From Acidimicrobiia bacterium (lineage in GTDB: Bacteria; Actinomycetota; Acidimicrobiia; IMCC26256; PALSA-610), in contig DATBAK010000059.1 in the NCBI GenBank assembly GCA_036271555.1, forward strand, positions 1 through 64,000: a stretch of 64,000 bases of DNA. Reading direction: 5' to 3'. Each line of letters begins with the position of its first letter. Within the stretch, counting starts at the first letter, position 1. Shown here one piece after another: positions 1 to 64,000 of this stretch. A program made the translations under genes and the position numbers. The notes beneath the pieces are model-generated. The model was not told where the DNA came from, searched no databases, and worked only from the letters and a program-made list of their open reading frames with translations.

Positions 1-82
1 CGTCGTCGAAGAGCTGATCGAGCAGCAGCCGGCGGCTGGGGTCGGCCAGCGCGCGGAACACCTCGTCCACGCCGAGCAACAT
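1..82 (-). CDS. ArsR-family transcriptional regulator, N-terminus only
   Basis: Only the first 27 codons lie in the window; the gene continues off the left edge. The peptide begins MLLGVDEVFRALADPSRR and goes on with a leucine-rich helix, the usual opening of the ArsR/SmtB winged-helix family (F-x-ALADP-x-RR-x-LLD-x-L). This variant, without visible cysteines in the part seen, is common next to SRPBCC/Aha1-type genes, but the partner gene is not visible. The ATG is followed upstream by a perfect palindrome that is probably its operator. It is transcribed away from the SDR gene, whose stop codon faces this start. Family call is firm; ligand and target are unknown. Confidence 0.75.
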   Translation of the reverse strand, partial: MLLGVDEVFRALADPSRRLLLDQLFDD

Positions 83-102
83 AGGTGACTATTTAGTCAC
101 CT
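83..102. promoter_or_regulatory. Perfect palindrome, probable ArsR operator
   Basis: AGGTGACTA and its exact reverse complement TAGTCACCT are separated by TT, giving 9+2+9 bases with no mismatch, immediately upstream of the ATG of the ArsR gene. It covers the place where a ribosome binding site or leaderless start region would sit. ArsR dimers bind short palindromes of this kind, so self-repression is the natural reading (inference). Confidence 0.65.
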
Positions 103-126
103 GTCAAGCGGTGCCGGTCGCCGACG

Positions 127-900
127 TCAGACGCAGGTCCAACCGCCGTCGACGGTGACGACCGTGCCGGTGACGAACGAGCTCGCGTCGCTCGCGAGGA
201 AGAGCATTGCGCCGTCGAGCTCGTGCGCGTCGCCGCCTCGACCCATCGGCGTTCGCGCGCGCATCCACTTCTCTGCGGCTTCCGAACCGAACATCACGCC
301 GTCGGTCATCTCGGTGTGGAACCACCCCGGCGCGAGCGCGTTCACGCGCACGCCCTGGCGCGCCCATTGCGCGGCGAGCTCGCGCGTGAGATTGATCATG
401 CCGCCCTTCGACGCCGCGTAGCCCGCTTCAGGGATCTGCCCGACGCCGACGACACCCCAGATCGACGCGACGTTGACGATGCTCCCGCGTGCGCCGCGCT
501 CGACGATCGCGCGCGCGGCGGCACGCGCGACCTCGAAGGGCGCGATGAGATCGAGGTCGACCGTCGCGCGGAAGTGGTCCGACGGCTCGTCGAGGGCGGG
601 CACGGGATCGCTCGCGCCCGCGTTGTTCACGACGACGTCGAGCCGTCCGTAGCGATCGAGCGCGGCGTCGACGAGCCGGGCCGGCATGTCCGCCGCAGTG
701 ATGTCGCCGGGCATGACGAGCGCGTCGGGCAACTCGCTCGCCAGCGCGTCGAGCCGGTCGGCGCGCCGCGCGGTGAGGACGACGCGCGCGCCGGCCGCCG
801 CGAGCACGCGCGCGAATCGCGAACCGAGCCCGCTGCTCGCGCCGGTGACGATCGCGACCCGGTCGTCGAGCCGAAAGATCTGGAGCGGATCGGGCAGCAT
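127..900 (-). CDS. Short-chain dehydrogenase/reductase (SDR), classical type
   Basis: NAD(P)-dependent oxidoreductase of 257 residues, the usual length of the classical SDR family. It shows the glycine-rich cofactor motif TGASSGLG at about 19-26, NNAG at 92-95, the catalytic Ser146 in VNVAS, and the YxxxK pair Tyr161/Lys165, followed by the typical PGW segment and a C-terminal VDGGW. The acidic/basic residue pattern after strand 2 (TARRADR) suggests NADP(H), which is an inference. It resembles gluconate/3-oxoacyl-ACP-like SDRs, but the substrate cannot be named. It runs opposite to the epoxide hydrolase, whose start lies about 50 bases away, so the two may share a divergent promoter region. 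Confidence 0.9.
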   Translation of the reverse strand: MLPDPLQIFRLDDRVAIVTGASSGLGSRFARVLAAAGARVVLTARRADRLDALASELPDALVMPGDITAADMPARLVDAALDRYGRLDVVVNNAGASDPVPALDEPSDHFRATVDLDLIAPFEVARAAARAIVERGARGSIVNVASIWGVVGVGQIPEAGYAASKGGMINLTRELAAQWARQGVRVNALAPGWFHTEMTDGVMFGSEAAEKWMRARTPMGRGGDAHELDGAMLFLASDASSFVTGTVVTVDGGWTCV

Positions 901-947
901 CGGCCGCAGTGTACGAACCCGCCGCGTGTCGACCAGACTGCGCGCCC

Positions 948-2093
948 ATGGCGAACGACGAGATCCGAGACTTCCGCGTCGAGGTGGCTCCGGCCGTCCT
1001 CGACGACTTGCGCGACCGGCTCGCGCGCACGCGCTGGACCGACCAGATTCCCGGATCGGGCTGGGGCTACGGCACCGACGGCGAGTACCTGCGCGAGCTC
1101 TGCGAGACGTGGCGCACGACGTTCGACTGGTCGGCGCAGGAAGCGCGCTTCAACCGCTGGCCGCACGGCCTCACCGAGATCGACGGCCAGACCGTGCACT
1201 TCATCCACGCGCGTTCGCCGGAACCGGACGCGCTGCCGCTCGTGATCACGCACGGGTGGCCGGGCTCGGTGTCGGAGTTCCTCGACATCATCGACCCGCT
1301 CTGCAACCCGCGCGCGCACGGCGGCGATCCGAAGGACGCGTTCCACGTGGTCTGTCCGTCGATGCCCGGATACGGATGGTCGGGACCGACGCGCGACAGC
1401 GGGTGGGACGTACGCCGCATCGCGGAAGCGTGGAAGGTGCTGATGGCGCGCCTCGGATACGACCGTTACGGCGCGCAGGGTGGCGACTGGGGCTCGATGG
1501 TGTCGAGTCAGATCGGCACGCTCGACGCGGAGCACTGCGCGGGTGTGCACATCAACATGGTGCTCGGCGCGCCGCCCGAAGCCGGGCCGGAGCTCAGCGC
1601 CGAAGAGCAAGCGGATCTCGCGCGCATGGGCGAGTTCATGAACAACGGCACCGCGTACCAGCAGATCCAGGGCAAGAACCCGCAGACGCTCGGCTACGGA
1701 TTGAACGACTCGCCCGCGGGGCTCGCGGGTTGGATCGCGGAGAAGTTCTACGCGTGGACCGATCACGACGGCGACCTCGAGACCGCGGTCACGCGCGACC
1801 AGATCCTCACGAACCTCACCGTCTACTGGGTGACAGGCACGATCAACTCGTCGGTGCGGCTCTATTGCGAGTCGCAGCGCAGCGGTCGGTTCCCACCCTT
1901 CGATCGCGTCGAGGTCCCCGTCGGCTGCGCGCTGTTCCCGAAGGAGATCCTGAAGATGCCGCGCAGCTGGGCGGACAACATGTACAACGTGACCCGCTGG
2001 ACCCGGTTCGACCGCGGCGGCCACTTCGCAGCGCTCGAGGAGCCCGACCTGCTGATCGACGACGTCCGCGCCTTCTTCGAGACCGTGCGCTGA
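948..2093 (+). CDS. Epoxide hydrolase, EPHX1-like alpha/beta-hydrolase
   Basis: Hydrolyses an epoxide to a diol through a covalent ester intermediate; 381 residues. The N-terminal part (about 5-100) matches the EHN domain of microsomal-type epoxide hydrolases. HGWPGS at 102-107 supplies the oxyanion hole, GGDWGS places the nucleophile at Asp180, and the late RGGHF motif gives the general-base histidine. The ATG beginning MANDEIRDF is preferred over a GTG at 909 because family members begin with this short segment. Expected to be cytosolic. It is followed after a few bases by a small unknown gene. Reaction class is secure; the natural substrate (xenobiotic or lipid epoxide) is unknown. Confidence 0.9.
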   Translation: MANDEIRDFRVEVAPAVLDDLRDRLARTRWTDQIPGSGWGYGTDGEYLRELCETWRTTFDWSAQEARFNRWPHGLTEIDGQTVHFIHARSPEPDALPLVITHGWPGSVSEFLDIIDPLCNPRAHGGDPKDAFHVVCPSMPGYGWSGPTRDSGWDVRRIAEAWKVLMARLGYDRYGAQGGDWGSMVSSQIGTLDAEHCAGVHINMVLGAPPEAGPELSAEEQADLARMGEFMNNGTAYQQIQGKNPQTLGYGLNDSPAGLAGWIAEKFYAWTDHDGDLETAVTRDQILTNLTVYWVTGTINSSVRLYCESQRSGRFPPFDRVEVPVGCALFPKEILKMPRSWADNMYNVTRWTRFDRGGHFAALEEPDLLIDDVRAFFETVR

Positions 2094-2097
2094 CTGC

Positions 2098-2358
2098 TTG
2101 ACCTCGAAACGGGACGGCTTCGACTCACCTGAGGACGCGGCGCTCGCGGGATGGGCTTCGACGCCGTCCGCGCGCGCCCGAGTCGTCGCCGTCGAGGTCG
2201 TGGGCGATCGCGCGGAAGTCGTGCTCGCGACCGATGACGACCACAACCATGGCGATTGGGTCTACTGCTGTCGGCGTGCTGGTCGATGGTACGAGGTGCT
2301 CTCCGGCAGTGGCCCGTCGAGCGGCTGGTCGGATCCCGCCGTCCTGCACTGGGAGTAA
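2098..2358 (+). CDS. Small hypothetical protein (86 aa)
   Basis: Starts with TTG four bases after the epoxide hydrolase stop, which suggests co-transcription. The 86-residue product is soluble, with an amphipathic segment rich in valine and acidic residues (VVAVEVVGDRAEVVLATDDD) and an aromatic C-terminal half (WVYCCRRAGRWYEV). It reads like a small beta-barrel or SH3-like fold that senses or packs, but I recognise no named family. There is no signal peptide and no membrane segment. Codon use matches its neighbours, so I accept it as a gene, but without a functional call. Confidence 0.6.
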   Translation: MTSKRDGFDSPEDAALAGWASTPSARARVVAVEVVGDRAEVVLATDDDHNHGDWVYCCRRAGRWYEVLSGSGPSSGWSDPAVLHWE

Positions 2359-2417
2359 CGGGCGCAGAGGTCGCCGGTAGGCTGACCGCGGCCGGAGTCG
2401 GCGAAGGGGGAAACGCG

Positions 2418-4133
2418 ATGCACGACCTCGTGGTGAAGGGCGGCACGATCGTCGACGGCACCGGCGCCGCACCGCGCACGGCCGACGTCGCGATCACCGA
2501 CGGCGTCGTCACCGAGGTCGGCAGGGTCGACGGTGCCGCGCGCGAGACGCTCGATGCCGACGGGCTCGTCGTCACGCCCGGCTTCGTCGACGTGCACACG
2601 CACTTCGACGGCCAGATCACGTGGGATCCGCTGCTCACCCCGACGTGTTGGCACGGAGTGACCACGATCGTGATGGGCAACTGTGGCGTCGGCTTCGCGC
2701 CGGCCAAGCCCGACAAGCACGACTGGCTCATCGGGTTGATGGAGGGTGTCGAGGACATCCCCGGCGCCGCGCTCTCCGAGGGCATCCAGTGGTCGTGGGA
2801 GTCGTTCCCCGAGTACCTCGACGCGATCGACGGCGTGCCGAAGGTGCTCGACATCGGCACGCAGGTGCCGCACGGCGCAGTGCGCGGCTACGTGATGGGC
2901 GAGCGCGGTGCGCGCAACGAGCCCGCGACCGAAGACGACATCGAGCAGATGGCCGCGATCGTGCGCGAAGGCATCGCCGCCGGCGCGCTCGGCTTCTCCA
3001 CGAGTCGCACGATCGTGCACATGGCGATCGACGGCGAGCCCGTGCCGGGAACGTTCGCCGCGGAAGACGAATTGTTCGGCATCGGCGCGGCGCTGGGCGA
3101 CCTCGGCACCGGCGTATTCGAGCTCGCGCCGGCGGGCGCGCTCGGCGAGGACCTCGACGCACCCGACCGCGAGATGCACTGGATGCGACGGTTGTCGGCG
3201 GCGATCGGCCGTCCGGTGACGTTCGCGCTCACGCAGAACGATCACGATCCCGACGCGTGGCGGCACATGCTCGAGCTCTGTTCGCAGGCGACGGCGGAGG
3301 GTGCGCGCGTGCGGCCGCAGGTCGCGGGGCGGCCGGTGAGCCTGCTGCTCGGGCTGCAGACGTTCCACCCGTTCTCGTACTGCCCGTCGTGGGGCCCGCT
3401 CGGGTTCCTCTCGGTCGCCGAGCGCGTGCAGCGCATGCGCGATGCCGAGCTGCGGCAGAAGCTGCTCGACGAGGCGCACCACATCGACCCCGGTTTCATG
3501 CAGTTTCTCGACCCCGAGCGCATCTTCCCGCTCGGCGCGCCGCCCGACTACGAGCCCGCACGCGCGACGAGCCTCGCCGCGCAGGCGCGTGCACGCGGCT
3601 GCGATCCGTTCGAGGTCTTCTACGACGCGCTCATGGACGACGACGGCGACGCGCTCGTGCTGCGGCCGCTGCTCAACTACTCCGACTTCAATCTCGATCC
3701 GGTGCGCGAGATGCTGCAGCACCCGACGAGCGCGTGGGGGCTCGGCGACGGCGGCGCGCACTGCGGCACGACGTGCGACGCGAGCACGCCGACATTCATG
3801 CTCACGCACTGGGTGCGCGACCGGGCCGAGGGCAAGCTGCCGCTGGAGTGGGTCGTGCGCAAGATGACGAGCGAGACCGCGTCGCTCTACGGGCTCGGCG
3901 ATCGTGGCGCGCTCGTGCCCGGCAAGCTCGGCGACTGCAATCTCATCGACCTCGACGCGCTCACGCTGCACGCGCCGCGCATGGTGCACGACCTCCCCGG
4001 CGACGGCCGCAGGTTCGTGCAGGGTGCCGACGGCTACGTCGCGACCGTCAAGCGCGGCGCGGTCACACTGCGCGAGGGTGCCGATCAGGGTGCGCGTCCG
4101 GGACAGCTCGTGCGCGGCGCGCGCACGGCGTAG
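2418..4133 (+). CDS. N-acyl-D-amino-acid deacylase family amidohydrolase
   Basis: Metal-dependent amidohydrolase of 571 residues. The first 50 residues form the beta-sandwich of the urease-like superfamily (KGGTIVDGTGAAPRTADVAI), followed by the metal site HTHFDGQ (His60, His62) and the D-aminoacylase signature region VTTIVMGNCGVGFAP. A late GDGGAHCG segment carries the barrel's final metal-side residues. The family includes D-aminoacylases and dihydroorotase-like enzymes with many unassigned actinobacterial members. The ATG at 2418 has a strong GAAGGGGG ribosome site; an open frame further upstream is ignored. It lies 16 bases before the LLM oxidoreductase, so the two are probably in one operon. 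Substrate is not determinable. Confidence 0.85.
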   Translation: MHDLVVKGGTIVDGTGAAPRTADVAITDGVVTEVGRVDGAARETLDADGLVVTPGFVDVHTHFDGQITWDPLLTPTCWHGVTTIVMGNCGVGFAPAKPDKHDWLIGLMEGVEDIPGAALSEGIQWSWESFPEYLDAIDGVPKVLDIGTQVPHGAVRGYVMGERGARNEPATEDDIEQMAAIVREGIAAGALGFSTSRTIVHMAIDGEPVPGTFAAEDELFGIGAALGDLGTGVFELAPAGALGEDLDAPDREMHWMRRLSAAIGRPVTFALTQNDHDPDAWRHMLELCSQATAEGARVRPQVAGRPVSLLLGLQTFHPFSYCPSWGPLGFLSVAERVQRMRDAELRQKLLDEAHHIDPGFMQFLDPERIFPLGAPPDYEPARATSLAAQARARGCDPFEVFYDALMDDDGDALVLRPLLNYSDFNLDPVREMLQHPTSAWGLGDGGAHCGTTCDASTPTFMLTHWVRDRAEGKLPLEWVVRKMTSETASLYGLGDRGALVPGKLGDCNLIDLDALTLHAPRMVHDLPGDGRRFVQGADGYVATVKRGAVTLREGADQGARPGQLVRGARTA

Positions 4134-4149
4134 TTCGGAACCGACGACG

Positions 4150-5055
4150 ATGCAGTTCTCGGTTGGTCTGCCGACGGATCGCGTCGACGCGGCGTCGGAG
4201 TTCGTCACGGGCGGCGCGGTCGCGGAGATGGCCCGCGCCGCGGAGGCCGCCGGTTTCTCGGCCTGTTACGTCACCGATCATCCCTGTCCCGACGATCGGT
4301 GGCTCGCGACCGGGGGCCACCACGCGCTCGATCCGATGGTCGTGCTCGCGACGGCGGGCGCCGCGACGACGACGCTGCGACTCCAGACGCACGTTTTCAT
4401 CCTTGCGTACCGCAACCCGTTCCTCTCCGCGAAGTCGGTGCTCAGCCTCGACCGCATGTCGAACGGGCGCGTGATCCTCGGTGTCGCGTCGGGATACCTG
4501 CGGCCGGAGTTCGGCGCGCTCGGTGTCGAGTTCGACGAGCGCAACGAGCTCACCGACGAGGCCATCGACACGATGGTCGCGATCTGGACGACCGACGGCG
4601 TCGCGATCGAGGGCCGGCACTTCCGTGCGCGCGGCGCGACGATGGCCCCGCATCCGGTCGCGCAGCCGCACCCGCCGATCTGGATCGGTGGCAACAGCAA
4701 GCTCGCGATCCGGCGCGCGGTCGAGCGCGGGCAGGGCTGGCTGCCGTTCCCGAATCCGCAGGCCGCGAGCCGCGCGCTGAAGACGCCGAAGCTCGAATCG
4801 GTCGCAGACCTCAAGGAACGGCTCGACTACGCACACGAGCACGCGCAGACCGTGGGCCGGACCGAGCCGCTCGACGTGTGCTGCGCGCTGTTCTCGCGCT
4901 CGCTCGGTCGCAGCGTCGAGCTCGGCGCGCAGCGCGACGAGCTCGCGGAGCTCGCGGAGCTCGGCGTCGGCTGGGTCACGATCGGATTCCCCGCCGACAC
5001 CCGCGCCGAATGGCGGACGCAGCTCGACCAGTTCGCACACGACCTGATCGGTTGA
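4150..5055 (+). CDS. LLM-class F420-dependent oxidoreductase
   Basis: Luciferase-like TIM-barrel oxidoreductase of 301 residues, likely using reduced F420 or FMN. The order of motifs is typical: an early strand MQFSVGLPTD, the central DHP segment, LSLDRMSNGRVILGVASGY, then HPPIWIGGNS and a final strand GVGWVTIGF. Actinobacterial members of this subgroup (TIGR03619-like) act in catabolism of ketones, amines or xenobiotics. It follows the amidohydrolase with a 16-base gap and ends before a long hairpin terminator. Cofactor choice is inferred from family and lineage, not shown by the sequence. Confidence 0.87.
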   Translation: MQFSVGLPTDRVDAASEFVTGGAVAEMARAAEAAGFSACYVTDHPCPDDRWLATGGHHALDPMVVLATAGAATTTLRLQTHVFILAYRNPFLSAKSVLSLDRMSNGRVILGVASGYLRPEFGALGVEFDERNELTDEAIDTMVAIWTTDGVAIEGRHFRARGATMAPHPVAQPHPPIWIGGNSKLAIRRAVERGQGWLPFPNPQAASRALKTPKLESVADLKERLDYAHEHAQTVGRTEPLDVCCALFSRSLGRSVELGAQRDELAELAELGVGWVTIGFPADTRAEWRTQLDQFAHDLIG

Positions 5056-5070
5056 CGGCGACCCGCCTAC

Positions 5071-5097
5071 GCGGTGGTCGCGGTGGTCGCGGTGGTC
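5071..5097. repeat. Three tandem 9-base repeats before the terminator
   Basis: GCGGTGGTC occurs three times in perfect tandem, and a degenerate fourth unit (GTAGTGGTA) runs directly into the hairpin that follows. It lies between the LLM stop codon and the terminator and does not encode anything visible. Confidence 0.8.
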
Positions 5098-5147
5098 GTA
5101 GTGGTACTGCGTTAATCGGCGATATGCCGATAACGCAGTACCACTAC
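5098..5147. terminator. Long bidirectional hairpin between convergent genes
   Basis: Arms of 16 bases (GTAGTGGTACTGCGTT and its exact reverse complement) continue, after one bulged A, into a 6-base inner stem ATCGGC/GCCGAT closed by the loop GATAT. The structure sits between the convergent LLM and Rieske genes, and its right arm includes the TAG stop of the Rieske gene. There is no strong T-tract on either side. A shared bidirectional terminator is the simplest role. The stem is far longer and more perfect than a normal terminator. Confidence 0.7.
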
Positions 5148-6427
5148 AGACGGGCGAGCTCGGAGGGGACGATGCCGAGGTAGTCCTCGAGATTGCGGTG
5201 CAGGTTCACGATGCGCCGTTCCTCGGTGGGCGACACGTGGAGATGCGTGATCCCCGGCTGGTGCAGCCCGCGCTGGCTGCGCGCGAAGTTCGCGAGGTCC
5301 TGGTTCAGCACGATGCCGAGCGGCAGCTCACCGTCGGGGTCGAGGTCGAGCTCGAACGGTCGCGTGCGCTCCGAACCCGTGGGCCGGCGGTCGAACGTCC
5401 ATGCGTCCATGAACGAGTCGAGGTGCGTCGCGCCCGGACGCGCGCGCACGACGTTGAGCATGTCGGAGAACACGAGCACCGTGATGTTCGGGAACAGGTT
5501 GTACTGCGACATGTTCAGCGTCTGATCGAGCGTGAGGTGCGAGTAGTCGAGACCGCGCTCGCGCGCCCGCTCGTGAATGATCGCGGCGATCTCGTCGCGC
5601 AACGTGCGACCCTCGCCGACGACCGGCGCGGGTCCCGGATCGCCGACGAGCTCGAGCCCGACGCGGTTCCCCATGATCTCGACGAACGCCTCCCACACGC
5701 GCTGGTCGTCGGGCCGGTCGCGCAACCGTGGCGACGCGAGCCCGTACGGCTGTTCGAGCTTGCCGTGGCGTTGCCACGCGATCTGCGGGCCGTTCACGTC
5801 GTCGCACATCGGCAGCATCTCGCGATGGATTCCCTGCACGTGGTACGTCTCGCTGAACCCGTCGATGAGCGTCTTCCAGTTGCACCGCGCGGGTACCGAG
5901 ACCGCGGCCGCGCAGTGGAACGTGTCGAGGTCGGCCCACGCGCTGTCGGCGGGCACGGGCTCGAGGAACTCCGCGAGCGGTCCCGCGCCGGGATCGAGGT
6001 TCACGAACACGAGCGGACCCCACGTGTCGACCTGCACCGGCACGAGCGGTAGGTCGTCGTTCAGCACGCCGAACTCGCGCCGCGACGGGATCTCGCGCAG
6101 ACGGCCCTGGAGATCCCACGTCCAGCGGTGGAACGGGCAGCGGATCTCGGTGCGCCCCTCGCCGGAACCGGAGCACAGCTCGCTGCCGCGGTGACGGCAC
6201 GCGTTCTGGAACGCGCGCAGCTCGCCGTCGTCGCCCCGCACGATCAGTACCGAGAAGTGACCGATGCGGTACTCGTACCAGTCGCCCGCGCGCGCGACGT
6301 GATCGAGCGAGCACGCGAGCTGCCACACGCGCGGCCAGAGCCGGTCTTCCTCGCGTCGCGCGAATTCGGGATCGGTGTAGCGCGCCGCGGGGATGGCGAC
6401 GGGCGTGAGGGTGCTCACCGCGGTCAC
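5144..6427 (-). CDS. Rieske aromatic-ring-hydroxylating dioxygenase, alpha subunit
   Basis: Large-subunit oxygenase of 427 residues. The N-terminal Rieske [2Fe-2S] domain shows C-x-H (CRHRG) and C-x2-H (CPFHRW) in the expected spacing. The catalytic domain has the mononuclear iron motif ETYHVQGIH. It needs a reductase and usually a ferredoxin, neither of which is seen nearby. Related actinobacterial proteins handle aromatics, steroids and quaternary amines, so the substrate is left open. The GTG start overlaps the stop codon of the upstream GNAT gene (GTGA), implying translational coupling; a second GTG three codons later is a less likely start. The stop codon lies inside the terminator hairpin. 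Confidence 0.88.
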   Translation of the reverse strand: MTAVSTLTPVAIPAARYTDPEFARREEDRLWPRVWQLACSLDHVARAGDWYEYRIGHFSVLIVRGDDGELRAFQNACRHRGSELCSGSGEGRTEIRCPFHRWTWDLQGRLREIPSRREFGVLNDDLPLVPVQVDTWGPLVFVNLDPGAGPLAEFLEPVPADSAWADLDTFHCAAAVSVPARCNWKTLIDGFSETYHVQGIHREMLPMCDDVNGPQIAWQRHGKLEQPYGLASPRLRDRPDDQRVWEAFVEIMGNRVGLELVGDPGPAPVVGEGRTLRDEIAAIIHERARERGLDYSHLTLDQTLNMSQYNLFPNITVLVFSDMLNVVRARPGATHLDSFMDAWTFDRRPTGSERTRPFELDLDPDGELPLGIVLNQDLANFARSQRGLHQPGITHLHVSPTEERRIVNLHRNLEDYLGIVPSELARL

Positions 6428-7158
6428 AGGGTCCTCCGCATCACGATGCCGTGGTCGTCGTCGCGCGTGACGTCGAAGCCCGCGGCCTCGAACATGCCGA
6501 CGGTGCCGTGATACGCGGCCGCGCCGTCGGCGGGATTGCGCAATGGATAGGCCTCGACCGCCGTCGCGCCCGACGCGCGCAGCGCTTCGATCGTGGTCGC
6601 GAGCAGCTCGCGCGCGACCCCGTGGCCGCGGTAGGGAGGCGCGACGACGAAGCAGACGACCGACGCGGTCTGATCGTCGGCTGATGTGTCGTCGCGATGC
6701 CTCGGCATCGTGGCGCGCCGCGACGCATTGCACCATCCCGCGACGCGACCGCCGACCGTCGCGACGAATCCGGTCATCGCGCCGTCGCGCAATCCGGATT
6801 CCAACTCGTCGCGGTTCCGGGCCGCCGGACGATCGCCCCACCCTTCGGCGGCCACGTGGTGGCAACGGCAGTAGCACGACGCCCAGCCCGGGTTGTCGGC
6901 GAACGCGTCGTGGTCGAAGAACGACACGACGTCGGCGACGCACGAAGCGGCCGGGCGCACCTCGATCGGACCGACCGTGTCGAGCCGCGCGGTCGGCCCG
7001 GTCAGCCGGTCGAACGCGTCCAGGAAGTTGAGGGCGGCTTGCGTCGACAGGCCCCACTCGGGGTGCGCGATCCCGCAGTGCTCGACCATCGCCGCGGCCA
7101 GCGCCTCGCGGTCGGCGCCCTCGACGGTGGTCCCGCAGGGGCACGTCGTGGTCGGCAT
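6424..7158 (-). CDS. GNAT acetyltransferase with N-terminal DUF1059-like metal-binding segment
   Basis: A 244-residue protein with two parts. Residues 1-45 hold CPCG and a later H-x4-H (HCGIAH) pattern resembling the small DUF1059 metal-binding proteins. From about 65 on it is a GNAT fold, with the acetyl-CoA pyrophosphate loop in VVAPPYRGHGVARELL (about 170-185) and a late AAAYHGTVGMFEAAGF segment typical of the family's C-terminal strand and helix. A CYCRCHH cluster in the middle is unusual. It is co-transcribed with, and overlaps, the Rieske gene. The acceptor substrate is unknown; modification of an amine made or consumed by the oxygenase is possible but speculative. Confidence 0.8.
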   Translation of the reverse strand: MPTTTCPCGTTVEGADREALAAAMVEHCGIAHPEWGLSTQAALNFLDAFDRLTGPTARLDTVGPIEVRPAASCVADVVSFFDHDAFADNPGWASCYCRCHHVAAEGWGDRPAARNRDELESGLRDGAMTGFVATVGGRVAGWCNASRRATMPRHRDDTSADDQTASVVCFVVAPPYRGHGVARELLATTIEALRASGATAVEAYPLRNPADGAAAYHGTVGMFEAAGFDVTRDDDHGIVMRRTL

Positions 7159-7474
7159 CGTGCGATTCTCGCGCCCGGAGGCGCCGGTCCGCCCGTCGGC
7201 GTGGCCTCGTTTGCGGCCCTGCGACCAGGGCTTTCACAGGTTTTGCAGGCGCTTTGCCCAGGAGTCGTACAACGGGAGGCCGTGGGGGGCCGACGGGTGA
7301 TCGCCCGCTGCCGACCTGGGGGTCTGTGGGGCCCGTAGCTGGCAGGAAGGCGGGGCGATCTTCCGTCGGTCTTCGCGCCCGGAATCGTTGCGGGACTCCC
7401 AGTGACCCGCACGGTTCCGGCCGGCCGAGGCGAGCGGGCGGGCTCGTCCGGGTCGGGAACGGGCCGCGCTCGGT
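7159..7474. other. Gene-free stretch upstream of the GNAT gene
   Basis: I see no credible gene in these 316 bases. The only structure noted is a 6-base stem GCCCTG/CAGGGC with a four-base loop at 7216-7231, followed by TTTC on the plus strand. The minus-strand histidine kinase ends at the right edge and the GNAT gene begins at the left edge, so the region must hold a terminator and a promoter on the minus strand, but I cannot place them. Confidence 0.5.
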
Positions 7475-9529
7475 TCAGTCCGTGGTGAGCAGCTGCGCCG
7501 GCGGCGCGGCCTCGCGTTCCAGGTTCGCCGGTCGTGCCCGCACGCTCGCGAAGCGGGGCGGGACGCTCGGCCGTGCGTCGTCCGTCGGTGACGCGTCACC
7601 GCCGTCGGCCGGTGCCGCGGCGACCGTGAGCGTGAAGCGGCAGCCGCCGTCGGCCTCGGGTTCGAGCGTGAGCGCGCCGCCGATGAGCGCCGCGAGCTGC
7701 CGGCAGAGGTAGAGGCCGAGACCGGTTCCACCCTGCCGTCGCGTCGACGACTGGTCGAGCTGCACGAACTGCTCGAAGACGCGGACGCGGTCGGCCTCGG
7801 GGATACCGGGACCGTGGTCGACGACCGCGATGCGAACGGCTTCGGCGACGGTCGTCACGTACAGGTCGATCGGCCCGTCGGGCGCGTACTTGTTGGCGTT
7901 GTCGACGAGGTTGAGCATGATCTGCCGTAGCCGTTCGGGCTCGGCCATGACGGTCGGCAGCGGGCGCGGTGTGCGCACACACAAACGCCCGCCCGTGTGC
8001 GTCGTGAGCTCGCGCTCGAGCTCCGCGACGAGGGGCTCGAGGTCGGTCGCGCCGCGCACCGTCTCGGCCTGCTGGTGCTCGGCCGCGGCGACGAGCAGCA
8101 GCTCCTCGATGAGGCGCTGGAGTCGATTGCCGTTCTCGATCGACGCGTCGAGCAGCTCGAGTCGCTTCGGCTCGGCGATGCGGTCGGCGAGCTTCCGCAG
8201 CGTGTGGTTCGCGGCAAGCATGACCGCGAGCGGCGTGCGCAGCTCGTGCGAGACGGTCGCGACGAAGTCGCCCTTCTGGCGGTTGAGGTCGACCTGCCGG
8301 TTCAGCGCGTCTTCGAGCTCGGCGTAGAGCCGCGCGTTCGCGGCGGTGAGCGACGCGTGGTTCGCGAACGCGTTGAGGGTCTGCACGCGCGCGGGCGCGC
8401 TGATGTCGGGATGACCCTCGCGCAGCACCGCCATCACGATCGGGGCCGCGCCGTCGGCACCGCCGCGCGTGATGACGACGCTCGCGGCGTCGGGGAACGC
8501 GGTCGACAACGCCGGCATCGCGCGATCGAGCTCGATCTCGCGGCCGAGTCCACGCGCCGTGAGTCGCCGCACCTCGCGCACGACCGGTGCCGCGGAGTGC
8601 CGCCAGCGACCCTCGTCGTCGACGGTGACGCCGACCCACTCGCCGGCGGCGTCGGTCGTGCAGCACAACGCGCCGATGCCGGTCGCGAGGCCGACCGCCT
8701 CGGTCGCGAGGAGGCGGAGCGCGTCGTGCAGGTCGACGACGTGCGCGGTCCGGGTCGACGCTTCGTGCAAGCGCTCGAAGCGCAGATGCTCGTCGCGCTG
8801 CGCGGCGGCGTGGCGGGAGTTGAACATGACCGTCGCGATCAGCGGCACGAGCAGCAGCGGCGCGAACGGGCTGTGGCGCGCGAGACCGACGGCGATGACG
8901 CCGAGCGGCGCGCCCCCGAGCGTCGTGAGCGCGGCCGTCGGCACCGACTGCGTGAGCACGGTCTCGAATCGCTCGTGCTCGACGGTCGCGAGCACCGCGG
9001 CGGTGAAGATCGTGTCGAACGACGCGAACACGAGCGCGGCGCCGATCGCGATCGCCCAGGCCACCGCGTCGCCGGCGTGCGTGTGCCCGATCGCCTGGAA
9101 CACCGATGCTGCGACGAGTGCCGACGCGAGCCGGTTGCCGACGTTGTACGCGGTCTTCAACGGCGCGACGCGCTGCGCGCCGAGCGAGACGCCTTCGCCG
9201 ACCGCGGCGGCGATACCGACGCCGATCGGACCGAGCGCGAAGAACGACGCCGAGAGCACCGCCTCCGCGAGCGTGAACGTGAACTGGTGGCGGCGGAACT
9301 CGAGCCGCATGTTGAACGCGCCCGCAGCCGCGAACGCGACCGTGTACGCGACGACGAGCGCGGGTGACCCGACGTGCGCGTGCGCGTGCGCGTTGATCGC
9401 GATCACGACCGCCGCGAGCAGCAATTGCAGCCCGATCAGGGGCGCGATGCGGAACCCGATCCGGTCAGTGGCTCGGGTTGGTGGGGCGGGCGTCGGGCTC
9501 GGCGTCAGCCCCAGGCCATCGAGTTCCAC
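7475..9529 (-). CDS. Membrane sensor histidine kinase
   Basis: A 684-residue kinase. About eight hydrophobic segments fill residues 25-265, including a loop FRRHQFTFTLAEAVL that recalls MASE-type membrane sensors. A GAF-like region follows (about 285-400), then HisKA with the phospho-accepting His428 in TVSHELRTPL, and a HATPase domain with N box LVDNANKYAPDG, DHGPGIP and GGTGLGL. A short alanine-rich tail ends the protein. The GTG start lies inside the last codons of the protease gene (25-base overlap). The same frame stays open for another 74 codons through the protease repeat up to an ATG at 9751, so a longer N-terminus cannot be excluded. Third gene of the regulator-protease-kinase operon. 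Confidence 0.85.
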   Translation of the reverse strand: MELDGLGLTPSPTPAPPTRATDRIGFRIAPLIGLQLLLAAVVIAINAHAHAHVGSPALVVAYTVAFAAAGAFNMRLEFRRHQFTFTLAEAVLSASFFALGPIGVGIAAAVGEGVSLGAQRVAPLKTAYNVGNRLASALVAASVFQAIGHTHAGDAVAWAIAIGAALVFASFDTIFTAAVLATVEHERFETVLTQSVPTAALTTLGGAPLGVIAVGLARHSPFAPLLLVPLIATVMFNSRHAAAQRDEHLRFERLHEASTRTAHVVDLHDALRLLATEAVGLATGIGALCCTTDAAGEWVGVTVDDEGRWRHSAAPVVREVRRLTARGLGREIELDRAMPALSTAFPDAASVVITRGGADGAAPIVMAVLREGHPDISAPARVQTLNAFANHASLTAANARLYAELEDALNRQVDLNRQKGDFVATVSHELRTPLAVMLAANHTLRKLADRIAEPKRLELLDASIENGNRLQRLIEELLLVAAAEHQQAETVRGATDLEPLVAELERELTTHTGGRLCVRTPRPLPTVMAEPERLRQIMLNLVDNANKYAPDGPIDLYVTTVAEAVRIAVVDHGPGIPEADRVRVFEQFVQLDQSSTRRQGGTGLGLYLCRQLAALIGGALTLEPEADGGCRFTLTVAAAPADGGDASPTDDARPSVPPRFASVRARPANLEREAAPPAQLLTTD

Positions 9530-11031
9530 GAGGCATCCGTCCAACGGCTCGCGGTCCAGCGGCTGGCCGACCAGTCCGCGTTGGCCCACTGCGCGTCGGT
9601 CCAGCGTGAAGCCGTCCAACGCGATGCGGTCCAGCGCGAAGCCGTCCACCGGCTCGCCGTCCATCGGCTGGCGGTCCAGCGCGATGCCGTCCACGGCATG
9701 CCCATGAAGCCTCGACCCAGCCCTCCGAATGCGATCGGGAAGCGCTGCCACCAGTCGGAGCGCGGCGTCGCCGAGTCGGCGCCACTCACGCTCACCGCCG
9801 GTGCGGTGCTGCCCTTGATGTCGATCCCACCGTCGATGAGCGCGCCCTTCACATCATCGGGGGTGGCCTGCGGGTGGTCGGCGAGCACGACGGCCGCCGC
9901 GCCCGACACCAGTGCCGTCGACATCGACGTGCCGGTCCCGCGGAAGTAGCTGTCGCCGACCCGCGCGCTCGGATTCGCGACGTCGACCGCCGAGTTCACC
10001 GCGCGCAACGACACGTCCGAGACGCCCGGCGCGACCACGTCGGGCTTCGAGTAGCCGAAGAAGCGATCACGACCCGAGAAGGACGCGAGCTTGTCGTTCG
10101 CCGTCGAGGTCGTGCCGGTCGAGTCGGTCGCGCCGACGGTCACGACCCACGGGTCGTCACCGGGCGACGTCACCGTGCCCGCGCCCTCGTTGCCGGACGA
10201 AGTGACGACGGTGATCCCCGACGCCCACGCGGCCTCGACCGCGGCCGACAGCGGGTTGAAGAGATACGGAAGGTTCACGTCGGCACCGAACGACAGGTTG
10301 ACGACGCCGATGTCGTAGTCGTCCTCGTGCGCGATGACCCAGCCGATGCCCATGAGGAGCTTCGACAGCGACGTCGAGCCGTTGGCGCCCGCGACCTTCA
10401 CCGACACAACCGTGGCGCCCGGGGCGACGCCCGTGTGGCGGGTGCCGCCGGAGCTGCTCGCGGTGCCGTCGCCGGCGATGAGTCCGGCCATGAACGTGCC
10501 GTGCCCGTAGCGGTCGACGCCGTCGCCCTCGCCCGAGAAGTCGGGGCCTTTGACGAGGCGGCTGCCGCGCAGGTCGGGCGTCGCGTTCACGCCGGTGTCG
10601 ATCAACGCGACGCCGACGCCGTCGCCTGCGTCGAGCGACCACTTCGGTCCGAGCGCGAGCGAGGTGAGCTGCGAGTCGACGGTGGTGAACGTGTTCGCCG
10701 CGATCGGGAACGTCTTTCCGGTCGCGTGCAGGTCGACGTCGGGCGTCACCCGGACGTCGGAGTCGTTCGTCAGCGCGCGGTAGCCCGCGTCGTCGACGTG
10801 CGCGCTGACCGCGTTCACGACCTCGATCGCGCTGTCGACGTGACCGTGGGCGCGACGCACGGCCGCACTGGCCGCGCCGATGCTCGCGCCTTCGACCACG
10901 ACCGCGTGGCTGCGCGTGGTCGACGCGCTCGCGACCGTGGGCGCGACACCGGCGCCCGCGAATGCGAGCGCCGCCACCGCGGGCACGACGAGCCAGGCAG
11001 CGCGGCGCAGGCCGCGCGACGACGGCTTCAC
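9505..11031 (-). CDS. Secreted subtilisin-like S8 protease with Trp-pentad tail
   Basis: 508 residues. A Sec signal peptide (residues 1-38, ending ASA) and a short inhibitor-like propeptide (about 39-110) precede the S8 catalytic domain. The triad is Asp145 (ALIDTG), His177 (YGHGT) and Ser369 (GTSMS), with Asn281 in SSGNEG as the oxyanion residue; all are intact, so it should be active. Residues 447-508 form a tail in which tryptophan recurs every five residues (TASRW six times, then variants). The GTG start overlaps the stop of the response regulator (GTGA) and its 3' end overlaps the kinase gene. Being tied to a two-component pair suggests regulated secretion or a processing role in signalling (inference). 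Confidence 0.88.
   Translation of the reverse strand: MKPSSRGLRRAAWLVVPAVAALAFAGAGVAPTVASASTTRSHAVVVEGASIGAASAAVRRAHGHVDSAIEVVNAVSAHVDDAGYRALTNDSDVRVTPDVDLHATGKTFPIAANTFTTVDSQLTSLALGPKWSLDAGDGVGVALIDTGVNATPDLRGSRLVKGPDFSGEGDGVDRYGHGTFMAGLIAGDGTASSSGGTRHTGVAPGATVVSVKVAGANGSTSLSKLLMGIGWVIAHEDDYDIGVVNLSFGADVNLPYLFNPLSAAVEAAWASGITVVTSSGNEGAGTVTSPGDDPWVVTVGATDSTGTTSTANDKLASFSGRDRFFGYSKPDVVAPGVSDVSLRAVNSAVDVANPSARVGDSYFRGTGTSMSTALVSGAAAVVLADHPQATPDDVKGALIDGGIDIKGSTAPAVSVSGADSATPRSDWWQRFPIAFGGLGRGFMGMPWTASRWTASRWTASRWTASRWTASRWTASRWTDAQWANADWSASRWTASRWTDASWNSMAWG
9508..9693 (-). repeat. Tandem 15-base repeat encoding W-T-A-S-R units
   Basis: Thirteen tryptophan codons at exact 15-base spacing. The core is six near-identical units for TASRW, followed by TDAQW, ANADW, SASRW, TASRW, TDASW and NSMAW. 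The repeat forms the C-terminal 62 residues of the S8 protease. Its period is a multiple of three, so unit gain or loss keeps the frame in both the protease and the overlapping kinase-side frame. Confidence 0.95.
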
Positions 11032-11477
11032 GCGTCGGCCACCATCGGGAAGTCGTCGCCGTCGTCGGGGACGGAGAGGAGCAGGTGCTCGATGAAGTCG
11101 GTGAGCTCGGTCGGGTTGAACGGCTTGGTGATGTAGTAGTCGGCGCCGGCCTTCCAGCCTTCCCACACCTCGGCGTCGGTGGCCTTGGCGCTGAGCAGGA
11201 CGACCGGCATCGACGCGGTCGTCGGGTTCGCCCGCAGCGCGCGCAGCACCTCGTAGCCGTCGCGGCCCGGCATCATCACGTCGAGCACGAGCACGTCGGG
11301 GCCGATGAGCACCGCCGCCTCGTACGCCTCGTCGCCGTCGGCGACGGTCTGCACGTCGAAGCCCTCGGCCTCGAGGTTGGTCGCCATGACCGTGCGGATC
11401 ATCGGATCGTCGTCGGCCCACAGCACCCGGATGCTCTGGCGACGGTCGGTGGCGAGAGGTGCGATCGCGACGGTCAT
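11028..11477 (-). CDS. Single-domain response regulator
   Basis: 149 residues, a receiver domain only. The acidic pocket is in VLWADDDP (about 18-25), the phospho-acceptor Asp is in VLDVMMPGRDG (about 65), Ser/Thr in LLSAKA, and the conserved lysine in ITKPFNP. A short acidic tail (DDGDDF) follows, with no DNA-binding domain. First gene of the operon with the S8 protease and the membrane kinase; the stop overlaps the protease start. The output must be protein-protein: it could act on the kinase (phosphorelay) or on the protease's maturation or export. It is separated from the divergent dinB gene by about 210 bases. Confidence 0.9.
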   Translation of the reverse strand: MTVAIAPLATDRRQSIRVLWADDDPMIRTVMATNLEAEGFDVQTVADGDEAYEAAVLIGPDVLVLDVMMPGRDGYEVLRALRANPTTASMPVVLLSAKATDAEVWEGWKAGADYYITKPFNPTELTDFIEHLLLSVPDDGDDFPMVADA

Positions 11478-11681
11478 GCGACTTCATCGGCATTCCGTTG
11501 GGCATTTCTTGAGCGAGAGCCTCACCTTCTCCTCACACTGGCCGAATGCGGCGCCTTTTCGCTCGCGCCTTCGGCGGCAACGCCTCACTCGCCGACTCGT
11601 ACGCTCGCCGGCGAGCCTCGACGCTCGCTCCGCTCACGCCGTCGGCCGCGTGAACGGGCCTTGCTCGGCGGCTCCGGTTAT

Positions 11682-11697
11682 ACGAACATGTGTTCGT
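11682..11697. promoter_or_regulatory. LexA (SOS) box overlapping the dinB start
   Basis: ACGAACATGTGTTCGT: inverted GAAC/GTTC half-sites with four bases between them, matching the Gram-positive LexA consensus CGAAC-RNRY-GTTYG. It covers the GTG start codon of DNA polymerase IV, so bound LexA would block a promoter just upstream (a TTATAC hexamer at 11678-11683 is a possible -10). This predicts SOS induction and a leaderless or nearly leaderless mRNA. Confidence 0.8.
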
Positions 11698-12886
11698 GTT
11701 CGACGAGGCGACGATCCTGCACGCCGACCTCGACGCCTTCTACGCGTCGGTCGAGCAGCGCGACGATCCCCGACTGCGCGGAAGGCCCGTGATCGTGGGC
11801 GGCGGCGTCGTCCTGTCGTCGAGCTACGAGGCCCGCGCGTGCGGTGTGCGCACCGCAATGGGCGGCCGCGCGGCGCGGCAACTGTGCCCCCACGCCGTCG
11901 TCGTCGGCCCACGCTTCTCGGCCTACACCGAGGCGAGCCGGGCCGTGTTCGCGGTGTTCGACGACACGACCCCGTGGGTCGAGGGGGTCTCGATCGACGA
12001 GGCCTTCCTCGAGGTCGGCGGGCTGCGGCGGGTCGCCGGCACCCCGACCGAGATCGGGGCGCGACTGCGCCGCGAGGTGCTGGAACGGGTCGGACTGCCG
12101 ATCACGGTCGGGGTCGCGCGCACGAAGTTCCTCGCCAAGGTTGCGAGCGGGATCGCCAAGCCCGACGGCCTGCTCGCCGTGCCGCCCGCGGAGGAGATCG
12201 CGTTCCTGCACCCCCTCCCGGTTCGGCGGCTGTGGGGCGTCGGACCCATCACCTCGGCGAAGCTCGAGGAGAAGGGGATCACGTCGGTCGGGGAGGTCGC
12301 GCGGCTCGGAGAGGCGACGCTCGTCGCGTTGCTCGGGCCGGCGTCGGGCCGGCACCTCCACGCGCTCGCGCACAACCGCGACCCGCGGCCGGTGCACGCG
12401 CGTCGCCGGCGCCGGTCGATCGGGTCGCAGCACGCGCTCGGCCGTCGGCGCCGATCGCTCGCCGACATCGACGCGGTGCTCGTCGGTCTCGTCGATCGGG
12501 TCACGCGCCGGATGCGCGCCGCGAATCGCGTCGGCCGCACCGTGATGCTCCGGCTGCGCTTCGACGACTTCTCGCGCGCGACCCGCTCGCACACGATGCG
12601 CCGGCCGACCGCGCACACGGACACGATCCTCACGGCGGCGCGCGGGCTGCTCGCGACCGTCACCCGAACGATCGAACGCGACGGGCTCACGCTCGTCGGG
12701 ATCTCGGTCGGGAATCTCGACGACGTCGACTCGCTGCAGCTCGAGCTACCCCTCGAACCCGAGCTCGGGGTCCAGCTCGACCGCGCGCTCGACGACGTCC
12801 GCGAGAAATTCGGTACGACGGCGGTGACGCGCGCGGTGCTGCTCGGCCGCGACACCGGCCTGTCGATGCCGATGCTCCCCGATTGA
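11690..12886 (+). CDS. dinB: DNA polymerase IV (Y-family translesion polymerase)
   Basis: Error-prone polymerase that copies past damaged template bases; 398 residues. The catalytic acids are Asp13 in HADLDAFYASVEQ and Asp103-Glu104 in SIDEAF. The thumb helix-hairpin-helix segment (LWGVGPITSAKLEEKGI) and little-finger domain are present, and QLELPL near residue 346 looks like the sliding-clamp-binding peptide. The GTG at 11690 (or the GTG two codons on) gives the usual N-terminus, and the LexA box overlaps it. Length and motifs indicate a complete, functional enzyme. Expressed alone on the plus strand; the next gene converges on it. Confidence 0.93.
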   Translation: MFVFDEATILHADLDAFYASVEQRDDPRLRGRPVIVGGGVVLSSSYEARACGVRTAMGGRAARQLCPHAVVVGPRFSAYTEASRAVFAVFDDTTPWVEGVSIDEAFLEVGGLRRVAGTPTEIGARLRREVLERVGLPITVGVARTKFLAKVASGIAKPDGLLAVPPAEEIAFLHPLPVRRLWGVGPITSAKLEEKGITSVGEVARLGEATLVALLGPASGRHLHALAHNRDPRPVHARRRRRSIGSQHALGRRRRSLADIDAVLVGLVDRVTRRMRAANRVGRTVMLRLRFDDFSRATRSHTMRRPTAHTDTILTAARGLLATVTRTIERDGLTLVGISVGNLDDVDSLQLELPLEPELGVQLDRALDDVREKFGTTAVTRAVLLGRDTGLSMPMLPD

Positions 12887-12906
12887 CTCTTTGTTTCCCG
12901 CGACGA

Positions 12907-12985
12907 GGGGCGGATCGCTTTGCGGCCCGCCCGACTCGGAGGCTGACGCGTCGAGGAGGGCGATGCCTGCGAGCCCGACCAGAAG
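12907..12985. repeat. Intergenic repeat, copy A
   Basis: About 79 bases shared with copy B at 31334-31410 at high identity. Both have an initial hairpin (GGGCGG...CCGCCC) and then a core TGACGCGTCGAGGAGGGCGA followed by GCCCGACCAGAA. It fills the gap between the convergent dinB and DinB-fold genes and ends exactly at the stop codon of the latter. A transcription terminator or REP-like element are both possible. Confidence 0.7.
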
Positions 12986-13741
12986 CTACAGACCGGGAAA
13001 CAGCGGGCGGATCGCGTCGAGGACGGCGGGGTCGCCGTCGACGGGTGGTGTGTGCGCGGCGTCGAGGCGTCCGTACACGAGTCGGATGAGCGCCTCGGCC
13101 GGGAGCTCGAGCGCGGGCGCATCGTGATCGGCGCCGGCCGGTGCGAGGCGCACCCCGTTGACGTCGACGGTGAGCGCGAACCGGTGCGCGGGATCCGTCG
13201 TCGCCACGACGACGTCGAGGGTCGCGCCGCCCTCGGGCGCGTGCCCGGCCCAGCCCGCGATCATCGGCACCGACTCGAGGATGAGCGGGACCGCGGCGCT
13301 CGACAGCGCGGCGCTCGGATCGCGCACGACCGCCACATCCCACCAGTGCAGCGTGTGCTCGTTGATCCGCATCCGGATGAACCCGGGCAGGTCGAGATCG
13401 AGGGGGCCCATCGAGAACGCGAACCGCGCCCGCTCGTCGGGAGTCAGCGCGTCGAGCCGGTCGACGAGCGCGCGGTCGACACGCACGAAGTCGGCCGCTT
13501 GCGCGTCGGGATCCTTCGCGTTCCAGCGGTCCCAGACCGGCTCGGGTGACGACGCAGGACCACCGAGCCCGGTGTCGACCGACGCGATGAAGATCTCGGC
13601 GCCCGACCCGAGGTGCGAGAGCACCTGCGCGACCGTCCACTCCGACGGGTAGGCGGGGGTCCGCAAGTCGGCGGGGGAGAGCGTCTCGACGTCGGCACGG
13701 AAGGCCGCGACCGAGTCGGTGAGGATGTCGAGCTCCTGCAT
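12986..13741 (-). CDS. Mycothiol-dependent maleylpyruvate isomerase-type (DinB-fold) protein
   Basis: 251 residues of the actinobacterial MDMPI_N/TIGR03083 type. The N-terminal four-helix DinB-like domain starts with LTDSVAAFRADVETL and includes YPSEWTVAQVLSHLGSGAEI, where the histidine of SHLG belongs to the usual metal site. A further metal-ligand candidate is in INEHTLHWWDV. The C-terminal part (about 160-245) resembles the SCP-2-like MDMPI_C domain. Such enzymes use mycothiol or act as S-transferases; the true substrate is rarely known. The start MQELDIL is chosen because the family begins there and no signal precedes it. Confidence 0.8.
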   Translation of the reverse strand: MQELDILTDSVAAFRADVETLSPADLRTPAYPSEWTVAQVLSHLGSGAEIFIASVDTGLGGPASSPEPVWDRWNAKDPDAQAADFVRVDRALVDRLDALTPDERARFAFSMGPLDLDLPGFIRMRINEHTLHWWDVAVVRDPSAALSSAAVPLILESVPMIAGWAGHAPEGGATLDVVVATTDPAHRFALTVDVNGVRLAPAGADHDAPALELPAEALIRLVYGRLDAAHTPPVDGDPAVLDAIRPLFPGL

Positions 13742-13850
13742 CGGAACCGTCCTGCTCGAGGGGGAATCGCAGTCTCGCCGATTTCCGGCCAACCTCGCGA
13801 CCGGCTCCGGGGGTTGAAGGGAGTGACGGCGTCGAAACGCGGGAGGCGCA

Positions 13851-14453
13851 ATGGAGTGGCTGCATCGGCGAGGCGCACGGCGACAGTTCGAGGAGTTCGT
13901 CGCCGACGCCGCGGCCGGGCTCGCGCGCACGGCGTACCTCATGACGTGGGATCTCGCCGAGAGCGAGGACCTCGTGCAGGAGACGTTCCTGCGCGTCGCG
14001 CGCCGGTGGGACCGCGTCCGCACGATGGACCAGCCGATCGCGTATGCCCGCCGGGTGCTCGTGAACCTCGTGCTCGACGGCTCGGCCCATCGCCGGCGTC
14101 GCCGTGACGAGCTCGCGGTGCCCGACGACGCGTTGCGGGTGATCGCCGATCACCGCGCGACGCAGGCGCTGCACTCCGTCGACGAGCACGACGGCCTGCG
14201 GCGCGCGCTCGGCGAGCTCCCGCGCAAGGAGCGCGCGCTGATGGTGCTGCGCTACTGGGACGACCTGCCCGAGCGCGAGATCGCGCGGCTGCTCGGCTGC
14301 TCGACCGGCACCGTGAAGAAGACCGCGTGGCGAGCGATGCTGCGGCTCCGCCGGAGCCTGCGCGTCGATCTCAGCCAAGCGGGCGACGCGGATCCCCCCG
14401 TCCGCGCCGCCGACCTCGTGACCGTTCCCGACGACGAAGGAAGTGCCCCGTGA
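13851..14453 (+). CDS. ECF RNA polymerase sigma factor, SigE family
   Basis: 200 residues. Region 2 (about 12-80) includes DLVQETFLRVARRWDRV, and region 4 (about 125-175) includes LPRKERALMVLRYWDDLPEREIARLLGCSTGTVKKTAWRA, typical of actinobacterial SigE-family ECF factors (TIGR02983). A clear GGGAGG ribosome site precedes the ATG. Its stop codon overlaps the GTG start of a single-pass membrane protein, the usual sigma/anti-sigma arrangement. Target promoters are not evident; no obvious autoregulated ECF promoter was found upstream. Confidence 0.92.
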   Translation: MEWLHRRGARRQFEEFVADAAAGLARTAYLMTWDLAESEDLVQETFLRVARRWDRVRTMDQPIAYARRVLVNLVLDGSAHRRRRRDELAVPDDALRVIADHRATQALHSVDEHDGLRRALGELPRKERALMVLRYWDDLPEREIARLLGCSTGTVKKTAWRAMLRLRRSLRVDLSQAGDADPPVRAADLVTVPDDEGSAP

Positions 14454-15337
14454 CGACCACCCTCGAAGCCGACGTCCGCGCCGCGTTCGCTCGCAGCGCC
14501 GACGACGTGTCCGACGATGTCGCGCAGCGTCTCGTGCGCCACGAATACCACCCGCGGCGCGTGCATCGCGGGCGCGCCATCGCCGTCGCCGCGAGCGTCG
14601 CGCTGCTCGTGCCCGCGACCGCGATCGCGGTATCCGACGCGCACGCCGGTGGTGGCGCCGCGCCGAGCGCGGTGACGCATCGTCGGGCCGACGTCGACCT
14701 CGCGGCCGCGGTGCGCGCCGCGGTCGACGGTGTCGCGGACGACGGGTTCCACGTGCACTCGACGTTCGACGACGGGCGGTCGGCGGACCGCTGGGTCTCG
14801 GCCGACGGCTCCGTGCTGCACATCACGACCTACGACGCGAGCGGCGCCAAGGCGCTCGACATCCTCTACTCGTATGCCGACGGGCAGCTCACGACGACCG
14901 AGGTCGGCTACGCCGATCACGTGTGGTCGGAGGCGACGATCCCGTGGAGTCACCGCCCGATCGACTGCAGCGACGGCACCTGTCCCGGCGTGCAGGGCGT
15001 CGGAGTCGCGAAGAACCTCGTCCAGGGCGCGACACTGTCGGCCGACGGTGTGCGCACGCTCCTCGAGTCGGGCGACTTCACCCGGCAGCCCGGCACCCAG
15101 GTGATCGACGGTGTACAGGCCTACGAGCTCACGGCGGCCGAGGGATCATCGCTGTGGATCGACGCCACGACGAATCTGCCGGTGCGGGTCGCGGTCGGCC
15201 AGGATGCCCAGGGCCGGACCGCGATCCGGAGCGATGTCGCCTGGCTGCCGGCCAGCGGCGCGAACGGCGCGCTCCTGACGGTCGACGCCCCCACCGGATT
15301 CACCCGAGTGCCGTCGGTCGACACGTACCTCGGCTGA
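14450..15337 (+). CDS. Single-pass membrane protein, likely sigma-factor partner
   Basis: 295 residues. A cytoplasmic stretch of about 45 residues (TTTLEADVRAAFARSADDV) precedes one membrane helix (about 46-62, AIAVAASVALLVPATAIAV), and a large external domain follows, rich in beta strands and with a CSDGTC cysteine pair. The overlap with the SigE-type sigma gene (GTGA) strongly suggests an anti-sigma or sensory partner, though no zinc-binding ZAS motif is visible. The external domain (YSYADGQLTTTEV, LWIDATTNLPVRVAVGQD) reads like a LolA/LppX-type shallow beta-sheet seen in other ECF-linked proteins, which might sense lipid or envelope state (inference). Confidence 0.7.
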   Translation: MTTTLEADVRAAFARSADDVSDDVAQRLVRHEYHPRRVHRGRAIAVAASVALLVPATAIAVSDAHAGGGAAPSAVTHRRADVDLAAAVRAAVDGVADDGFHVHSTFDDGRSADRWVSADGSVLHITTYDASGAKALDILYSYADGQLTTTEVGYADHVWSEATIPWSHRPIDCSDGTCPGVQGVGVAKNLVQGATLSADGVRTLLESGDFTRQPGTQVIDGVQAYELTAAEGSSLWIDATTNLPVRVAVGQDAQGRTAIRSDVAWLPASGANGALLTVDAPTGFTRVPSVDTYLG

Positions 15338-15366
15338 CGTCCTTGCGGCGGCGCACCGCTAGCTTC

Positions 15367-15401
15367 TCCGTGATGTCGCGCGCCGGTCGCGGCATCACGG
15401 A
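15367..15401. promoter_or_regulatory. Perfect inverted repeat covering a ribosome binding site
   Basis: TCCGTGATG and its exact complement CATCACGGA are separated by 17 bases that can pair further (CGCG/CGCG). The right arm runs into GGAGGAG, the likely ribosome site for the small gene starting at 15413. In RNA the hairpin would partly hide that site; in DNA it could be an operator for a dimeric repressor. Confidence 0.5.
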
Positions 15402-15412
15402 GGAGACGGCGG

Positions 15413-15748
15413 GTGACGGCCTTTCTCGTGATCCTGCCCCTCGGGTTGATCGCGGGCGCGTTCGTCGCGTCGACCGTGTTCGTGCGGCGTAGCACGCTGC
15501 GGATCACGGGCGCGGGGGTCGAGATCCGCAATTACCCGCAGGCGCCGCGCGTCGTTGCGCTCGAGCAGGTCGATCGCTTCGTGCCGACCGAGCGCTCGGG
15601 CAACTTCTCGTCGCTGCGCCCCGCGACCGCGACGCTGCTCCTCGTCGACGGCACGCGCGTTCCGGTGCGCTGCATCTCGGATCCGGAAGCGGGCTGGGGC
15701 ATCGAAGCCCTGAACGAGCGCGTCGAGGTGCTGCGCCACCGCAACTGA
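15413..15748 (+). CDS. Small membrane-anchored PH-like protein (111 aa)
   Basis: A single N-terminal membrane helix (about 2-24) is followed by a compact domain of about 80 residues: RRSTLRITGAGVEIRNYPQAPRVVALEQVDRF. That order of a short strand, a G-x-G-V turn and an R-x-x-x-L-x-x-I-x-x-F segment is typical of bacterial PH-like (DUF304/bPH) domains. Function unknown. The GTG start has GGAGGAG eight bases upstream inside an inverted repeat. The gene is convergent with the hybrid histidine kinase, with 16 bases between stop codons. Confidence 0.6.
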   Translation: MTAFLVILPLGLIAGAFVASTVFVRRSTLRITGAGVEIRNYPQAPRVVALEQVDRFVPTERSGNFSSLRPATATLLLVDGTRVPVRCISDPEAGWGIEALNERVEVLRHRN

Positions 15749-15764
15749 CAGCCGCCTCGCGAGC

Positions 15765-17828
15765 TCAGCCGGCGATGAGCGGGATGGTGGGAGTCTTCGG
15801 CAGGAGCTCGTCGACGCGGGCGAGGAACTCGGCGAGGTCGATGGGCTTCGTCACGTACGCGGTCGCACCCTCGGCGAGCAGACGCTCGATCTGGCGCTCG
15901 GTCGCGTCGGCGCTCAGCACGATCACCGGCAGGTCGGCGGTCGCGGGCTCGGCGCGCAGCTGCTGCAGCACGTCGCGCCCGTCCATGTCGGTGAGGTGCA
16001 GGTCGAGCAGCACCAGCGCGGGCGGCTCGCGGCGCGCGAGATCGAGACCCATGCGCCCTTGCATCGCGGGCACGAGGTCGATGTCGCCGCGCGACGCGAA
16101 CACGTGCTCGATGAGCTTCACGTTCGCGAGGTTGTCCTCGATGTAGAGGACGGTGTGGCGCGCCGCGTCGCGCGCCGCGGCCTCGACGGGCTCGGGGTTC
16201 ATCCGCTCGAAGCGCTCGACCGGTCCTTCGGTCAGCGGCAGCTCCACGTAGAAGGTGCTGCCGCGGCCGACGGTCGACTCGAAGTCGAGGCGCCCGCCCA
16301 TCGCGTCGGTGAGCTTGCGCGACAGCGCGAGCCCGACGCCGGTGCCCTCGACGTTCGTCTGCTCGGCGCCGAGCCGCTCGAACGGCTGGAACAGCTTCGA
16401 CTGCGACTCGAGCGGGATGCCGGCACCGGTGTCGGTGACGCTGATCCGGATCTGGCCGGGATCGCGGCGGTCGCAGCCGATCGCGATCGTGCCGCCGACG
16501 CGGTTGTACTTCACCGCGTTCGACAGCAGGTTCAGCAGCACCTGCCGCAGCCGTTGCCGGTCGGCGAGGACGTACGCGTCGGCCGCGCCGAGGTTCGCCG
16601 TGATCGTCACCGAGCGCTCGACGGCGAGCGGGCGGATGAGGTCGAGCACGTCGCTCACGACGTCGGTCGGGAGCACCGGCTCGGCCGAGAGCGCGAGGTT
16701 CCCGGTCTCGATGCGCGAGATGTCGAGGACCTCGTTGATGAGTTGGAGAAGGTGCCGGCCGCCCTTCACGATCTGCGTCACCGACTCCCGCTGCTCCTCG
16801 CTGAGCGGCTCGATCTCGAGCAGCTGCGCGAAGCCGAGTACCGCGTTCAGCGGCGTGCGCAGCTCGTGACTCATGCGGGAGAGGAACTCGCTCTTCGAAT
16901 CGTTCGCGGCCTCGGCCGACGTGCGCGCGATCTCGAGCTCCGCCATCGTCTGCTCGAGCACCGCGGTGCGCTCGGCGACGAGGTGCAGCGCGTACGCGCG
17001 GCGCCGCATCATCAGCGCGATGACGAGCGCGACGATCACCGAGCCGAACAGCCCGAGCGTGAGGACGATCCACGGCACCGCGAGCGCGAGCGATCCGACC
17101 AGCGGTTCCCGGCTCGTCAGCACGACGAGCCACTTGTCGGCGCCGACGGTGACGGTGCGGCTGTCGACCGCGCCCTTCATCGGGAGATGCGTGGTCGTCG
17201 TCGACAGGATCTGGCTCGCCACCGGCTTCGTACCCGTGTAGATGGCGCCTTCGAGCTCGTTGAACGGCGAGCTCGGTGACGACTCGGTCACCTTCACGGG
17301 CCCGATGGTCGACTCGCTGTACACGACGAGACCGCCGGGGATCGCCTGCGCGAACGCGAGCCCGCGATCGTTGCCGGTCGCGCCGGGGATGATGACACTG
17401 ACGAAGCCCTTCGCCTTCGTGGCGCGCTCGACGAGCGCGGCACGCGTCCCCGTCACCGTTCCGCCGGTTGTCAGGCCCTTGCCGGCCGCGGCGCGCACGA
17501 CGTCGTTGCCGCCGCCGGTCGCGACGATCGCGAGGTTGCCACGACCGTTCGCCGTGAACTCCGCGGCGATCGTCTGGAACGCGCGACCCTGCGCGCCGTC
17601 GGCTTCGTACACCGTGCCGACGAGCCCGAGCTGCGATCCGAGCGTGCCGATCGAGCTCGTGAGGAACGCGCCGACCTCGCCCGCGCGCTCGTGCAGCAAC
17701 CGGTGCTCCTGTTCCTGCACCGAATCGTGCAGCACGAGCGATGCGATGATCGTCAGCACCGCGAGCACGACGAACAGCGCGGGCGGGGTGAACCGCGAGG
17801 TCCGCGAGTGAATGTGGGTGCGCGTCAT
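15765..17828 (-). CDS. Hybrid sensor histidine kinase with C-terminal receiver
   Basis: 687 residues. A membrane helix at about 14-34, an extracytoplasmic sensor domain to about 235 and a second helix near 250-275 are followed by a short coiled linker. HisKA carries His321 in RMSHELRTPLNAV, HATPase has LLSNAVKYNR, DTGAGIP and GTGVGLAL, and a receiver (about 570-687) has IEDN, the phospho-acceptor in LLDLHLTDMDG, and VTKPID. The sensor domain has no cysteine motif and resembles CHASE-type ligand domains only by layout. The ATG overlaps the stop of the receiver-EAL gene (ATGA), so the two are coupled; the kinase may phosphorylate that receiver. Confidence 0.9.
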   Translation of the reverse strand: MTRTHIHSRTSRFTPPALFVVLAVLTIIASLVLHDSVQEQEHRLLHERAGEVGAFLTSSIGTLGSQLGLVGTVYEADGAQGRAFQTIAAEFTANGRGNLAIVATGGGNDVVRAAAGKGLTTGGTVTGTRAALVERATKAKGFVSVIIPGATGNDRGLAFAQAIPGGLVVYSESTIGPVKVTESSPSSPFNELEGAIYTGTKPVASQILSTTTTHLPMKGAVDSRTVTVGADKWLVVLTSREPLVGSLALAVPWIVLTLGLFGSVIVALVIALMMRRRAYALHLVAERTAVLEQTMAELEIARTSAEAANDSKSEFLSRMSHELRTPLNAVLGFAQLLEIEPLSEEQRESVTQIVKGGRHLLQLINEVLDISRIETGNLALSAEPVLPTDVVSDVLDLIRPLAVERSVTITANLGAADAYVLADRQRLRQVLLNLLSNAVKYNRVGGTIAIGCDRRDPGQIRISVTDTGAGIPLESQSKLFQPFERLGAEQTNVEGTGVGLALSRKLTDAMGGRLDFESTVGRGSTFYVELPLTEGPVERFERMNPEPVEAAARDAARHTVLYIEDNLANVKLIEHVFASRGDIDLVPAMQGRMGLDLARREPPALVLLDLHLTDMDGRDVLQQLRAEPATADLPVIVLSADATERQIERLLAEGATAYVTKPIDLAEFLARVDELLPKTPTIPLIAG

Positions 17829-19099
17829 CGGGTTACCGCCGCCTTGTGGGGAAGCTCGGTCGCCGGAACCGGCGCCGGTCGTGCCAGATAGAAGCCCTGT
17901 CCCCACCGGATTCCGAGCCTGTGCAGGGTGTCGAGCTCGGCCTCGGTCTCGATGCCTTCCGCGACGACGTACGCGCCGATCTCCTCCGCGAACCGGACGA
18001 GGCACGCGCTGAGCGCGCGGCGAGCGGGATCGCTGTCGACGTTGCGCGTGAGCCCGTGATCGAGTTTGATCACGTCGGGTTGGAGGCTGAGGATGTGCTG
18101 GAGTCCCGCGTACCCGGCGCCGGCGTCGTCGACCGCGATGCGGCAGCCGCGCTCGCGGAACCGATCGAGCGAGACGCGCAAGACGTGGTAATCGCGGATC
18201 TTGGTGTGCTCGGTGAGCTCGAGGACCACACGGTCGAGCGGAACGCGCGCGAGGCAGTCGTCGAGCGCCACGCTCCGCGCCGTCATGGGCGACACGTTGA
18301 GCGACACGAAGAGCGTGTCGCGCAACGAACCGAGATGAACGAGCGCACGCTCGATCGCGAGCAGCTCGAGCTCGACGCCGCGGCCGATGGTCGCGGCCTC
18401 CGCGAACCACTGATCCGGCGGACGGTGCGGCGGACCCGCGAAGCGCGCGAGCGCCTCGACACCGACGACGTGACTCGACTCGAGGTCGACGATGGGCTGG
18501 AACTCGATGTGCATGCCGCCGTCGAGCAACGCGCGGTCGATGCGCTCCATGCGCCCGCGCCGCTTCTCGTCGAGCAGCCGTTCGCGCAGACGCTGCTGCT
18601 CGAGCTCGTGTTGCAACTGCGCGCGGTCGCTGTGCACGCGCAGATACAGCGCGCGCGTCTCGAGCAGGTTGCTGACGCGCAACAGCACTTCGAGACGGTC
18701 GATCGGCTTCGTCAAGAAATCCTTCGCGCCGGCCGCGAGCGCGCGTTCGCGCGCGCCGGGCGAGACGTCGGCGGTGAGGACGACGACGGGAAGGAACGTG
18801 TCGGCCGGCAACGCGTCACGCAGCGCGGCGAGTACCGACACGCCGTCCATGCTGGGCATGTGCAGGTCGAGCAGGAGGATGTCGGGCCGGAACTCGAGCA
18901 CGCGTTCGACGGTGAGTCGCGCGTCGGTCAGGCCCTCGATCTCGGACACACCGGCGGCCGAGAGCATCGCCTGCAGCAGCCGGACGTTCGCCTCACGGTC
19001 GTCGACGATGAGCACGCGCGCGTTCTGCATCGCGGCCGTGGCCCAGCGCGGCACGCTGTCGCCCCCCTGCGTGCCCCCTTCGGGCTGTGCGTTGCCCAC
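17825..19099 (-). CDS. Receiver-EAL protein, likely c-di-GMP phosphodiesterase
   Basis: 424 residues. A receiver domain at about 25-145 has VDDREANVR, phospho-Asp in LLLDLHMPSMDG and LTKPIDR. A coiled-coil linker follows (about 145-185), then an EAL domain from about 190. The signature EALARF is intact, as are ELTEHT, DDAGAGYAGL in place of the usual DDFGTG, KLD and EGIETEAE, so hydrolysis of c-di-GMP to pGpG is expected. The start GTG at 19099 has AAGG at the right distance; an internal ATG at codon 24 is an alternative. Coupled to the hybrid kinase downstream. No GGDEF cyclase is in the window. Confidence 0.88.
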   Translation of the reverse strand: MGNAQPEGGTQGGDSVPRWATAAMQNARVLIVDDREANVRLLQAMLSAAGVSEIEGLTDARLTVERVLEFRPDILLLDLHMPSMDGVSVLAALRDALPADTFLPVVVLTADVSPGARERALAAGAKDFLTKPIDRLEVLLRVSNLLETRALYLRVHSDRAQLQHELEQQRLRERLLDEKRRGRMERIDRALLDGGMHIEFQPIVDLESSHVVGVEALARFAGPPHRPPDQWFAEAATIGRGVELELLAIERALVHLGSLRDTLFVSLNVSPMTARSVALDDCLARVPLDRVVLELTEHTKIRDYHVLRVSLDRFRERGCRIAVDDAGAGYAGLQHILSLQPDVIKLDHGLTRNVDSDPARRALSACLVRFAEEIGAYVVAEGIETEAELDTLHRLGIRWGQGFYLARPAPVPATELPHKAAVTR

Positions 19100-19145
19100 G
19101 TCGCCTTATCGGGCGGCAACGCCCCGAACCTGAGATGGAAGCGAC

Positions 19146-20210
19146 TCAGCCGTCGAGGACGACGACGGTGCGGCCCATCGTGCGCCGGTCGGCCATCGCC
19201 TCGATCGCTTCGGGAATCGCCTCGAAGTCGATCACCCGCCCGACGATCGAGCGCACCGTCCCCTTCATCACGAGTTGCACAACACTTCCCATGATCTCGC
19301 GGCCCAGGTCGGCGGAGACGAAGTTCCAGCCCATCGCGGTCTTGACCATGTCCGCCATTGCCGGTTCCGCGTAGGCGAGGAGCACGCCACACAATTTGAC
19401 GTTTGCGAGCGCGATCCGCCGGGGAACGACGAACGGCTCGTCGGCGACCACCTTGTTGGACGCGAACCCCATCATGAGATAGCGGCCGTTGTACGCGGTG
19501 CACGCGAGCGAGCGCTCCATCACCGCTTCGCCGACGTTGTCGAACACGACGTCGACCCCGCGGTTGCGTGTGGCCTCGAGCACGACGGCCCCGAAATCGG
19601 TGTCGCGGTAGTTGATCGCGACGTCGGCACCGAGCTCGCGGCACCACTCGACCTTCTCGTCGGTACCCGCGGTCGCGAACACGAATGCGCCCCGGTGCTT
19701 CGCGAGCTGGATCGCCGCGGACCCCGAGCCGCCGGCGGCCGCGTGGATCAACACCCGCTCGCCCGCTTGCAGGTCGGCGCGGTCGTAGAGGCCGAGCCAG
19801 GCAAGGTGGTACGGGAAGTAGAGCGCGGCCGCCTCGGGGAGCGGGATCGCGTCGGGCATCTCGAAGGTCGACACGGCCGGACACACCGCGTACTCCGCGA
19901 ACCCGCCGTGCGCGCCCTTCGGCATCGCGACGACGCGCTGCCCCTGCCACGCCTCGGTTCCGGCGCCGCACGCGTCGACGATGCCCATCACCTCCATGCC
20001 CGGTGCGTACGGCAGCTCCGGGCGCACCATCATGTTGCCGCCGTTGATGCGCTCGAGGTCGTTGAGGTTGAACGGGATCGCCTGCACCCGCACGAGCACT
20101 TCGCCGGCATCGGGCTCGGGCACGGGCACGGTGTCGAGCCGCAGCACGTCGATGGGCCGGCCGTACTCGTGGGTGCGCCAGGCGCGCATCGTGCGAGGCT
20201 CGTTCGCCAT
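19146..20210 (-). CDS. Zinc-type alcohol dehydrogenase/quinone oxidoreductase family protein
   Basis: 354-residue MDR-superfamily enzyme. The N-terminal GroES-like domain includes NLNDLERINGG and PYAPGMEVMGIVDACG. The Rossmann domain has the nucleotide motif AAAGGSGSAAIQLAK and the NADPH-type AGTDEK segment, then GADVAINYRDTDF. The absence of the zinc cysteine cluster points to the quinone-oxidoreductase branch rather than true alcohol dehydrogenases. Cytosolic. It lies upstream of the receiver-EAL gene on the same strand with a 46-base gap and is divergent from the Liv transporter operon, which may share its regulation. Substrate unknown. Confidence 0.87.
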   Translation of the reverse strand: MANEPRTMRAWRTHEYGRPIDVLRLDTVPVPEPDAGEVLVRVQAIPFNLNDLERINGGNMMVRPELPYAPGMEVMGIVDACGAGTEAWQGQRVVAMPKGAHGGFAEYAVCPAVSTFEMPDAIPLPEAAALYFPYHLAWLGLYDRADLQAGERVLIHAAAGGSGSAAIQLAKHRGAFVFATAGTDEKVEWCRELGADVAINYRDTDFGAVVLEATRNRGVDVVFDNVGEAVMERSLACTAYNGRYLMMGFASNKVVADEPFVVPRRIALANVKLCGVLLAYAEPAMADMVKTAMGWNFVSADLGREIMGSVVQLVMKGTVRSIVGRVIDFEAIPEAIEAMADRRTMGRTVVVLDG

Positions 20211-20241
20211 GGCTCACCTGCCGGAGTTGATGTAGAGAGAT

Positions 20242-20258
20242 GTGCTTAGATTAAGCGC
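20242..20258. promoter_or_regulatory. Imperfect palindrome between divergent promoters
   Basis: GTGCTTA-GAT-TAAGCGC, six of seven positions matched, between the divergent quinone-oxidoreductase and Liv transporter genes and only 24 bases before the latter's ATG. Its size and AT-rich core suit a TetR- or GntR-family operator; which regulator binds it is unknown. Confidence 0.45.
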
Positions 20259-20281
20259 AGCGCCGTGGACCGGGGGGTTGC

Positions 20282-21709
20282 ATGTTGCCGCAGAAGCGCA
20301 CGCCGCGCGCGTGGGGAACCGTCGTGGTGCTCATCGTGGGTGCGGTGATCGCCGCCGCGTGTGGCGGGAGCCACGGCACCGCGGCACCGAGCGGGAGCAC
20401 GACCGCGCCGAGCGGCACGACTGCACCGGCGGCCGCGAAGTTCGGCACGTTGCCGTCGCCCTGCGGGCACGGTGACGCGAAGGGCGCGACCGCGAAAGGA
20501 GTGACCGACTCGTCGATCACGATCGGCTACGGCGACGACGCGGGCTACGCGTCGGCGCCCGGTCTCGACAAGGAGATGTCGGACGCGGTCAAGGCGATGA
20601 TCGGCTGGTGCAACCAACAGGGCGGCATCAACGGCCGCACGGTCGTCGGCAAGTACTACGACGCGAAGACGCTCCAGGTCACGCAGGCGATGACGCAGGC
20701 GTGCAACGACAAGGTGTTCATGCTCGTCGGCCAGGGTTACGTGCTCGACGCGGGGCAGGAACAGATCCGCATCGGCTGCAAGCTGTCGACGATCCCGGGC
20801 TTCGCGGTCGGCACCGCGTTCGCGCACGGCTCGGGCATGCAGCAACCGATTCCCGGCCCCGGTGACGAGGTTCCCGACTCCGCGGCCTTCCAGATCGCGA
20901 AGCTCTTTCCCGACGCGGTGAAGAAGGCCGCGGTCGTGTACGCGAAGTTCCCCGCGACCCAGGAGACACGCGACCGCGAGGTCGCGGGCTACCCCGCCGC
21001 GGGATGGAAGTTCCTGAACTGCGACCAGGTCTACGCGGTGACGGGGGAGTCGGACTGGAAGCCGCTCGCGAGCAACCTCAAGTCGTGCGGCGCGGAGGTG
21101 GTCGACTGGGTGGGCTCGCCCGACCCGAACCTCGAGAACTTCCTCAACGCGGCGCGCCAGGTCGGCTTCGAGCCCAAGGCGTGGGTCACCGACCCGAACC
21201 AGTACGTTGCGAGCTTCGCGACCTGGAACGGGCAGAACGACGGTGCCGCGAACAACGTGTACGTGCGGATGACCGGGGTGCCGTTCTCGCTCGCGAGTCA
21301 GGCACCCGCGGTGCAGCAGTACATGAGCCTGCTCTCGGCCTCGCACGGCACGATCGGTCTCCTCGGTGAGCAGTCGGCGTCGTCGTTCCTGCTCTGGGCG
21401 ACCGGCGTGAAGTCGTGCGGGTCCAACGTCACCGCGAAGTGCGTGCTCGACTCGGCCGCGCAGCAGAAGCAGTGGACCGGCGGGGGGCTGCACATCCCGA
21501 CCGACCCCGGAAAGAACACCGCGCCCGACTGCGGCATGTTGCTGAAGCTCCAGGGCTCGACGTGGGAGAAGGTCGCGCCGACGAGCGGCGAGCTCTTCGA
21601 CTGCAACCCGAAGTACGTGATCAAGGGCATCACGACCGCGGCGCTGCAGGCGGCGAAGCTCAACTCCGATCGCATCGCGACCGAGTTCGGTACCTTCACG
21701 CCCAGCTGA
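20282..21709 (+). CDS. Liv-type ABC transporter substrate-binding lipoprotein
   Basis: 475 residues. The lipoprotein signal peptide ends in IAAACGG, so Cys22-23 is the lipidated residue, followed by a Ser/Thr/Gly/Pro-rich linker to about residue 50. The periplasmic-binding-protein type 1 fold follows (ITIGYGDDAGYASAPG, WCNQQGGINGRTV), as in branched-chain amino-acid binders. Such actinobacterial members often bind aromatic or short-chain acids, so LivK is not assigned. Several cysteines in the C-terminal half (SCGSNVTAKC, DCGML, DCNP) may form disulfides outside the cell. First gene of a five-gene operon with fused permease, two ATPases and a small membrane protein. Confidence 0.9.
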   Translation: MLPQKRTPRAWGTVVVLIVGAVIAAACGGSHGTAAPSGSTTAPSGTTAPAAAKFGTLPSPCGHGDAKGATAKGVTDSSITIGYGDDAGYASAPGLDKEMSDAVKAMIGWCNQQGGINGRTVVGKYYDAKTLQVTQAMTQACNDKVFMLVGQGYVLDAGQEQIRIGCKLSTIPGFAVGTAFAHGSGMQQPIPGPGDEVPDSAAFQIAKLFPDAVKKAAVVYAKFPATQETRDREVAGYPAAGWKFLNCDQVYAVTGESDWKPLASNLKSCGAEVVDWVGSPDPNLENFLNAARQVGFEPKAWVTDPNQYVASFATWNGQNDGAANNVYVRMTGVPFSLASQAPAVQQYMSLLSASHGTIGLLGEQSASSFLLWATGVKSCGSNVTAKCVLDSAAQQKQWTGGGLHIPTDPGKNTAPDCGMLLKLQGSTWEKVAPTSGELFDCNPKYVIKGITTAALQAAKLNSDRIATEFGTFTPS

Positions 21710-21741
21710 CGCGCGACGCACGCGCCGACGCCGAGGACGTC

Positions 21742-24147
21742 ATGAACCTGCTGATCAACGGGCTCATCACCGGGGCGGTATTCGCGATCGCGGCGAGCGG
21801 CCTCGTGGTCACGTACTCGACGTCGGGCGTCTTCAACTTCGCGCACGGCGCGCTCGGCATGCTCTGCGCGTACGTCTACTGGGACCTGCGGGTCAACGAC
21901 AACCACCAGTGGCCGCTTTTCCCGAAAGGGCACTGGCCCGCGCCACTCGCGCTCGGGTTCGTGCTGCTCGTGTTCGCGCCGCTGGTCGGCGCGTTGCTCT
22001 ACCGGGTCGTGATCCGCGGGCTCCAGGACACGTCGGAGATCGTGAAGCTCGTCGTGCCGATCTCGGTGCTGCTCGCACTCATCGGTCTCGCGAACTGGGT
22101 GTGGAAGCCCGACGAGCCGCACTCGATCCAGCCGTTCTTCGGTCCCGATCACCAGGTGACGGTGTTCGGTGTCACGCTGCTCTGGCACGACCTCACGATC
22201 CTGTTCGTCGCGATCGCGCTCGCGGTCGCGCTGCGGATCCTGCTCTCGCGTTCGCGCGTCGGCGTGTCGATGCGCGCGGTCGTCGACGACCGGTCGCTCG
22301 TGGAGCTCAACGGTGCACGACCCGACCGCGTGTCGCTCGTCAGCTGGATGGTCGGCGTATCGCTCTCCGCCCTCGCGGGCATCCTCATCACGCCGTTCGA
22401 AGGCGGTTCGCTGAGCTCCACCCTGCTCACGCTGCTCGTGATCAACGCGTTCGCGGCCGCGATGTTCGGCCGCTTGCGCAGTCTGCCGCTCACGTTCGTC
22501 GGCGCGCTGGTGCTCGGGTTCGCGACCCGCATGGCGTTCCAGAAGCCGACGGGCCTCGTCCCGAAGTCGTTCGACTGGGGGAGCAACCTCCGGCTCGCGG
22601 TCCCGATGCTGATCCTCTTCGTCGTGCTCCTCGCGCTGCCGCAGGACCGACTGCGCGGCGCGGTCGTCACCCGCACACGCGAGCGCTTCGCGATGCCGTC
22701 GACGAACGACGCGCTCGTGAGCGCGGTCGCGTTCGTCGTCGGCGTCTTCCTGCTGACGCGGATCATGGCGCCCTCGGCGTTGCTGACGCTGAGCGACGCG
22801 CTCGCCGCGTCGATCGTCATCCTCTCGCTCGTGTTGTTGGTCGGCTACGCGGGCGAGGTGAGCCTGGCGACGATGGCGCTCGCGGGCATCGGCGGCACCG
22901 TGCTCTTCCACCACGTCGGTCACGACCCGACGAGCCGCGCGGGGCCGATGGCCTTTGTGATCGCGATGGTGGTGTGCGCGCTCGTCGGCGCGGTGATCGC
23001 GATGCCCGCGCTGCGGCTACGCGGTCTCTACCTCGCGCTCGCGACCGCCGCGTTCTCGCTCGCGGTCGAGCAGATGCTGTTCAAGGAGTACACCGCGTCG
23101 CGCCGCATCTATCCCGCGGCGCTCGTGCTGCTCGTCGGCATCGGTCTTGCGGCGGTGTACCGGGGCTTCCGCGCGCGCCGGGCACGCGGTGCGGTGATCG
23201 CCGCGATCGCGTCGGGTGCGGTGCTCGCGTTCGCGGCGACGAACCACTGGCTCGCGCACGAGCGCTGGAGCCCGATCTTCCCGAACGGCGACCTCCAGGT
23301 GCCACGCCCCCGACTGTTCGGGATCGACTTCGCGCCGCAGCGCAACTTCGCGCTGCTGCTCGCGGTCGTGTTCGCAGTGCTCGGCGTCGGGCTCATCCTG
23401 CTGCGGCGCAGCGCGTACGGGCGGCGGCTCACCGCGATGAAGAACAGCCCGGCCGCGTGCGCGACGCTCGGCATGAGCGTCTTCCGTCTCAAGCTGTCGG
23501 TGTTCATGATCTCGGCGGCGATCGCGGGCCTCGGCGGTTGCCTCTTCGCGCAGGAGGTCGGCGCGGTCACGAGCGACCGGTTCAGCCTCTTCGAGTCGAT
23601 GACGATCCTCATGCTGCTCGTCGTCGCGGGCACCGGCTACGTCGCGGGTGGGTTGACGGCGGGGCTCCTGTACGCGGCCGCGTTCGTCGCGCTCGGCAAC
23701 ATCCTCACGAAGCTCGGGCAGGACTTCACCGCGTTCCAGGGCTGGACCGCGTGGCTCGTGCAGCTCACCGCGCTCCTGCCTGCGCTCATCGGCATCGCCC
23801 TCGGTCGCGATCCGAGCGGTTTCCTCGGCGAGGCGTTCCGTCCGTGGCGGCCGTTGATCCACGGCCGGCGGCCGGTGTTCTTCGCCGGCGTCGTCGCCGA
23901 GATCGGGTTGTGGCTTCTCGCGTGGCGGCACGTGATCGGCAACTGGCCGTTCGCGCTCGCGACGATCGCGCTCGCCATGCTGCTGCCGCGCGTCGCGCCG
24001 TGGATCGATCCGACCTTGCGGGTCGCGGCCGGCGACGGTGCTGCCGGCGCCGACGTGCCGCTGGAGCTCGTCGGCATCGAGCGCCCGTTCACGGTCGCCG
24101 ACGTTCGCGCGCTCGACACCGCGCTCGGCCTCACGGTGCAGTCGTGA
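21742..24147 (+). CDS. Fused LivH-LivM ABC permease
   Basis: 801 residues, about twice the length of a single Liv permease. The first half (about 1-310) is LivH-like, opening with LLINGLITGAVFAIAASGLVVTYSTSGVFNFAHG and carrying a coupling-loop sequence MRAVVDDRSLVELNG. The second half (about 330-720) is LivM-like, with VGYAGEVSLATMALAGIGG and the coupling loop LTAMKNSPAACATLGM. The two halves are joined by a short polar linker around residue 315. The last 80 residues are an extra soluble tail. One polypeptide therefore forms the whole channel. The GTG of LivG overlaps its stop. Confidence 0.9.
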   Translation: MNLLINGLITGAVFAIAASGLVVTYSTSGVFNFAHGALGMLCAYVYWDLRVNDNHQWPLFPKGHWPAPLALGFVLLVFAPLVGALLYRVVIRGLQDTSEIVKLVVPISVLLALIGLANWVWKPDEPHSIQPFFGPDHQVTVFGVTLLWHDLTILFVAIALAVALRILLSRSRVGVSMRAVVDDRSLVELNGARPDRVSLVSWMVGVSLSALAGILITPFEGGSLSSTLLTLLVINAFAAAMFGRLRSLPLTFVGALVLGFATRMAFQKPTGLVPKSFDWGSNLRLAVPMLILFVVLLALPQDRLRGAVVTRTRERFAMPSTNDALVSAVAFVVGVFLLTRIMAPSALLTLSDALAASIVILSLVLLVGYAGEVSLATMALAGIGGTVLFHHVGHDPTSRAGPMAFVIAMVVCALVGAVIAMPALRLRGLYLALATAAFSLAVEQMLFKEYTASRRIYPAALVLLVGIGLAAVYRGFRARRARGAVIAAIASGAVLAFAATNHWLAHERWSPIFPNGDLQVPRPRLFGIDFAPQRNFALLLAVVFAVLGVGLILLRRSAYGRRLTAMKNSPAACATLGMSVFRLKLSVFMISAAIAGLGGCLFAQEVGAVTSDRFSLFESMTILMLLVVAGTGYVAGGLTAGLLYAAAFVALGNILTKLGQDFTAFQGWTAWLVQLTALLPALIGIALGRDPSGFLGEAFRPWRPLIHGRRPVFFAGVVAEIGLWLLAWRHVIGNWPFALATIALAMLLPRVAPWIDPTLRVAAGDGAAGADVPLELVGIERPFTVADVRALDTALGLTVQS

Positions 24148-24893
24148 GCGCATCACTCCTCGCGGTCGAGCACGTGACGGTGACCTTCGGCGGCAACCGT
24201 GCGCTCTCCGACGTGGAGCTCGACGCGCGCGCGGGCGAGGTCACCGGCCTCATCGGGCCGAACGGCGCGGGCAAGACGACGCTCTTCAACGTCATCACCG
24301 GCCTGCTGCGCCCGAGTGCGGGTTGCATCCGCTTCGACGGACGCGACGTGAGCCGGCTCGATCCACACCACCGCGCCCGGCTCGGGATCGCGCGCACGTT
24401 TCAGCGGCTCGAGCTCTTCACCGATCTCAGTGTGCGCGACAACCTGCGGGTCGCGGGGGAGATTTGCAATACGTGGACCGGCATCGGATGGCGCACGCGC
24501 CGGATCGACGCCGGGCGCGAGGCCGAGCGCGTGCTCGACCTCATCGGCCTCGCGGACCGCGCCGACGACGAGGTCGCGACCCTGCCGACAGGTACCGCGC
24601 GCGTCGTCGAGCTCGGTCGCGCGCTGATGATCCGGCCCCGCCTGCTCCTGCTCGACGAGCCGGCGTCGGGTCAGACCGACGAGGAGACGAAGCGGTTCGA
24701 GCGGCTCGTGCGCCGGCTCGCGCACGACGACGGCCTCGCGGTGCTCCTCGTCGAGCACGACATGGAGCTCGTGATGCACGTGTGCGACCGCATCCACGTC
24801 CTCGACTTCGGTGAGCTGCTCGCGGTCGGTACCCCCGCGGAGATCCGCGCCGACGGCCGTGTCCGCGACGCGTACCTCGGGACGATGACGTGA
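24144..24893 (+). CDS. Liv-type ABC transporter ATP-binding protein (LivG-like)
   Basis: 249 residues. Walker A GPNGAGKTT (about 34-42), Q-loop in ARTFQRLELF, Walker B LLLLDEPASG and the switch histidine in LLVEHDMELV are all present. The ABC signature is changed: LPTGTARVVELGRAL replaces the usual LSGGQ-x-x-x-x-AR. Liv-family G subunits of actinobacteria often carry this LPTGTAR form, so it is probably functional, with catalysis asymmetric between the two ATPases (inference). The GTG start overlaps the stop of the fused permease, and its own stop overlaps the GTG of the second ATPase. Confidence 0.9.
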   Translation: MSASLLAVEHVTVTFGGNRALSDVELDARAGEVTGLIGPNGAGKTTLFNVITGLLRPSAGCIRFDGRDVSRLDPHHRARLGIARTFQRLELFTDLSVRDNLRVAGEICNTWTGIGWRTRRIDAGREAERVLDLIGLADRADDEVATLPTGTARVVELGRALMIRPRLLLLDEPASGQTDEETKRFERLVRRLAHDDGLAVLLVEHDMELVMHVCDRIHVLDFGELLAVGTPAEIRADGRVRDAYLGTMT

Positions 24894-25645
24894 GGCGCGC
24901 CCACCTCGATCCCGCCGTTGCCGTTGCCGACGTCGGGGATCCGAACCTCGCGCTGGAACTGCGCGCGGTGCGCGCCGGTTACGGCGGCATCACCGTCCTG
25001 CGCGGCTTCGACCTCGCGGTGCCGTTCGGCGCGGTGGTCGCGCTGCTCGGACCCAACGGCGGCGGCAAGACGACCGCGTTGCGCGTGATCGCGGGACAGC
25101 TCGCCGCGACCCAGGGCGACGTGTTCGTCGCCGGCCGTCGCGTGAACGGTGCCGACCCCGACGAGCTCGCGCGCCGCGGTGTGTGCCTCGTGCCCGAGGG
25201 GCGCGGCATCTTCCCGAACCTCTCGGTGCGCGAGAACCTCTGGATGGCGACGCACACGGGGGTCACGCTGCGGCACATCGAGGAGATCGCGTACTCGCGT
25301 TTCGCGCCGCTCGGCGCCCGTCGCAAGCAGCTCGCGGGGACGCTCTCGGGTGGCGAGCAGCAGATGCTCGCGATGGCGCGCGCGTTGGCGGTCGATCCCG
25401 CGTTGCTCCTACTCGACGAGCTGTCGATGGGCCTCGCGCCGCTCGTCGTCGAGCAGCTCTACGAGATCGTCGCCGGGGTCGCGCGCGAGGGTGTCGCGAT
25501 CGTCGTCGTCGAGCAGTTCGCCCGTGCCATCCTGGGCATCGCCGATGCCGCCGGCGTCGTGGTGCGGGGCCGGATCACGACGTTCGGCGCACCCGCCGAC
25601 GTCGCGGCCGAGTTGTCGAGCGCGTATCTGGGGGAGTCACCATGA
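24890..25645 (+). CDS. Liv-type ABC transporter ATP-binding protein (LivF-like)
   Basis: 251 residues. Walker A GPNGGGKTT, Q-loop/EGRG segment VPEGRGIFPNLSVRENL, canonical signature LSGGEQQMLAMARAL, Walker B LLLLDELSMG (Asp-Glu kept although Pro is replaced by Leu) and the switch position as Gln in VVVEQFARA, which is normal for LivF. Paired with the LivG-like subunit at the cytoplasmic face of the fused permease. Start GTG overlaps the previous stop; the last codons overlap the start of the small two-helix protein (ATGA). Confidence 0.9.
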   Translation: MRRAHLDPAVAVADVGDPNLALELRAVRAGYGGITVLRGFDLAVPFGAVVALLGPNGGGKTTALRVIAGQLAATQGDVFVAGRRVNGADPDELARRGVCLVPEGRGIFPNLSVRENLWMATHTGVTLRHIEEIAYSRFAPLGARRKQLAGTLSGGEQQMLAMARALAVDPALLLLDELSMGLAPLVVEQLYEIVAGVAREGVAIVVVEQFARAILGIADAAGVVVRGRITTFGAPADVAAELSSAYLGESP

Positions 25646-26025
25646 CCGAGACCGTGAACGACGCGCCCGACCGGGCCGACCGCTTCCGTGCCGACGTCGC
25701 CGCGATGCGACTGAAGACGGGACGATCCGACGCGGAGCTGCGGCTCCAGATCCTCGGGGTCGTGCTGATGATCGTCGGTGTCGCGGTCGCGTTCGGCGCC
25801 TACCGCGCCGCGACGAACGTCACCGCGACGCCGGGCACGAACGTCGACGTCCTGAACTCGAACGCGTACATCCCGCTCGCGATCGCGGGCCTCGCGATCA
25901 GCCTCAGCGGTGGTTTCGTGTTCCTGCGCTACTCGCTGGCGCGCTTCCTGCGGTTCTGGCTGTTGCGGCAGTCGTACGAGCAGCAGGCCGCGCTCGACGA
26001 GGCCGCGGGCCGGACCCGGTTGTAG
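25642..26025 (+). CDS. Small two-helix membrane protein of the Liv operon
   Basis: 127 residues. A charged N-terminal segment of about 35 residues is followed by two membrane helices (about 36-55 and 76-96) with a short external loop between them containing TATPGTNVDVLNSN, and a positively charged cytoplasmic tail. I recognise no named family. Its ATG overlaps the LivF-like stop, so it is translated with the transporter and may be an accessory or regulatory subunit of this importer. It is convergent with the sulfotransferase; only one base separates the stop codons. Confidence 0.75.
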   Translation: MTETVNDAPDRADRFRADVAAMRLKTGRSDAELRLQILGVVLMIVGVAVAFGAYRAATNVTATPGTNVDVLNSNAYIPLAIAGLAISLSGGFVFLRYSLARFLRFWLLRQSYEQQAALDEAAGRTRL

Positions 26026-26026
26026 C

Positions 26027-27190
26027 TCAGCGCGTCGAGGCGGTCGGTACGCCGTAGCGCGCGACGTACCCCGCGAACCGCTCCGAGATCGCGCCGGCGT
26101 CGAGGCCGTAGGCCGCGAGGTCGTAGCGATGGACACCGAGTGCGTCCTTCGGATGCGCGGCGACGTACGCCTCCATCGCGCGACGTGCCGCGTCGTCGAG
26201 CACGGGCCCGTCGAACGCTGCGTAGATCGACGCGACCGTCTCGACCGGCGCGCGCACGAGGTCGTCGTACTGCACGTCGACGATCGGGTGGTCCGGGTGC
26301 GCGGCGCGAAAGCGATCGATCCGCACGATCGACTCGTCGAGCATCGCGACCCAGTGGTCGGCGATGTAGGTGCGGTGATCCGCGTCGCTGAACGTGCCCG
26401 AGAGCGTGGCGATCAGGCTGCACACCGACGCGCAGAGCACGACCGGATCGCGATGGACGAGCACGAGGCGCGCGTCCGGGTACACCGCCGTGAGCGCGTC
26501 GAGCGCGATCGCGTGGTGCGGGCTCTTGAGCGTCCAGCGGCCGCGCACGCCGCCGTGCTGGAGCACCTGGAGCGCGAGCCGGTGGTACTCGTAGGCCGAC
26601 GTGTGGTCGGCTCCGAGCAGCCAACGACCGTAGGTGGGGACGTTCGAGATGGCCTCCCACGAGAGACTCTTGAAGTCCTGGCTCATGAGCGTGATGCACT
26701 CGGTCGGGCCGTCGGGCTCCTCGTGATGGATGGCGCGCAGCGCGGGGTTGATCTGCTCGAGCATGTCGTTGCCCGCGCGCGCCGCCTCGACGCGCGGACC
26801 GGCGCGGAAGTCGGCGGGGGTGGGCGGCGGCACGCTGTCGCCGGCCTCCCAGCGCAGCAGCGCGCGGTTCTGCGGATCTTGTTCGAGGAGGTAGCTGAGG
26901 AAGGTCGTGCCGGCGCGGAACATGCCGATCACCACGAGCGGCGCATCCACGCGCTCCTGCACGATGTCGGGGTGACGCTTCGCGTAGTCGACGACTCGCA
27001 GGCGGTTTGCGAGGTTGCCGGCGACGTTGCCGTGTACCGCGGCGATACCGATCTCGTTGAGGTCGGCTTCGCGGCCCACCGAGTCGCAGTAGACGTCGAG
27101 GCCCTCGCGGAAGTGGTTCGAGCCGAAGTCGTCGAGACCGGCTGCCGCGCGCGCTTCGTCGATCAACTCGCTCGCGACGAAGGCGTTCAC
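26027..27190 (-). CDS. Sulfotransferase family protein
   Basis: 387 residues. The PAPS 5'-phosphosulfate loop is in VVIGMFRAGTTFLSYLL (about 85-101) and the 3'-phosphate segment in LVHRDPVVLCASVCSL (about 245-260), with a candidate catalytic histidine in LKSPHH. This layout is that of the Sulfotransfer_3-type enzymes frequent in actinobacteria and mycobacteria, where substrates include lipids and terpenoid or sterol-like alcohols; the acceptor here is unknown. A TetR regulator gene lies upstream on the same strand, 35 bases away, and may control it. Confidence 0.85.
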   Translation of the reverse strand: MNAFVASELIDEARAAAGLDDFGSNHFREGLDVYCDSVGREADLNEIGIAAVHGNVAGNLANRLRVVDYAKRHPDIVQERVDAPLVVIGMFRAGTTFLSYLLEQDPQNRALLRWEAGDSVPPPTPADFRAGPRVEAARAGNDMLEQINPALRAIHHEEPDGPTECITLMSQDFKSLSWEAISNVPTYGRWLLGADHTSAYEYHRLALQVLQHGGVRGRWTLKSPHHAIALDALTAVYPDARLVLVHRDPVVLCASVCSLIATLSGTFSDADHRTYIADHWVAMLDESIVRIDRFRAAHPDHPIVDVQYDDLVRAPVETVASIYAAFDGPVLDDAARRAMEAYVAAHPKDALGVHRYDLAAYGLDAGAISERFAGYVARYGVPTASTR

Positions 27191-27224
27191 GCGCCCAGCA
27201 ACGTACTAAGGAGGGTTGTTTACG

Positions 27225-27863
27225 TCAATCGATGCGCGCCGACATGCCCGCTGCGACCATCGCCACGAGGTTGTCGACGAACTCCGCCTGGTCGAGCTGC
27301 GGGCGCCCGCGCCGACCTCGTCGACCGAGCGCGCGGGCGCGGTCGGCCGCGGCGCGCAGGATGAAGGCGGTCGCGACCGCGAACCGCTCGGCCTGCACGG
27401 CCGGTGACACGTCGGCCATGCGCGACGCGAGGAGCGCGTAGACCTCGTACCCGCCGGTGCGCGCGAGCGCGGCCGAGACCTCGGGATCGAGGTTCTCGGG
27501 GTCTTCCTCGATCAGCTCGGCGAGGATCACGAGGTAGCAGCGCCCGCGCCAGCCGCTCTCGGCCAGCTCCGCCGCCGGGCGGACGATCGCCTCGACGACC
27601 GACTTCACGTCGCGCTTGGGCCGGGTCAGCGCGATCTTCAGCAGCTCGCCCTCGCGTTGCGCGAGGAACCCGGCGTGGCGTTCGAGCACCGCTGCGAGCA
27701 CGCCCGCGCGCGACCCGAAGTGGTAGTGCAGCGCGCCTCGGTTGCGCTGGCCCGCGCGTCGCGTGATGTCGATGAGCGACGCGCCGTAGACGCCGTGCTT
27801 CGCGAACGCGCGCGCGGCCTCGTCGACCAGCTTCTCGCGAGTGTGCGACGCGTCGAGCGGCAT
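27225..27863 (-). CDS. TetR-family transcriptional regulator
   Basis: 212 residues. The N-terminal helix-turn-helix domain is clear (TREKLVDEAARAFAKHGVYGASLIDITRRAGQRNRGALHYHFGSRAGVLAAVLERH) and the remaining all-helical domain is the ligand pocket and dimer face. The gene precedes the sulfotransferase on the same strand, so it probably represses or senses something in that pathway, and itself. Start ATG with no longer alternative in frame. Confidence 0.9.
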   Translation of the reverse strand: MPLDASHTREKLVDEAARAFAKHGVYGASLIDITRRAGQRNRGALHYHFGSRAGVLAAVLERHAGFLAQREGELLKIALTRPKRDVKSVVEAIVRPAAELAESGWRGRCYLVILAELIEEDPENLDPEVSAALARTGGYEVYALLASRMADVSPAVQAERFAVATAFILRAAADRARALGRRGRRGRPQLDQAEFVDNLVAMVAAGMSARID

Positions 27864-27928
27864 CGCGCCGGAGCCTAGGAGCCCGATCGGGCGGCAGGCT
27901 CGATCGGGCGATCAGTCCGGTCGGCCGA

Positions 27929-28327
27929 TCAGAGCGCGGGCTGCGCTCGCTTGGTCGCTCGGAAGTGCGCGTGCCCGGCGTTCTCGCAGAGCTCGTAGTC
28001 GTCGACGACCGCGGCGAGCACCTGTGACGCGAGCCTCGTCAGCACCGGATGCCGGGCGACGGTCGCGTCGGCATCGACGACGAACTGACCGTCGTGCGGC
28101 GAGAACCGGAACAGGATCTCCGAGGTCGGCTGCGCTTGAATGACCGCGGTCGTCAACTCGTCGACCGCGACGAGCACGTCGTCGATCGCGTCGACGTCGA
28201 AGTCGAGTCGCTCGGCCACGACCGCCGCCGTCAGTCGCGCGACGCGCACATGACTGCGCGACCCCGGGACGGACAGGCACACGGGTTGGGTGAGCACGGT
28301 GGCGCGGTGATCGCCGGGATCGCTCAC
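27929..28327 (-). CDS. Reduced RsbW-like anti-sigma ATPase domain protein
   Basis: 132 residues from a GTG with GAGG upstream. The N box region is recognisable (IDDVLVAVDELTTAVIQAQP) as in RsbW/SpoIIAB-type HATPase_c_2 proteins, but the following G1 and G2 glycine-rich ATP loops are not visible (HDGQFVVDAD is all that remains), and the C-terminal half is helical. It may bind a partner without phosphorylating it. A longer frame from an ATG at 28399 is possible, but a SigB-like promoter falls inside it, which favours the GTG. Divergent from the CsbD-like pair. Confidence 0.6.
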   Translation of the reverse strand: MSDPGDHRATVLTQPVCLSVPGSRSHVRVARLTAAVVAERLDFDVDAIDDVLVAVDELTTAVIQAQPTSEILFRFSPHDGQFVVDADATVARHPVLTRLASQVLAAVVDDYELCENAGHAHFRATKRAQPAL

Positions 28328-28373
28328 GCGGGCTGCCTCTCGTCCGCAGGGCTGGAGCAGAGCGCGCGGAGAC

Positions 28374-28399
28374 CTACCCACGCGCTTCGGCGCCGACAC
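28374..28399 (-). promoter_or_regulatory. Possible SigB/SigF-type promoter for the RsbW-like gene
   Basis: On the minus strand, GTGT, 16 bases, then GGGTAG. The -10 element is identical to that of the divergent promoter 50 bases away; the -35 is weaker than GTTT. It lies about 45 bases upstream of the GTG start, a fitting leader length. Confidence 0.4.
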
Positions 28400-28431
28400 C
28401 CGCTCGTTCCCGTGACGCGTCTGTGCATGCC

Positions 28432-28456
28432 GTTATCGCGTAGACGACGTGGGTAG
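28432..28456 (+). promoter_or_regulatory. SigB/SigF-type promoter for the CsbD-like pair
   Basis: GTTA, 15 bases, then GGGTAG, close to the general-stress sigma consensus GTTT-N13-16-GGGTAT, about 30 bases upstream of the first CsbD-like start. General-stress control of such genes is well known in Gram-positive bacteria, and the partner-switching cluster next door fits. Confidence 0.6.
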
Positions 28457-28487
28457 GAAACCAAATCCCCCCGACGGAAGGATGTGC

Positions 28488-28739
28488 ATGCAACTCGGAA
28501 AGGTCGATGTCAACAAGCTCCGCGGCTTGGGCGACAAGGCGTTCGGCCTCGCGAAGGAGACGGTCGGCACGATCACGAACAACGACCGCCTCGTCGAAGA
28601 GGGCGACGCGCAGCAGTCGCGTGCGGCCGAGGAGCTGCGCGCGATGCGCAAGGAAGTCGAGGCACAGCGCGAGGAGATCAAAGCCGACGCGCTGGAGCAG
28701 AAGCAGAAGGCCGCGGAGCGCGCCAAGCAGCGCGCGTGA
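28488..28739 (+). CDS. Microaggregate-binding/CsbD-like stress protein
   Basis: 83 residues, highly charged and helical, with a core KAFGLAKETVGTITNNDRLVEEGDAQQSRAAEELRAMRKEVEA like mycobacterial Mbp1-type small proteins. No membrane segment or cysteine. The ATG at 28488 is preferred because GGAAGGA sits six bases upstream; an ATG two codons earlier is too close. Preceded by a SigB-type promoter and followed within 22 bases by a second protein of the same class. Likely stress-induced; molecular role unknown. Confidence 0.75.
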   Translation: MQLGKVDVNKLRGLGDKAFGLAKETVGTITNNDRLVEEGDAQQSRAAEELRAMRKEVEAQREEIKADALEQKQKAAERAKQRA

Positions 28740-28761
28740 GCACCGACGAAAGGACACCGAG

Positions 28762-28980
28762 ATGAGCGGACCGATCGAGCAGGCCAAGGGCGCGGTCAAG
28801 GAGAAGGCCGGCGACATCATGAACGACCCGGACCTGCAGCGCGAGGGTGCAGCCCAGCGCGACAAGGGTCGTGCCGAGACCGAGGCCACCAAGGCGCGTG
28901 CCGAGGCCAAGGGCCACGAGGCCAAGGCCAAGGCCCACGAGGTCGAGCAGGAAGTCGCGCAGGACCGCAAGGAATCCTGA
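28762..28980 (+). CDS. CsbD-family stress protein
   Basis: 72 residues opening with IEQAKGAVKEKAGDIMNDPDLQREG, the classical CsbD fingerprint (x-G-K-x-K-E-x-x-G-x-x-x-x-D). The rest is an alanine, glutamate and lysine rich helix with heptad-like AKAKA/EAKGHE repeats resembling late-embryogenesis-abundant proteins. Good ribosome site AAGGACACCGAG. Shares the SigB-type promoter with the upstream paralogue-like gene. Cytosolic, probably protective under stress. Confidence 0.88.
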   Translation: MSGPIEQAKGAVKEKAGDIMNDPDLQREGAAQRDKGRAETEATKARAEAKGHEAKAKAHEVEQEVAQDRKES

Positions 28981-29038
28981 CCGCGAGAACAACGTGTGCG
29001 GGACGGCGGCCGCGGTGCGGTCGCCGTCCCGTTGCGCG

Positions 29039-31144
29039 TTACGGAACGCGAAGCACGAGCATCGCGATGTCGTCGTTGCGCTCGCCGATCGGGAGGATGT
29101 CGGAGACCGCCTCGCCCAGACGCGTGACCACGTTCGCCGCCGACGCGCCGTCGCGCGCGACGCGGGCGACGATCGTGCGCAACGCCTCGGTCGACAGATC
29201 GTGCGGCGGTCGCACGTCGGTGATGCCGTCGGTGTAGAGCACGAGCGTGTCGCCGGCCTCGAGCGTGCTCGTGACCGTGGTCGCCTTCGGATCGGCGTAG
29301 GCGCCGAGCAGCGTGCCTGGCATCCCGATCGTCGAAGTGCGGCCGTCGGCACGGCAGCGGATCGGCAGCGGGTGCCCGCCGGCGGCCATCTCGAACGTGA
29401 AGCCCTTGGTGCCGTGGCGCAGCGTGGCGTAGAGCGCGGTGCAGAAGGTCGACCGGCCCGAGCGCAAGATCGCGCGGTTGACGTACTGCAGCACTTCCTC
29501 GTGCGCGAGCCCGTGCCACGCGAGCGTGCGGATCGTGTGGCGGACGAGCCCGGTGAGCGAGGCTGCGTGCGGCCCGGTGCCGCAGACGTCGCCGATGACG
29601 ACGGCCCAGCCGTCGTCGATCTCGAAGACGTCGTAGAAGTCGCCGCCGACCTGGGTGCCCGTGCCCGCGGCCCAGTAGCCGACTGCGAGCTCGAGCCCTT
29701 CGATCTCAGGCAGGGACTCGGGGAGCAGGCTCTGCTGCAGGGTCGTCGCGATGAGGCGCTGGTGCTCGGCGAGCCGTCGGTTCATCAGCGTCGACGCGAT
29801 GCGCCCGGCCGCAACCTCCGCGAGCGCGCGGTCGGCCTCGGTGTACACGCGTCCCCACGTCGAGTTCACGAACTGCAACGCGCCGAGCACGCGTCCCCGC
29901 TTGATCAGCGGCACGGTGATCGCGCTCCGCAACGCGAGGCGGCGTGCGATCTCGCGTTGTTCGTTCGTGATCGGCGCGTGGTGCAGCGTCGACTCGTCGA
30001 CCTCGGGCAGGAACTCCGTCCGTCCGGTCCGCACCACCGCGCCGACACCGGTGGACGCGTCGATGTCGAAGGGGAACGTTGTTTGCATCTCGCGCGCAAA
30101 CGGTTCCATCGCGGGATCGGCGTGCGCGACCTCGATCATCGGCCGGCCCTCGCCGTCGTCGGGCAGCACGACGATCGCGCACCACTCACCCAGCCACGGC
30201 ACCGCGGCGCGGGTGACGTTCGTCAGCACCTCGAGCTCGGTGTCGGCGCGGTTCAACGCGTCGTTGATGTCGGCGAGGAACTGCAGCCGTTCCCGGCCGA
30301 GACGTTCGATCTCCGCCGCCGCGAGCGCGAGGTCGTGATCGCGCTCGTGCGCGAGCGCGCGCCGCATCGGCTCGGTCACGTCGGCGGTGCATCCGATCGT
30401 GCCGGTGACGTTGCCCGCGGCGTCGACCGTGACGCGGCCCTTCCCCTGTAACCAGTGCACGCTGCCGTCGGGCCACACCACGCGGTGATCGACGACGTAG
30501 GGCTGTCGCGTTCGCACGGCCTCCTCGACCGTCGTGGCGGTCGCGGCGCGGTCGTCGGGATGCAGCAGCGCGAGGTACGAGTCGTACGTACCGTCGAACG
30601 TGCCCGGCAGCAGACCGAAGAGCCGTTCGAGGGGGGCGTCCCACTCGACGACCTCCCGCTCGAGGTCCCACCGCCAGGTGCCGAAGCCGCCGGCGTCGAG
30701 CGCGAGCGCGAGCCGCTCGGTGAGATCCTGCGCCCGTCGGTCGAGCAGCCGCTGCTCGGTGACGTCCTCCGACACGGCCACGATGCCTTCGACCGTTCCG
30801 TCAGGCGCGACGACCCCGCGAACGAACGTGTGCACGAAACGCGAGTTGCCGTCGCGCCGCGTCACCGTGAAGTCGCCGGCGAAATCCATGCCGGCAACGG
30901 CGCGCGCCCGGACGTCCTCGGCTCGATCGAGCTCGCTCACCGGGATCATCAGCTCGAAGACGTCACGCCCGACCACCTCGGCTTCGGTCCAACCGTAGAG
31001 ATCCTCGGCCGCGCGGTTCCACGTGACGATCTCTCCATCGGTGCGGGTCACGACGACGGCGCGCCGCAGCGCGTCGAGGACCGATCGATCGGAGATCGGA
31101 GTCGCCGCGAGCAACGACTCGTTCACCGACTCCACGCCGGTCAT
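29039..31144 (-). CDS. PAS-PAS-GAF-PP2C phosphatase, RsbU-type
   Basis: 701 residues. Two PAS domains (about 20-130 and 145-265; the second with the PAC-type WLQGKGRVTVDAAGNVTGTIGCTADVT), a GAF domain (about 290-445) and a C-terminal SpoIIE-type PP2C domain (about 465-700) whose metal-binding acids are in GGDFYDV, VVIGDVCGTG, YTDGITD and NDDIAML. It should remove phosphate from a serine of a STAS antagonist and so free a sigma factor. It is cytosolic, in contrast to the membrane phosphatase at 32801-34492, giving two separate inputs. It follows the STAS-containing operon on the same strand after about 266 bases that contain intergenic repeat copy B. Confidence 0.9.
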   Translation of the reverse strand: MTGVESVNESLLAATPISDRSVLDALRRAVVVTRTDGEIVTWNRAAEDLYGWTEAEVVGRDVFELMIPVSELDRAEDVRARAVAGMDFAGDFTVTRRDGNSRFVHTFVRGVVAPDGTVEGIVAVSEDVTEQRLLDRRAQDLTERLALALDAGGFGTWRWDLEREVVEWDAPLERLFGLLPGTFDGTYDSYLALLHPDDRAATATTVEEAVRTRQPYVVDHRVVWPDGSVHWLQGKGRVTVDAAGNVTGTIGCTADVTEPMRRALAHERDHDLALAAAEIERLGRERLQFLADINDALNRADTELEVLTNVTRAAVPWLGEWCAIVVLPDDGEGRPMIEVAHADPAMEPFAREMQTTFPFDIDASTGVGAVVRTGRTEFLPEVDESTLHHAPITNEQREIARRLALRSAITVPLIKRGRVLGALQFVNSTWGRVYTEADRALAEVAAGRIASTLMNRRLAEHQRLIATTLQQSLLPESLPEIEGLELAVGYWAAGTGTQVGGDFYDVFEIDDGWAVVIGDVCGTGPHAASLTGLVRHTIRTLAWHGLAHEEVLQYVNRAILRSGRSTFCTALYATLRHGTKGFTFEMAAGGHPLPIRCRADGRTSTIGMPGTLLGAYADPKATTVTSTLEAGDTLVLYTDGITDVRPPHDLSTEALRTIVARVARDGASAANVVTRLGEAVSDILPIGERNDDIAMLVLRVP

Positions 31145-31333
31145 CGTGACGACCTCGAACCGGCCCAGTGCTCGCGCATCGGCATCGCGTCCTCGTCCGA
31201 TTGCTGCCGGTTGCGCTGGTCGCTCAACGTCCGACCCGCGAACTTTACCGGCCGCTCCGAGGACACCGATCGTCGCGCCAACGTCGCGCGAGGGGCGTGA
31301 GCCTGACGAGCATCAGGTGGTGCGCGCACGAAC

Positions 31334-31410
31334 GGGCGGGTCGCGTTGCGGCCCGCCCGAACCGGTGGCTGAGGCGTCGAGGAGGGCGAAGCGTGCGCGC
31401 CCGACCAGAA
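31334..31410. repeat. Intergenic repeat, copy B
   Basis: Same element as copy A: hairpin GGGCGGG...CCCGCCC, then GGCTGAGGCGTCGAGGAGGG and GCGCGCCCGACCAGAA. As in copy A it ends exactly at the stop codon of a minus-strand gene (here a STAS protein). On the transcript it would lie just 3' of that gene, upstream of the PAS-GAF-PP2C gene. Confidence 0.7.
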
Positions 31411-31731
31411 CTAATCGAACAGGCCGAAGCGAGCTTCGAGGTCGGTGACGCGGAAGAGGCGGCGAACCGGCGGCTGCAGGTTCGTGAGCGCGAGCACGGT
31501 CTCGTACGCGTCCGCCTTGCCCTGAGCTGCGATGAACATCCCGATTCCGCCGGAATCGCAGAACTCGAGCTCGGTGAGGTCGATCGTCACCGTGTCGGCG
31601 CTCTCGATCGATGTCATCAGCGTCGGCTGGATGTCGGGAAGGCTGCGCACGGTGAGATCACCGCCGATGCGGACGAGCCGCGTTTCGGGCGGGCCTGTGA
31701 CCTCGATCCAGGCGACGTCGACGTCCATCAC
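31411..31731 (-). CDS. STAS-domain anti-sigma factor antagonist
   Basis: 106 residues. The STAS fold is clear from IRIGGDLTVRSLPDIQPTL-like strands and the helix preceded by TIDLTELEFCDSGGIGMFI. The phospho-acceptor serine of SpoIIAA/RsbV proteins lies in the DSGGIG motif. It should bind an RsbW-type kinase when unphosphorylated. The start is GTG at 31731 (overlapping the previous stop) or the ATG one codon on. Second STAS protein of the operon, separated from the first by the RsbW-like and acidic genes. Confidence 0.88.
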   Translation of the reverse strand: MMDVDVAWIEVTGPPETRLVRIGGDLTVRSLPDIQPTLMTSIESADTVTIDLTELEFCDSGGIGMFIAAQGKADAYETVLALTNLQPPVRRLFRVTDLEARFGLFD

Positions 31732-31928
31732 GACGACGGATCGTCGGGCTCGTCCGTCAACTCGACGGATTCACCCTCCTCCGATCGTCCCTCTTCCATG
31801 AGCTCGAGCTCGAAGGTCTCGCGCGCCGTCGTCGGATCGGGATTCTCGGTCTTCGCCTCGTCGGCGAGCTCCTCGACCGGTTCTTCGCCTTCGGCGGCGC
31901 GCCGATCGGGACCGGGTGTGTGCGTCAC
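31728..31928 (-). CDS. Small acidic hypothetical protein (66 aa)
   Basis: 66 residues with about one third Asp/Glu and a short amphipathic core ARETFELELMEEGRSEEGESVELT. Probably disordered. It lies between the RsbW-like and second STAS genes, and its stop overlaps the STAS start, so translation is coupled. I know no family; a docking or DNA-mimicking peptide for the partner switch would be pure speculation. Open frame and operon position are the only support that it is expressed. Confidence 0.5.
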   Translation of the reverse strand: MTHTPGPDRRAAEGEEPVEELADEAKTENPDPTTARETFELELMEEGRSEEGESVELTDEPDDPSS

Positions 31929-31938
31929 GCCACCCGCC

Positions 31939-32490
31939 TTACCCGGAACGGCGTGCGTTCAACAGCCGAGCGGCGCGACAGGCCGGACCGCGGCGCGGCG
32001 CATCGCGCGGTGGCGGGTTCGATCGCGGCCGCGCGGCACCACTCGACGCGTGCCCGGGGCCCGTCGACGCGCTCGCAGGACGTGTTGTCGCCGTCGCGTC
32101 GCCGCCGCGCGTCACGCGCGGTGCGATCGTCACGACGAACCACACGGTCTTCCCCGGGCGACCCACGTTCTCGGTGACGCCCCACTCGTCGGCGAGCGCG
32201 CGCACGATCTGCAGACCACGACCCGAGTACTCGCGCGGCTCGGGCGTGCGCAGGCTCGGCAGACGGGAGCCGTCGTCGCTCACGGCGACGCGAACGCGTT
32301 GATGATCGCGATCGACGGCGACGGTGAACGGGCTCGCCGCGTGGCGCACGGAATTCGTCGCGAGCTCCGAGACCATGACCGCGATCGAGTCGAGGATGTC
32401 GGTTGGCGCCTCGCCGAGCGCCTCCAGCGCGTAGCGGCGCGCGCGTCCGATCGACTCGACGGCGTGCGGGAACGTGCGCTCGGCACTCAT
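31939..32490 (-). CDS. RsbW-type anti-sigma factor kinase
   Basis: 183 residues. HATPase_c_2 domain with N box VMVSELATNSVRHAAS (about 38-53), G1 region VSDDGSRLP and G2 loop GRGLQIVRALADEWGV; all ATP-binding parts are present. A basic, proline-rich tail of about 50 residues (from 130 on) is unusual for the family. It should both bind a SigB/SigF-class sigma factor and phosphorylate the neighbouring STAS proteins. Its ATG overlaps the stop of the upstream STAS gene. The sigma factor itself is not in the window. Confidence 0.87.
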   Translation of the reverse strand: MSAERTFPHAVESIGRARRYALEALGEAPTDILDSIAVMVSELATNSVRHAASPFTVAVDRDHQRVRVAVSDDGSRLPSLRTPEPREYSGRGLQIVRALADEWGVTENVGRPGKTVWFVVTIAPRVTRGGDATATTRPASASTGPGHASSGAARPRSNPPPRDAPRRGPACRAARLLNARRSG

Positions 32491-32813
32491 GGCTCGATCG
32501 GCAGGACGTCGGTGAGCCCGGTCGCCTCGAGGATGCGTTGCACGACGCTCGACGGGTTGCGAAGCCGGATCGAATCGGTCTTCTCCGCGGCGCGCAGCAG
32601 CACCGCGATGCCGGAGCTGTCGATGAAGCTCAGCCCCGACAGGTCGAACACCACCTGTGCAGGGTGACCGGCGAGCGCGCCGCTGAGGTCGGTCTCGACC
32701 GTCACGACGTTCGACATGTCGACCTCGCCGCGGATGCTGATGAGCCGCGGGTCCGAGTTGTTCTGCGTGCACTCGATGCTCGCCGTCGATCCGCTCTCCT
32801 CTAGCTCAGCCAT
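32487..32813 (-). CDS. STAS-domain anti-sigma factor antagonist, RsbV-type
   Basis: 108 residues. ISIRGEVDMSNVVTVETDL and VVFDLSGLSFIDSSGIAVLLRA match RsbV/SpoIIAA; the serine pair of IDSSGIA contains the phospho-acceptor. A slightly long, acidic N-terminus precedes the fold. It overlaps the membrane phosphatase gene by 13 bases at its start and the RsbW gene by 4 at its end, so all three are tightly coupled. Confidence 0.92.
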   Translation of the reverse strand: MAELEESGSTASIECTQNNSDPRLISIRGEVDMSNVVTVETDLSGALAGHPAQVVFDLSGLSFIDSSGIAVLLRAAEKTDSIRLRNPSSVVQRILEATGLTDVLPIEP

Positions 32814-34492
32814 CGGAGTCCCAGCAGCGCGGTGTCGTCGGCTGATCCGGTCGGGATCGACGTGGCGAGGATGCTCGAGAGCCGATCGGACAGCGAACCG
32901 TCGAGGCCGAGCGATCCCTGGCGGAGCCGCTCGCGGCCGATGTCGAGGTGTTCTCCTCGCCGCTCGACGAGGCCATCGGTGTACGCAAGCACGGTCGCAC
33001 CCATCGGGATCTCAACGGAGACGGCACTATAGGGCGCTCCGGTCTCGACCCCGAGGGGCGCGCCGATCGGCGAGGGGAGGAACCGGGCGTCGCCGCCGGC
33101 GACGAGCAACGGCTCGGGATGGCCGGCGTTCGCGAACGTCATGCGGTGGCCGGCCACGTCGACGACGCCGCAGACGGCCGTCGCGAAGTGCCCGTCGCGC
33201 GCCACGCTGATGAGCCGTGCGACCTTGGCGAGCATCGTCTCCGGAGCGTCGCCCTGCATCGCGTACGCGCGGAACGCGTAGCGGAGCTCGGCCATCGTCG
33301 TCGCGGCGCGCAGCCCGTGTCCGGATACGTCGCCGACGACGAACACGACGCGACCGTCGTCGAGCTCGACGACGTCGTACCAGTCGCCACCGACATCGAA
33401 GCCCTCCGCGCCCGCGACGTAGCGCGCCGCGAGCTCGACGCCGGAAACGTCGGGAAGCACATCGGGTAACAGCCCGTGCTGAAGTGCGACCGTCACGTTG
33501 CGTTGCTCGCGATAGAGCTCGTCGTTCTCGCGCGCGAGAGATTCGGCGTGGTCGCGGCGGCGCGAGAGCCGCTCGACGAGGAACGCACCCGCGAGGGTGA
33601 GCACGAGGCCGGCGAGCGCCAGCGCCCACGGCAGCCGCGCGAGCAGCTCGCCACCGAGCTCGCCGCGCGCCTGGACGACGAGGAGGATCTGCGCGGAACC
33701 GAACGTCACGAGCTGCGACGAGCGCCGGCCGCCGAGCAGCGCGCCGCCCGTGCTCGTCGCGATCAGCTCGTCGGGATCGGCACGACGACCGAGGAACAGC
33801 GCGTAGTCGAGATCGGAGAACGCGGAGTTCGTGTCGACGCGCGCGCGCCGACCCGCAGGCAGCGACGCCTCGACGTAGACGACGTAGTGCGTGCCCGCGC
33901 CGGGCGCGGCGTAGCCGTAGCCGAGCCGCCGATCGCGCGCCTTCAGCAGGTCGTTGATGACGATCGTTCCCTGGCTCTTGGGCGGGCGCAGCACCCGCGC
34001 GATCGCGGCGGACGACTCGCTCGCGAGCTCGGGCGCGGTCCCGACCGTGACGACCCGCCGCAACGACGTGGGCGACACCGACCAGAGCGTGGCGCTCGTG
34101 AACCGGCCCGAGCCGACCATCGGCGCGAGGACCTGACGGAACGGTCCGGGTGATCCTGCGGTCGCGGCGGCGAGGACTGCCGCCGTCGCGAGCGGCGTCT
34201 GGATGTCGGGGATCGCGGCGCCGACGACCGCGGCCGCCTCGAGCGCCCGTTGATGCAGCAGCCGGCGCTCGTTGCTCTCGTGGAGATGTTGTGATCCGAG
34301 CGACAGCGTGCTCGTGATGAGCAGGCCGACGACGAGCACGGCGACCGATCCCGCGTGCACCATCGAAGTCCGGCGCCGCTTCGCAGCCGGAGTGGGGCGT
34401 TCGAGCCGGTCGGGCGCGCCGAGGGCGTGTGATGGCGCGCTCGGCGCACCGCCGTGCGGTGCTTCGTCCGTGACCGGCGCACCGCGGGACAT
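32801..34492 (-). CDS. Membrane-anchored PP2C/SpoIIE phosphatase with extracytoplasmic sensor
   Basis: 563 residues. A cytoplasmic leader of about 45 residues, a membrane helix (about 48-66), an extracytoplasmic domain to about 285 and a second helix (about 290-308) precede a short coiled linker and a SpoIIE-type PP2C domain (about 335-563) with GGDWYDV, VVGDVSGHG, YTDGLVERR and ADDTALL. It senses something outside the cell and dephosphorylates the STAS protein encoded just downstream. ATG start MSRGAPVT chosen; a longer frame upstream lacks support. First gene of the partner-switching operon. Confidence 0.9.
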   Translation of the reverse strand: MSRGAPVTDEAPHGGAPSAPSHALGAPDRLERPTPAAKRRRTSMVHAGSVAVLVVGLLITSTLSLGSQHLHESNERRLLHQRALEAAAVVGAAIPDIQTPLATAAVLAAATAGSPGPFRQVLAPMVGSGRFTSATLWSVSPTSLRRVVTVGTAPELASESSAAIARVLRPPKSQGTIVINDLLKARDRRLGYGYAAPGAGTHYVVYVEASLPAGRRARVDTNSAFSDLDYALFLGRRADPDELIATSTGGALLGGRRSSQLVTFGSAQILLVVQARGELGGELLARLPWALALAGLVLTLAGAFLVERLSRRRDHAESLARENDELYREQRNVTVALQHGLLPDVLPDVSGVELAARYVAGAEGFDVGGDWYDVVELDDGRVVFVVGDVSGHGLRAATTMAELRYAFRAYAMQGDAPETMLAKVARLISVARDGHFATAVCGVVDVAGHRMTFANAGHPEPLLVAGGDARFLPSPIGAPLGVETGAPYSAVSVEIPMGATVLAYTDGLVERRGEHLDIGRERLRQGSLGLDGSLSDRLSSILATSIPTGSADDTALLGLRWLS

Positions 34493-34579
34493 GGCCGCAG
34501 AGCGTAGTGGCCAGATGCTGACCTGCGCCTCAGGCCGTGACGGTTTCACCACGACCCACGCCGCGGTACTGGAGGACCC

Positions 34580-34942
34580 GTGACTCCCGACCAAGAGCCG
34601 ACCCCCACGCCCGTCGCGCAGGACGCGCAAACGCTGACCGAGGCGGTCGCGGCCCTGGAGGCCGCCGGCTACACCGGCCAGTTCCGAGTGCTCGAGCTCG
34701 CCCGCCTGCAGTGCCTCACGTGCCGGCGGGAGTTCGCGGGGACGCGCGCGGCGATCGAGTCACTGCGCCGGCTCGAGGGCGCATCCGATCCCGACGACAT
34801 GCTCGCGGTGATCGCGCTCCGGTGCCCGGAGTGCGGCGCGCTGGGGTCGCTCGTGATCGGCTACGGACCTGACGCGTCGCTCGAGGAGTCGCAGCTCCTC
34901 CTCGAACTGCAGGACGAGCGCCCCGAAGGCGGCTCGGTCTAG
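34580..34942 (+). CDS. Small protein with two CxxC pairs, likely zinc ribbon
   Basis: 120 residues. CLTC (Cys45/48) and CPEC (Cys82/85) are spaced as in a zinc ribbon; the second sits in RCPECGALG. The N-terminal 40 residues are acidic and helical. GGAGG precedes the GTG start. I recognise no family. Its stop codon and that of the convergent HiPIP-like gene share the same CTAG, a four-base overlap of 3' ends. Confidence 0.65.
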   Translation: MTPDQEPTPTPVAQDAQTLTEAVAALEAAGYTGQFRVLELARLQCLTCRREFAGTRAAIESLRRLEGASDPDDMLAVIALRCPECGALGSLVIGYGPDASLEESQLLLELQDERPEGGSV

Positions 34943-35187
34943 CCCGCTTCGGGGATCTTCTCCCACCACTGGCACCACCACTGTGCGCCCACGAGGATGC
35001 GCAGCTTCGGGTGCCAGCAGTACGACAGATCGGCGGTCGGCTCGAGGTAGTACAAGCAGTTCTCGCACTGCTCGGCACCCGACGGCTTCCCGATGAGCAC
35101 GGCGTTCGCGGCGAGATGGCGGAGCTCCAAGGAGAGCTTCTCGTCGATCTCCTTGGGTTCCGGCTCGGGGATGACGTAGTCGCTCAC
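34939..35187 (-). CDS. HiPIP-like four-cysteine protein (82 aa)
   Basis: 82 residues with cysteines at 41, 44, 57 and 72: C-x2-C-x12-C-x14-C. The order, the aromatic residues around the second pair (NCLYYL) and the GAQWWCQWW ending resemble high-potential iron-sulfur proteins, which hold a [4Fe-4S] cluster with C-x2-C-x(n)-C-x(n)-C and a W-C near the end. HiPIPs are normally exported, but this one has no signal peptide; its N-terminus is acidic and proline rich. A zinc-binding alternative cannot be excluded. Confidence 0.5.
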   Translation of the reverse strand: MSDYVIPEPEPKEIDEKLSLELRHLAANAVLIGKPSGAEQCENCLYYLEPTADLSYCWHPKLRILVGAQWWCQWWEKIPEAG

Positions 35188-35335
35188 GGCGCGAACGCTA
35201 CCGGGAGCGCGACGGGCCTCCCGAACCGCGACGCGCGGCGCGCGGCGCGCGCTCGTTACATCAACGTTGGCTCAACGACGAGTGGCTTCTGCTCATAGGG
35301 CGTATAACCGGTGCAGGTTGACCGAAGGAGTGGGG

Positions 35336-36034
35336 GTGAACGTCATGGTGGGTGCCCAGGCTCGCGTCCTCGTGGTGGAAGACCTCGAGTCGGCGCGTGA
35401 GCTGGCGGTCGAAGCTCTCGAGGCGCACGGTTTTTCGACAACGACGTGCGCCGACGGCGCGGCGGCGTTGCAGGCGATCCGGGGCGAGCCGCTGAACGCG
35501 GTGGTGCTCGATCTCGGGCTGCCGTCGATGAGCGGCTTCGATCTGCTCCAGGAGCTCCGGCGCGCGAGCGACATCCCGGTCGTGATCGTGAGCGGCCGCG
35601 CCGAAGAGGGCGACCGCCTGCAGGGACTGCGGCTCGGTGCCGACGACTACCTCGTCAAGCCGTTCTCGCCACGCGAGCTCGGTGAGCGCGTGCGCGCGGT
35701 GCTGCGGCGGTCGAATCCCTCGTCCCGCACGGAATCACTCGTGTTCGACGGCATCGAGATCAACCTCAGCGCGCGCGAAGTGCGCGTCGACGGTGAGGTC
35801 GTCGCGCTGACACCGCTCGAGTTCACGCTCCTCGTGTTCCTCGCGAGCTCGCCGCGCCGCGTGTTCTCGCGCGCGGACCTGTTGCGTGCGGTGTGGGGCT
35901 CCGATGCCGGGTGGCAGACGCCCGCGACCGTGACCGAGCACGTGCGCCGGCTGCGGCGCAAGCTCGAGCCGTCAAGCGGAGGGAAGTGCTGGATCGTGAC
36001 CGTGCGCGGCGCCGGGTACCGGTTCGAGCCGTAG
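35336..36034 (+). CDS. OmpR-family response regulator
   Basis: 232 residues: receiver (VVEDLES, phospho-Asp in VLDLGLPSMSG, VSGRAEE, VKPFSP) and winged helix (LTPLEFTLLVFLASSPRRVFSRADLLRAVWG...VTEHVRRLRRKLEP...RGAGYRFEP). The GTG at 35336 has GAAGGAG five bases upstream; an ATG three codons on is an alternative. A TATAAC hexamer at 35303 may be its -10. Its 3' end overlaps by 63 bases, in antisense, with the convergent histidine kinase gene. Target genes unknown. Confidence 0.93.
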   Translation: MNVMVGAQARVLVVEDLESARELAVEALEAHGFSTTTCADGAAALQAIRGEPLNAVVLDLGLPSMSGFDLLQELRRASDIPVVIVSGRAEEGDRLQGLRLGADDYLVKPFSPRELGERVRAVLRRSNPSSRTESLVFDGIEINLSAREVRVDGEVVALTPLEFTLLVFLASSPRRVFSRADLLRAVWGSDAGWQTPATVTEHVRRLRRKLEPSSGGKCWIVTVRGAGYRFEP

Positions 36035-37147
36035 CCGGTCCGGCGTGAGCGGCAGCGCGATCCGGAAGGTCGCGCCGGGCTCGTCGGTCTCGATCACGTC
36101 GAGCGATCCGCCCATCGCCTCCATCAAGGCGCGGCTCACGCACAGCCCGAGCCCCGTGCCGGCGACACCGCGTCGACTCGCGTCGAGCCGTTCGAACGGC
36201 TCGAAGATGCGCTCGCGCTGCGCGCGGTCGATGCCGGGCCCGCTGTCGTGCACGTCGACCGCGGCGACGCGACCGTCGAGCGACGTGGTGACGGTGACGG
36301 TGCTCCCCTCGGGGCCGAACTTCAACGCGTTGGTGAGCACGTTCAGCAGCACCTGGTGCAGGCGTTGCGCGTTCCCCGTCGCGGTGACCGGGCCGCCGGC
36401 GCGCGCGTCGGTGTGCAACGTGATGGTGCGCTCACCGGCCAGGGGCTCGAGCACGTCGAGGGCCTTGCCGACCGCCGTGTCGACGTCGACGTGCTCGCGC
36501 ATCAGCGAGCCGGACGGATCCTCGAGGCGCGCGAGATACAGCGCGGTGTCGAGCAGGCTCACGAGCTGCGCGCCGCTCTCCTGCATGAGCGTCGCCCAGC
36601 GGTGCTGCTTCTCGTTGAGCGTCGAGCTGGTGAGCAGCTCCGCGAAGCCGAGCATCGAGCTCAACGGTGTGCGCATCTCGTGGCTCAGCTCGGCGAGGAA
36701 CGCGACCTTGGCCGCGTGCTCGCGCGTTCGCACCTCGGGCACCTCGACGGCGTCGATGATCGCCAGCCGGCTCGAGTAGGTGCCGCTCGCGTCGAAGAGC
36801 GGCGTGCTCGTGACGTGGACGCGGCGGGGCCCGCCGTGCACGGGGTGGATCACGTAGTCGAGGTCGACCTTCCGCGGCTCGTCGGCGACCCGTTCGAGGT
36901 GGCGCTGCACGCGTTGCGCGCCATCGGGATCGAGGCGATCGATCCACGCCTCCGGTCCCTTGAGGATCTCGTCGTAGGGGAGGCCCATCACCTCGGCGCT
37001 CGCGTGGGTCGCCCACACGACGCGGTACGGCTCGCGCGTCGCCAGGATCACGCCGATCGGCAGATTGAGCGCGAGGTCGTCGACCAGCGCCGCCCGTTCT
37101 TGTGTGGTGAGGTCGATCGTGTCCGCCCGTGAAGCTGGGTCGCGCAT
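35972..37147 (-). CDS. PAS-containing sensor histidine kinase
   Basis: 391 residues, soluble. PAS domain (about 25-135), then HisKA with His156 in ELSHEMRTPLSSML and a HATPase domain with VLTNALKFGPEG, DSGPGID and GTGLGL. No membrane segment, so the signal is intracellular. Convergent with the OmpR-type regulator, whose coding end it overlaps by 63 bases; these two are probably a cognate pair despite the unusual orientation. Divergent from the hybrid kinase that opens the chemosensory region; about 270 bases lie between, with no further gene. Confidence 0.9.
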   Translation of the reverse strand: MRDPASRADTIDLTTQERAALVDDLALNLPIGVILATREPYRVVWATHASAEVMGLPYDEILKGPEAWIDRLDPDGAQRVQRHLERVADEPRKVDLDYVIHPVHGGPRRVHVTSTPLFDASGTYSSRLAIIDAVEVPEVRTREHAAKVAFLAELSHEMRTPLSSMLGFAELLTSSTLNEKQHRWATLMQESGAQLVSLLDTALYLARLEDPSGSLMREHVDVDTAVGKALDVLEPLAGERTITLHTDARAGGPVTATGNAQRLHQVLLNVLTNALKFGPEGSTVTVTTSLDGRVAAVDVHDSGPGIDRAQRERIFEPFERLDASRRGVAGTGLGLCVSRALMEAMGGSLDVIETDEPGATFRIALPLTPDRLRLEPVPGAAHGHDPALPSA

Positions 37148-37420
37148 CGATTGCTACTCGTGAAGGCGGCCGAAGCGCCGAGATCTCGAGTCCGTCGCGC
37201 GAATCGACATGTTGGCCCGCTTGCCTCTCCCCCGAATGCAGTCGGATCGTAGCCGTCGAATTGCGGCTACGGAGCGTGCTCGGGGCGTCGTCGACGCGCG
37301 GCGAGGCACCGCGCGCCCGTGTGACGAATCGTTGTGAATTCCGTGGTTGAACTGCCGCGTTGTGTCGCCGACAAGACGCCAGCGCTCTCCATTGCTCGGA
37401 GAGGCGAACGAGGCGGGAAC

Positions 37421-39481
37421 ATGCACGACGACATCGGCGGGGAGGGAAACGCGACGGGCGGCGACGCGCGTCGCATGGTGCCCTTCGGCGCGAGCGCGCC
37501 GCGCGCGCTGATCGTCGATGACGATTCGATGTTGCGGACGCTGTTCTCGCGTGTGCTGAACGGTGCCGGTATCGAGACGACGGTCGCGGAAGACGGTGCG
37601 GCCGCGCTCGAGATCCTGCAGCAGGACCCGACGTACGTCGTGATCCTCGACAACCACATGCCCGGCATCACCGGACTCGAGGTCGTGCGGAAGCTGCGCG
37701 CCAATCCGGAGACGGTGAACATTCCCGTGATCCTCGTCACCGGCGAGGCCGACCTCTCGGACCGCGTACGCGGGCTCGAGCTCGGCGCCGACGACTACCT
37801 CACCAAGCCGGTGGAACCCGACGAGCTCGTCGTGCGCGTGCGCGCGCAGCTGCGCCGGAGCTTCTCGGCCGACCCGTTGCGCACCTTCGTCGAATCTGCG
37901 AACGACGCGTTCGTCGCGTGGGACGCCGAAGGGCTCGTCACCGAGTGGACCACGCACGCCGAGGTCCTGTTCGGCTGGCGGCGGGACGAGATCATCGGCA
38001 AGCCGTTCACCTCGACGGTGCTCGCGCCGCGCCACCGTGAGGCGCACGAGGATCGCATGCGCCGGTTCGCGAGCGCGGGTGAGGCGCCGCTGCTCGGCGA
38101 GTGGATCGAGCTCACCGGTCGGCACCGCGACGGGCGCGACATCCCGGTCGAGATGACGATCTGGATCGTCGACGACCACGGCCGCCGGATCTTCAGCGCC
38201 TTCATGCGGGACCTCCGTGCGAAGCGCGACATCCAGAACGCACTGCGCGAGAGCGCGCAGCTCCAGGCGCTCGTCGAGTCGTCGCCCGACATCATCCTGC
38301 TCACCGATACCGACGGCGTCATCCTCTACACGTCGCCCTCGGCGCGCGACATCCTCGGGTTCGAACCCGACGACCTGTACGGCCGGTGCTGCGACGATCT
38401 CGTCTACGCGGACGACCGCGTGGAGTTCATTCGCGCCCGGAGCCGCTCGCTGGCTTCGGGCGCGGACATCGCGACGACCCACCGCTTCGTCACCGCGGAA
38501 GGCGGGCAGGTGTGGGTGGAGGCGAGCTCCGCGGCCACGCGCCACCGTGTGACGGGCAAGATCACGGGGCTCGAGCTCGTCGCGCGCGACATCACGAACC
38601 GCAAGATCGCAGAGGAGGAGCGCGAGCAGGTCATGGCCGACCTCGCGCGCGCCAACACGAACCTGCGCGACGCGATCTCACGCGAGCAGCGCATGGTCGA
38701 GGACCTGCAGAAGCTCGACCGCCTCAAGACCGAGTTCGTCGCGACCGTCTCGCACGAGCTGCGCACGCCGCTCACGAGCATCAGCGGCTACGTCGAGATG
38801 CTCGTCGACCAGGGCGGAGGCGAGCTCACGCCGAGGCAGCAGTCGATGCTCGACGTGGTCGAGCGCAACACGCGCCGGCTCCTGTTGATGATCGACAACC
38901 TGCTCACGATCGGGCGCATCGAGGCCGGAGCGTTCGACATCGAGCCCGGTCCCGTCGAGGCGGTGCCGCTCATTCGCGGCGCGATCAGGGCCATGTTGCC
39001 GACCGCGCAGGAGCGCGACATCACGCTCCAGGTCGACTTCCTGCACAACCCGGGCATCGTGCTCGCCGACGCCGCGCAGTTCGACCGCGCGCTGCTGAAC
39101 GTGCTGTCGAATGCCGTGAAGTTCACGCCGGCGGGCGGGCGCGTCACCGTGACGACCGATCGCGTCGACGACGAGGTGATGGTCAGCATCGCCGATACCG
39201 GCGTGGGCATCCCCCTCGACGAGCAGGAGCGGCTCTTCACGCCGTTCTTCCGCTCGTCGACGTCGGTGAAGTCGGAGACGCAGGGCACGGGCCTCGGGCT
39301 CGTGATCGTGAAGAACATCGTCGAGGGGCACGGGGGTTCGATCCGTCTCGACTCGACGCCCGACATCGGCACGACGGTGACCATGACCATCCCGGCCGAG
39401 CCGCAACATCCCGTCGTTCACGCGAGCGACGACGTTTCACACCAGGAAGGACAGCGCCATGACGTCGATTCTCGTCGTTGA
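37421..39481 (+). CDS. REC-PAS-PAS histidine kinase
   Basis: 686 residues. N-terminal receiver (VDDDSML, phospho-Asp in VVILDNHMPGITG, LTKPVEP; about 25-140), two PAS domains (about 150-265 and 285-400, the latter VESSPDIILLTDTDGVILYTSPSA...), a coiled linker, HisKA with His445 in TVSHELRTPLTSISGY, and a HATPase domain with VLSNAVKFTPAGG, DTGVGIP and GTGLGLVI. Soluble. The receiver at the front suggests it is itself a phosphorelay target. The ATG with GAGGCGGG upstream is preferred over a GTG at 37334. Overlaps the next gene by 23 bases. First gene of the plus-strand signalling array. Confidence 0.88.
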   Translation: MHDDIGGEGNATGGDARRMVPFGASAPRALIVDDDSMLRTLFSRVLNGAGIETTVAEDGAAALEILQQDPTYVVILDNHMPGITGLEVVRKLRANPETVNIPVILVTGEADLSDRVRGLELGADDYLTKPVEPDELVVRVRAQLRRSFSADPLRTFVESANDAFVAWDAEGLVTEWTTHAEVLFGWRRDEIIGKPFTSTVLAPRHREAHEDRMRRFASAGEAPLLGEWIELTGRHRDGRDIPVEMTIWIVDDHGRRIFSAFMRDLRAKRDIQNALRESAQLQALVESSPDIILLTDTDGVILYTSPSARDILGFEPDDLYGRCCDDLVYADDRVEFIRARSRSLASGADIATTHRFVTAEGGQVWVEASSAATRHRVTGKITGLELVARDITNRKIAEEEREQVMADLARANTNLRDAISREQRMVEDLQKLDRLKTEFVATVSHELRTPLTSISGYVEMLVDQGGGELTPRQQSMLDVVERNTRRLLLMIDNLLTIGRIEAGAFDIEPGPVEAVPLIRGAIRAMLPTAQERDITLQVDFLHNPGIVLADAAQFDRALLNVLSNAVKFTPAGGRVTVTTDRVDDEVMVSIADTGVGIPLDEQERLFTPFFRSSTSVKSETQGTGLGLVIVKNIVEGHGGSIRLDSTPDIGTTVTMTIPAEPQHPVVHASDDVSHQEGQRHDVDSRR

Positions 39482-39830
39482 CGACGACCAGGACATCCGC
39501 GAGCTCGTCGCGTTCAAGCTCGAGCAGTTGGGTTTCGAGGTGCACGCAGAGGCCGACGGCGAGACGGGTCTCGCCGCGGTGATGCAGTTGCAGCCCGACC
39601 TCGTGCTGCTCGACTGGATGATGCCGAAGCTCACGGGCGTCGAGGTCTGCAAGATGCTGCGCGAGGGCGGAGACCACTCGGGCGTGCCCGTGATCCTGCT
39701 CACCGCTCGCGCGCAGGAAGCCGACATCGAGCGTGGCTTCGCGGCCGGCGCCGATGACTACATCGTCAAGCCCTTCAGCCCTCGCGAGCTCGCGAGTCGC
39801 GTCGAAGCGGTCTTGTCGCGGGTGGGGTGA
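39459..39830 (+). CDS. Single-domain response regulator (CheY-like)
   Basis: 123 residues: VVDDDQDI, phospho-Asp in VLLDWMMPKLTG, LLTARAQE and IVKPFSP; all five conserved receiver positions intact. No output domain. It overlaps the hybrid kinase and precedes the HEAT protein by six bases. In this gene order it is the best candidate for the diffusible messenger between the kinase/CheA and the HEAT-glycosyltransferase unit. Confidence 0.92.
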   Translation: MTSILVVDDDQDIRELVAFKLEQLGFEVHAEADGETGLAAVMQLQPDLVLLDWMMPKLTGVEVCKMLREGGDHSGVPVILLTARAQEADIERGFAAGADDYIVKPFSPRELASRVEAVLSRVG

Positions 39831-39836
39831 CGTGCC

Positions 39837-40910
39837 GTGACGATCCATCAAGCCGTTGTCGACGCGCTCTTCGCCGTGTCGGCCGTGCTCGCGGTCCTCG
39901 CAATCGGCACCGCGATCCGTAAGAGCATGCGCGACGCCGCCGACCGTCGGCGTGAGCGCATCGAGGCCGAGGTCCGTCCCCGGTTGCTGAAGCTGCTCGC
40001 GAGCGAAGGCGAGCAGGAAGGCGAGCTCGCGACCGTTGGCGGTCGTGAGGGTCGCGTGCTCGACTCGGTCACCGCGTCGCTGCTCACGAAGCTGCGGGGC
40101 GAGGACCGTGCCGCCGTCGTGCAGATGCTCGAGGCCCGTGGTCTCGTGCAGGCTGCGCAACGCGATCTGCGCGGGCGGGGCGTCGTCAAGCGGGCCCGGG
40201 CCGCGGAGCTGCTCGGCGCCACCGCAGTCCCCGCGGCGTACGACGACCTGACCACCGCGCTGCGCGACCGGAACGAAGAGCTGCGCAGCGTCGCGGCGCG
40301 TGCGCTGGGCCGCATGGGTCTCGCGGAGGCGGTCGCACCGCTGCTCGACTCACTCGATGCCGAGCACCCGATTCCGGCCGGTGTGGTGACGATGTCGCTG
40401 CTGCACATCGGGCCCCCGGCCGAGGAACCGCTGCGCGAGCTCGGGCTCACGCACGAGTCGCCGCAGGCGCGGCGCATCGCCGCCGAGCTGCTCGGCGTAC
40501 AGGGCGCGTTCGCCGCGGTCGGTGCGCTGACCGAGATGGCGCGCGAAGACGAGAATCCCGACGTCCGCACCGCGGCCGTCGCGGCGCTCGGTCGCATCGG
40601 ACATCCGGGCGGCATCGACACGCTCATCGGCTGCTTCTCGGGCGAGACGCCGGCGCCGCTGCGCGCGGCCGCGGCACGCTCGCTCGGACAGGTCGGCAGC
40701 CCGAAGGCACTCGAGGCGCTCGTCGCCGCGGTCGGCCACGAGGAACACATCGTGGCCCGCAACGCGGCGGACGCGCTCACGCGTCTCGGCGGTCCGGGTC
40801 GCGCCGCGCTCTACGACATTGCGCGTCAAGGCGACACCGCGTCGCAGTACGCGCGCGGCGCGCTCAGCGCCGCCGACGCTCGCGCCGTGCGATCTGGGAG
40901 GGCCGCATGA
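39837..40910 (+). CDS. Membrane-anchored HEAT-repeat protein
   Basis: 357 residues. One N-terminal membrane helix (about 9-25), a basic linker, then an alpha-solenoid from about 100 to 345 with repeated R-A-x-A-A-x-x-L-G and L-x-x-x-L-x-D units (SVAARALGRMGLAEAVAPLLDSL, RTAAVAALGRIGHPGGIDTLIGCF, RAAAARSLGQVGSPKALEALVAAV). Solenoids of this type are protein-binding scaffolds. The GTG start lies six bases after a receiver gene and its stop overlaps the glycosyltransferase start, so I infer it links the regulator to the membrane glycosyltransferase. Confidence 0.85.
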   Translation: MTIHQAVVDALFAVSAVLAVLAIGTAIRKSMRDAADRRRERIEAEVRPRLLKLLASEGEQEGELATVGGREGRVLDSVTASLLTKLRGEDRAAVVQMLEARGLVQAAQRDLRGRGVVKRARAAELLGATAVPAAYDDLTTALRDRNEELRSVAARALGRMGLAEAVAPLLDSLDAEHPIPAGVVTMSLLHIGPPAEEPLRELGLTHESPQARRIAAELLGVQGAFAAVGALTEMAREDENPDVRTAAVAALGRIGHPGGIDTLIGCFSGETPAPLRAAAARSLGQVGSPKALEALVAAVGHEEHIVARNAADALTRLGGPGRAALYDIARQGDTASQYARGALSAADARAVRSGRAA

Positions 40911-42382
40911 ATGTTCTGAAGAACGTCCTGCACTGGTTCGACGTGTTCGTGATCTTCTACTTCGTCGCGCTGAACTCGGGTTACCTGTTCCTGATCGCGC
41001 TCGCCGGCTTCGATGTCGGCAAGACCGTGCGCCGCGTCGACTTCGCCGGGTACGACTCGATCTTCGGCAACCCGCTCACACCGGGTGTGACGGTCCTCGT
41101 GCCCGCGTTCAACGAGGAACCGACGATCGTCGAGACCGTCCGCGGGCTGCTCGGGCTGCGGTTCCCGGAGTTCGAGGTCATCGTCATCGACGACGGCTCC
41201 ACCGACAACACCTTCGGGCGCATGCAGGAGGAGTTCGACCTCGTACAGATCGAGCGAGTCATCCCCGAGGACGTGCCGACGATCGCGCCGGTGAACGCGG
41301 TGTACGCGCCGCGTGACGGTCAGCAGCTGCTCGTGATCCGCAAGGACAACGTGGGCCGGCGCTCCGACCCGATGAACGTCGGCATCAACGCGGCGTCGTT
41401 CCCGCTCGTCTGCATGATCGACGCCGATTCGCTGCTCGACGAGAGCGCGCTGCTGCGCGTCGTGAAGCCGTTCGTCGACGACCCGGTGAACACGGTCGGT
41501 TCCGGCGGCGTCATCCGTGCCGCGAACGGCTCCGAGGTCGCGAGCGGTCGCATCCTCGACCCCCGCATGCCGAAGGGTTGGGTCGCGCGCATCCAGGTGG
41601 TCGAGTACCTGCGCTCGTTCCTGCTCGGCCGCACCGCGTGGGGCCGCATGTCGGGTCTCCTCATTCTCTCGGGTGCGTTCGCGATGTTCCGTCGCGACGC
41701 GCTCGTCGAGGTCGGCGGGCTCGACCTGCACTGCCTCGGTGAGGACGCGGAGCTCGTCGCGCGGCTGCACCACTCGATGCGCAAGGCGAAGCGCGGTTAC
41801 CGCTTCGTGTTCGTGTCCGAGCCGGTCTGCTGGACCGAGGTGCCGGACACGCTCAAGGTGCTCGGCCGGCAGCGCCGACGCTGGTCGCGCGGTCTCGCCG
41901 AAGTGCTGTGGAAGCACCGCTCGATGATGGGCAACCCGAAGTACGGGTTCATCGGCATGGTCGTGCTGCCGTACTACCTCGTGTTCGAGCTGCTCGGCGC
42001 GGTCGTGGAGCTCACGGGCGTCTTCGCCGTGATCCTCGGCTTGATCGTCGGGGTCGTCGACGTGCAGTTCGCGGCGATCTTCGCCGTCACCGCGATCGGC
42101 TACGGGATCCTGTTGTCGTTCTCGGCGCTCACGGTCGAGGAGTTCTCCTTCCACCGCTACGCGGCGTGGAAGGACCTCGGTGCGGGCCTCGGCGCGGCGT
42201 TGCTCGAGAACGTCGGCTTCCGGCAGCTGCACGCATGGTGGCGCGTACGCGGCCTGTTCAACGCGATCACGAGCACGAGCAAGGAGTGGGAGGACATGCC
42301 TCGCTCCGGCTACGACGAGGCCGACGTCGCGGGCAACGCGGCGGCGCTCGTCGCCGCGGGTGCCGGAGGCGCGGCGCGATGA
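40907..42382 (+). CDS. Family 2 processive-type membrane glycosyltransferase
   Basis: 491 residues. One or two N-terminal helices (about 8-35), a GT-A catalytic domain (about 60-330) and four or so helices (about 340-420). Catalytic motifs are complete: Asp95-Asp96 (IDDGS), Asp172/Asp174 (IDADS), the general base in LGEDAEL (Asp280), and the acceptor-binding QRRRW (322-326), as in cellulose-synthase and poly-N-acetylglucosamine-synthase relatives. No PilZ domain is present, so direct c-di-GMP binding is not visible. ATG overlaps the HEAT stop; its own stop overlaps CheW. A polysaccharide chain made across the membrane is the expected product; the sugar is unknown. Confidence 0.9.
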   Translation: MNVLKNVLHWFDVFVIFYFVALNSGYLFLIALAGFDVGKTVRRVDFAGYDSIFGNPLTPGVTVLVPAFNEEPTIVETVRGLLGLRFPEFEVIVIDDGSTDNTFGRMQEEFDLVQIERVIPEDVPTIAPVNAVYAPRDGQQLLVIRKDNVGRRSDPMNVGINAASFPLVCMIDADSLLDESALLRVVKPFVDDPVNTVGSGGVIRAANGSEVASGRILDPRMPKGWVARIQVVEYLRSFLLGRTAWGRMSGLLILSGAFAMFRRDALVEVGGLDLHCLGEDAELVARLHHSMRKAKRGYRFVFVSEPVCWTEVPDTLKVLGRQRRRWSRGLAEVLWKHRSMMGNPKYGFIGMVVLPYYLVFELLGAVVELTGVFAVILGLIVGVVDVQFAAIFAVTAIGYGILLSFSALTVEEFSFHRYAAWKDLGAGLGAALLENVGFRQLHAWWRVRGLFNAITSTSKEWEDMPRSGYDEADVAGNAAALVAAGAGGAAR

Positions 42383-42864
42383 CCACCGTGCTGGAGGCCA
42401 CACGGGAGCTCGACGAGTCCGTCGGTCGCTACCTCGTGTGCCGGGTCGGGAACCGGCGGTGCGCGCTGCCGATCGAGCACGTCGTCGAGACGATGCGCGT
42501 ACTGCCGTACGAGCCGCTCGCGACCGCGCCCGATTTCGTGGTGGGCGTGTCGATCATCCGCGGTCGCGCGGTTCCGGTCGTCGATGTCGCGCGGCTGCTC
42601 GGCTCGACGGCGTCGAGTGCGGGGCGGCTCGTCACACTGATGATCGAGAACCGGGTCGTCGCGCTCGCGGTCGACGAGGTGACCGGCGTCGCGCCGATGG
42701 ACGACGGGTCGGTGCACGAGCTGCCGCCGTTGCTCGAGGTCGCGACGGGCGCCGTGATCGAGTCGCTCGGCGTCCTCGACTCCGAGCTGCTCGTGGTGCT
42801 GCGCGAGTCGCGACTCGTGCCCGAATCGGTGTGGAGCCTCGTGCACGCAACCGGCTCGGATTGA
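42379..42864 (+). CDS. cheW: CheW-like coupling protein
   Basis: 161 residues with the SH3-like CheW fold: YLVCRVGNRRCALPIEHVVETMRV, FVVGVSIIRGRAVPVVDVARLLG, and ALAVDEVTGV. It bridges the receptor and CheA. ATG overlaps the glycosyltransferase stop, which directly links the chemosensory genes to the polysaccharide genes. About 80 bases with repeat copy C separate it from cheR. Confidence 0.9.
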   Translation: MTTVLEATRELDESVGRYLVCRVGNRRCALPIEHVVETMRVLPYEPLATAPDFVVGVSIIRGRAVPVVDVARLLGSTASSAGRLVTLMIENRVVALAVDEVTGVAPMDDGSVHELPPLLEVATGAVIESLGVLDSELLVVLRESRLVPESVWSLVHATGSD

Positions 42865-42878
42865 AAGGTCGACCCGGG

Positions 42879-42920
42879 GACTGAGGCGTCAGGAGCGGCG
42901 AGCGAAGCGAGTGCGACCAA
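42879..42920. repeat. Intergenic repeat, copy C (short)
   Basis: About 42 bases that match the core of copies A and B: GACTGAGGCGTC-AGGAG, then GGCGAGCGAAGCG and GTGCGACCAAAA. The initial GC hairpin is missing. It lies between cheW and cheR, so here it is inside an operon rather than at its end, and in opposite orientation to the reading direction compared with A and B. Confidence 0.5.
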
Positions 42921-42942
42921 AAGGGGACGGGCGGGGGCCTGC

Positions 42943-44430
42943 ATGATCGGAACAACCGAGGTCGAAGCATTCAGGGATGCGGTCGCGAGCCGCTTCGGAC
43001 TCTGCTTCGACGACACCAAGGACGAGCTGCTCGCCGACCTCTTGCGTCGGCGCGCGGCCGCGACCGGTTGCACGCCCCTGTCGTACGTTTACGCCGTCGC
43101 CGCGAGCGAAGTGGGCGACGACGAGCTCGGTGTGCTCGCCGCCGCGCTGACCGTTGCCGAGACCTACTTCTTCCGCAACATCGAGCAGTTCCACGCGCTC
43201 GCCGAGACCGTCGTGCCCGAACGCGTCAAGGAGCGCGCGGCGACCCGCACGCTGCGCGTGCTCTCAGCCGGATGCGCGACGGGGGAGGAGCCGTACACGA
43301 TCGCAATGGTGCTGCGCGACCTGATCGAGCCCGGTTGGGACGTCGGGATCCGCGCCGCCGACCTGAACCCGGCCGTCCTCGAACGCGCGCGCCGCGGGCG
43401 TTACTCGCGCTGGTCGCTGCGCGAGACGCCGGTCGAGATGCAGGCGCGCTGGTTCACCTCGACGTCGCGCGGCGTCGCGCTCGACGACGCGATCCGCGGC
43501 GCGGTCTCGTTCGAACGCCACAACCTCGCCGCGACCGACGCGCCACTCTGGGGCGACGCCGTCTACGACGTCGTGTTCTGTCGCAACGTGCTCATGTACT
43601 TCACGCCCGAGCGGGCGCGAGCGGTCGTCGCGCGCATCGCCCGTGCGCTCGCTCCCGGTGGCTACTGCTTCCTCGGCCACGCGGAGACGCTGCGCGGGCT
43701 GTCGCAGGACTTCGACCTGTGTCACACCCACGGCACCTTCTACTACCGGCGGCGGGCCGAGCCGGTGCGTGGACGCGAGGTCGCCCCACCGAAGTTCGTG
43801 ACCCGTCCCGTGACCGGCGCGCCGGTCGCCACCGGAGAATGGGCCGACGCGATCCAACGCGCGTCCGAGCGCGTCGCGCGTCTGGCCGCGGCGCTTCCCG
43901 CGCGCGAACGCGCGCTCGACCGGCCCGCTTCCTGGGATCTCGCTGACGCGCATGCGCTGCTGCGCGAGGAGCGGTTCGTCGACGCGTTGCGCGTCGTCGA
44001 CGGTCTGCCGACGGAGGCCGGCCACGATGCCGACGTGCTCTTGCTGCGCTCGGTCCTGCTCGTGCACGCGGGAATGGTCGAAGGCGCGGAAGCGACGTGC
44101 CGGACCCTCCTCGGTGTCGACGACCTCAGTGCGGGCGCGCACTACGTGCTCGCGCTGTGCCGCGAAAGCGCGGGCGACCTCGCGGGCGCGGTCGAGCACG
44201 ATCGCATGGCGGTCCACCTCGATCCGGGTTTCGCGATGGCGCGCCTGCACCTCGGGCTCCTCGCCCGGCGCACGGGCGACGACGGCGCGGCGCGCCACGA
44301 GCTCGACGCCGCCGCGGTATTGCTCGAGCGCGAGGACGCGTCGCGACTGCTCCTGTTCGGTGGTGGCTTCGGTCGCGGTGCGCTGATCGCGCTGTGCCGC
44401 AACGATCTGGCTGCGGGTGTGACGTCGTGA
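42943..44430 (+). CDS. cheR: CheR-type methyltransferase with C-terminal TPR region
   Basis: 495 residues. CheR N-terminal helical domain (about 1-75, [21 protein letters not shown]), then the SAM-binding domain with [14 protein letters not shown] (about 108-121), [14 protein letters not shown] and [11 protein letters not shown]. It methylates receptor glutamates. Residues 320-490 form helical TPR-like repeats ([76 protein letters not shown]). CheR-TPR fusions are typical of alternative chemosensory systems rather than flagellar ones. Stop overlaps the GTG of the second cheW-like gene. Confidence 0.93.
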
Positions 44431-44963
44431 CCGCCGTCGTACCGACAGGGACACACGTCGATGCGTTGCGCACCGAGTTCGACTCGGTGTTCGCGCTCCC
44501 GCCGCTCGTCGAGCTCGAGCAGGGGGTCGATCTGCTCGCGATCGCGGTCGGCGACGACCCGTACGCGCTGCGGCTCTCCGAGCTCGCAGGCCTATACGTC
44601 GACAAGCCGGTCACGCCGTTGCCCGCCGCACCCGCGGGGGTGCGCGGGCTCGCCGGCTTCCGCGGCGCGGTCGTCGTGGTCTACGACGTCGCCGCACTGC
44701 TCGGCGCGCCGATGGCGGTCGCGTGCCGCTGGATCGTCGCGACCGCGGCAAACCCGGCCGTGGCCCTCGCGTTCGGCCGCTTCGACGGCCACGTGCAGGC
44801 GCGCCCGGATCAGATCGCGGTCGCCCGCGACGCGGGTGCCGACACGCCGTGGCGCGAGGTGTTGGACGCCGGCGAGACGATCCGTCCGATCGTCTCGATC
44901 TCAACCGTGCTCGATCGAATCGAACGGCCCGCGTGGCCGTCAAGAGAAGGAAGTCGACGATGA
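44427..44963 (+). CDS. Second CheW-like coupling protein
   Basis: 178 residues, more divergent than the first CheW. An N-terminal extension of about 35 residues precedes the fold: [63 protein letters not shown] at the end. Two different CheW proteins suggest they either couple different receptors or occupy different positions in the array, as in Myxococcus Frz/Dif-type systems. GTG start overlaps cheR, stop overlaps the MCP start. Confidence 0.8.
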
Positions 44964-46429
44964 CCCGCAACCTGACCTTCGGGCGCAAGATCGCGGCGGG
45001 GTTCGCCGCCGTGGTGGTGATCACGCTCGTGGTCGACGTCGTCGCGGTCGTGACGCTGAAGCACGTGGTGTCGAGCAAGGACCGCGTCATCAACGTGAAC
45101 GCGAAGCGGGTCGATGCAGCCGACACGGTGCAGACCGCGCTCGCGAACAAGGCCGCGGATACGCGCGGCTACCTGCTCACGGCCGACTCGACGTACCTCG
45201 ACAGCCTCGCGCAGGACCGCAAAGCCATCGACTCGACGCTGGCATCGCTGCGCCAGTCGGCGACGAGGACCGAAGCCACCCTCCTCGCGACGATCGTGTC
45301 GGACGAGCAGGCACACGACGCCGCGATCGATCGAATCGTCTCGGCGCGCAAGTCCGGCACGCCGCTGACGCAGGTCGTGCAACAGTGGTCGAGGGACGTC
45401 GACCCGGTGCGAACGAAGCTGCACAACGACATCGACACGTTCGCGTCGAACGAGCAGTCCTCCCTGGTCGCGGCGCGGCAGGCCTCGAGCAACACCGCGT
45501 CGCACGCGTCGACCCTCGTCGAACTGCTCGCGTTGATCGGCGCGCTGCTCGCGGCCGCGTGTGCCTTCCTGCTCACGCGCAGCCTGCGCCGCCAGATCGG
45601 CACCGCGGTCTCCGAGGTCAACAGCTCGTCGAGCGAGCTCCAGGCCACCGCGAACCAGCAGGCCTCGGGCGCCCGTGAGCAGGCGACCGCGATGAACGAG
45701 ATCAGCACGACGATCAGTGAGCTGCTCGCGACGTCGCGTCAGATCGCCGAGAGCGCGCAGCGCGTCTCGCAGATCGCCGACCAGACGGCCGACGCGGGGC
45801 GCTCCGGTGTCGACACGATCGGGAAGGCGCAGGTGTCGATCGTCGACATCCGCAAGCAGGTCGACGTGATCGTCGACCACATGCTCGCCCTCGGCGAGAA
45901 GTCGCAACAGATCGGCGCGGTGCTCGACATCGTGACCGAGCTCGCGGAGCAGACGAACATCCTCGCCATCAACTCGACGATCGAAGCCGCGGGCGCGGGT
46001 GAAGCGGGCAAGCGGTTCTCCGTGGTTGCCGACGAGATCCGCAAGCTCGCGGACCGGGTCGCCGACTCGACGAAGGAGATCCGCTCGCTCATCGAGGTCG
46101 TGCGCGGCGCGGTGAACACGACCGTCATGGCGATCGAGATCGGGTCGAAGGCCGTCGACTCGGGCAACGAGCAGTTCGCCGACGTGTCCGAAGCGTTCGC
46201 CGAGATCGCCGATCTCGTCACGACGACGACCGAGGCCGCGCGCGAGATCGAGCTGTCGACGAAGCAGCAGGCGACCGCGGTCGAGCAGGTGAACCTCGCG
46301 ATCTCGAACGTCGCGCAGAGTACGAAGGAATCGGAGGCGAGCTCGACGCAGACCCTCCAGACCGCGTCGCAGCTCAACGTGTTGTCGAAGGACCTCGCCC
46401 GCCTCGTCGAAACGCAGTCGGCGGCCTGA
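44960..46429 (+). CDS. Methyl-accepting chemotaxis protein without HAMP
   Basis: 489 residues. Two membrane helices (about 10-33 and 188-207) bracket a four-helix-type extracytoplasmic sensor (about 34-187). No HAMP domain is seen; the second helix runs directly into the coiled signalling rod. The hairpin tip reads [23 protein letters not shown] rather than the usual LALNAAIEAARAGE-x-GRGF, followed by [14 protein letters not shown]. Several glutamine/glutamate pairs in heptad positions are candidate methylation sites for CheR. The tip contacts CheA and CheW, so its changes may match this system's own partners. Confidence 0.9.
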
Positions 46430-46434
46430 CAACC

Positions 46435-48513
46435 ATGCCCAACGATCCGTACCAGTTCTTCCGCGTCGAGGCGCGCGAGCTCGTCGAGCAACTCGTGCAG
46501 TGCGCGCTCGACCTCGAGAAGGGCGATCGCGCCGCGCTCGCGATGCTGCTTCGGCACGCGCACACGCTGAAGGGCGCGGCGCGGGTGGTGAAGCAGACCG
46601 CGATCGCCGACGCCGCGCACGCGGTGGAAGAGGTGTTGCAGCCGTTCCGGGAGGGCACGGACGCGGTTCCGGTGCGCGCGGTCGAATCCGTGCTCGGGTA
46701 CGTCGACGCGATCCGAGCCGCGCTCGACGTGCTGCCCGGCCCCGACGGCGCCGCTCCGCCGGCCGCAGAGAACGACACGGAGGCGCCGCCGGCCGCCGCG
46801 GCCGGGGCCGCGCCCCGCAGCGTTCGCACCGACATCTCCGAGCTCGACGTCGTGATCGAGGGGCTCGGCGAGACGCACTCGCGACTCGGCGCGCTCGAGC
46901 GTGACCTCGGCGCGGTCGGACGGGTGAGCGACCTGGCCGACGACATCGTGGCGCAGCTCGCGACGGTGCTCGGACCCGACGCGGTCGAGGGCCTGTCGGC
47001 GCGGACCGCGGAACGCGCACGCCGGACCGCGGTTGACCTGAGACGCCTGATCGGAGACCTCGCGCGCAACGCCGACAGCGGCGTCGCGCGCGTCGACCGT
47101 GAGCTGCGCGAGATGCGCGACGCGGTCGAGCGCATCCGGCTCGTTCCCGCGCGCGTGCTGTTCACCGATCTCGAGCGCGCCGCGCGCGACGTCGCGCGCG
47201 CGCTCGGCAAGCGGGTCGAGTTCGTCGGGGAGGGCGGCGACGTCCGGCTCGACGCCCACATCCTCGAGACCGCGCAGCGTGCCCTCCACCAGTCGGTCCG
47301 CAACGCGGTCGCGCACGGCATCGAGACCGAGTCCGATCGGACGCGCGCCGGCAAGCCGGCTGCAGGAACCGTCACGGTCTCGATCGAGCTGCGTGACGCG
47401 CGGATCGTGTTCGCGTGTCGCGACGACGGGCGCGGCGTGGATCTCGAAGCCGTGCGCGCGAAGGCGCGAGCGAAGGGGCTCTCGGAGGCCGAAGCCGACC
47501 GGCTCGGACGCGACGACCTCGTACGCCTGCTGCTCGCCGGTGGGATCAGCACGTCGGCAGCGGTGACGGAGGTCTCCGGCCGCGGCATCGGGCTCGACGT
47601 CGTGAGCGAGGCCGCGACGCGGCTCGGCGGCGATGTCCGCGTCGATACGGAAGCGGGCCGGGGCACGACCATCGAGCTCGACGTTCCCCATGCCGTCGCG
47701 GCGTTCGAGGCCCTGGAGGTCGACGCCGGTCAGCGGCGCATGCTGCTGCCCCTCGACGCGGTCGCGAGCACCCGCCGGGTCGACCCGCGCGAGATCCACG
47801 TCGGTGCCGACGGCGACGTCGTGACGATCGACGGCGCGGTCGTGCCGTTCGTCCCGCTCGCCGCGGTGCTCGACGGATCGACGATCGACCTCACCGCGGG
47901 AGTGCCGTGCACGCTCGTGATGGTCGCGGCGGGGGAACGCGTCGTCGCGGTCGGTGTCGACCGTCTGCTCGGCACGTCCGGCGTCGTCGCCCGACCGCTG
48001 CCCGAGCTCGTACGCAACACGCCGCTGGTGTCGGGTACCGCGTTCGACGCCGAGGGCAACCCGCGCCTCGTGCTCGCGCCGGACGCATTGGTCGCCGAGG
48101 CGGTCAGCGGCACGCGCCGGGCGCGTGCGGCCGAGCCGCGCGCCATCGATCCGATCCTCGTCGTCGACGATTCGCTGACGACACGGATGTTGGAACAGAG
48201 CATCCTCGAGTCGGCCGGCTATCTCGTCGAGGTCGCAACGTCGGCCGAGGAGGGCCTCGACGTCGCCCGCCGGGTCCCGCACTCGTTGTTCCTCGTCGAC
48301 GTCGAGATGCCGGGCATGGACGGCTTCACGTTCGTCGCGCAGACGCGCGCCGACGCCGCGCTGCGCGCCACGCCCGCGATCCTCGTCAGCTCGCGCAACG
48401 CGCCCGAAGACCTCGAGCGCGGGTTCGGTGCGGGCGCGAGCGCATACATCACGAAGGGCGAGTTCGACCAGGGAGTGCTGCTCGAGCGCGTCCGAGAGCT
48501 GACAGTCCGCTAG
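46435..48513 (+). CDS. cheA: CheA-type histidine kinase with C-terminal receiver
   Basis: 692 residues. P1 Hpt domain with phospho-His43 in RHAHTLKGAARV, an Ala/Pro/Glu-rich linker (about 100-130), a helical dimerisation region (about 135-260), P4 ATPase with QSVRNAVAHGIE (285), DDGRGVD (329) and GRGIGLDVV (382), P5 CheW-like regulatory domain (about 405-540), and a receiver (about 572-692) with VVDDSLTT, VDVEMPGMDG and YITKGEF. All catalytic parts are present. The fused receiver is found in Frz/Wsp-type systems, where it tunes phosphate flow. Six bases separate it from the MCP and none from cheB. Confidence 0.93.
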   Translation: MPNDPYQFFRVEARELVEQLVQCALDLEKGDRAALAMLLRHAHTLKGAARVVKQTAIADAAHAVEEVLQPFREGTDAVPVRAVESVLGYVDAIRAALDVLPGPDGAAPPAAENDTEAPPAAAAGAAPRSVRTDISELDVVIEGLGETHSRLGALERDLGAVGRVSDLADDIVAQLATVLGPDAVEGLSARTAERARRTAVDLRRLIGDLARNADSGVARVDRELREMRDAVERIRLVPARVLFTDLERAARDVARALGKRVEFVGEGGDVRLDAHILETAQRALHQSVRNAVAHGIETESDRTRAGKPAAGTVTVSIELRDARIVFACRDDGRGVDLEAVRAKARAKGLSEAEADRLGRDDLVRLLLAGGISTSAAVTEVSGRGIGLDVVSEAATRLGGDVRVDTEAGRGTTIELDVPHAVAAFEALEVDAGQRRMLLPLDAVASTRRVDPREIHVGADGDVVTIDGAVVPFVPLAAVLDGSTIDLTAGVPCTLVMVAAGERVVAVGVDRLLGTSGVVARPLPELVRNTPLVSGTAFDAEGNPRLVLAPDALVAEAVSGTRRARAAEPRAIDPILVVDDSLTTRMLEQSILESAGYLVEVATSAEEGLDVARRVPHSLFLVDVEMPGMDGFTFVAQTRADAALRATPAILVSSRNAPEDLERGFGAGASAYITKGEFDQGVLLERVRELTVR

Positions 48514-49614
48514 ATGCAAGCCGGTAAGCAGATGATCCACGAGAACGAGAAGATCCTGCGCGTGCTCGTCGCCGAGGACTCGGCGACGGTGCGGGCCCAC
48601 GTCCGGTCGGTGCTCGACGCCGACCCCGGATTGACGGTCGTCGGCGAGGCCGCCGACGGTCAGGGCGCGATCGCGCGCTGCCTCGAGCTGCGACCCGACG
48701 TCATCACGATGGACATGATGATGCCCGAGGTGAGTGGGCTCGCGGCGACCGAGTACCTGATGGCCCACCGTCCGACCCCGATCCTGATCGTGTCGTCGTC
48801 GATCGACCGCGGTGAGCTGTTCCACACCTACGACGCGTTGGCGGCGGGCGCGGTCGACGTGCTCGAGAAGCCCGACCGCGATACCGATCCGGTCGAGTGG
48901 TCGCGCCGACTCGTGTCCTCGGTGAAGCGTGTGGCGCGCATTCGCGTGATCACGCATCCGCGCGCGCGGCTCCTCGGTCACTCCATGCCGGTCGCGCCGC
49001 CACCGCCGGGCATCGCGCGATCGACGCGCCCGGCCGTGGTCACGATCGGCGCGTCGACCGGCGGACCGGGCGCGATCGTCGAGGTCCTGCGCGGCCTGCC
49101 CGCGTCGTTCGACCTGCCAACGCTGTTCGTGCTGCACATTGGCGCGCCGTTCGGCACCGCCTTCGTCGAGTGGTTGGACGGTCAGCTCGACCGCCCGGTC
49201 GTCGAAGCGCGCGCCGGGATGGAGGTGAGCGCCCTCGCGGGTTCGGTCGCCATGGCGCGGCCGGAGCGGCATCTCGGTGTTCGCGACGGGTGCCTCTACC
49301 TGTCCGACGCGCCGGAGCGACACTCGTGCCGGCCCTCGATCGACGTGTTGTTCGAGACGGTCGCGCAGGAGTACGGGCCGCGCGCGGTGGGCTGCCTGCT
49401 CACCGGCATGGGCCGCGACGGTGCCGCGGGCCTCCGGCTCATGCGCGACTCCGGCGGCATCACGATCGCGCAGGACGAGGCGACGTCGGTCGTCTACGGC
49501 ATGCCGCGCGAGGCGGTGCGGCTCGACGCGGTCGAGCACGTGCTGCCGCTCGGCGCGATCGGCCCCGCGCTCGCGTCGCTCGTCGACGCGCGCAACCGGG
49601 AGCACGCCCGATGA
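48514..49614 (+). CDS. cheB: CheB-type methylesterase with receiver domain
   Basis: 366 residues. Receiver (about 15-135) with VAEDSATVR, phospho-Asp in ITMDMMMPEVSG and LEKPDRD; proline-rich linker; methylesterase domain (about 170-360) with the catalytic serine in GASTGGPGAIVEV, histidine in FVLHIGAPFGTAF and aspartate in LLTGMGRDGAAGL. It removes methyl groups from the MCP, opposing CheR, so the adaptation loop is complete. ATG follows the cheA stop directly; an ATG six codons on is an alternative. The stop overlaps the next gene (ATGA). Confidence 0.93.
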   Translation: MQAGKQMIHENEKILRVLVAEDSATVRAHVRSVLDADPGLTVVGEAADGQGAIARCLELRPDVITMDMMMPEVSGLAATEYLMAHRPTPILIVSSSIDRGELFHTYDALAAGAVDVLEKPDRDTDPVEWSRRLVSSVKRVARIRVITHPRARLLGHSMPVAPPPPGIARSTRPAVVTIGASTGGPGAIVEVLRGLPASFDLPTLFVLHIGAPFGTAFVEWLDGQLDRPVVEARAGMEVSALAGSVAMARPERHLGVRDGCLYLSDAPERHSCRPSIDVLFETVAQEYGPRAVGCLLTGMGRDGAAGLRLMRDSGGITIAQDEATSVVYGMPREAVRLDAVEHVLPLGAIGPALASLVDARNREHAR

Positions 49615-52001
49615 CACCCCGTGTGTTGATCCTCGACGACAGCCTCACGGTGCGCATGGACCTCGCGGCCGCGTTCGAAGCGGCCGGCTGCACGACCTCG
49701 ATCTGCGCGACCGCGGGCGAGGCGCGCGCGCTCCTCGCCGAGCGGAGCGTCGATGTCATCGTGCTCGACGTGCTGCTGCCCGACGGCGACGGCGTCGAGC
49801 TGCTCGCCGAGCTGCGGCGCACGCCCGCGGGTCGCGACGCGGTCGTCCTGATGCTGTCGACCGAAGCCGAGGTCGGCGACCGCCTGCGCGCCTTGCGCAC
49901 GGGCGCCGACGAGTACGTCGGCAAGCCGTACGACAGTCGCTACGTCGTCGCCAAGGCGCACGAGCTCCACCGCGCGCGCGTCGAAGCGCCCGCGGACGCG
50001 ACGACGATCCTGATCATCGACGACAGCATCACGTTCCGCGAAGAGCTCCGGCGCGCGTGCGAAGAGGGCGGGTACCGCGTGCTCACCGCCGGCACCGGCG
50101 AGGACGGACTGCGCATCGCGGCCGTGCACCGCCCGGCCGCGATCGTCGTCGACGGACAACTGCCCGACACCGACGGCGCCACGGTCATCCGGCGCATCCG
50201 CCTCGACGGCGCGCTCCGCAGCGTGCCCTGCGTGCTGTTGACCGGCTCCGAGGACGGCAGCGCCGAGCTGCGCGCGCTCGACGCCGGCGCCGACACGTTC
50301 ATGCGCAAGGAGGACGACGTCTCCGTCGTCCTCGCGCGGCTGGGCGCGCTGCTGCGCCACGCGCTCCCGCCCGTGCCCGGCGCCCGCGAGCGCAGCACGT
50401 TCGCGCCGCAACGCCTCCTCGCGGTCGACGACAGCGCCACGTACCTGCACGAGCTCGCCCGTCAGCTGCGCGGCGACGGCTACGACGTCGTGGTCGCACG
50501 CTCGGGTGAGGAGGCGCTCGAGCTGCTCGGTGCACAACCCGTCGACTGCATCCTGCTCGATCTCATGATGCCGGGCATCGGCGGCAGCGAGACGTGTCGC
50601 CGCGTCAAGGCGGTCCCGACGCTGCGCGACGTGCCGCTCATCATGCTCACCGCGATGGAGGACCCGGAGTCGTTGGTCGACGCGCTCGCCGCCGGCGCCG
50701 ACGACTACATCCAGAAGTCGACCGAGTTCGAGGTCCTCACCGCGCGCGTGCGGGCCCAGCTGCGCCGCAAGCAGTTCGAGGACGAGCACCGCCACATCCG
50801 CGAGCAGCTCCTCGCGCGCGAGCTCGACGAGGCCGAGGCCGGTCGAGAGCACGCGCGCATGCAGGAACAGCTGATGATCTCCGACCGCATGGCGTCCGTG
50901 GGTGTGCTCGCGGCCGGTGTCGCGCACGAGATCAACAACCCGCTCGGCGCCGTGCTCGGCAACCTCGTGCTCGCGCAGCAGGCGATCGTCGGGCTCGAGG
51001 TCGACTCGTCGTCGTCGGCGCGGCTGCAGGAGATCGTCGAGGAGATGCGCGACGCGCTCGAAGCTGCGCAGCGCATCCGCGACGTCGCTGCCGACCTGAA
51101 GCTGTTCGCTCGATCCGACACCGACGAAGAGGCTGCCATCGACGTGCAGCAGGTCGTGGAGTCTTCGATCCGCATGGCCCGCAACGAGATCCGACACCGC
51201 GCGCGCGTGAGCACGTCGTTCAAACCCGTGCCGCTCGTGCGCGCGAACGCGTCCCGGCTCGGCCAGGTGTTCCTCAACTTGATCGTGAATGCGGCCCAGG
51301 CGATCCCCGAGGGTCGTGCCGACGCCAACGAGATCTCGGTCCGGACGAACATCGACGACAGCGGTCGGGTGCTCGTCGAGGTCGCCGACACCGGCGCGGG
51401 CATTCCGCCCGAGGTGCGCGACAAGCTCTTCACGCCCTTCTTCACGACCAAGCCCGCAGGAGTCGGGACGGGCCTCGGGCTCTCGATCTGCAATCGCATC
51501 ATCCACTCGTTCGGCGGCACGATCAGCGTCGAGAGCGAGCTCGGCGTGGGCACCGTGTTCGGCGTCCACCTCGTCGCCGCGAGCGACGTCGACGCCGCGG
51601 CGGTGATCGGGAGCGTCGACGAGACACCGGGCGCGTCGCGGCGAGGGACTGTGCTCGTCATCGACGACGAACCGTCGGTCGGCGTGCTCGTCGAGCGAGT
51701 GCTGACGCGTGAGCACGACGTCCGCTGCACGATCGACGCGAACGAGGCGCTGAGCTGGATCGAATCCGGTCAGCGCTTCGACGTGATCCTGTGCGATCTC
51801 ATGATGCCGCAGGTCACGGGGATGGAGTTCTACGAGCGCTTGCGGCAGTCGGTGCCGGAGCAGCGGGAAGCCGTCGTGTTCATCACGGGCGGCGCGTTCA
51901 CCGCGGCCGCGCTCGAGTTCGTCGAGCAGCTGGACCGGCCGCTGCTCGAGAAGCCGTTCGACGTCGGCGCGCTGCGCGCGATCGTCAACGAGCGCGTCTG
52001 A
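49611..52001 (+). CDS. REC-REC-REC-histidine kinase-REC protein
   Basis: 796 residues. Three N-terminal receivers: 1-125 (LDDSLTVR, VLDVLLPDGDG, VGKPYD), 135-255 (IDDSITFR, VVDGQLPDTDG, FMRKEDD) and 265-385 (VDDSATYL, LLDLMMPGIGG, IQKSTE). A coiled linker leads to HisKA with His439 in GVAHEINNPLGAVLGN and a HATPase domain with LIVNAAQAIPEG, DTGAGIP and GTGLGLSI. A fourth receiver ends the protein (about 680-796; IDDEPSVG, LCDLMMPQVTG, LEKPFD). It is the last gene of the chemosensory operon and takes the place where a CheY output would be expected, so it may integrate phosphate from CheA with other inputs. Confidence 0.9.
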   Translation: MTPRVLILDDSLTVRMDLAAAFEAAGCTTSICATAGEARALLAERSVDVIVLDVLLPDGDGVELLAELRRTPAGRDAVVLMLSTEAEVGDRLRALRTGADEYVGKPYDSRYVVAKAHELHRARVEAPADATTILIIDDSITFREELRRACEEGGYRVLTAGTGEDGLRIAAVHRPAAIVVDGQLPDTDGATVIRRIRLDGALRSVPCVLLTGSEDGSAELRALDAGADTFMRKEDDVSVVLARLGALLRHALPPVPGARERSTFAPQRLLAVDDSATYLHELARQLRGDGYDVVVARSGEEALELLGAQPVDCILLDLMMPGIGGSETCRRVKAVPTLRDVPLIMLTAMEDPESLVDALAAGADDYIQKSTEFEVLTARVRAQLRRKQFEDEHRHIREQLLARELDEAEAGREHARMQEQLMISDRMASVGVLAAGVAHEINNPLGAVLGNLVLAQQAIVGLEVDSSSSARLQEIVEEMRDALEAAQRIRDVAADLKLFARSDTDEEAAIDVQQVVESSIRMARNEIRHRARVSTSFKPVPLVRANASRLGQVFLNLIVNAAQAIPEGRADANEISVRTNIDDSGRVLVEVADTGAGIPPEVRDKLFTPFFTTKPAGVGTGLGLSICNRIIHSFGGTISVESELGVGTVFGVHLVAASDVDAAAVIGSVDETPGASRRGTVLVIDDEPSVGVLVERVLTREHDVRCTIDANEALSWIESGQRFDVILCDLMMPQVTGMEFYERLRQSVPEQREAVVFITGGAFTAAALEFVEQLDRPLLEKPFDVGALRAIVNERV

Positions 52002-52028
52002 AGCGCGTCGCCCCGAACATCACCGACG

Positions 52029-53588
52029 TCACCCGTCGAGGCGCCCGCAGAGACGCGCGACCGTCTCGAGGAACTGCTCGATGTCGAGCGGCTTCGTCAT
52101 GTAGTCGGTCGCGCCGAGCTCGCGCAGCCGGTCGACCTGCGCCGGCGTCGCGTCGGCCGAGAGCATGAGCACGGGCGTCTCGCGCGCCTCGGGTGAGGAC
52201 CGGAGCCGCTCGAGCACGACATCGCCGTTGATGTCGGGCAGGTGGAGGTCGAGCAGCACGAGGTCGGGACGGCGCTCGCGCGCCAGCCGCAGCCCCGCGC
52301 GACCGGTCGTCGCCGAGACGAGCGAGTACTCCGCGTGCCCGGCGAGGATCCGCTCGACGAGCCGCAGGTTCGACGCGTTGTCCTCGACATAGAGAACGGT
52401 GCAGGTGTCGGTCGCCGTCTCCGTCTGGTCGGGCTCGCTCGGTGGCGCGGCGGGTCTCTCCGCTCGCACGCTCGCGGATTCGCCGCTGTCGCCGTTGGTC
52501 GACGCGCCGTTGGTCGACGCACCGTTGCCGGACGCACCGTTGCCGGACGCGCCGTTGGTCGACGCGCGGGGCGCGCCGAGCATCTCGTTCACGAGCTCGA
52601 GCAGGGTCTCGCCGGCCTGCACGATCTGCGCGGCGTTGTCGCGCTGCTCGGGGCCGAGCTCGTCGCCGGCAAGGAGCTTGCCGAAGCCGATGACGGCGTT
52701 GAGCGGCGTGCGCATGTCGTGGCCGATACGGGAGAGGAGCTCGGCCTTCGTCTTTCCGACGGCTTCGGCGGCCGCGCGCGCTTCGCGCAGCTCGTTCTCG
52801 AGGTGGACGTGATCGGTGACGTCGGTCACGACGACGACGACGCCGTCGATGTCGCCGTTGGGCCCGTGCAGCACGCGGCGATGACCTTCGACGACGCGCA
52901 GGTCGTCGTCCGGTGTCCGCACCCGGTAGCGCGACTCCTCGTGCTCCATCTCGCCCGAGAGCAGCTGCCGGTAGACCTCGCGGATCCGCTCGCGGTCGTC
53001 GGGATGCACGACGGGGGAGTCGAACACCGTGCCGCCGACGAGCGTGTCGGGCTCCGCGCCCAGGACGCGACCCGCGGCGCTGCCGATCTCGCGGATCACG
53101 CCGTCCCGGTCGACGATGGAGATCACGTCGGAGCTCGTCTGCAGGATCGCCTCCGTCGTGCGGACGAGCTCGAGATGCTCGACCTCCAGGCGCTTGAACC
53201 TGCTGACGTCGCGCATCGTGCCGACGATCGCGGCGCGCTCGCGCCCGCCGTCGTCGCGGCGCCCGCGTACCGCGAGCCACGTTGTTGCCGCGTGCTCGCC
53301 GAACGCGACGACCGTCTCGAAGGGATCGCCGCGGTCGAGCGCCGCGTCGATGCCCTGCACGAGCGCGCTCGCATCGTCGCGGCGCGCGCGCCGGAGCAAC
53401 GCGTCCAGCGTGACCCGCTTGGTCGCGACGTCGGCACCGACATCGACGCCGAGCGCAAGGATCTCGATGTCGCTGCCGCGGAGCTCGAACGTGCGGGCGT
53501 CCGGGTCGTAGACGAAGACGATCGCGTCTCCGACTGCGAGCGCACGCTCGATCGTTCCCACCTCCGATTGCGGCACGTTGGCAACCAT
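52029..53588 (-). CDS. PAS-HisKA-receiver protein lacking the ATPase domain
   Basis: 519 residues. Two PAS-type domains (about 15-130 and 140-265, the second with the PAC-like RVLHGPNGDIDGVVVVVTDVT), then a HisKA helix pair with His290 in RIGHDMRTPLNAVIGFGKLL. Where the HATPase domain should begin (after ELVNEML), the sequence turns into a low-complexity NGAST/NGASG linker and then a complete receiver (about 392-519; VEDNASNL, LLDLHLPDINGD, MTKPLDI). No N, G1 or G2 box is present, so it cannot bind ATP on its own. It could be a phospho-transfer intermediate or an adaptor. Divergent from an atypical response regulator. Confidence 0.88.
   Translation of the reverse strand: MVANVPQSEVGTIERALAVGDAIVFVYDPDARTFELRGSDIEILALGVDVGADVATKRVTLDALLRRARRDDASALVQGIDAALDRGDPFETVVAFGEHAATTWLAVRGRRDDGGRERAAIVGTMRDVSRFKRLEVEHLELVRTTEAILQTSSDVISIVDRDGVIREIGSAAGRVLGAEPDTLVGGTVFDSPVVHPDDRERIREVYRQLLSGEMEHEESRYRVRTPDDDLRVVEGHRRVLHGPNGDIDGVVVVVTDVTDHVHLENELREARAAAEAVGKTKAELLSRIGHDMRTPLNAVIGFGKLLAGDELGPEQRDNAAQIVQAGETLLELVNEMLGAPRASTNGASGNGASGNGASTNGASTNGDSGESASVRAERPAAPPSEPDQTETATDTCTVLYVEDNASNLRLVERILAGHAEYSLVSATTGRAGLRLARERRPDLVLLDLHLPDINGDVVLERLRSSPEARETPVLMLSADATPAQVDRLRELGATDYMTKPLDIEQFLETVARLCGRLDG
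52485..52559 (-). repeat. Tandem 15-base repeat encoding an NGAS linker
   Basis: Five 15-base units encode TNGAS, GNGAS, GNGAS, TNGAS and TNGDS between the HisKA helices and the receiver. The repeat occupies the position of the missing ATPase domain and is the likely scar or product of its deletion. Confidence 0.9.
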
Positions 53589-53675
53589 AAGCCCGAGCGC
53601 TCGCCACAAGTGTGAGGTTGTCGCAACGTTGGGATTCGTGATCGCCGCGCACCCGCAGTTGCGCGAGTTAGCATC

Positions 53676-54884
53676 GTGTCGTACTTCGTACGCGCGTCGC
53701 CGCCCCGGACCCCGGCGGCACGCCCGACTCGGGCAGGCCGCACCTTGGGGGACGGTTCCGAAGCCGACGAACCGCTCGAGCGCCCGCCGAGCGGGGGCTC
53801 GACTCGCGTCGATCATCCCGAGGACGTCGACGACGTCGCGCTCGCCGACGTGCTCACGTGGTTGGTGGCCGAGCTCGGTGGTGAAGGCGTGATGGTCGCC
53901 GACGACGAAGGCTTCGTCGTGCTTGCCGACGATCGCGCCGAAGCGTGGTTCGGCTATCCGGCCGCGCGACTCGAGGGCATGCGCGTCGGCGATCTGCTGT
54001 CGGATCCTGCGAATCCGGCGGCCGATCCGTTGACGGTGACCGCGGATGCCGGCGGCAACCGTCGCGTCGACGCCCGTCGCGCCGACGCCACCGTGCGGCG
54101 GGTGCGGCTCGGCGCCAAGCCGGTGACCACGCGTCGGGGCCGGTTCCACGTCCTGACGATCATCGACTCCGCAGACACGGAGGTTCCGGTACCGCCGCCG
54201 GAGCCGATCGGTCGGGTGCTCGTCGTCGGTCCGCTCGACGTGCGCGCCGACTCGGTGGTCGGGACGCTCGATGCGGTGGGCGCGGAGACGCTGACCGCGG
54301 AGAACGCGCGCGGCGCGCTGGTGCTGCTCGAGTCGGAGCGTCCCGACGTCGTGGTGCTCGACGACGACCTGAGCTCCGTCGAGCTGTTCGCCGAGCTGCG
54401 CGTCCTGCGCGCCGCGACCGGCGCACCGATCATCGTCGTGAGCCCGCACGCGGAGGAAGACGATCGCGTCGGCGCGCTGCAACTGGGTGCCGACGACTAC
54501 GTGATCCAGCCGTTCTCCACCGCCGAGCTCGCCGAGCGCGTGCGCGTGGTGGCCCGCCGGTCGGCGGCGCGCACACGGGTGGAGATACTGACGTTCGGTG
54601 ACCTGGAGATCGAGCTCGACGCGCGCCGCGCGTCCGTCGCCGACCGCGACGTGCAGCTCAGTCCGATCGAGTTCGACCTGCTCGTCTTTCTCGCGCGCAC
54701 ACCGCGCCACGTGTTCTCGCGCGCCGACCTGCTGCGCCACGTCTGGGGATCGCGCGCCGACTGGCAGACCGAGGCGACCGTGACCGAGCACGTGCGCCGG
54801 CTCCGTCGCAAGATCGAGCCGGATCCGAACGCGCCGCGTCGCATCATCACCGTGCACCGCGCCGGCTACCGCTTCGATCCCTGA
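53676..54884 (+). CDS. Atypical PAS-receiver-winged-helix response regulator
   Basis: 402 residues from the first GTG; the true start may be later (TTG at 53745), because the first 30 residues are Pro/Arg rich. A PAS-like domain (about 55-165), a receiver (about 180-295) and an OmpR-type winged helix (about 300-402, LSPIEFDLLVFLARTPRHVFSRADLLRHVWG...RRIITVHRAGYRFDP). In the receiver the acidic pocket reads VVGPLD instead of DD, and the invariant lysine of KP is glutamine (VIQPFS); an aspartate in VVLDDDLSS remains. It probably does not respond to phosphate in the usual way. Divergent from the kinase-like protein without ATPase. Confidence 0.82.
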   Translation: MSYFVRASPPRTPAARPTRAGRTLGDGSEADEPLERPPSGGSTRVDHPEDVDDVALADVLTWLVAELGGEGVMVADDEGFVVLADDRAEAWFGYPAARLEGMRVGDLLSDPANPAADPLTVTADAGGNRRVDARRADATVRRVRLGAKPVTTRRGRFHVLTIIDSADTEVPVPPPEPIGRVLVVGPLDVRADSVVGTLDAVGAETLTAENARGALVLLESERPDVVVLDDDLSSVELFAELRVLRAATGAPIIVVSPHAEEDDRVGALQLGADDYVIQPFSTAELAERVRVVARRSAARTRVEILTFGDLEIELDARRASVADRDVQLSPIEFDLLVFLARTPRHVFSRADLLRHVWGSRADWQTEATVTEHVRRLRRKIEPDPNAPRRIITVHRAGYRFDP

Positions 54885-54909
54885 TCGCCGGATACCACCG
54901 TCCGGAGCC

Positions 54910-55641
54910 TCAGCGCGCCCGCGCGTGCGCGACGGCTTCGGGATCGAGCTCGCCCTCGACGACGCGGCGCGCAACATCGGTGAGGAGCTGATGGCGCCCG
55001 CGCGCGTAGCGCCGGAGACCCACGAAGGCTTCGTCGACGCTCACCCGCGCGCGATGGGCGACGACGCCCTTCGCCTGTTCGATCACCACCCGCGCGTCGA
55101 GCGCGGTCCGCAACTGCTCCGCGACCACACGCGCGTGGCGCGCCGCACGCGCCTCGTCGATCGCGAGCGCGGTGACGTCGGCGAGCCCCTGCACCACGGC
55201 GACGTCGTCGGGAGCGAGCGCCTCGGGACTCGTGGCGCCGAGCGCGAGCGCGCCGAGCGCGGCGCCGCTCCGGCGCAGCGGAACCGCGGCGAACGATCGC
55301 AGACCGATGCGCGCGGCTTCGGGCGCGAAGCGGGGCCAGCGCGCGAGCAGGGCGTCGTCGCGGTCGGTGGCGATGATGCAGCCGACGGCGCGGATCGCGT
55401 CGTGGCCCGGTCCCTCGGCGTGCTCGGTCTCGAGCTCCGCGAGACGCTGCCCGGGCTCGCTCGACCACGCCACGGCGCGCAGCGATCCGCCGGCCTCGCC
55501 GAGCACGACGGCCGTGTCGACCGCGAAGAGCCCGGCGACCCGCTGCGTCAGGTCGATCGCGATGTCCGACGGTGCGGTGGTGGCCGCCAGCGACTCGGCG
55601 AAGTCGAGGAATGCGTGCAGCAGCCGCGCTTCTCGGGCCAT
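54910..55641 (-). CDS. GAF-ANTAR regulatory protein
   Basis: 243 residues. GAF domain (about 25-165, TQRVAGLFAVDTAVVLGE...LRSFAAVPLRRSGAALGALALG) and a C-terminal ANTAR domain (about 180-235, LRTALDARVVIEQAKGVVAHRARVSVDEAFVGLRRYAR). ANTAR proteins bind dual RNA hairpins and prevent termination; they are abundant in actinobacteria. The ligand of the GAF domain and the target RNAs are unknown. Convergent with the atypical regulator, 25 bases between stops. Confidence 0.9.
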   Translation of the reverse strand: MAREARLLHAFLDFAESLAATTAPSDIAIDLTQRVAGLFAVDTAVVLGEAGGSLRAVAWSSEPGQRLAELETEHAEGPGHDAIRAVGCIIATDRDDALLARWPRFAPEAARIGLRSFAAVPLRRSGAALGALALGATSPEALAPDDVAVVQGLADVTALAIDEARAARHARVVAEQLRTALDARVVIEQAKGVVAHRARVSVDEAFVGLRRYARGRHQLLTDVARRVVEGELDPEAVAHARAR

Positions 55642-55707
55642 GCGCCAGCCAATCGTCGGGGATGCGCCGCCCGTGCTCGGCTGCGGCCTACCCAGCGCGA
55701 CGCCGGT

Positions 55708-56289
55708 TCAACGCTCCGTTTCGCCGAGTGCGGTCAGCAGTCGCGCGGCATCATCGGGCGCGATCGCGGCCCGCGTGAGGCCCCGACGCACGAGCGCTCG
55801 ATCACACGGTCCGCGTCGCAGCCGCTCGACGAGCGGTCCGATTCGATCGCGCCGACCCCGGACGATCTCCGTGATCAGCCGGAGCTCGGTGGCGACGACA
55901 GGAATCGCCGTCGTGCCGTGCACCACCACGTCGAAGTGCGTCCACGGGCCGCGGCCGAAGCACTCGTTCGTGTCGCCGTCGTCGTCGATCTCGACCGTGC
56001 TGAGCTCGACGACCGCGCCGACGACCCGGACCCGTGCGAAGTACTGGCACGACGGCGCGAGCCAGCGCGGCTCGTGCAGTACCTCGCCGTCGGCAGCGAG
56101 CGCGCCGAACCATTCGTCCACGCCCGCGCGTTCGCGGAAGACGACATCGACATCGTTCGCGGCGGTCGCGATACCGCGGAGCGCCGACGACGCGGTGCCG
56201 ACGACGCGGAGCTCGACCGTGGCGCGACGGTCGTCGCCGGCCATCACGCGCGCGACGAGCGCCGCGTCGATGCCGGAGCTCGTGGTCAC
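55708..56289 (-). CDS. Nucleotidyltransferase-like protein
   Basis: 193 residues from a GTG. The segment VVGTASSALRGIATAANDVDVVF resembles the G-S-x(n)-D-x-D core of the DNA-polymerase-beta nucleotidyltransferase superfamily, and a later HFDVVVHG supplies a third acidic position. The rest is mixed alpha/beta. It could be a stand-alone transferase of the kind seen with toxin-antitoxin or lincosamide enzymes, but there is no antitoxin-like neighbour. One base separates it from the upstream DUF4760-like gene. Confidence 0.6.
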   Translation of the reverse strand: MTTSSGIDAALVARVMAGDDRRATVELRVVGTASSALRGIATAANDVDVVFRERAGVDEWFGALAADGEVLHEPRWLAPSCQYFARVRVVGAVVELSTVEIDDDGDTNECFGRGPWTHFDVVVHGTTAIPVVATELRLITEIVRGRRDRIGPLVERLRRGPCDRALVRRGLTRAAIAPDDAARLLTALGETER

Positions 56290-56290
56290 C

Positions 56291-56776
56291 TCACACGGCG
56301 AGCGTTCGGCGGAGCTTCGCCGCGAGCGCGCCGAACATCGGGTACACGTCGTCGCCCATCGCGGCGATCGACGGTTTCCAGAGCTCGTAGCGGTCGACGA
56401 TCAGCCGGCCCGCGAGCACGTTGATGAGGTCGAAGTCGAACGCGCCGATGCTCTCGAGCGCGCCGAGCTGCTCGAAGAAGTCGAGCTCGCGGTAGAGCAC
56501 GTAGGCCGACACGGAGTTCGTCTCGATGTAGCCGCGGAACGCGGCCGCGAGCGCGTCGCGGCTCTCGAACTGGGCGACGAGGCGACGCGTCTCGACGAGG
56601 CTGTCCTCGTCCCAACGGCGGATGAAGTCGGCTGCGAGCTGCGCATGACGCGCGTGTTGTGCCTCCCGCAACTGCCGACCGCTCACGAGCACGAGTCCGA
56701 GCGTCGAGACGAGACCGACCGAACCGACCGCGGTCGCGACCGCGGTAACGATCTCGGCCCAGTTCGGATCGCTCAT
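56291..56776 (-). CDS. DUF4760-like single-pass membrane protein
   Basis: 161 residues. One membrane helix near the N-terminus (about 9-32, ATAVGSVGLVSTLGLVLVSG), followed by a cytoplasmic helical domain (HAQLAADFIRRWDEDSLVETRRLVAQF...VSAYVLYRELDFFEQLGALESIGAFDFDLINVLAGRLIVDRYELWKPSI). This matches the layout of DUF4760-type proteins of unknown role. In one transcription unit with the SnoaL-like gene upstream (13-base gap) and the nucleotidyltransferase-like gene downstream (one base). Confidence 0.7.
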   Translation of the reverse strand: MSDPNWAEIVTAVATAVGSVGLVSTLGLVLVSGRQLREAQHARHAQLAADFIRRWDEDSLVETRRLVAQFESRDALAAAFRGYIETNSVSAYVLYRELDFFEQLGALESIGAFDFDLINVLAGRLIVDRYELWKPSIAAMGDDVYPMFGALAAKLRRTLAV

Positions 56777-56789
56777 CGCGAAAGGCGGA

Positions 56790-57203
56790 TCAGCGAATGA
56801 GCCCGAGGCCGGCCTGGCAGTGCGGACCGCCCCAGTGCTCGACGACCTTGCCGTCGCGCATGCGCAGGATCGCGGTGCCGTTGATGACGACGGCATCGCC
56901 CGACGGCTCGACGTCGTAGAACGCGGCGCCCGTGTGCGTGCCGCGCACGGTCCAGTTCGACACGATCAGGTCGTCGGACTCGATGAGCAGGTCGACGGTG
57001 AACTTCATGTCCGGGAACGCGTTGCGGGCCTGCGTCCACCACTCGAGCTCCTGCCCGCGCACGTCGTTCCCGACCACATCGGGGGCGACCCGCTCGGTCA
57101 CGTGACTCACGAAGTCCGGCGACCAGTACTCGAAGACGGCGTCGCGATCGCCGCGCTCCATGGCCGCGCTGTACGCACCGAGGATCCTGAGGTTCTCCGA
57201 CAT
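56790..57203 (-). CDS. SnoaL-like/NTF2-fold protein
   Basis: 137 residues of the SnoaL-like polyketide-cyclase/NTF2 superfamily: an initial helix pair (YSAAMERGDRDAVFEYWSPDFVSHV), a central FPDMKFTVDLLIESDDLIVSNWTVRGTHTG segment and a final strand with GKVVEHWGG. Many members of this fold are isomerases or hydrolases; others only bind ligands. Catalytic residues cannot be assigned safely. It is the first gene of a minus-strand unit and divergent from the alcohol dehydrogenase. Confidence 0.8.
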   Translation of the reverse strand: MSENLRILGAYSAAMERGDRDAVFEYWSPDFVSHVTERVAPDVVGNDVRGQELEWWTQARNAFPDMKFTVDLLIESDDLIVSNWTVRGTHTGAAFYDVEPSGDAVVINGTAILRMRDGKVVEHWGGPHCQAGLGLIR

Positions 57204-57259
57204 GCGTGCATCATGCCTGATCGGTTCGGGCGGAGCACGGGCGCGACTAGAAAAGCAGC

Positions 57260-58243
57260 ATGAGGGCCGAGCGGTTGGTGTTCACGGCGCGCGGCCGCTG
57301 CGAGGTCGACGCGTTCGAGGTGCCCGACGCGCGACTCGGCGCCGGCGAGGTCGTCGTCCGCAGTGTGGTGTCGCTGCTCAGTCCCGGCACCGAGCTGGCC
57401 ATCTTCACGCACAATCACCGCGGGTTCGACGTGCCCGATCACTGGGCGCGCTACCCGTGGTTCCCGGGCTACGCGACGGTCGGTGTCGTCGTCGACGCGG
57501 GGGAGCGCAGCCCGCTCCCCACCGGCACGCTCGTGTTCCATCGCATGCCGCACGCGAGCCTCTACCGGCTGCCCGCCGACTGGTTGATCCCGATCCCCGC
57601 GTCGCTCGCGCCGGACCGCGCGGTGTTCTTCATGCTCGTGCAGGTCGCGATGACCGCGATGCGACGCGCGCCGGTGCGCTTCGGCGAGCAGGTCGTGGTG
57701 CTCGGTCAGGGCATGGTCGGGAACCTCGCCGCGCAGCTTGCGCGCGAAGCGGGCGCGCGTTCCGTCGCGGGCGCCGACCTCGTCGCGTCGCGTCTTGCGA
57801 TCGCACAACGCTGTGGCGTCGAACGGCAGTGGAACCTCGCCGACCGTCCGCTCGAGTCGTGGTTGGAGGAGTTGGGCTCGCCCGGCGCGAGCTATGTCGT
57901 CGAAGCCGTCGGCGCGGGCCCGAGTGTCGACGCCGCGTTGAAGGCCACCGCGTCGGGCGGTCGTTGTGTGTTGCTCGGTAGCACGCAGGTGACGCTCGAG
58001 TTCGACCCTTACTTCGACGTGCACAAGAAGGGGCTCGACGTCGTCGGCGCGCACGAGGACACCGTCGATGCCGAGACCCGCCGGCGCGATCGCCCGTTCA
58101 TCCTCGATCTGCTCGGCCGAGAACGCGTGCGCGTCGATCCGCTGCTGACGCACCGCCTGCCGTTCGCCGACGCGCCGCGCGCGTACGAGGGCCTCCGCGA
58201 CGACAAGGAGCATTGGCTGGGCGTGCTCCTGGAGCACGGGTGA
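57260..58243 (+). CDS. Zinc-type MDR dehydrogenase
   Basis: 327 residues of the medium-chain dehydrogenase family, similar in layout to the BchC/threonine-dehydrogenase-like branch. N-terminal GroES-like domain with SLLSPGTELAIF and PGYATVGVVVDAG, Rossmann motif VLGQGMVGNLAAQLA (about 155-169), then GADLVASRLAIAQRCGV. No structural zinc cysteine cluster. Its stop overlaps the GTG of a Gfo/Idh/MocA dehydrogenase; such pairs often act in sugar or pseudo-sugar modification (inference). Confidence 0.85.
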   Translation: MRAERLVFTARGRCEVDAFEVPDARLGAGEVVVRSVVSLLSPGTELAIFTHNHRGFDVPDHWARYPWFPGYATVGVVVDAGERSPLPTGTLVFHRMPHASLYRLPADWLIPIPASLAPDRAVFFMLVQVAMTAMRRAPVRFGEQVVVLGQGMVGNLAAQLAREAGARSVAGADLVASRLAIAQRCGVERQWNLADRPLESWLEELGSPGASYVVEAVGAGPSVDAALKATASGGRCVLLGSTQVTLEFDPYFDVHKKGLDVVGAHEDTVDAETRRRDRPFILDLLGRERVRVDPLLTHRLPFADAPRAYEGLRDDKEHWLGVLLEHG

Positions 58244-59250
58244 CCATCCCGGCGCAGATCCGCACGATCCACTGCGGCGCGCGCGGGCGCGGCGTGTGGG
58301 GTCCGTACGTGATGAACGCCGACGCCCGCTTCCGTCCGGTCGCGTTGACGAGCCGGTCGCCGGACGAGCTCGGCGGCGTGGCGAGCGCGGTCGGAGTCGA
58401 GCGCGAGCACTGCTTCGCGACCCTCGACGCCGCGCTCGACGCCGTCGACTGCGATGCCGTCGTGATCACGACGCCCACGGTGCGGCACGACGAGCACGTC
58501 CGTCGAGCGATCGCCGCGGGCAAGCACGTGCTCGTCGAGAAGGCGCTCGCGCCCACGCTCGCGCAGGCGCGCGCGCTGGTGGACCTCGCCGACGCGGCCG
58601 ATGTCAAGCTCGCGGTCGCGCAGAACTACCGCTTCACCGCCGACGGATGGACCATGCAGCGCATCGTCGAGGCCGGGGAACACGGCACGTTCTCGCTCGC
58701 CACGATCACGATGCACCGTTACCGGCCGACGACGAAAGCGCGCGAGTACCCCGACGCGACGGTCTGGGACATGGCAAGCCATCACCTCGATCAGCTCGTT
58801 GCCTGCTTCGGGCCGGTCGCGTCGGCGTCGGCGCGCACCTGGCGCGCACCGTCGTCGATCTACCCGCATTCCGCGAACCTCGCGGCCACGCTCACGTTCG
58901 CGAGCGGGCTCACGTGCGCCTACACGTTGTGCGAGGACGCGCGCCGCAACGCGCTCGTCTACGAGCTGCACTCCGAGCGCGGCGCGCTCGAGCTGCGCGC
59001 CGGCGAATGGCAGTGGCACGCCGCGCAGCCGCCGACGGCCGATCTCCTCGGCCTCAACGACCCGCCGGTCGCGTTGTCGACGAGGGCGCCGTGGCCCGGC
59101 GGTGAGCAGGGCGTCGCCGATGCGTTCGCGCGCTGGCTGCTCGACGGCGTCGAGCCCGGCATCTCCGGGCGCCACAACCTCGTGACGCTCGCGGCGTGCG
59201 ACCTCGTCGTGCGGTCCGCCGCGGCCGGCGGCGCGACGATCACGGCGTGA
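58240..59250 (+). CDS. Gfo/Idh/MocA-family oxidoreductase
   Basis: 336 residues from a GTG that overlaps the upstream stop. N-terminal Rossmann domain: strand IRTIHCGARGRGVWGPYVM, DCDAVVITTPTVRHDEHVRRAIAAGKHVLVEKALAPT with the EK-P motif (Lys at about 101), and AQNYRFTADG. The C-terminal sheet domain contains WDMASHHLDQL, which supplies the catalytic DxxxH histidine. It probably oxidises or epimerises a sugar-like substrate with NAD(P). Translationally coupled to the MDR dehydrogenase before it and the putative nuclease-like gene after it. Confidence 0.9.
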   Translation: MTIPAQIRTIHCGARGRGVWGPYVMNADARFRPVALTSRSPDELGGVASAVGVEREHCFATLDAALDAVDCDAVVITTPTVRHDEHVRRAIAAGKHVLVEKALAPTLAQARALVDLADAADVKLAVAQNYRFTADGWTMQRIVEAGEHGTFSLATITMHRYRPTTKAREYPDATVWDMASHHLDQLVACFGPVASASARTWRAPSSIYPHSANLAATLTFASGLTCAYTLCEDARRNALVYELHSERGALELRAGEWQWHAAQPPTADLLGLNDPPVALSTRAPWPGGEQGVADAFARWLLDGVEPGISGRHNLVTLAACDLVVRSAAAGGATITA

Positions 59251-60203
59251 TCGAAGAACCCGGGGAGGCCGAGCTCGTCGCCGCGCACTGTTGGGAGTCC
59301 GAGGACCGGGTACCGGGCCGTCCGGAGATGACGGCGTTGCGGCGCCGGCTGCGGCTCCGCCAGGCGCGGTGGCGCGCGGCGAACGGTCATCCGATCGGAT
59401 CGCAGCCGATGGGTGGCGCGCGGCCGGGGCAGGAGTCGCGGCCGGTCGGCAGCCGTATCGACCTCGAGTACGCGCGCGAGACCGGTGCCACGTTCCTCAC
59501 CGACGCGGCGCGCGCCGCGGCAACGGCGCGCGCGTCGACGGTCGAGGCGCATCAACGGCTCGACTCGGCGCGCATGTGGGCGGACCTCCTGTCGTCGGTC
59601 GCGCTGTCGTTCAACCTCTTCGGCGATCTCGCCACCGACCCGCAGCGCGCCGATCGAGCGCTGCACCGCTGGTGGCCCGACGTACCCGGCACCGTCTCCG
59701 ACGTTCGCTTCGAGCACTCGCCGGGCCGGCTCGACGGCGCGTACCTCGGGAACCTGAGCACGCTCGAGGCCGCGTTCGTCCTCGATCATGGCGACGGGAC
59801 GCGCGGCATCGTCGGCGTCGGTGTGCGGTACCACGAGCGCGCCAAGTCGGAGGTGCCGAAGCCGCGCAACCTCGAGCGCTATCGCCGGGTCGCCGGCCGT
59901 TCGGGTGCGTTCCGCCGCGGCTACGAGGACGCCGTCGTCGGCGACCTCACGGTGCTCTGGCTCGCGCATCTGCTCGTGCTCTCGATGATGCAGAACCCGA
60001 AGGACGACACGAACTGGGCTCGCTATGTCGTCGCGTATCCGGCCGGCAACCAAGACTTCGCGCGGCTCTGTGCGCGATATCGGGAGCAGCTCGTCGACGA
60101 CTCGACGTTCGCGTCGATCACGATCGAGGAGTTGCTCGCCGCGCGGGCGCTCCGCCCGCCCACGATCGCGGCGCTGCGCGCTCGCTATCTCTCGGACTCC
60201 TGA
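59247..60203 (+). CDS. PGN_0703-like putative PD-(D/E)XK nuclease family protein
   Basis: 318 residues from a GTG overlapping the previous stop. ALSFNLFGDL, an acidic residue in FEHSPGRLDGAYLGNLSTLEAAFVLDHGDG, and IVGVGVRYHERAKSE follow the order seen in the PGN_0703-type family, where the last segment is a degenerate (G)xExK: here the expected acidic residue is replaced by V-x-V-R and a glutamate follows in YHE. Activity is therefore uncertain. No methyltransferase is nearby, so a restriction role has no support from context. Confidence 0.5.
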   Translation: MIEEPGEAELVAAHCWESEDRVPGRPEMTALRRRLRLRQARWRAANGHPIGSQPMGGARPGQESRPVGSRIDLEYARETGATFLTDAARAAATARASTVEAHQRLDSARMWADLLSSVALSFNLFGDLATDPQRADRALHRWWPDVPGTVSDVRFEHSPGRLDGAYLGNLSTLEAAFVLDHGDGTRGIVGVGVRYHERAKSEVPKPRNLERYRRVAGRSGAFRRGYEDAVVGDLTVLWLAHLLVLSMMQNPKDDTNWARYVVAYPAGNQDFARLCARYREQLVDDSTFASITIEELLAARALRPPTIAALRARYLSDS

Positions 60204-60304
60204 TCGCCGACGGACGCGAATCGAGGGGGGCGCACTTGGAGGCGGCGACACGCGCGCGGGGTAGCGTTCCGCCCGCCACGGGGGCTTGGAGGCGGGGGTC
60301 AGGG

Positions 60305-61450
60305 ATGAAGAGGCTTTGCATCGGCGCGTCCGTCGCGCTGCTCACGGCGATGACGCTGGGCTCCGGTGCTGCGGCGGCCACGCCGGCGTGGCGCTTGCAG
60401 ACGGTCAAGGCGCCCGCGGGCGCGACCGACGCCGACCTGCGCGGCGTGTCGTGCCCAGCTGCGACCGCCTGCACGACGGTCGGGGTGTACCTGGTCAACT
60501 TCACGAGCGGCGGACCGACCGCGGCGGGATGGGACGGCACGCGCTGGAAGGCGCAGCGCGTCGCCGCGACCGTGCCGACGCAGCTCGGCGGAGTGTCGTG
60601 CGTCGCGAGCACACAGTGCGTGGCCGTCGGGTCGAGCTACGACATGTCGACGTTCTCGAGCGCACCGGCCGCGGCCGTGTGGAACGGCACGAAGTGGACG
60701 GGCAAGAAGGTCCCGGTGCCCGCCACCGCGACCGGCGGGGGAACGCTGAACGGGGTGTCGTGCGCGTCGGCGACCGCCTGTGTCGCGGTCGGATCCGTGA
60801 GCGTCGCCGGCTCGGTGCCGCTCGCCGCGTCGTGGAACGGAACGCGATGGAAGCTGAGCAAGCCGCACGCGCCGAAGGCGTCGCCTTCGTCGGAGTTCTG
60901 GGGCGTCTCGTGCGCGACGAGCACGTCGTGCGTCGCGGTCGGTGAGTCGTACGACGCGTCGGGCACGAATTCCGTGCCGATGGCGCAGGTGTGGAACGGC
61001 AGTAGCTGGACGGTGCAGACCGTGCCGACGCCCGCCCACGCGTTCGCCGTGCAGCTCAACTCGGTGTCGTGCAGCGCGGCCGCGTCGTGCACGGCCGTCG
61101 GCTACTACCACCTCAATTCGGGTTCGGGCACCATCACACCGCTCATCGAACGGTGGAACGGTACGAGCTGGACCGTGCAGACGAGTGGGGTCGCGGTCGG
61201 CGTGCTGTGGGGCGTGTCGTGTGCGGCGAGCTCGACGTGCATGGCGGTGGGCGGCCTCGTGGGCGCCGCCGCGATCGCGCAGCAGTGGGACGGCACGACG
61301 TGGGTCGCGAAGACCGTGCCGACACCGGCCGGTGCGAGCAACCCGGGCTTGCGGAGCGTGTCGTGCACCGCGGCGAACGCGTGCACCGCGGTCGGGAGCG
61401 CGAACGCGAGCAGCGGCCATCTTCAGGACCTCGTCGAGCGGTTCTCATGA
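60305..61450 (+). CDS. Secreted seven-repeat protein, likely beta-propeller (paralogue 1)
   Basis: 381 residues. A Sec signal peptide (1-24, ending AAA) is followed by seven repeats of about 50 residues, each with [GS]VSC-x5-C-x-[AT]VG and then W-[ND]-G-x2-W and V-P-x-P. Fourteen cysteines fall in seven C-x5-C pairs. The mature N-terminus (PAWRLQTV) is the missing W-strand of the last repeat, which ends LVERFS, the velcro closure of a seven-bladed propeller. No catalytic motif; a binding or surface-structure role is likely. The start is fixed by GGGGTCAGG before the ATG, shared with paralogue 2. Confidence 0.85.
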   Translation: MKRLCIGASVALLTAMTLGSGAAAATPAWRLQTVKAPAGATDADLRGVSCPAATACTTVGVYLVNFTSGGPTAAGWDGTRWKAQRVAATVPTQLGGVSCVASTQCVAVGSSYDMSTFSSAPAAAVWNGTKWTGKKVPVPATATGGGTLNGVSCASATACVAVGSVSVAGSVPLAASWNGTRWKLSKPHAPKASPSSEFWGVSCATSTSCVAVGESYDASGTNSVPMAQVWNGSSWTVQTVPTPAHAFAVQLNSVSCSAAASCTAVGYYHLNSGSGTITPLIERWNGTSWTVQTSGVAVGVLWGVSCAASSTCMAVGGLVGAAAIAQQWDGTTWVAKTVPTPAGASNPGLRSVSCTAANACTAVGSANASSGHLQDLVERFS

Positions 61451-61516
61451 CCTCGGCGCGCCGATAGCATCTCGTCGCGAACGAACGGGTGGCTTCTGGC
61501 GATGTGCGGGGTCAGG

Positions 61517-62641
61517 ATGCGGAGACTGCAGGTGGGAGTGGTCGTCGCACTCGTGACGTTCGGTCTCGCCGCCGGCGGCGCGTCCGCAGCGACGCCCAAG
61601 TGGCGGATGCAGCACTCGTCGATGTTGGTGGGCGATCCGAACGCCTCGCTGATCGGCGTGTCGTGCGCGTCGACGACCGCGTGCACCGCGGTCGGCATGG
61701 GCTCGAGCCGCGCGTTCGCGGAGACGTGGGACGGTTCGCGTTGGACGCGCATGCGCACGCCGCGGGGCATCGCGCAATTCGACGCAGTGTCGTGCGCGGC
61801 GTCGACGCAGTGCATGGCGGTCGGTCAGACCTCCGCCGGCGCACCGGCGGTCATGTCGTGGGACGGGTCGACGTGGCGGCGGGAGCACGTCACGTTTGCC
61901 GCGCACTTCCAGGATGTGCGGTTCGCCGCCGTCTCGTGTGCGTCGACGACCGATTGCGTCGTCGTCGGCTCGGCCGAGGACCACACCCGATTCGCGGTCG
62001 TACCCGTCGCGCAACGCTGGAACGGGTCGTCGTGGTCCAACCTGCACGCGCGGGTGCCGAAGCGCACGATCCACAGTGAGTTCTACGGCGTCTCGTGCCC
62101 GGCGCCGACAACGTGTGTCGCGGTCGGTTTCCGAGAAGGGGGCACCGACCCGCAGCCGCTCGTCGAAAAGTGGGACGCCGGCGCGTGGAGCATTGCCCGC
62201 CCGACCGTGCCGGCCGACGCGGTCGACATCGTGCTCGCGTCGGTCTCGTGCCCGTCGACCTCGGTGTGCACGGCGGTCGGCAGCTACGAGGAGCACACGT
62301 TCGGTGGAACGTTGGCGACGCTCGCGGAGCGCGGGGACGGATCGACGTGGACGATTCAGCCGACGCCGCCGCCGACCCTGCAAGCCGGCGTGTTCTTCTC
62401 GAGCGTGTCGTGCGGTTCGACGTCGTCCTGCGTTGCGGTCGGACCCTTCGACGAGTCGGCTGACGCGTTCGCGGAGCGCTGGGACGGCTCGACCTGGGCC
62501 GTCGAGCACGTTCCGGTCGGCGCTTCTTCGATTCCGAATCTCGAGACCGTGTCCTGTGCCTCCGATTCGGTGTGTACCGCGGTTGGCTCCGCAACCGGTC
62601 GCGACGGGCACGAGGTGCCCCTGATCGAGCGCGACTCCTGA
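61517..62641 (+). CDS. Secreted seven-repeat protein, likely beta-propeller (paralogue 2)
   Basis: 374 residues, same design as its neighbour: signal peptide (to about residue 25), mature start TPKWRMQ, seven VSC-x5-C-x-[AV]VG units and W-x-G/x-x-x-W strands, ending LIERDS. The fifth blade has lost its first tryptophan (ERGDGSTW). I start at 61517 rather than the ATG five codons earlier because the GGGGTCAGG-ATG context matches that of paralogue 1. About 65 bases lie between the two genes, so they arose by tandem duplication and are probably co-expressed. Confidence 0.85.
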   Translation: MRRLQVGVVVALVTFGLAAGGASAATPKWRMQHSSMLVGDPNASLIGVSCASTTACTAVGMGSSRAFAETWDGSRWTRMRTPRGIAQFDAVSCAASTQCMAVGQTSAGAPAVMSWDGSTWRREHVTFAAHFQDVRFAAVSCASTTDCVVVGSAEDHTRFAVVPVAQRWNGSSWSNLHARVPKRTIHSEFYGVSCPAPTTCVAVGFREGGTDPQPLVEKWDAGAWSIARPTVPADAVDIVLASVSCPSTSVCTAVGSYEEHTFGGTLATLAERGDGSTWTIQPTPPPTLQAGVFFSSVSCGSTSSCVAVGPFDESADAFAERWDGSTWAVEHVPVGASSIPNLETVSCASDSVCTAVGSATGRDGHEVPLIERDS

Positions 62642-62643
62642 CG

Positions 62644-62970
62644 TCAGCGGAGCGAGTCGCGCAACGCCGCGACGCGCTCCGGCACGACGCTCCACCACAT
62701 CCAGCGACCGCGCTTCTCGCCGACGATGAGTCCGGCGTCGGCGAGCGCCTTCGTGTGATGGCTGATCGTCGGCTGCGACTTGCCGAGCGGTGCTTCGAGA
62801 TCGCACGAGCACACTTCGCCCGCGGACGCGACGAGATTCAGCAGCCGGAGCCGTACGGGATCCGAGAGCGCGGCGAACGCGTGCGCGAGCTCGACCGCAT
62901 CGCGCTCGCGCAACCGGGCAGTGAGGAGCGGGCCGCAGCAGGCGTCGGCCGTTCGAGACTTCGTCGGCAT
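62644..62970 (-). CDS. arsR: ArsR-family metalloregulator, arsenic/cadmium type
   Basis: 108 residues from the ATG with GGAG seven bases upstream (a GTG two codons earlier is too close to it). Winged-helix fold: ELAHAFAALSDPVRLRLLNLVA, recognition helix SQPTISHHTKALADAGL, wing EKRGRWMWWSV. EVCSCDLE carries the C-x-C pair that binds As(III) or Cd in helix alpha-3, and an N-terminal ACC gives further thiol ligands, as in mycobacterial ArsR/CmtR relatives. Represses itself and the divergent cadI gene; metal relieves it. Confidence 0.92.
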   Translation of the reverse strand: MPTKSRTADACCGPLLTARLRERDAVELAHAFAALSDPVRLRLLNLVASAGEVCSCDLEAPLGKSQPTISHHTKALADAGLIVGEKRGRWMWWSVVPERVAALRDSLR

Positions 62971-62985
62971 GCCCACACTCCATGT

Positions 62986-63028
62986 ATTGACAGATATCGA
63001 TGGATTCGCGAGGATCGATCAATCGATC
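62986..63028. promoter_or_regulatory. Divergent arsR-cadI control region with two palindromes
   Basis: TTGACA at 62987-62992 is a good -35 for the plus-strand gene. It lies inside ATTGA-N6-TCGAT (62986-63001), an imperfect ArsR-type operator. A second, perfect palindrome GATCGAT-CA-ATCGATC covers 63013-63028, where the -10 would be. ArsR bound at either would block transcription. Confidence 0.6.
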
Positions 63029-63052
63029 ACTGCCAATCTATCGGAGACGCCC

Positions 63053-63475
63053 ATGTCGCGTGTACAGCTCGCCCTCAACGTGTCGGACCTCGACGCCGCG
63101 GTCGCGTTCTATTCGAAGCTCTTCGCGACGGAACCGGCCAAGCGCTATCCCGGATACGCGAACTTCGCGATCGCGGAGCCGCCGCTCAAGCTCGTGCTGA
63201 TGGAAGGGCCCGGTGCACCGGGCACGCTCAATCACCTGGGCGTCGAGGTCGAGTCGACCGACCTGGTTGCGGCGGCCGACGCGCGACTGCGCGCACAGGG
63301 GCTCGAGTGCGCGACCGAAGAAGAGGTGTCGTGTTGCTACGCAGTGCAGGACAAGGTGTGGGTCGACGCTCCCGATGGCGAGCCGTGGGAGATCTACACC
63401 GTGCTCGCCGACGCGGAAGCCGATGACGGCCGCTGCTGCGACGGCGCGCCCGAATCCACTGCTCGCTGTTGCTGA
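63053..63475 (+). CDS. cadI: ArsI/CadI-family metalloenzyme
   Basis: 140 residues of the vicinal-oxygen-chelate fold. MSRVQLALNVSDLDAAVAFYSKLF and TLNHLGVEVES closely follow mycobacterial CadI. Metal ligands by alignment are Gln5 (His5 in ArsI), His61 and Glu113 (WEIY); the vicinal Cys94-Cys95 (SCCYA) is the arsenical-binding pair of ArsI C-As lyases. The C-terminus adds two more CC pairs (RCC...RCC). It either cleaves organoarsenicals or helps Cd/As tolerance. GGAG precedes the ATG. Its end overlaps the aquaporin start. Confidence 0.9.
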   Translation: MSRVQLALNVSDLDAAVAFYSKLFATEPAKRYPGYANFAIAEPPLKLVLMEGPGAPGTLNHLGVEVESTDLVAAADARLRAQGLECATEEEVSCCYAVQDKVWVDAPDGEPWEIYTVLADAEADDGRCCDGAPESTARCC

Positions 63476-64000
63476 TCGAGCGCGACCTCGCGCGCCGCGC
63501 GACCGCGGAGGCCGTCGGCACCGCGTTCCTCGTCGCGATCGTGGTCGGTTCCGGGATCGCGGCGCAGCGGCTCTCGCCGGACGATGTCGGCCTGCAGCTG
63601 CTCGAGAGCTCGATCGCGACGGGCGCCGGTCTGGTCGCGATCATCCTCGCGTTCGGGCCGGTTTCCGGCGCCCACTTCAATCCCGTCGTGACGCTCGCCG
63701 ACCGATTGCTCGGCGGCATCTCGACCCGCGCCGCGTGCGCGTACGTCGGCGCGCAGATCGCCGGCGGCTGTGTCGGCGCCGTCGTCGCGAACCTCATGTT
63801 CGACCTGCGCGCGATCAACATCTCGACGCACGCGCGCTCGTCGGGCGGGCTGTGGTTGGGTGAGCTCGTCGCGACGTTCGGATTGTTGCTCGTGATCCTC
63901 GGCGTCGCGCGCCGTGGTCGCGATGCGCTCGCGCCGTTCGCGGTCGGCGGCTACATCGCCGCCGCGTACTGGTTCACGTCGTCGACGTCCTTCGCCAACC
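63469..64000 (+). CDS. Aquaporin/MIP-family channel, truncated by the window end
   Basis: The first 177 residues are visible, from a TTG (ATG and GTG are absent here) that overlaps the cadI stop. Helices at about 12-30, 45-62 and later; the first NPA-type half-helix reads SGAHFNPVVTL, NPV instead of NPA, at about 72-82. Related arsenic-locus channels (AqpS-type) let arsenite leave the cell. Gene order ArsR-CadI-MIP fits arsenic detoxification; a low-molecular-weight arsenate reductase may follow beyond the edge. Confidence 0.82.
   Translation, partial: MLIERDLARRATAEAVGTAFLVAIVVGSGIAAQRLSPDDVGLQLLESSIATGAGLVAIILAFGPVSGAHFNPVVTLADRLLGGISTRAACAYVGAQIAGGCVGAVVANLMFDLRAINISTHARSSGGLWLGELVATFGLLLVILGVARRGRDALAPFAVGGYIAAAYWFTSSTSFAN

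Follow-up and report, generated by a model that had tools for sequence, protein, structure and literature searches.

A partner-switching gene cluster of an Acidimicrobiia bacterium as the probable input arm of a SigF-type switch, with an orphan anti-sigma factor paralog

The gene cluster at positions 27929-34492 of the 64,000-nucleotide stretch of Acidimicrobiia DNA analysed here (the window) probably forms the input arm of a partner switch of the SigF type that has its sigma and anti-sigma genes on a different contig, C10, while the orphan anti-sigma paralog that belongs to the cluster most likely acts as a modifier of that switch. The genes of the minus strand follow each other in the order membrane PP2C, STAS-1, RsbW kinase, acidic peptide, STAS-2 and PAS-PAS-GAF PP2C; the orphan, which a preliminary description of this DNA had termed a ‘reduced RsbW’, lies on the same strand, past two divergent CsbD-like genes. 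The gene set and positions given in that description are borne out, all of the parts that it named being open frames of the minus strand, most of them with domain support. The two CsbD-like genes, at 28488-28980, were absent from it. The features are the following:

32801..34492, minus strand: membrane PP2C phosphatase, 563 aa (profile match, hydrophobic segments, structure prediction)
32487..32813, minus strand: STAS-1, RsbV/RsfB-like antagonist with a DSSG site (profile match, motif, PDB match)
31939..32490, minus strand: canonical RsbW-type kinase, N box ELATN, G2 box SGRGLQIV (profile match, motifs)
31939..31964, minus strand: weakly supported candidate SigF-type promoter, TGTTGA-N14-GGGTAA, before the acidic peptide/STAS-2 unit (matrix scan)
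31728..31928, minus strand: acidic peptide, 66 aa, pI 4.05 (open frame, codon-position GC)
31411..31728, minus strand: STAS-2, second antagonist-like STAS protein with a DSGG site (profile match, motif)
29039..31144, minus strand: PAS-PAS-GAF-PP2C phosphatase, 701 aa (profile match, motifs)
28762..28980, plus strand: CsbD-like gene b, about at the Pfam cut-off (profile match)
28488..28739, plus strand: CsbD-like gene a, under the Pfam cut-off (profile match)
28431..28456, plus strand: weakly supported candidate SigF-type promoter, CGTTAT-N14-GGGTAG, before CsbD-like gene a
28374..28399, minus strand: weakly supported candidate SigF-type promoter, GTGTCG-N14-GGGTAG, 46 nt before the GTG of the orphan
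27929..28327, minus strand: orphan anti-sigma paralog, 132 aa, with a GTG start chosen in the analysis

Both phosphatases match the SpoIIE-type PP2C profile (5.5e-44 and 3.8e-37), and a motif search located the GGD and GDVxGxG blocks in each of them; the search pattern for the third block matched the PAS protein only, the membrane PP2C carrying ADDTA at that point. In the membrane enzyme, two hydrophobic segments enclose a predicted tandem-PAS-like sensor that is followed by the SpoIIE-type PP2C domain, and the N-terminal part is predicted to adopt the fold of extracytoplasmic ligand-binding domains, whereas profile searches of the second phosphatase identify PAS and GAF domains in the arrangement PAS-PAS-GAF. 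These architectures support the earlier proposal that one phosphatase responds to signals from outside the cell and the other to signals from within. STAS-1 matches the STAS profile (1.4e-16), carries DSSG as putative phospho-acceptor serine motif and finds its best PDB match in RsfB of M. tuberculosis (5.6e-6); STAS-2 matches the STAS_2 profile (8.8e-15), with DSGG as the putative motif, and matches to it occur in 21 of 61 genomes. The kinase, whose frame overlaps that of the RsfB-like STAS-1 by ATGA, matches the HATPase_c_2 profile (3.3e-13) and possesses both N and G2 boxes, while the last 56 codons of its frame may be a run-on tail. It is the only free-standing RsbW-type kinase found in the genome, in which 11 HATPase_c_2 matches lie above the cut-off (C48, C26 and C83 untranslated; five being histidine kinases by eye). 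The acidic peptide, whose frame overlaps that of STAS-2 by TGATG, looks coding from its GC content by codon position (0.76/0.47/0.79), and no tblastn match to it passed the limits applied in the loci that were searched.

The suggestion of a partner-switching system whose sigma factor is not encoded locally is upheld, as the cluster holds no sigma gene; the sole Sigma70_r2 match in the window lies at 13920-14102, in a frame that is under the SigBFG cut-off. The search for a SigB/SigF-class factor elsewhere in the genome, which had been proposed as a check, yields a single sigma factor of the SigB/F/G class that exceeds the curated cut-off, at C10:165190-165864 (274 bits, cut-off 234), with one match to the C10 SigF in the genome at 1e-35. 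A genome devoid of such a factor, which had been envisaged as the refuting case, is ruled out by this match. The sigma gene lies directly behind its anti-sigma gene, the pair occupying about C10:165178-166331, and the anti-sigma factor is without the kinase N box. Since the assembly consists of 104 contigs and has 4.45% contamination, the window contig and C10 are joined by assembly and paralogy only.

This paralogy is provided by the orphan, which shares 49% identity with the C10 anti-sigma factor and is its sister in the tree (97/90). Its HATPase_c_2 score (2.5e-4) is under Pfam’s cut-off, and it is predicted, in a confident model, to form a complete fold of the RsbW/UsfX type, the best structural match being UsfX, the anti-SigF factor of M. 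tuberculosis, in the UsfX-RsfB complex (8ih8_D; Z 17.6, 118 of 132 residues, rmsd 1.8), with another UsfX structure, 8jzt_B, at Z 16.0. The N-box Asn is absent, by eye, from 35 of 35 rows of the anti-sigma family alignment; the orphan is thus without kinase motifs because its whole family is without them, and a switch built on this family needs a separate kinase. The label ‘reduced RsbW’ therefore misleads, and a truncated or broken kinase is ruled out by the alignment and the completeness of the predicted fold. Unlike UsfX, the orphan has no sigma gene beside it.

The orphan has diverged from its sister, its terminal branch being about fivefold longer (1.45 vs 0.27), and has Leu at the R52 position, where UsfX and 33 of 34 homologs keep arginine; this position aligns with Lys44 in RsbW of B. 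subtilis, a residue that contacts RsbV, and the orphan retains R31 (RsbW Arg23) and E57 (Glu49). Of 47 positions defined as conserved by eight SigF-linked family rows, it keeps 29, with 18 changed, against 43 in the sister, which is itself one of the eight rows. The upstream regions of the two genes share GGGTAGGT and are otherwise not alignable, so that they do not demonstrate the copying of a promoter along with the gene. The genomes G041 and G048 also encode extra anti-sigma copies that are not directly followed by a sigma gene and that both keep the arginine of the R52 position; these copies suggest that spare inhibitors arise repeatedly.

The binding, kinase and phosphatase steps, promoter use and direction of the orphan’s effect that we infer are as follows. 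The RsbW kinase would phosphorylate STAS-1, and perhaps STAS-2, thereby holding the STAS protein inactive, and dephosphorylation would be carried out by the membrane PP2C upon encountering an extracytoplasmic ligand, and by the PAS-PAS-GAF PP2C upon cytoplasmic cues. Free STAS protein would bind the non-kinase anti-sigma factor, leading to the release of SigF and to the expression of stress genes, the CsbD pair of the window probably among them. The orphan would most likely pair with the true anti-sigma factor as a modifier, by analogy with RsbW3 of M. smegmatis; that it serves as a decoy, taken by itself, has somewhat less than an even chance. A tentative extension of this proposal would make the orphan a regulator of its own parent, duplicated in the lineage with its fold kept and the arginine of the antagonist-contact position lost, induced by SigF, and paired with the anti-sigma factor, or else with SigF, such that STAS proteins cannot separate the partners. 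If this is true, the switch would contain its own booster, timer or memory.

In B. subtilis, RsbW is encoded together with sigB in an operon, and CsbD is a SigB target. The SigB module of that species resembles the present cluster in its PP2C, RsbV-like STAS protein and RsbW-like kinase, but its single RsbW acts as both kinase and anti-sigma factor (PMC7693655), whereas here the two tasks are split between proteins and contigs; the B. subtilis-type layout, with the sigma gene in the STAS/kinase operon, is not seen within 27929-34492. By analogy, the arrangement is similar to that of the split SigF switch in M. smegmatis (RsbW1, RsbW2, RsbW3, RsfA, RsfB, RsfSR), including its RsbW3 decoy: there, too, a pure anti-sigma factor adjoins sigF, the separate kinase gene is found elsewhere, next to an RsfB-like STAS gene and not far from a PP2C, and a further anti-sigma paralog lies away from sigF (PMC7693655, PMC10950880). 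The systems differ in their phosphatase input, which consists here of a membrane sensor-PP2C and a PAS-PAS-GAF PP2C and in M. smegmatis of a receiver-PP2C under a histidine kinase, and in the site of the paralog, which accompanies input genes and two CsbD-like genes here, while RsbW3 is found near rsfA. RsbW3 does not itself bind SigF, whose activity it increases (PMC7693655). The comparison suggests that anti-sigma factor and kinase, which mycobacteria have been shown to divide between two RsbW-type proteins, are separate in a distant lineage as well, and in the orphan there is a clear example of an anti-sigma factor that was duplicated and lost a likely contact to a partner.

SigF-like promoters before the orphan, the CsbD genes and the STAS-2 unit are weakly supported: all three candidates fall short of typical sites in strength, and none is significant singly. 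A first matrix, built from 13 CsbD sites of relatives, ranks the STAS-2 site 1, the CsbD site 62 and the orphan site 88 among 127,926. A second one, built after the result of the first was known, dropped L104 and L130 from the training sites and added the CsbD site of the genome itself (L110) and 16 pattern matches from the same genome; it ranks the three sites 5, 12 and 1, with shuffled windows holding approximately two sites as good as the best of the window, and with fewer sites scoring 8 or more in the window (31) than in the shuffles (46). The window sites were used in neither matrix. The GGGTA motif ties with the GC-rich 5-mer CGCGC, each being present in 16 genes of a set of 27, three of which are from this genome and two of those from the window.

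Possible induction by SigF would also suit a different role for the orphan within the same switch, namely that of a further functional anti-SigF factor, no longer removable by STAS proteins, which would provide delayed negative feedback and not a decoy. The complete predicted fold and the loss of the R52 arginine with R31 and E57 kept agree with this reading, which is nevertheless unlikely in view of the behaviour of RsbW3, the nearest tested analogue, and of the 18 changed family positions, as a result of which SigF binding may be lost too. It is slightly less probable that the orphan has no role and is a duplicate in decay, as its long branch and its 29 retained positions, against 43 in the sister, could indicate; its frame is intact, with a GC content by codon position (0.76/0.45/0.88) like that of its neighbours, and the confident model of a complete fold argues in the same direction.

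The link between the cluster and SigF draws further support from co-occurrence. The sensor of the membrane PP2C is present in 12 of 58 genomes of the order, and SigF is encoded in 12/12 of these and in 13/46 of the others (p 5.8e-6); when counted by genus, the figures are 8/8 and 9/24 (p 0.003), and within the family alone the co-occurrence is not significant (p 0.07). The anti-sigma factor was detected in 11 of the 12 sensor genomes in an earlier count of 61 genomes, the SigF count having used 58. A kinase adjoins SigF in 7 of 27 loci of relatives, an eighth (L036) being a short match; since these kinases mostly fall outside the group of the window kinase in the tree, they serve as an analogy only, and their use as direct linkage was dropped. 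The least probable of the alternatives, in which the trio of membrane PP2C, STAS-1 and kinase and the second phosphatase control a target other than SigF, such as an enzyme or a sigma factor of the ECF type, and the orphan is a neighbour by accident, could draw on the absence of a SigF gene from all nine sensor loci fetched, on the 13 of 25 SigF genomes of the order that are without the sensor, on the 14 STAS_2 matches and several PP2Cs of the genome, which allow more than one circuit, and on an ECF-like frame downstream of the trio in G004 (by our own reading of the frame), but it is countered by the presence of SigF in every sensor genome, by the closeness of STAS-1 to RsfB among solved structures and by the anti-sigma paralog within the cluster itself.

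The trio is conserved, being kept in 6 of the 9 fetched sensor loci; in these loci of relatives, neither STAS-2 nor the PAS-PP2C was found next to it. A contig scan gave one Streptomyces locus, which was not used. Conservation of the trio fits the presence of two units in the cluster, whichever phosphatase acts on which STAS protein; the separate gating of two inputs, proposed in the preliminary description, is a possibility. In the genome G007, the sensor is carried by a histidine kinase.

The gene cluster proposed in the preliminary description, comprising two PP2C phosphatases, two STAS proteins, RsbW and an acidic peptide, is borne out by frames, domains and motifs, and its members are arranged from 34492 down to 27929 as follows:

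34492 downward, minus strand: membrane PP2C, with an N-terminal sensor
next, minus strand: STAS-1, an antagonist-like STAS protein
next, minus strand: canonical RsbW kinase
next, minus strand: acidic peptide
next, minus strand: STAS-2, a second antagonist-like STAS protein
next, minus strand: PAS-PAS-GAF PP2C
between the PAS-PAS-GAF PP2C and the last gene, plus strand: two CsbD-like genes
28327 to 27929, minus strand: orphan anti-sigma paralog, 132 aa

The membrane PP2C, STAS-1 and kinase genes overlap among themselves, as do those of the acidic peptide and STAS-2. A motif search (with one PP2C block read by eye) showed that both PP2Cs carry the motifs expected for phosphatase activity, both STAS proteins those expected for phosphorylation, and the kinase those of the RsbW type. 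The last 56 codons of the kinase (31942-32109, minus strand), which are Pro/Arg-rich, may represent a run-on tail, possibly arising from a lost stop or a frameshift, because their GC content by codon position (0.75/0.88/0.75) is unlike that of coding sequence and they have no counterpart in those relatives' kinases whose ends were listed.

The sigma factor, which the preliminary description expected elsewhere in the genome, was located on another contig, C10. Among 43 Sigma70_r2 matches in the whole genome, one passes the SigBFG cut-off (C10:165190-165864, 274 bits), and its protein, used as a query, yields one genome match at 1e-35. This sigF gene lies directly behind an anti-sigma gene, and within the order the anti-sigma family and SigF are present in exactly the same 25 of 58 genomes, with a SigF gene immediately downstream of 29 of 33 anti-sigma matches. 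The other four comprise the orphan, single copies in G041 and in G048, and, in G042, a match that is weak and partial. The extra copies in G041 (L160 5209-5541) and G048 (L161 5069-5437, with a TAG within the match) have no SigF gene directly behind them, and reside inside clusters that also carry an anti-sigma/SigF pair. Back-to-back double pairs occur in other relatives (L039, L040, L041 and L044, from G032, G016, G018 and G031).

For the sensor portion of the membrane PP2C, structure modelling predicts an extracytoplasmic tandem-PAS-like domain (pLDDT 86), whose ten best PDB matches are nearly tied (Z 12.3-13.1, rmsd 3.4-4.2). In six of nine relatives' loci fetched around the sensor (G031, G008, G004, G013, G011 and one from G026), the PP2C, STAS-1 and kinase occur together; the remaining three are a G049 locus, which has a PP2C and lacks any kinase match, another locus from G026, and a G007 locus where the sensor is carried by a histidine kinase. 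No SigF match was found in these nine loci. The sensor is present in 12 of the 58 genomes, and SigF in 12/12 of these versus 13/46 others (p 5.8e-6; by genus, p 0.003), statistics that can be inflated by kinship and genome size. Downstream of the G004 trio (L096, 8662 onward), frames were read by eye as a YCII-like protein and an ECF-like sigma factor, and a distant second relative of the sensor (25% identity, 5.3e-15) lies in the window at 16986-17804, minus strand, within a 1016-codon open frame.

The orphan and the C10 anti-sigma factor share 49% identity over 115 residues and are sisters in a 35-row tree (support 97/90), with end branches of 1.45 and 0.27, respectively. Its confident AlphaFold2 model (mean pLDDT 92.4) best matches UsfX bound to RsfB (8ih8_D, Z 17.6, rmsd 1.8, 118 residues), tied with B. 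subtilis RsbW (6m36_A, Z 17.1), and also matches the anti-sigma factor of a SigF complex (8jzt_B, Z 16.0). The earlier label of 'reduced RsbW' does not hold for this protein specifically: the N-box Asn is absent, by eye, from every row of the family alignment, so the term fits the family as a whole. In a set of eight family members that includes the C10 sister, 47 positions are conserved in seven or more; the orphan retains 29 of them and the sister 43. The sharpest loss is at R52, an Arg in 33 of the 34 other alignment rows, which aligns with a Lys in RsbW of B. subtilis. Because the construct begins at residue 5, we number this residue Lys44, and the structural match gives the same offset. 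PMC7340262 describes Lys44 as an RsbV contact, together with Arg23 and Glu49, which align with R31 and E57, both kept in the orphan.

The kind of system is already known. In M. smegmatis, as PMC7693655 describes it, RsbW1 is the anti-sigma factor, RsbW2 is the kinase of RsfB and is encoded beside it, and RsbW3, a member of the SigF regulon, resembles and binds RsbW1 and does not bind SigF; PMC10950880 adds that RsfB is dephosphorylated by a PP2C encoded beside rsfB-rsbW2. Each component has a likely counterpart here, except for the type of phosphatase input, and by this analogy the cluster is most likely the sensing arm of a SigF switch, with the orphan as a modifier. The orphan would act on the anti-sigma factor, either as a decoy, which is the preferred reading, or, less favored, as a brake that antagonists could not lift. 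What appears new is an input trio of sensor-PP2C, STAS-1 and kinase that is conserved away from sigF and accompanied, in this genome, by a further phosphatase and STAS protein, together with a fast-evolving anti-sigma duplicate, minus an antagonist-contact residue, placed with the input genes. A two-component pair adjoins rsfB-rsbW2 in M. smegmatis; here, two-component genes follow the cluster, forming a dense set at 35267-39830 (a PhoB-like regulator, a PAS histidine kinase, a receiver-PAS-PAS hybrid kinase and a single receiver).

Genome-wide, 5 SpoIIE-type PP2C and 14 STAS_2 matches were counted. Approximately 2 kb from the C10 sigF locus lies a GAF/PP2C protein whose C terminus forms a kinase domain of the RsbW type (L026 15-2051, C10:168015-170051, plus strand; N box ELVTN), which we take to recall M. 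tuberculosis Rv1364c, itself also among the structural matches of the orphan model. Besides this fused domain, the window kinase is the only RsbW-type kinase found among the HATPase_c_2 matches above the cut-off, all but three of which were translated.

Regarding promoters, GGGTA occurs 35-120 nt before 16 of 27 CsbD matches in 13 genomes, the same count averaging 2.65 over 20 permutations of the 5-mer (GGGTA included) and being 2 for TACCC. Of the 8 sigF loci scanned in relatives, 6 have a site scoring at least 18.7 near the operon start, and the other two have weaker sites. The window's three candidates, preceding the orphan, the acidic peptide/STAS-2 unit and a CsbD-like gene, have the right place and direction, and none is significant singly (13.5, 12.0 and 10.9; training range 12.3-20.2). 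The pattern GTTT-N12-17-GGGTA has 29 matches in the genome versus 6 for its reversed control. Many of the 29 directly precede long frames, one of which is the STAS gene that diverges from the anti-sigma gene on C10. Among these sites (L131-L159), some precede frames identified by eye as stress genes, among them superoxide dismutase and a hemerythrin-like gene.

Follow-up and report, generated by a model that had tools for sequence, protein, structure and literature searches.

The window analysed here, a stretch of 64,000 nucleotides from an Acidimicrobiia bacterium, contains two divergent genes that adjoin a chemotaxis-type gene cluster. A kinase-like (pseudo-histidine kinase) gene at 52029–53588 on the minus strand encodes a protein of 519 amino acids in which a PAS-like region, a PAS domain, a DHp (HisKA) domain, a linker and a receiver follow one another. 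Facing it, a regulator frame at 53676–54884 on the plus strand encodes a PAS-like region, a pseudo-receiver and a winged helix. A longer open frame in the mechanical ORF list, which reaches 54977 and overlaps the regulator, is a high-GC artefact. The kinase-like gene is convergent with a hybrid kinase gene (48816–52001, plus strand) that lies directly after the MCP, CheA and CheB genes and whose product has three N-terminal receivers, a weak HisKA, a HATPase and a fourth receiver. On the other side of the pair, a convergent minus-strand gene (54910–55641) ends 26 bp from the regulator's stop and encodes a GAF-ANTAR protein; ANTAR proteins are usually RNA-binding antiterminators. Two adjoining plus-strand frames in the ORF list (59291–62641) carry tandem copies of an approximately 50-residue repeat (GVSCAS..TACTAVG...W.G..W) and probably encode exported repeat proteins.

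A kinase-like protein with no CA domain

Three Pfam domains are found in the kinase-like protein: PAS_4 (E = 2.9e-12), HisKA (7.9e-12) and Response_reg (1.5e-22). The PAS domain (residues 151–259; 52812–53138, minus strand) has a FixL-like fold match and is preceded by the PAS-like region at about residues 1–128. The N-terminal 130 or so residues gave no PAS profile match with hhalign; in structure comparison, where the FixL tandem PAS and single receivers are the best fold matches of the protein, the FixL matches extend over them. The HisKA/DHp domain (residues 281–337; 52578–52748, minus strand) carries the motif H-D-M-R-T-P-L-N with the phospho-acceptor His290 (codon 52719–52721, minus strand), and RetS (6dk7) is among the PDB sequence matches to this part of the protein. 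In the C-terminal receiver (residues 398–510; 52059–52397, minus strand) every active-site residue is present, including the acidic pair, the Asp, the Thr/Ser and the Lys. The AlphaFold model places the PAS domain, both DHp helices and the receiver at good confidence (receiver pLDDT about 97), and shows the linker as mostly disordered.

The CA domain is absent at the DNA level, because only about 52 residues (~160 bp) separate the DHp from the receiver and no HATPase of any family is matched by Pfam in the gene. The shortness of this interval, together with the lack of a HATPase model match, also rules out a CA domain hidden by divergence or a frameshift. The linker in its place (residues 344–395; 52404–52559, minus strand) is mostly predicted to be disordered, and an in-frame 15-bp tandem repeat of 5.2 copies (52490–52567, minus strand) encodes pentapeptides of the ASTNG/ASGNG type in it. 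A linker of this kind, disordered and partly repeat-coded, would act as a flexible tether that now fills the place of the CA domain. As in a hybrid histidine kinase, a HisKA domain with its His is combined with a C-terminal receiver, but the HATPase (CA) domain of that class is missing; the protein is a pseudo-histidine kinase, in that the autokinase machinery is gone and the remaining transmitter fold is kept. A preliminary description made from the sequence alone had proposed a kinase-like protein with PAS, HisKA, His290 and a good receiver but no ATPase, and the Pfam analysis bears this out, coordinates included. A stand-alone CA domain encoded nearby was considered as a donor and rejected: the window yielded a single lone HATPase (31939–32805, minus strand), which is a HATPase_c_2 protein, presumably anti-sigma-factor-like, and is an unlikely donor.

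Neither gene looks to be decaying. The GC content by codon position is 0.75/0.47/0.92 in the kinase-like gene and 0.79/0.50/0.87 in the regulator, in both cases equal to that of intact neighbours, and His290 and the constraint on the receiver have been kept. When columns at least 80% conserved in 23 relatives of the kinase-like protein are considered, the receiver retains 31 of 32, at an ordinary mean identity to relatives (0.48). In the DHp, 15 of the 37 conserved columns have changed, and its identity of 0.436 is the lowest among all 24 sequences. These changes cluster beside the His (F-6, M-2, S-1, E+1 to D, L+2) and at the CA junction; the His, Arg+3, Thr+4, Pro+5 and Asn+7 are kept, and with them the transmitter-phosphatase residue (Thr/Asn at H+4, here in HDMRT). 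The alignment indicates drift on the CA-facing side of the DHp and retention of both the receiver and the phosphatase residue. This pattern speaks against simple decay and an assembly deletion alike and singles out the receiver as the probable working part of the protein.

The regulator and its pseudo-receiver

The regulator frame has three candidate starts (GTG at 53676, TTG at 53745 or GTG at 53850), and its first ~30 codons are not coding-like. Pfam detects a Response_reg domain (1.8e-12) and an OmpR/PhoB-type winged helix (Trans_reg_C, 4.1e-23; 54645–54875, plus strand) that is fully conserved, and MtrA, KdpE and PrrA are among the top fold matches. The preliminary description had placed PAS domains in both proteins, which is well founded for the kinase-like protein and less so for the regulator: the region ahead of its receiver gives a weak PAS_4 match (2e-4), just below the curated cut-off, a PAS-like topology at pLDDT about 50–68 in AlphaFold, and an hhalign probability of 80% against the PAS profile of the kinase-like protein.

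The receiver was compared with those of 40 aligned relatives, all of them intact wherever the alignment covers them; for the acidic pair, that is the case in 28. Among the 28, the regulator alone has Gly-Pro (54228–54233, plus strand) in place of the metal-binding pair DD, and it alone has replaced the invariant Lys, present in 40/40 relatives, with Gln (54507–54509, plus strand). The Pro at D+4 (39/40 relatives) has become Ser, the Gly at D+8 (40/40) has become Leu, and Pro stands in place of the small residue at T+1. The phospho-acceptor Asp is retained (LDDDLSS; 54360–54362, plus strand), as are Ser at T and Tyr at K-3. The loss of the invariant lysine (KP to QP) noted earlier is thus confirmed, and the accompanying claim of a lost acidic pocket applies to the metal-binding pair and is too broad with regard to the acceptor Asp. 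Bacterial pseudo-receivers depart from receivers at positions that are also changed here (PMC12632262), and on these residues the protein is classed as a pseudo-receiver response regulator, while its winged helix places it in the OmpR/PhoB family. It probably needs no phosphorylation and is controlled through its PAS domain, its own level or the binding of a partner.

Relatives of the two genes

The absence of a CA domain is particular to this locus. A HATPase match lies just downstream of the HisKA in 20 of the 21 HisKA matches of the genome, the exception being the kinase-like gene, and its closest paralogue, on contig C65, has an intact HATPase (identity 50% across PAS-DHp, 48% across the receiver). 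All complete relatives recovered have the CA domain. In the fetched loci, 144 HisKA frames have a HATPase, and those without one are the kinase-like gene or frames cut by locus ends, the latter being dismissed as apparent cases. A tree built from DHp and receiver together places the kinase-like protein among 27 hybrid kinases, all other rows with a CA domain (support 99/89), on a long branch with no resolved sister. The closest paralogue of the regulator in the window (35180–36034) likewise has an intact receiver; it belongs to an arrangement (35180–37153) in which this OmpR-type regulator and an intact PAS-HisKA-HATPase kinase stand tail to tail, their frames overlapping by 63 bp. Because paralogues and relatives keep CA domains and intact receivers, the ancestors of both genes appear to have been intact, and both losses to be specific to this lineage.

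No orthologous pair was detected when 58 genomes from the order and 395 from the class were searched with the full kinase-like protein, its first 340 residues and the regulator; in a GTDB scan, which gave no orthologue either, the best matches were to other hybrid kinases, through their receiver or DHp. Each defect alone, the CA loss or the pseudo-receiver, is of an already known kind. A CA-less DHp-receiver layout with a repeat-coded linker, beside a PAS-pseudo-receiver regulator, is an unusual variant seen in one genome.

Whether the two genes form a pair is a separate matter. The hybrid kinase relatives of the kinase-like protein are intact and only some adjoin an OmpR-type regulator, those that do forming a separate clade (95/80), and the nearest relatives of the regulator in the class adjoin ordinary non-hybrid kinases; both types of relative pair are intact. 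Since the nearest relatives of the two genes have different partners, an ancestral pairing does not find support in these comparisons. Inheritance from operons of a response regulator and a hybrid kinase (G004, G012, G020, G243) was considered and set aside, as those kinases are a clade of their own and the regulators to which this one is closer stand next to non-hybrid kinases. The divergent intergenic region, when searched for binding sites, contained only weak repeats at chance level, and what links the two genes is their position alone. The preliminary description saw the damage to the two halves as complementary; each loss is real, and the complementarity has adjacency as its sole ground.

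Possible modes of action

The model that we favour, tentatively and at slightly less than even confidence, is that the kinase-like protein is a CA-less pseudokinase that tunes a CA-bearing sibling in the manner of RetS. RetS, with its degenerate HATPase, receives phosphate from GacS on its receiver, removes phosphate from the GacS receiver as a transmitter phosphatase, and prevents GacS from autophosphorylating (PMC5992135). In this model, a PAS-HisKA-HATPase-REC hybrid kinase has lost its CA domain to give a PAS-regulated DHp-receiver protein, which in the absence of that domain cannot autophosphorylate. We infer that its partner is a sibling hybrid kinase, for which the 50% identical C65 paralogue is the best candidate, and that phosphate flows between the two: the intact receiver would accept phosphoryl groups from the sibling's His, and the DHp, with Thr at H+4, would dephosphorylate the sibling's receiver, with heterodimers forming through the PAS-coiled-coil-DHp part. 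The DHp of EnvZ or NtrB suffices for phosphatase activity, with the T/N position as the phosphatase residue (PMC3510030), and the ChrS pseudokinase, with a disrupted CA domain, retains a signalling role via its paralogue's pathway (PMC9491836). Counting against the model, no orthologue was recovered, the partner is a guess, RetS retains a degenerate CA domain and two receivers where the CA domain is wholly absent here, and no heterodimers of truncated ChrS were seen in two-hybrid assays (PMC9491836). The facing regulator would, in the same model, act as a phosphorylation-free transcription factor under PAS, own-level or partner-binding control.

Modulation of a sibling, for instance the C65 kinase, in the RetS manner seems the most economical model, and its main rival is phosphotransferase action. 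Here the DHp would serve, as in Spo0B, to relay phosphate from the receiver of a hybrid kinase through His290, with the attached receiver or a separate regulator as acceptor; CheA, the adjoining multi-receiver kinase or another hybrid kinase could be the donor, each of them only a candidate. We consider this possible but on the unlikely side. His290 is retained in a DHp with both helices, archaeal HisKA-only proteins have been proposed as phospho-acceptors or phosphatases (PMC5847659), and the genome has several hybrid kinases and almost no free Hpt proteins. Pfam, which may miss some of these diverse domains, detects only two Hpt domains in the whole genome, one being the CheA P1 domain in the window (C59:46453) and the other lying inside a hybrid kinase (C26:126969). 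Transfer of phosphate from another kinase, such as CheA or the multi-receiver kinase, was also suggested in the preliminary description, and this scarcity gives the suggestion context. The five substitutions flanking the His fall within a stretch that hardly varies among relatives, and the facing regulator, having lost DD and K, is an unlikely acceptor. That the locus is instead a relic, with a duplicated hybrid kinase that lost its CA domain now decaying beside an independently drifting regulator, is unlikely: the restriction to one genome, the fast-evolving DHp and the lack of orthologues would fit, but 519 codons remain open with normal codon-position composition, the kinase-like receiver is under normal constraint and the winged helix of the regulator is intact. 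It is highly improbable that the CA domain was dropped during assembly, through a deletion spanning short repeats. A 15-bp tandem repeat does lie exactly at the junction in a 104-contig assembly, but the array is only 78 bp long, and substitutions have accumulated on either side of the junction and near the His, which is what a genuine loss long ago would leave.

The remaining readings join the two genes. The proposal in the preliminary description, a dedicated pair that acts by ligand-driven binding with no phosphotransfer between its members, takes account of divergent neighbours that both have PAS or PAS-like domains and are both defective in the standard reaction. We regard it as doubtful, given that the evidence for it is adjacency only, that no orthologous pair exists among the searched genomes, that the nearest relatives differ in partner type, and that strong conservation of the receiver is unexplained if phosphorylation is irrelevant. 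There is a slim chance that the CA loss and the receiver loss co-evolved, such that a DHp-receiver protein charged by a sibling controls the regulator by phosphate-dependent binding and not by phosphotransfer; the phosphorylated element would then sit in the 'kinase', and the regulator would merely read its phosphorylation state. If the neighbours do cooperate, they would illustrate signalling with both of the usual enzymatic partners replaced.

CA-less HisKA proteins and pseudo-receivers are frequent enough to count, and the latter account for ~6% of the bacterial receivers in a representative set (PMC12632262). A CA-less hybrid kinase in one genome with a CA-bearing paralogue, its receiver conserved and its DHp drifting, offers a clean system for the function of ATPase-less kinases. 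With Pseudomonas aeruginosa RetS, which acts on GacS, the kinase-like protein shares descent from hybrid kinases, the lack of autokinase activity, a HisKA domain and an intact receiver, as judged here from sequence; RetS differs in its degenerate CA domain, second receiver and membrane sensor, where the present protein has no CA domain, one receiver and a PAS sensor. HisKA proteins with no HATPase (the archaeal 'nonenzymatic HK-like' proteins and the 'incomplete HK' of P2CS) share a PAS sensor and a HisKA with its conserved His (PMC5847659), but terminate with the HisKA where the kinase-like protein adds a receiver. Lokiarchaeum RHH-HisKA-REC proteins have only the HisKA-REC order in common with it, and hybrid kinases with the PAS-HisKA-HATPase-REC layout in this genome and class, such as the C65 paralogue, differ in keeping the CA domain. 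Among bacterial pseudo-receivers and atypical OmpR-family regulators, HP1043, ChxR and CosR likewise combine an OmpR-type winged helix with a degenerate receiver; the present regulator, in contrast, retains the acceptor Asp and has an extra N-terminal PAS-like domain. ChrS_CA-fs of Corynebacterium glutamicum is also a CA-defective kinase and influences the pathway of a paralogous kinase, but arose by a frameshift during laboratory evolution that left part of the CA domain in place.
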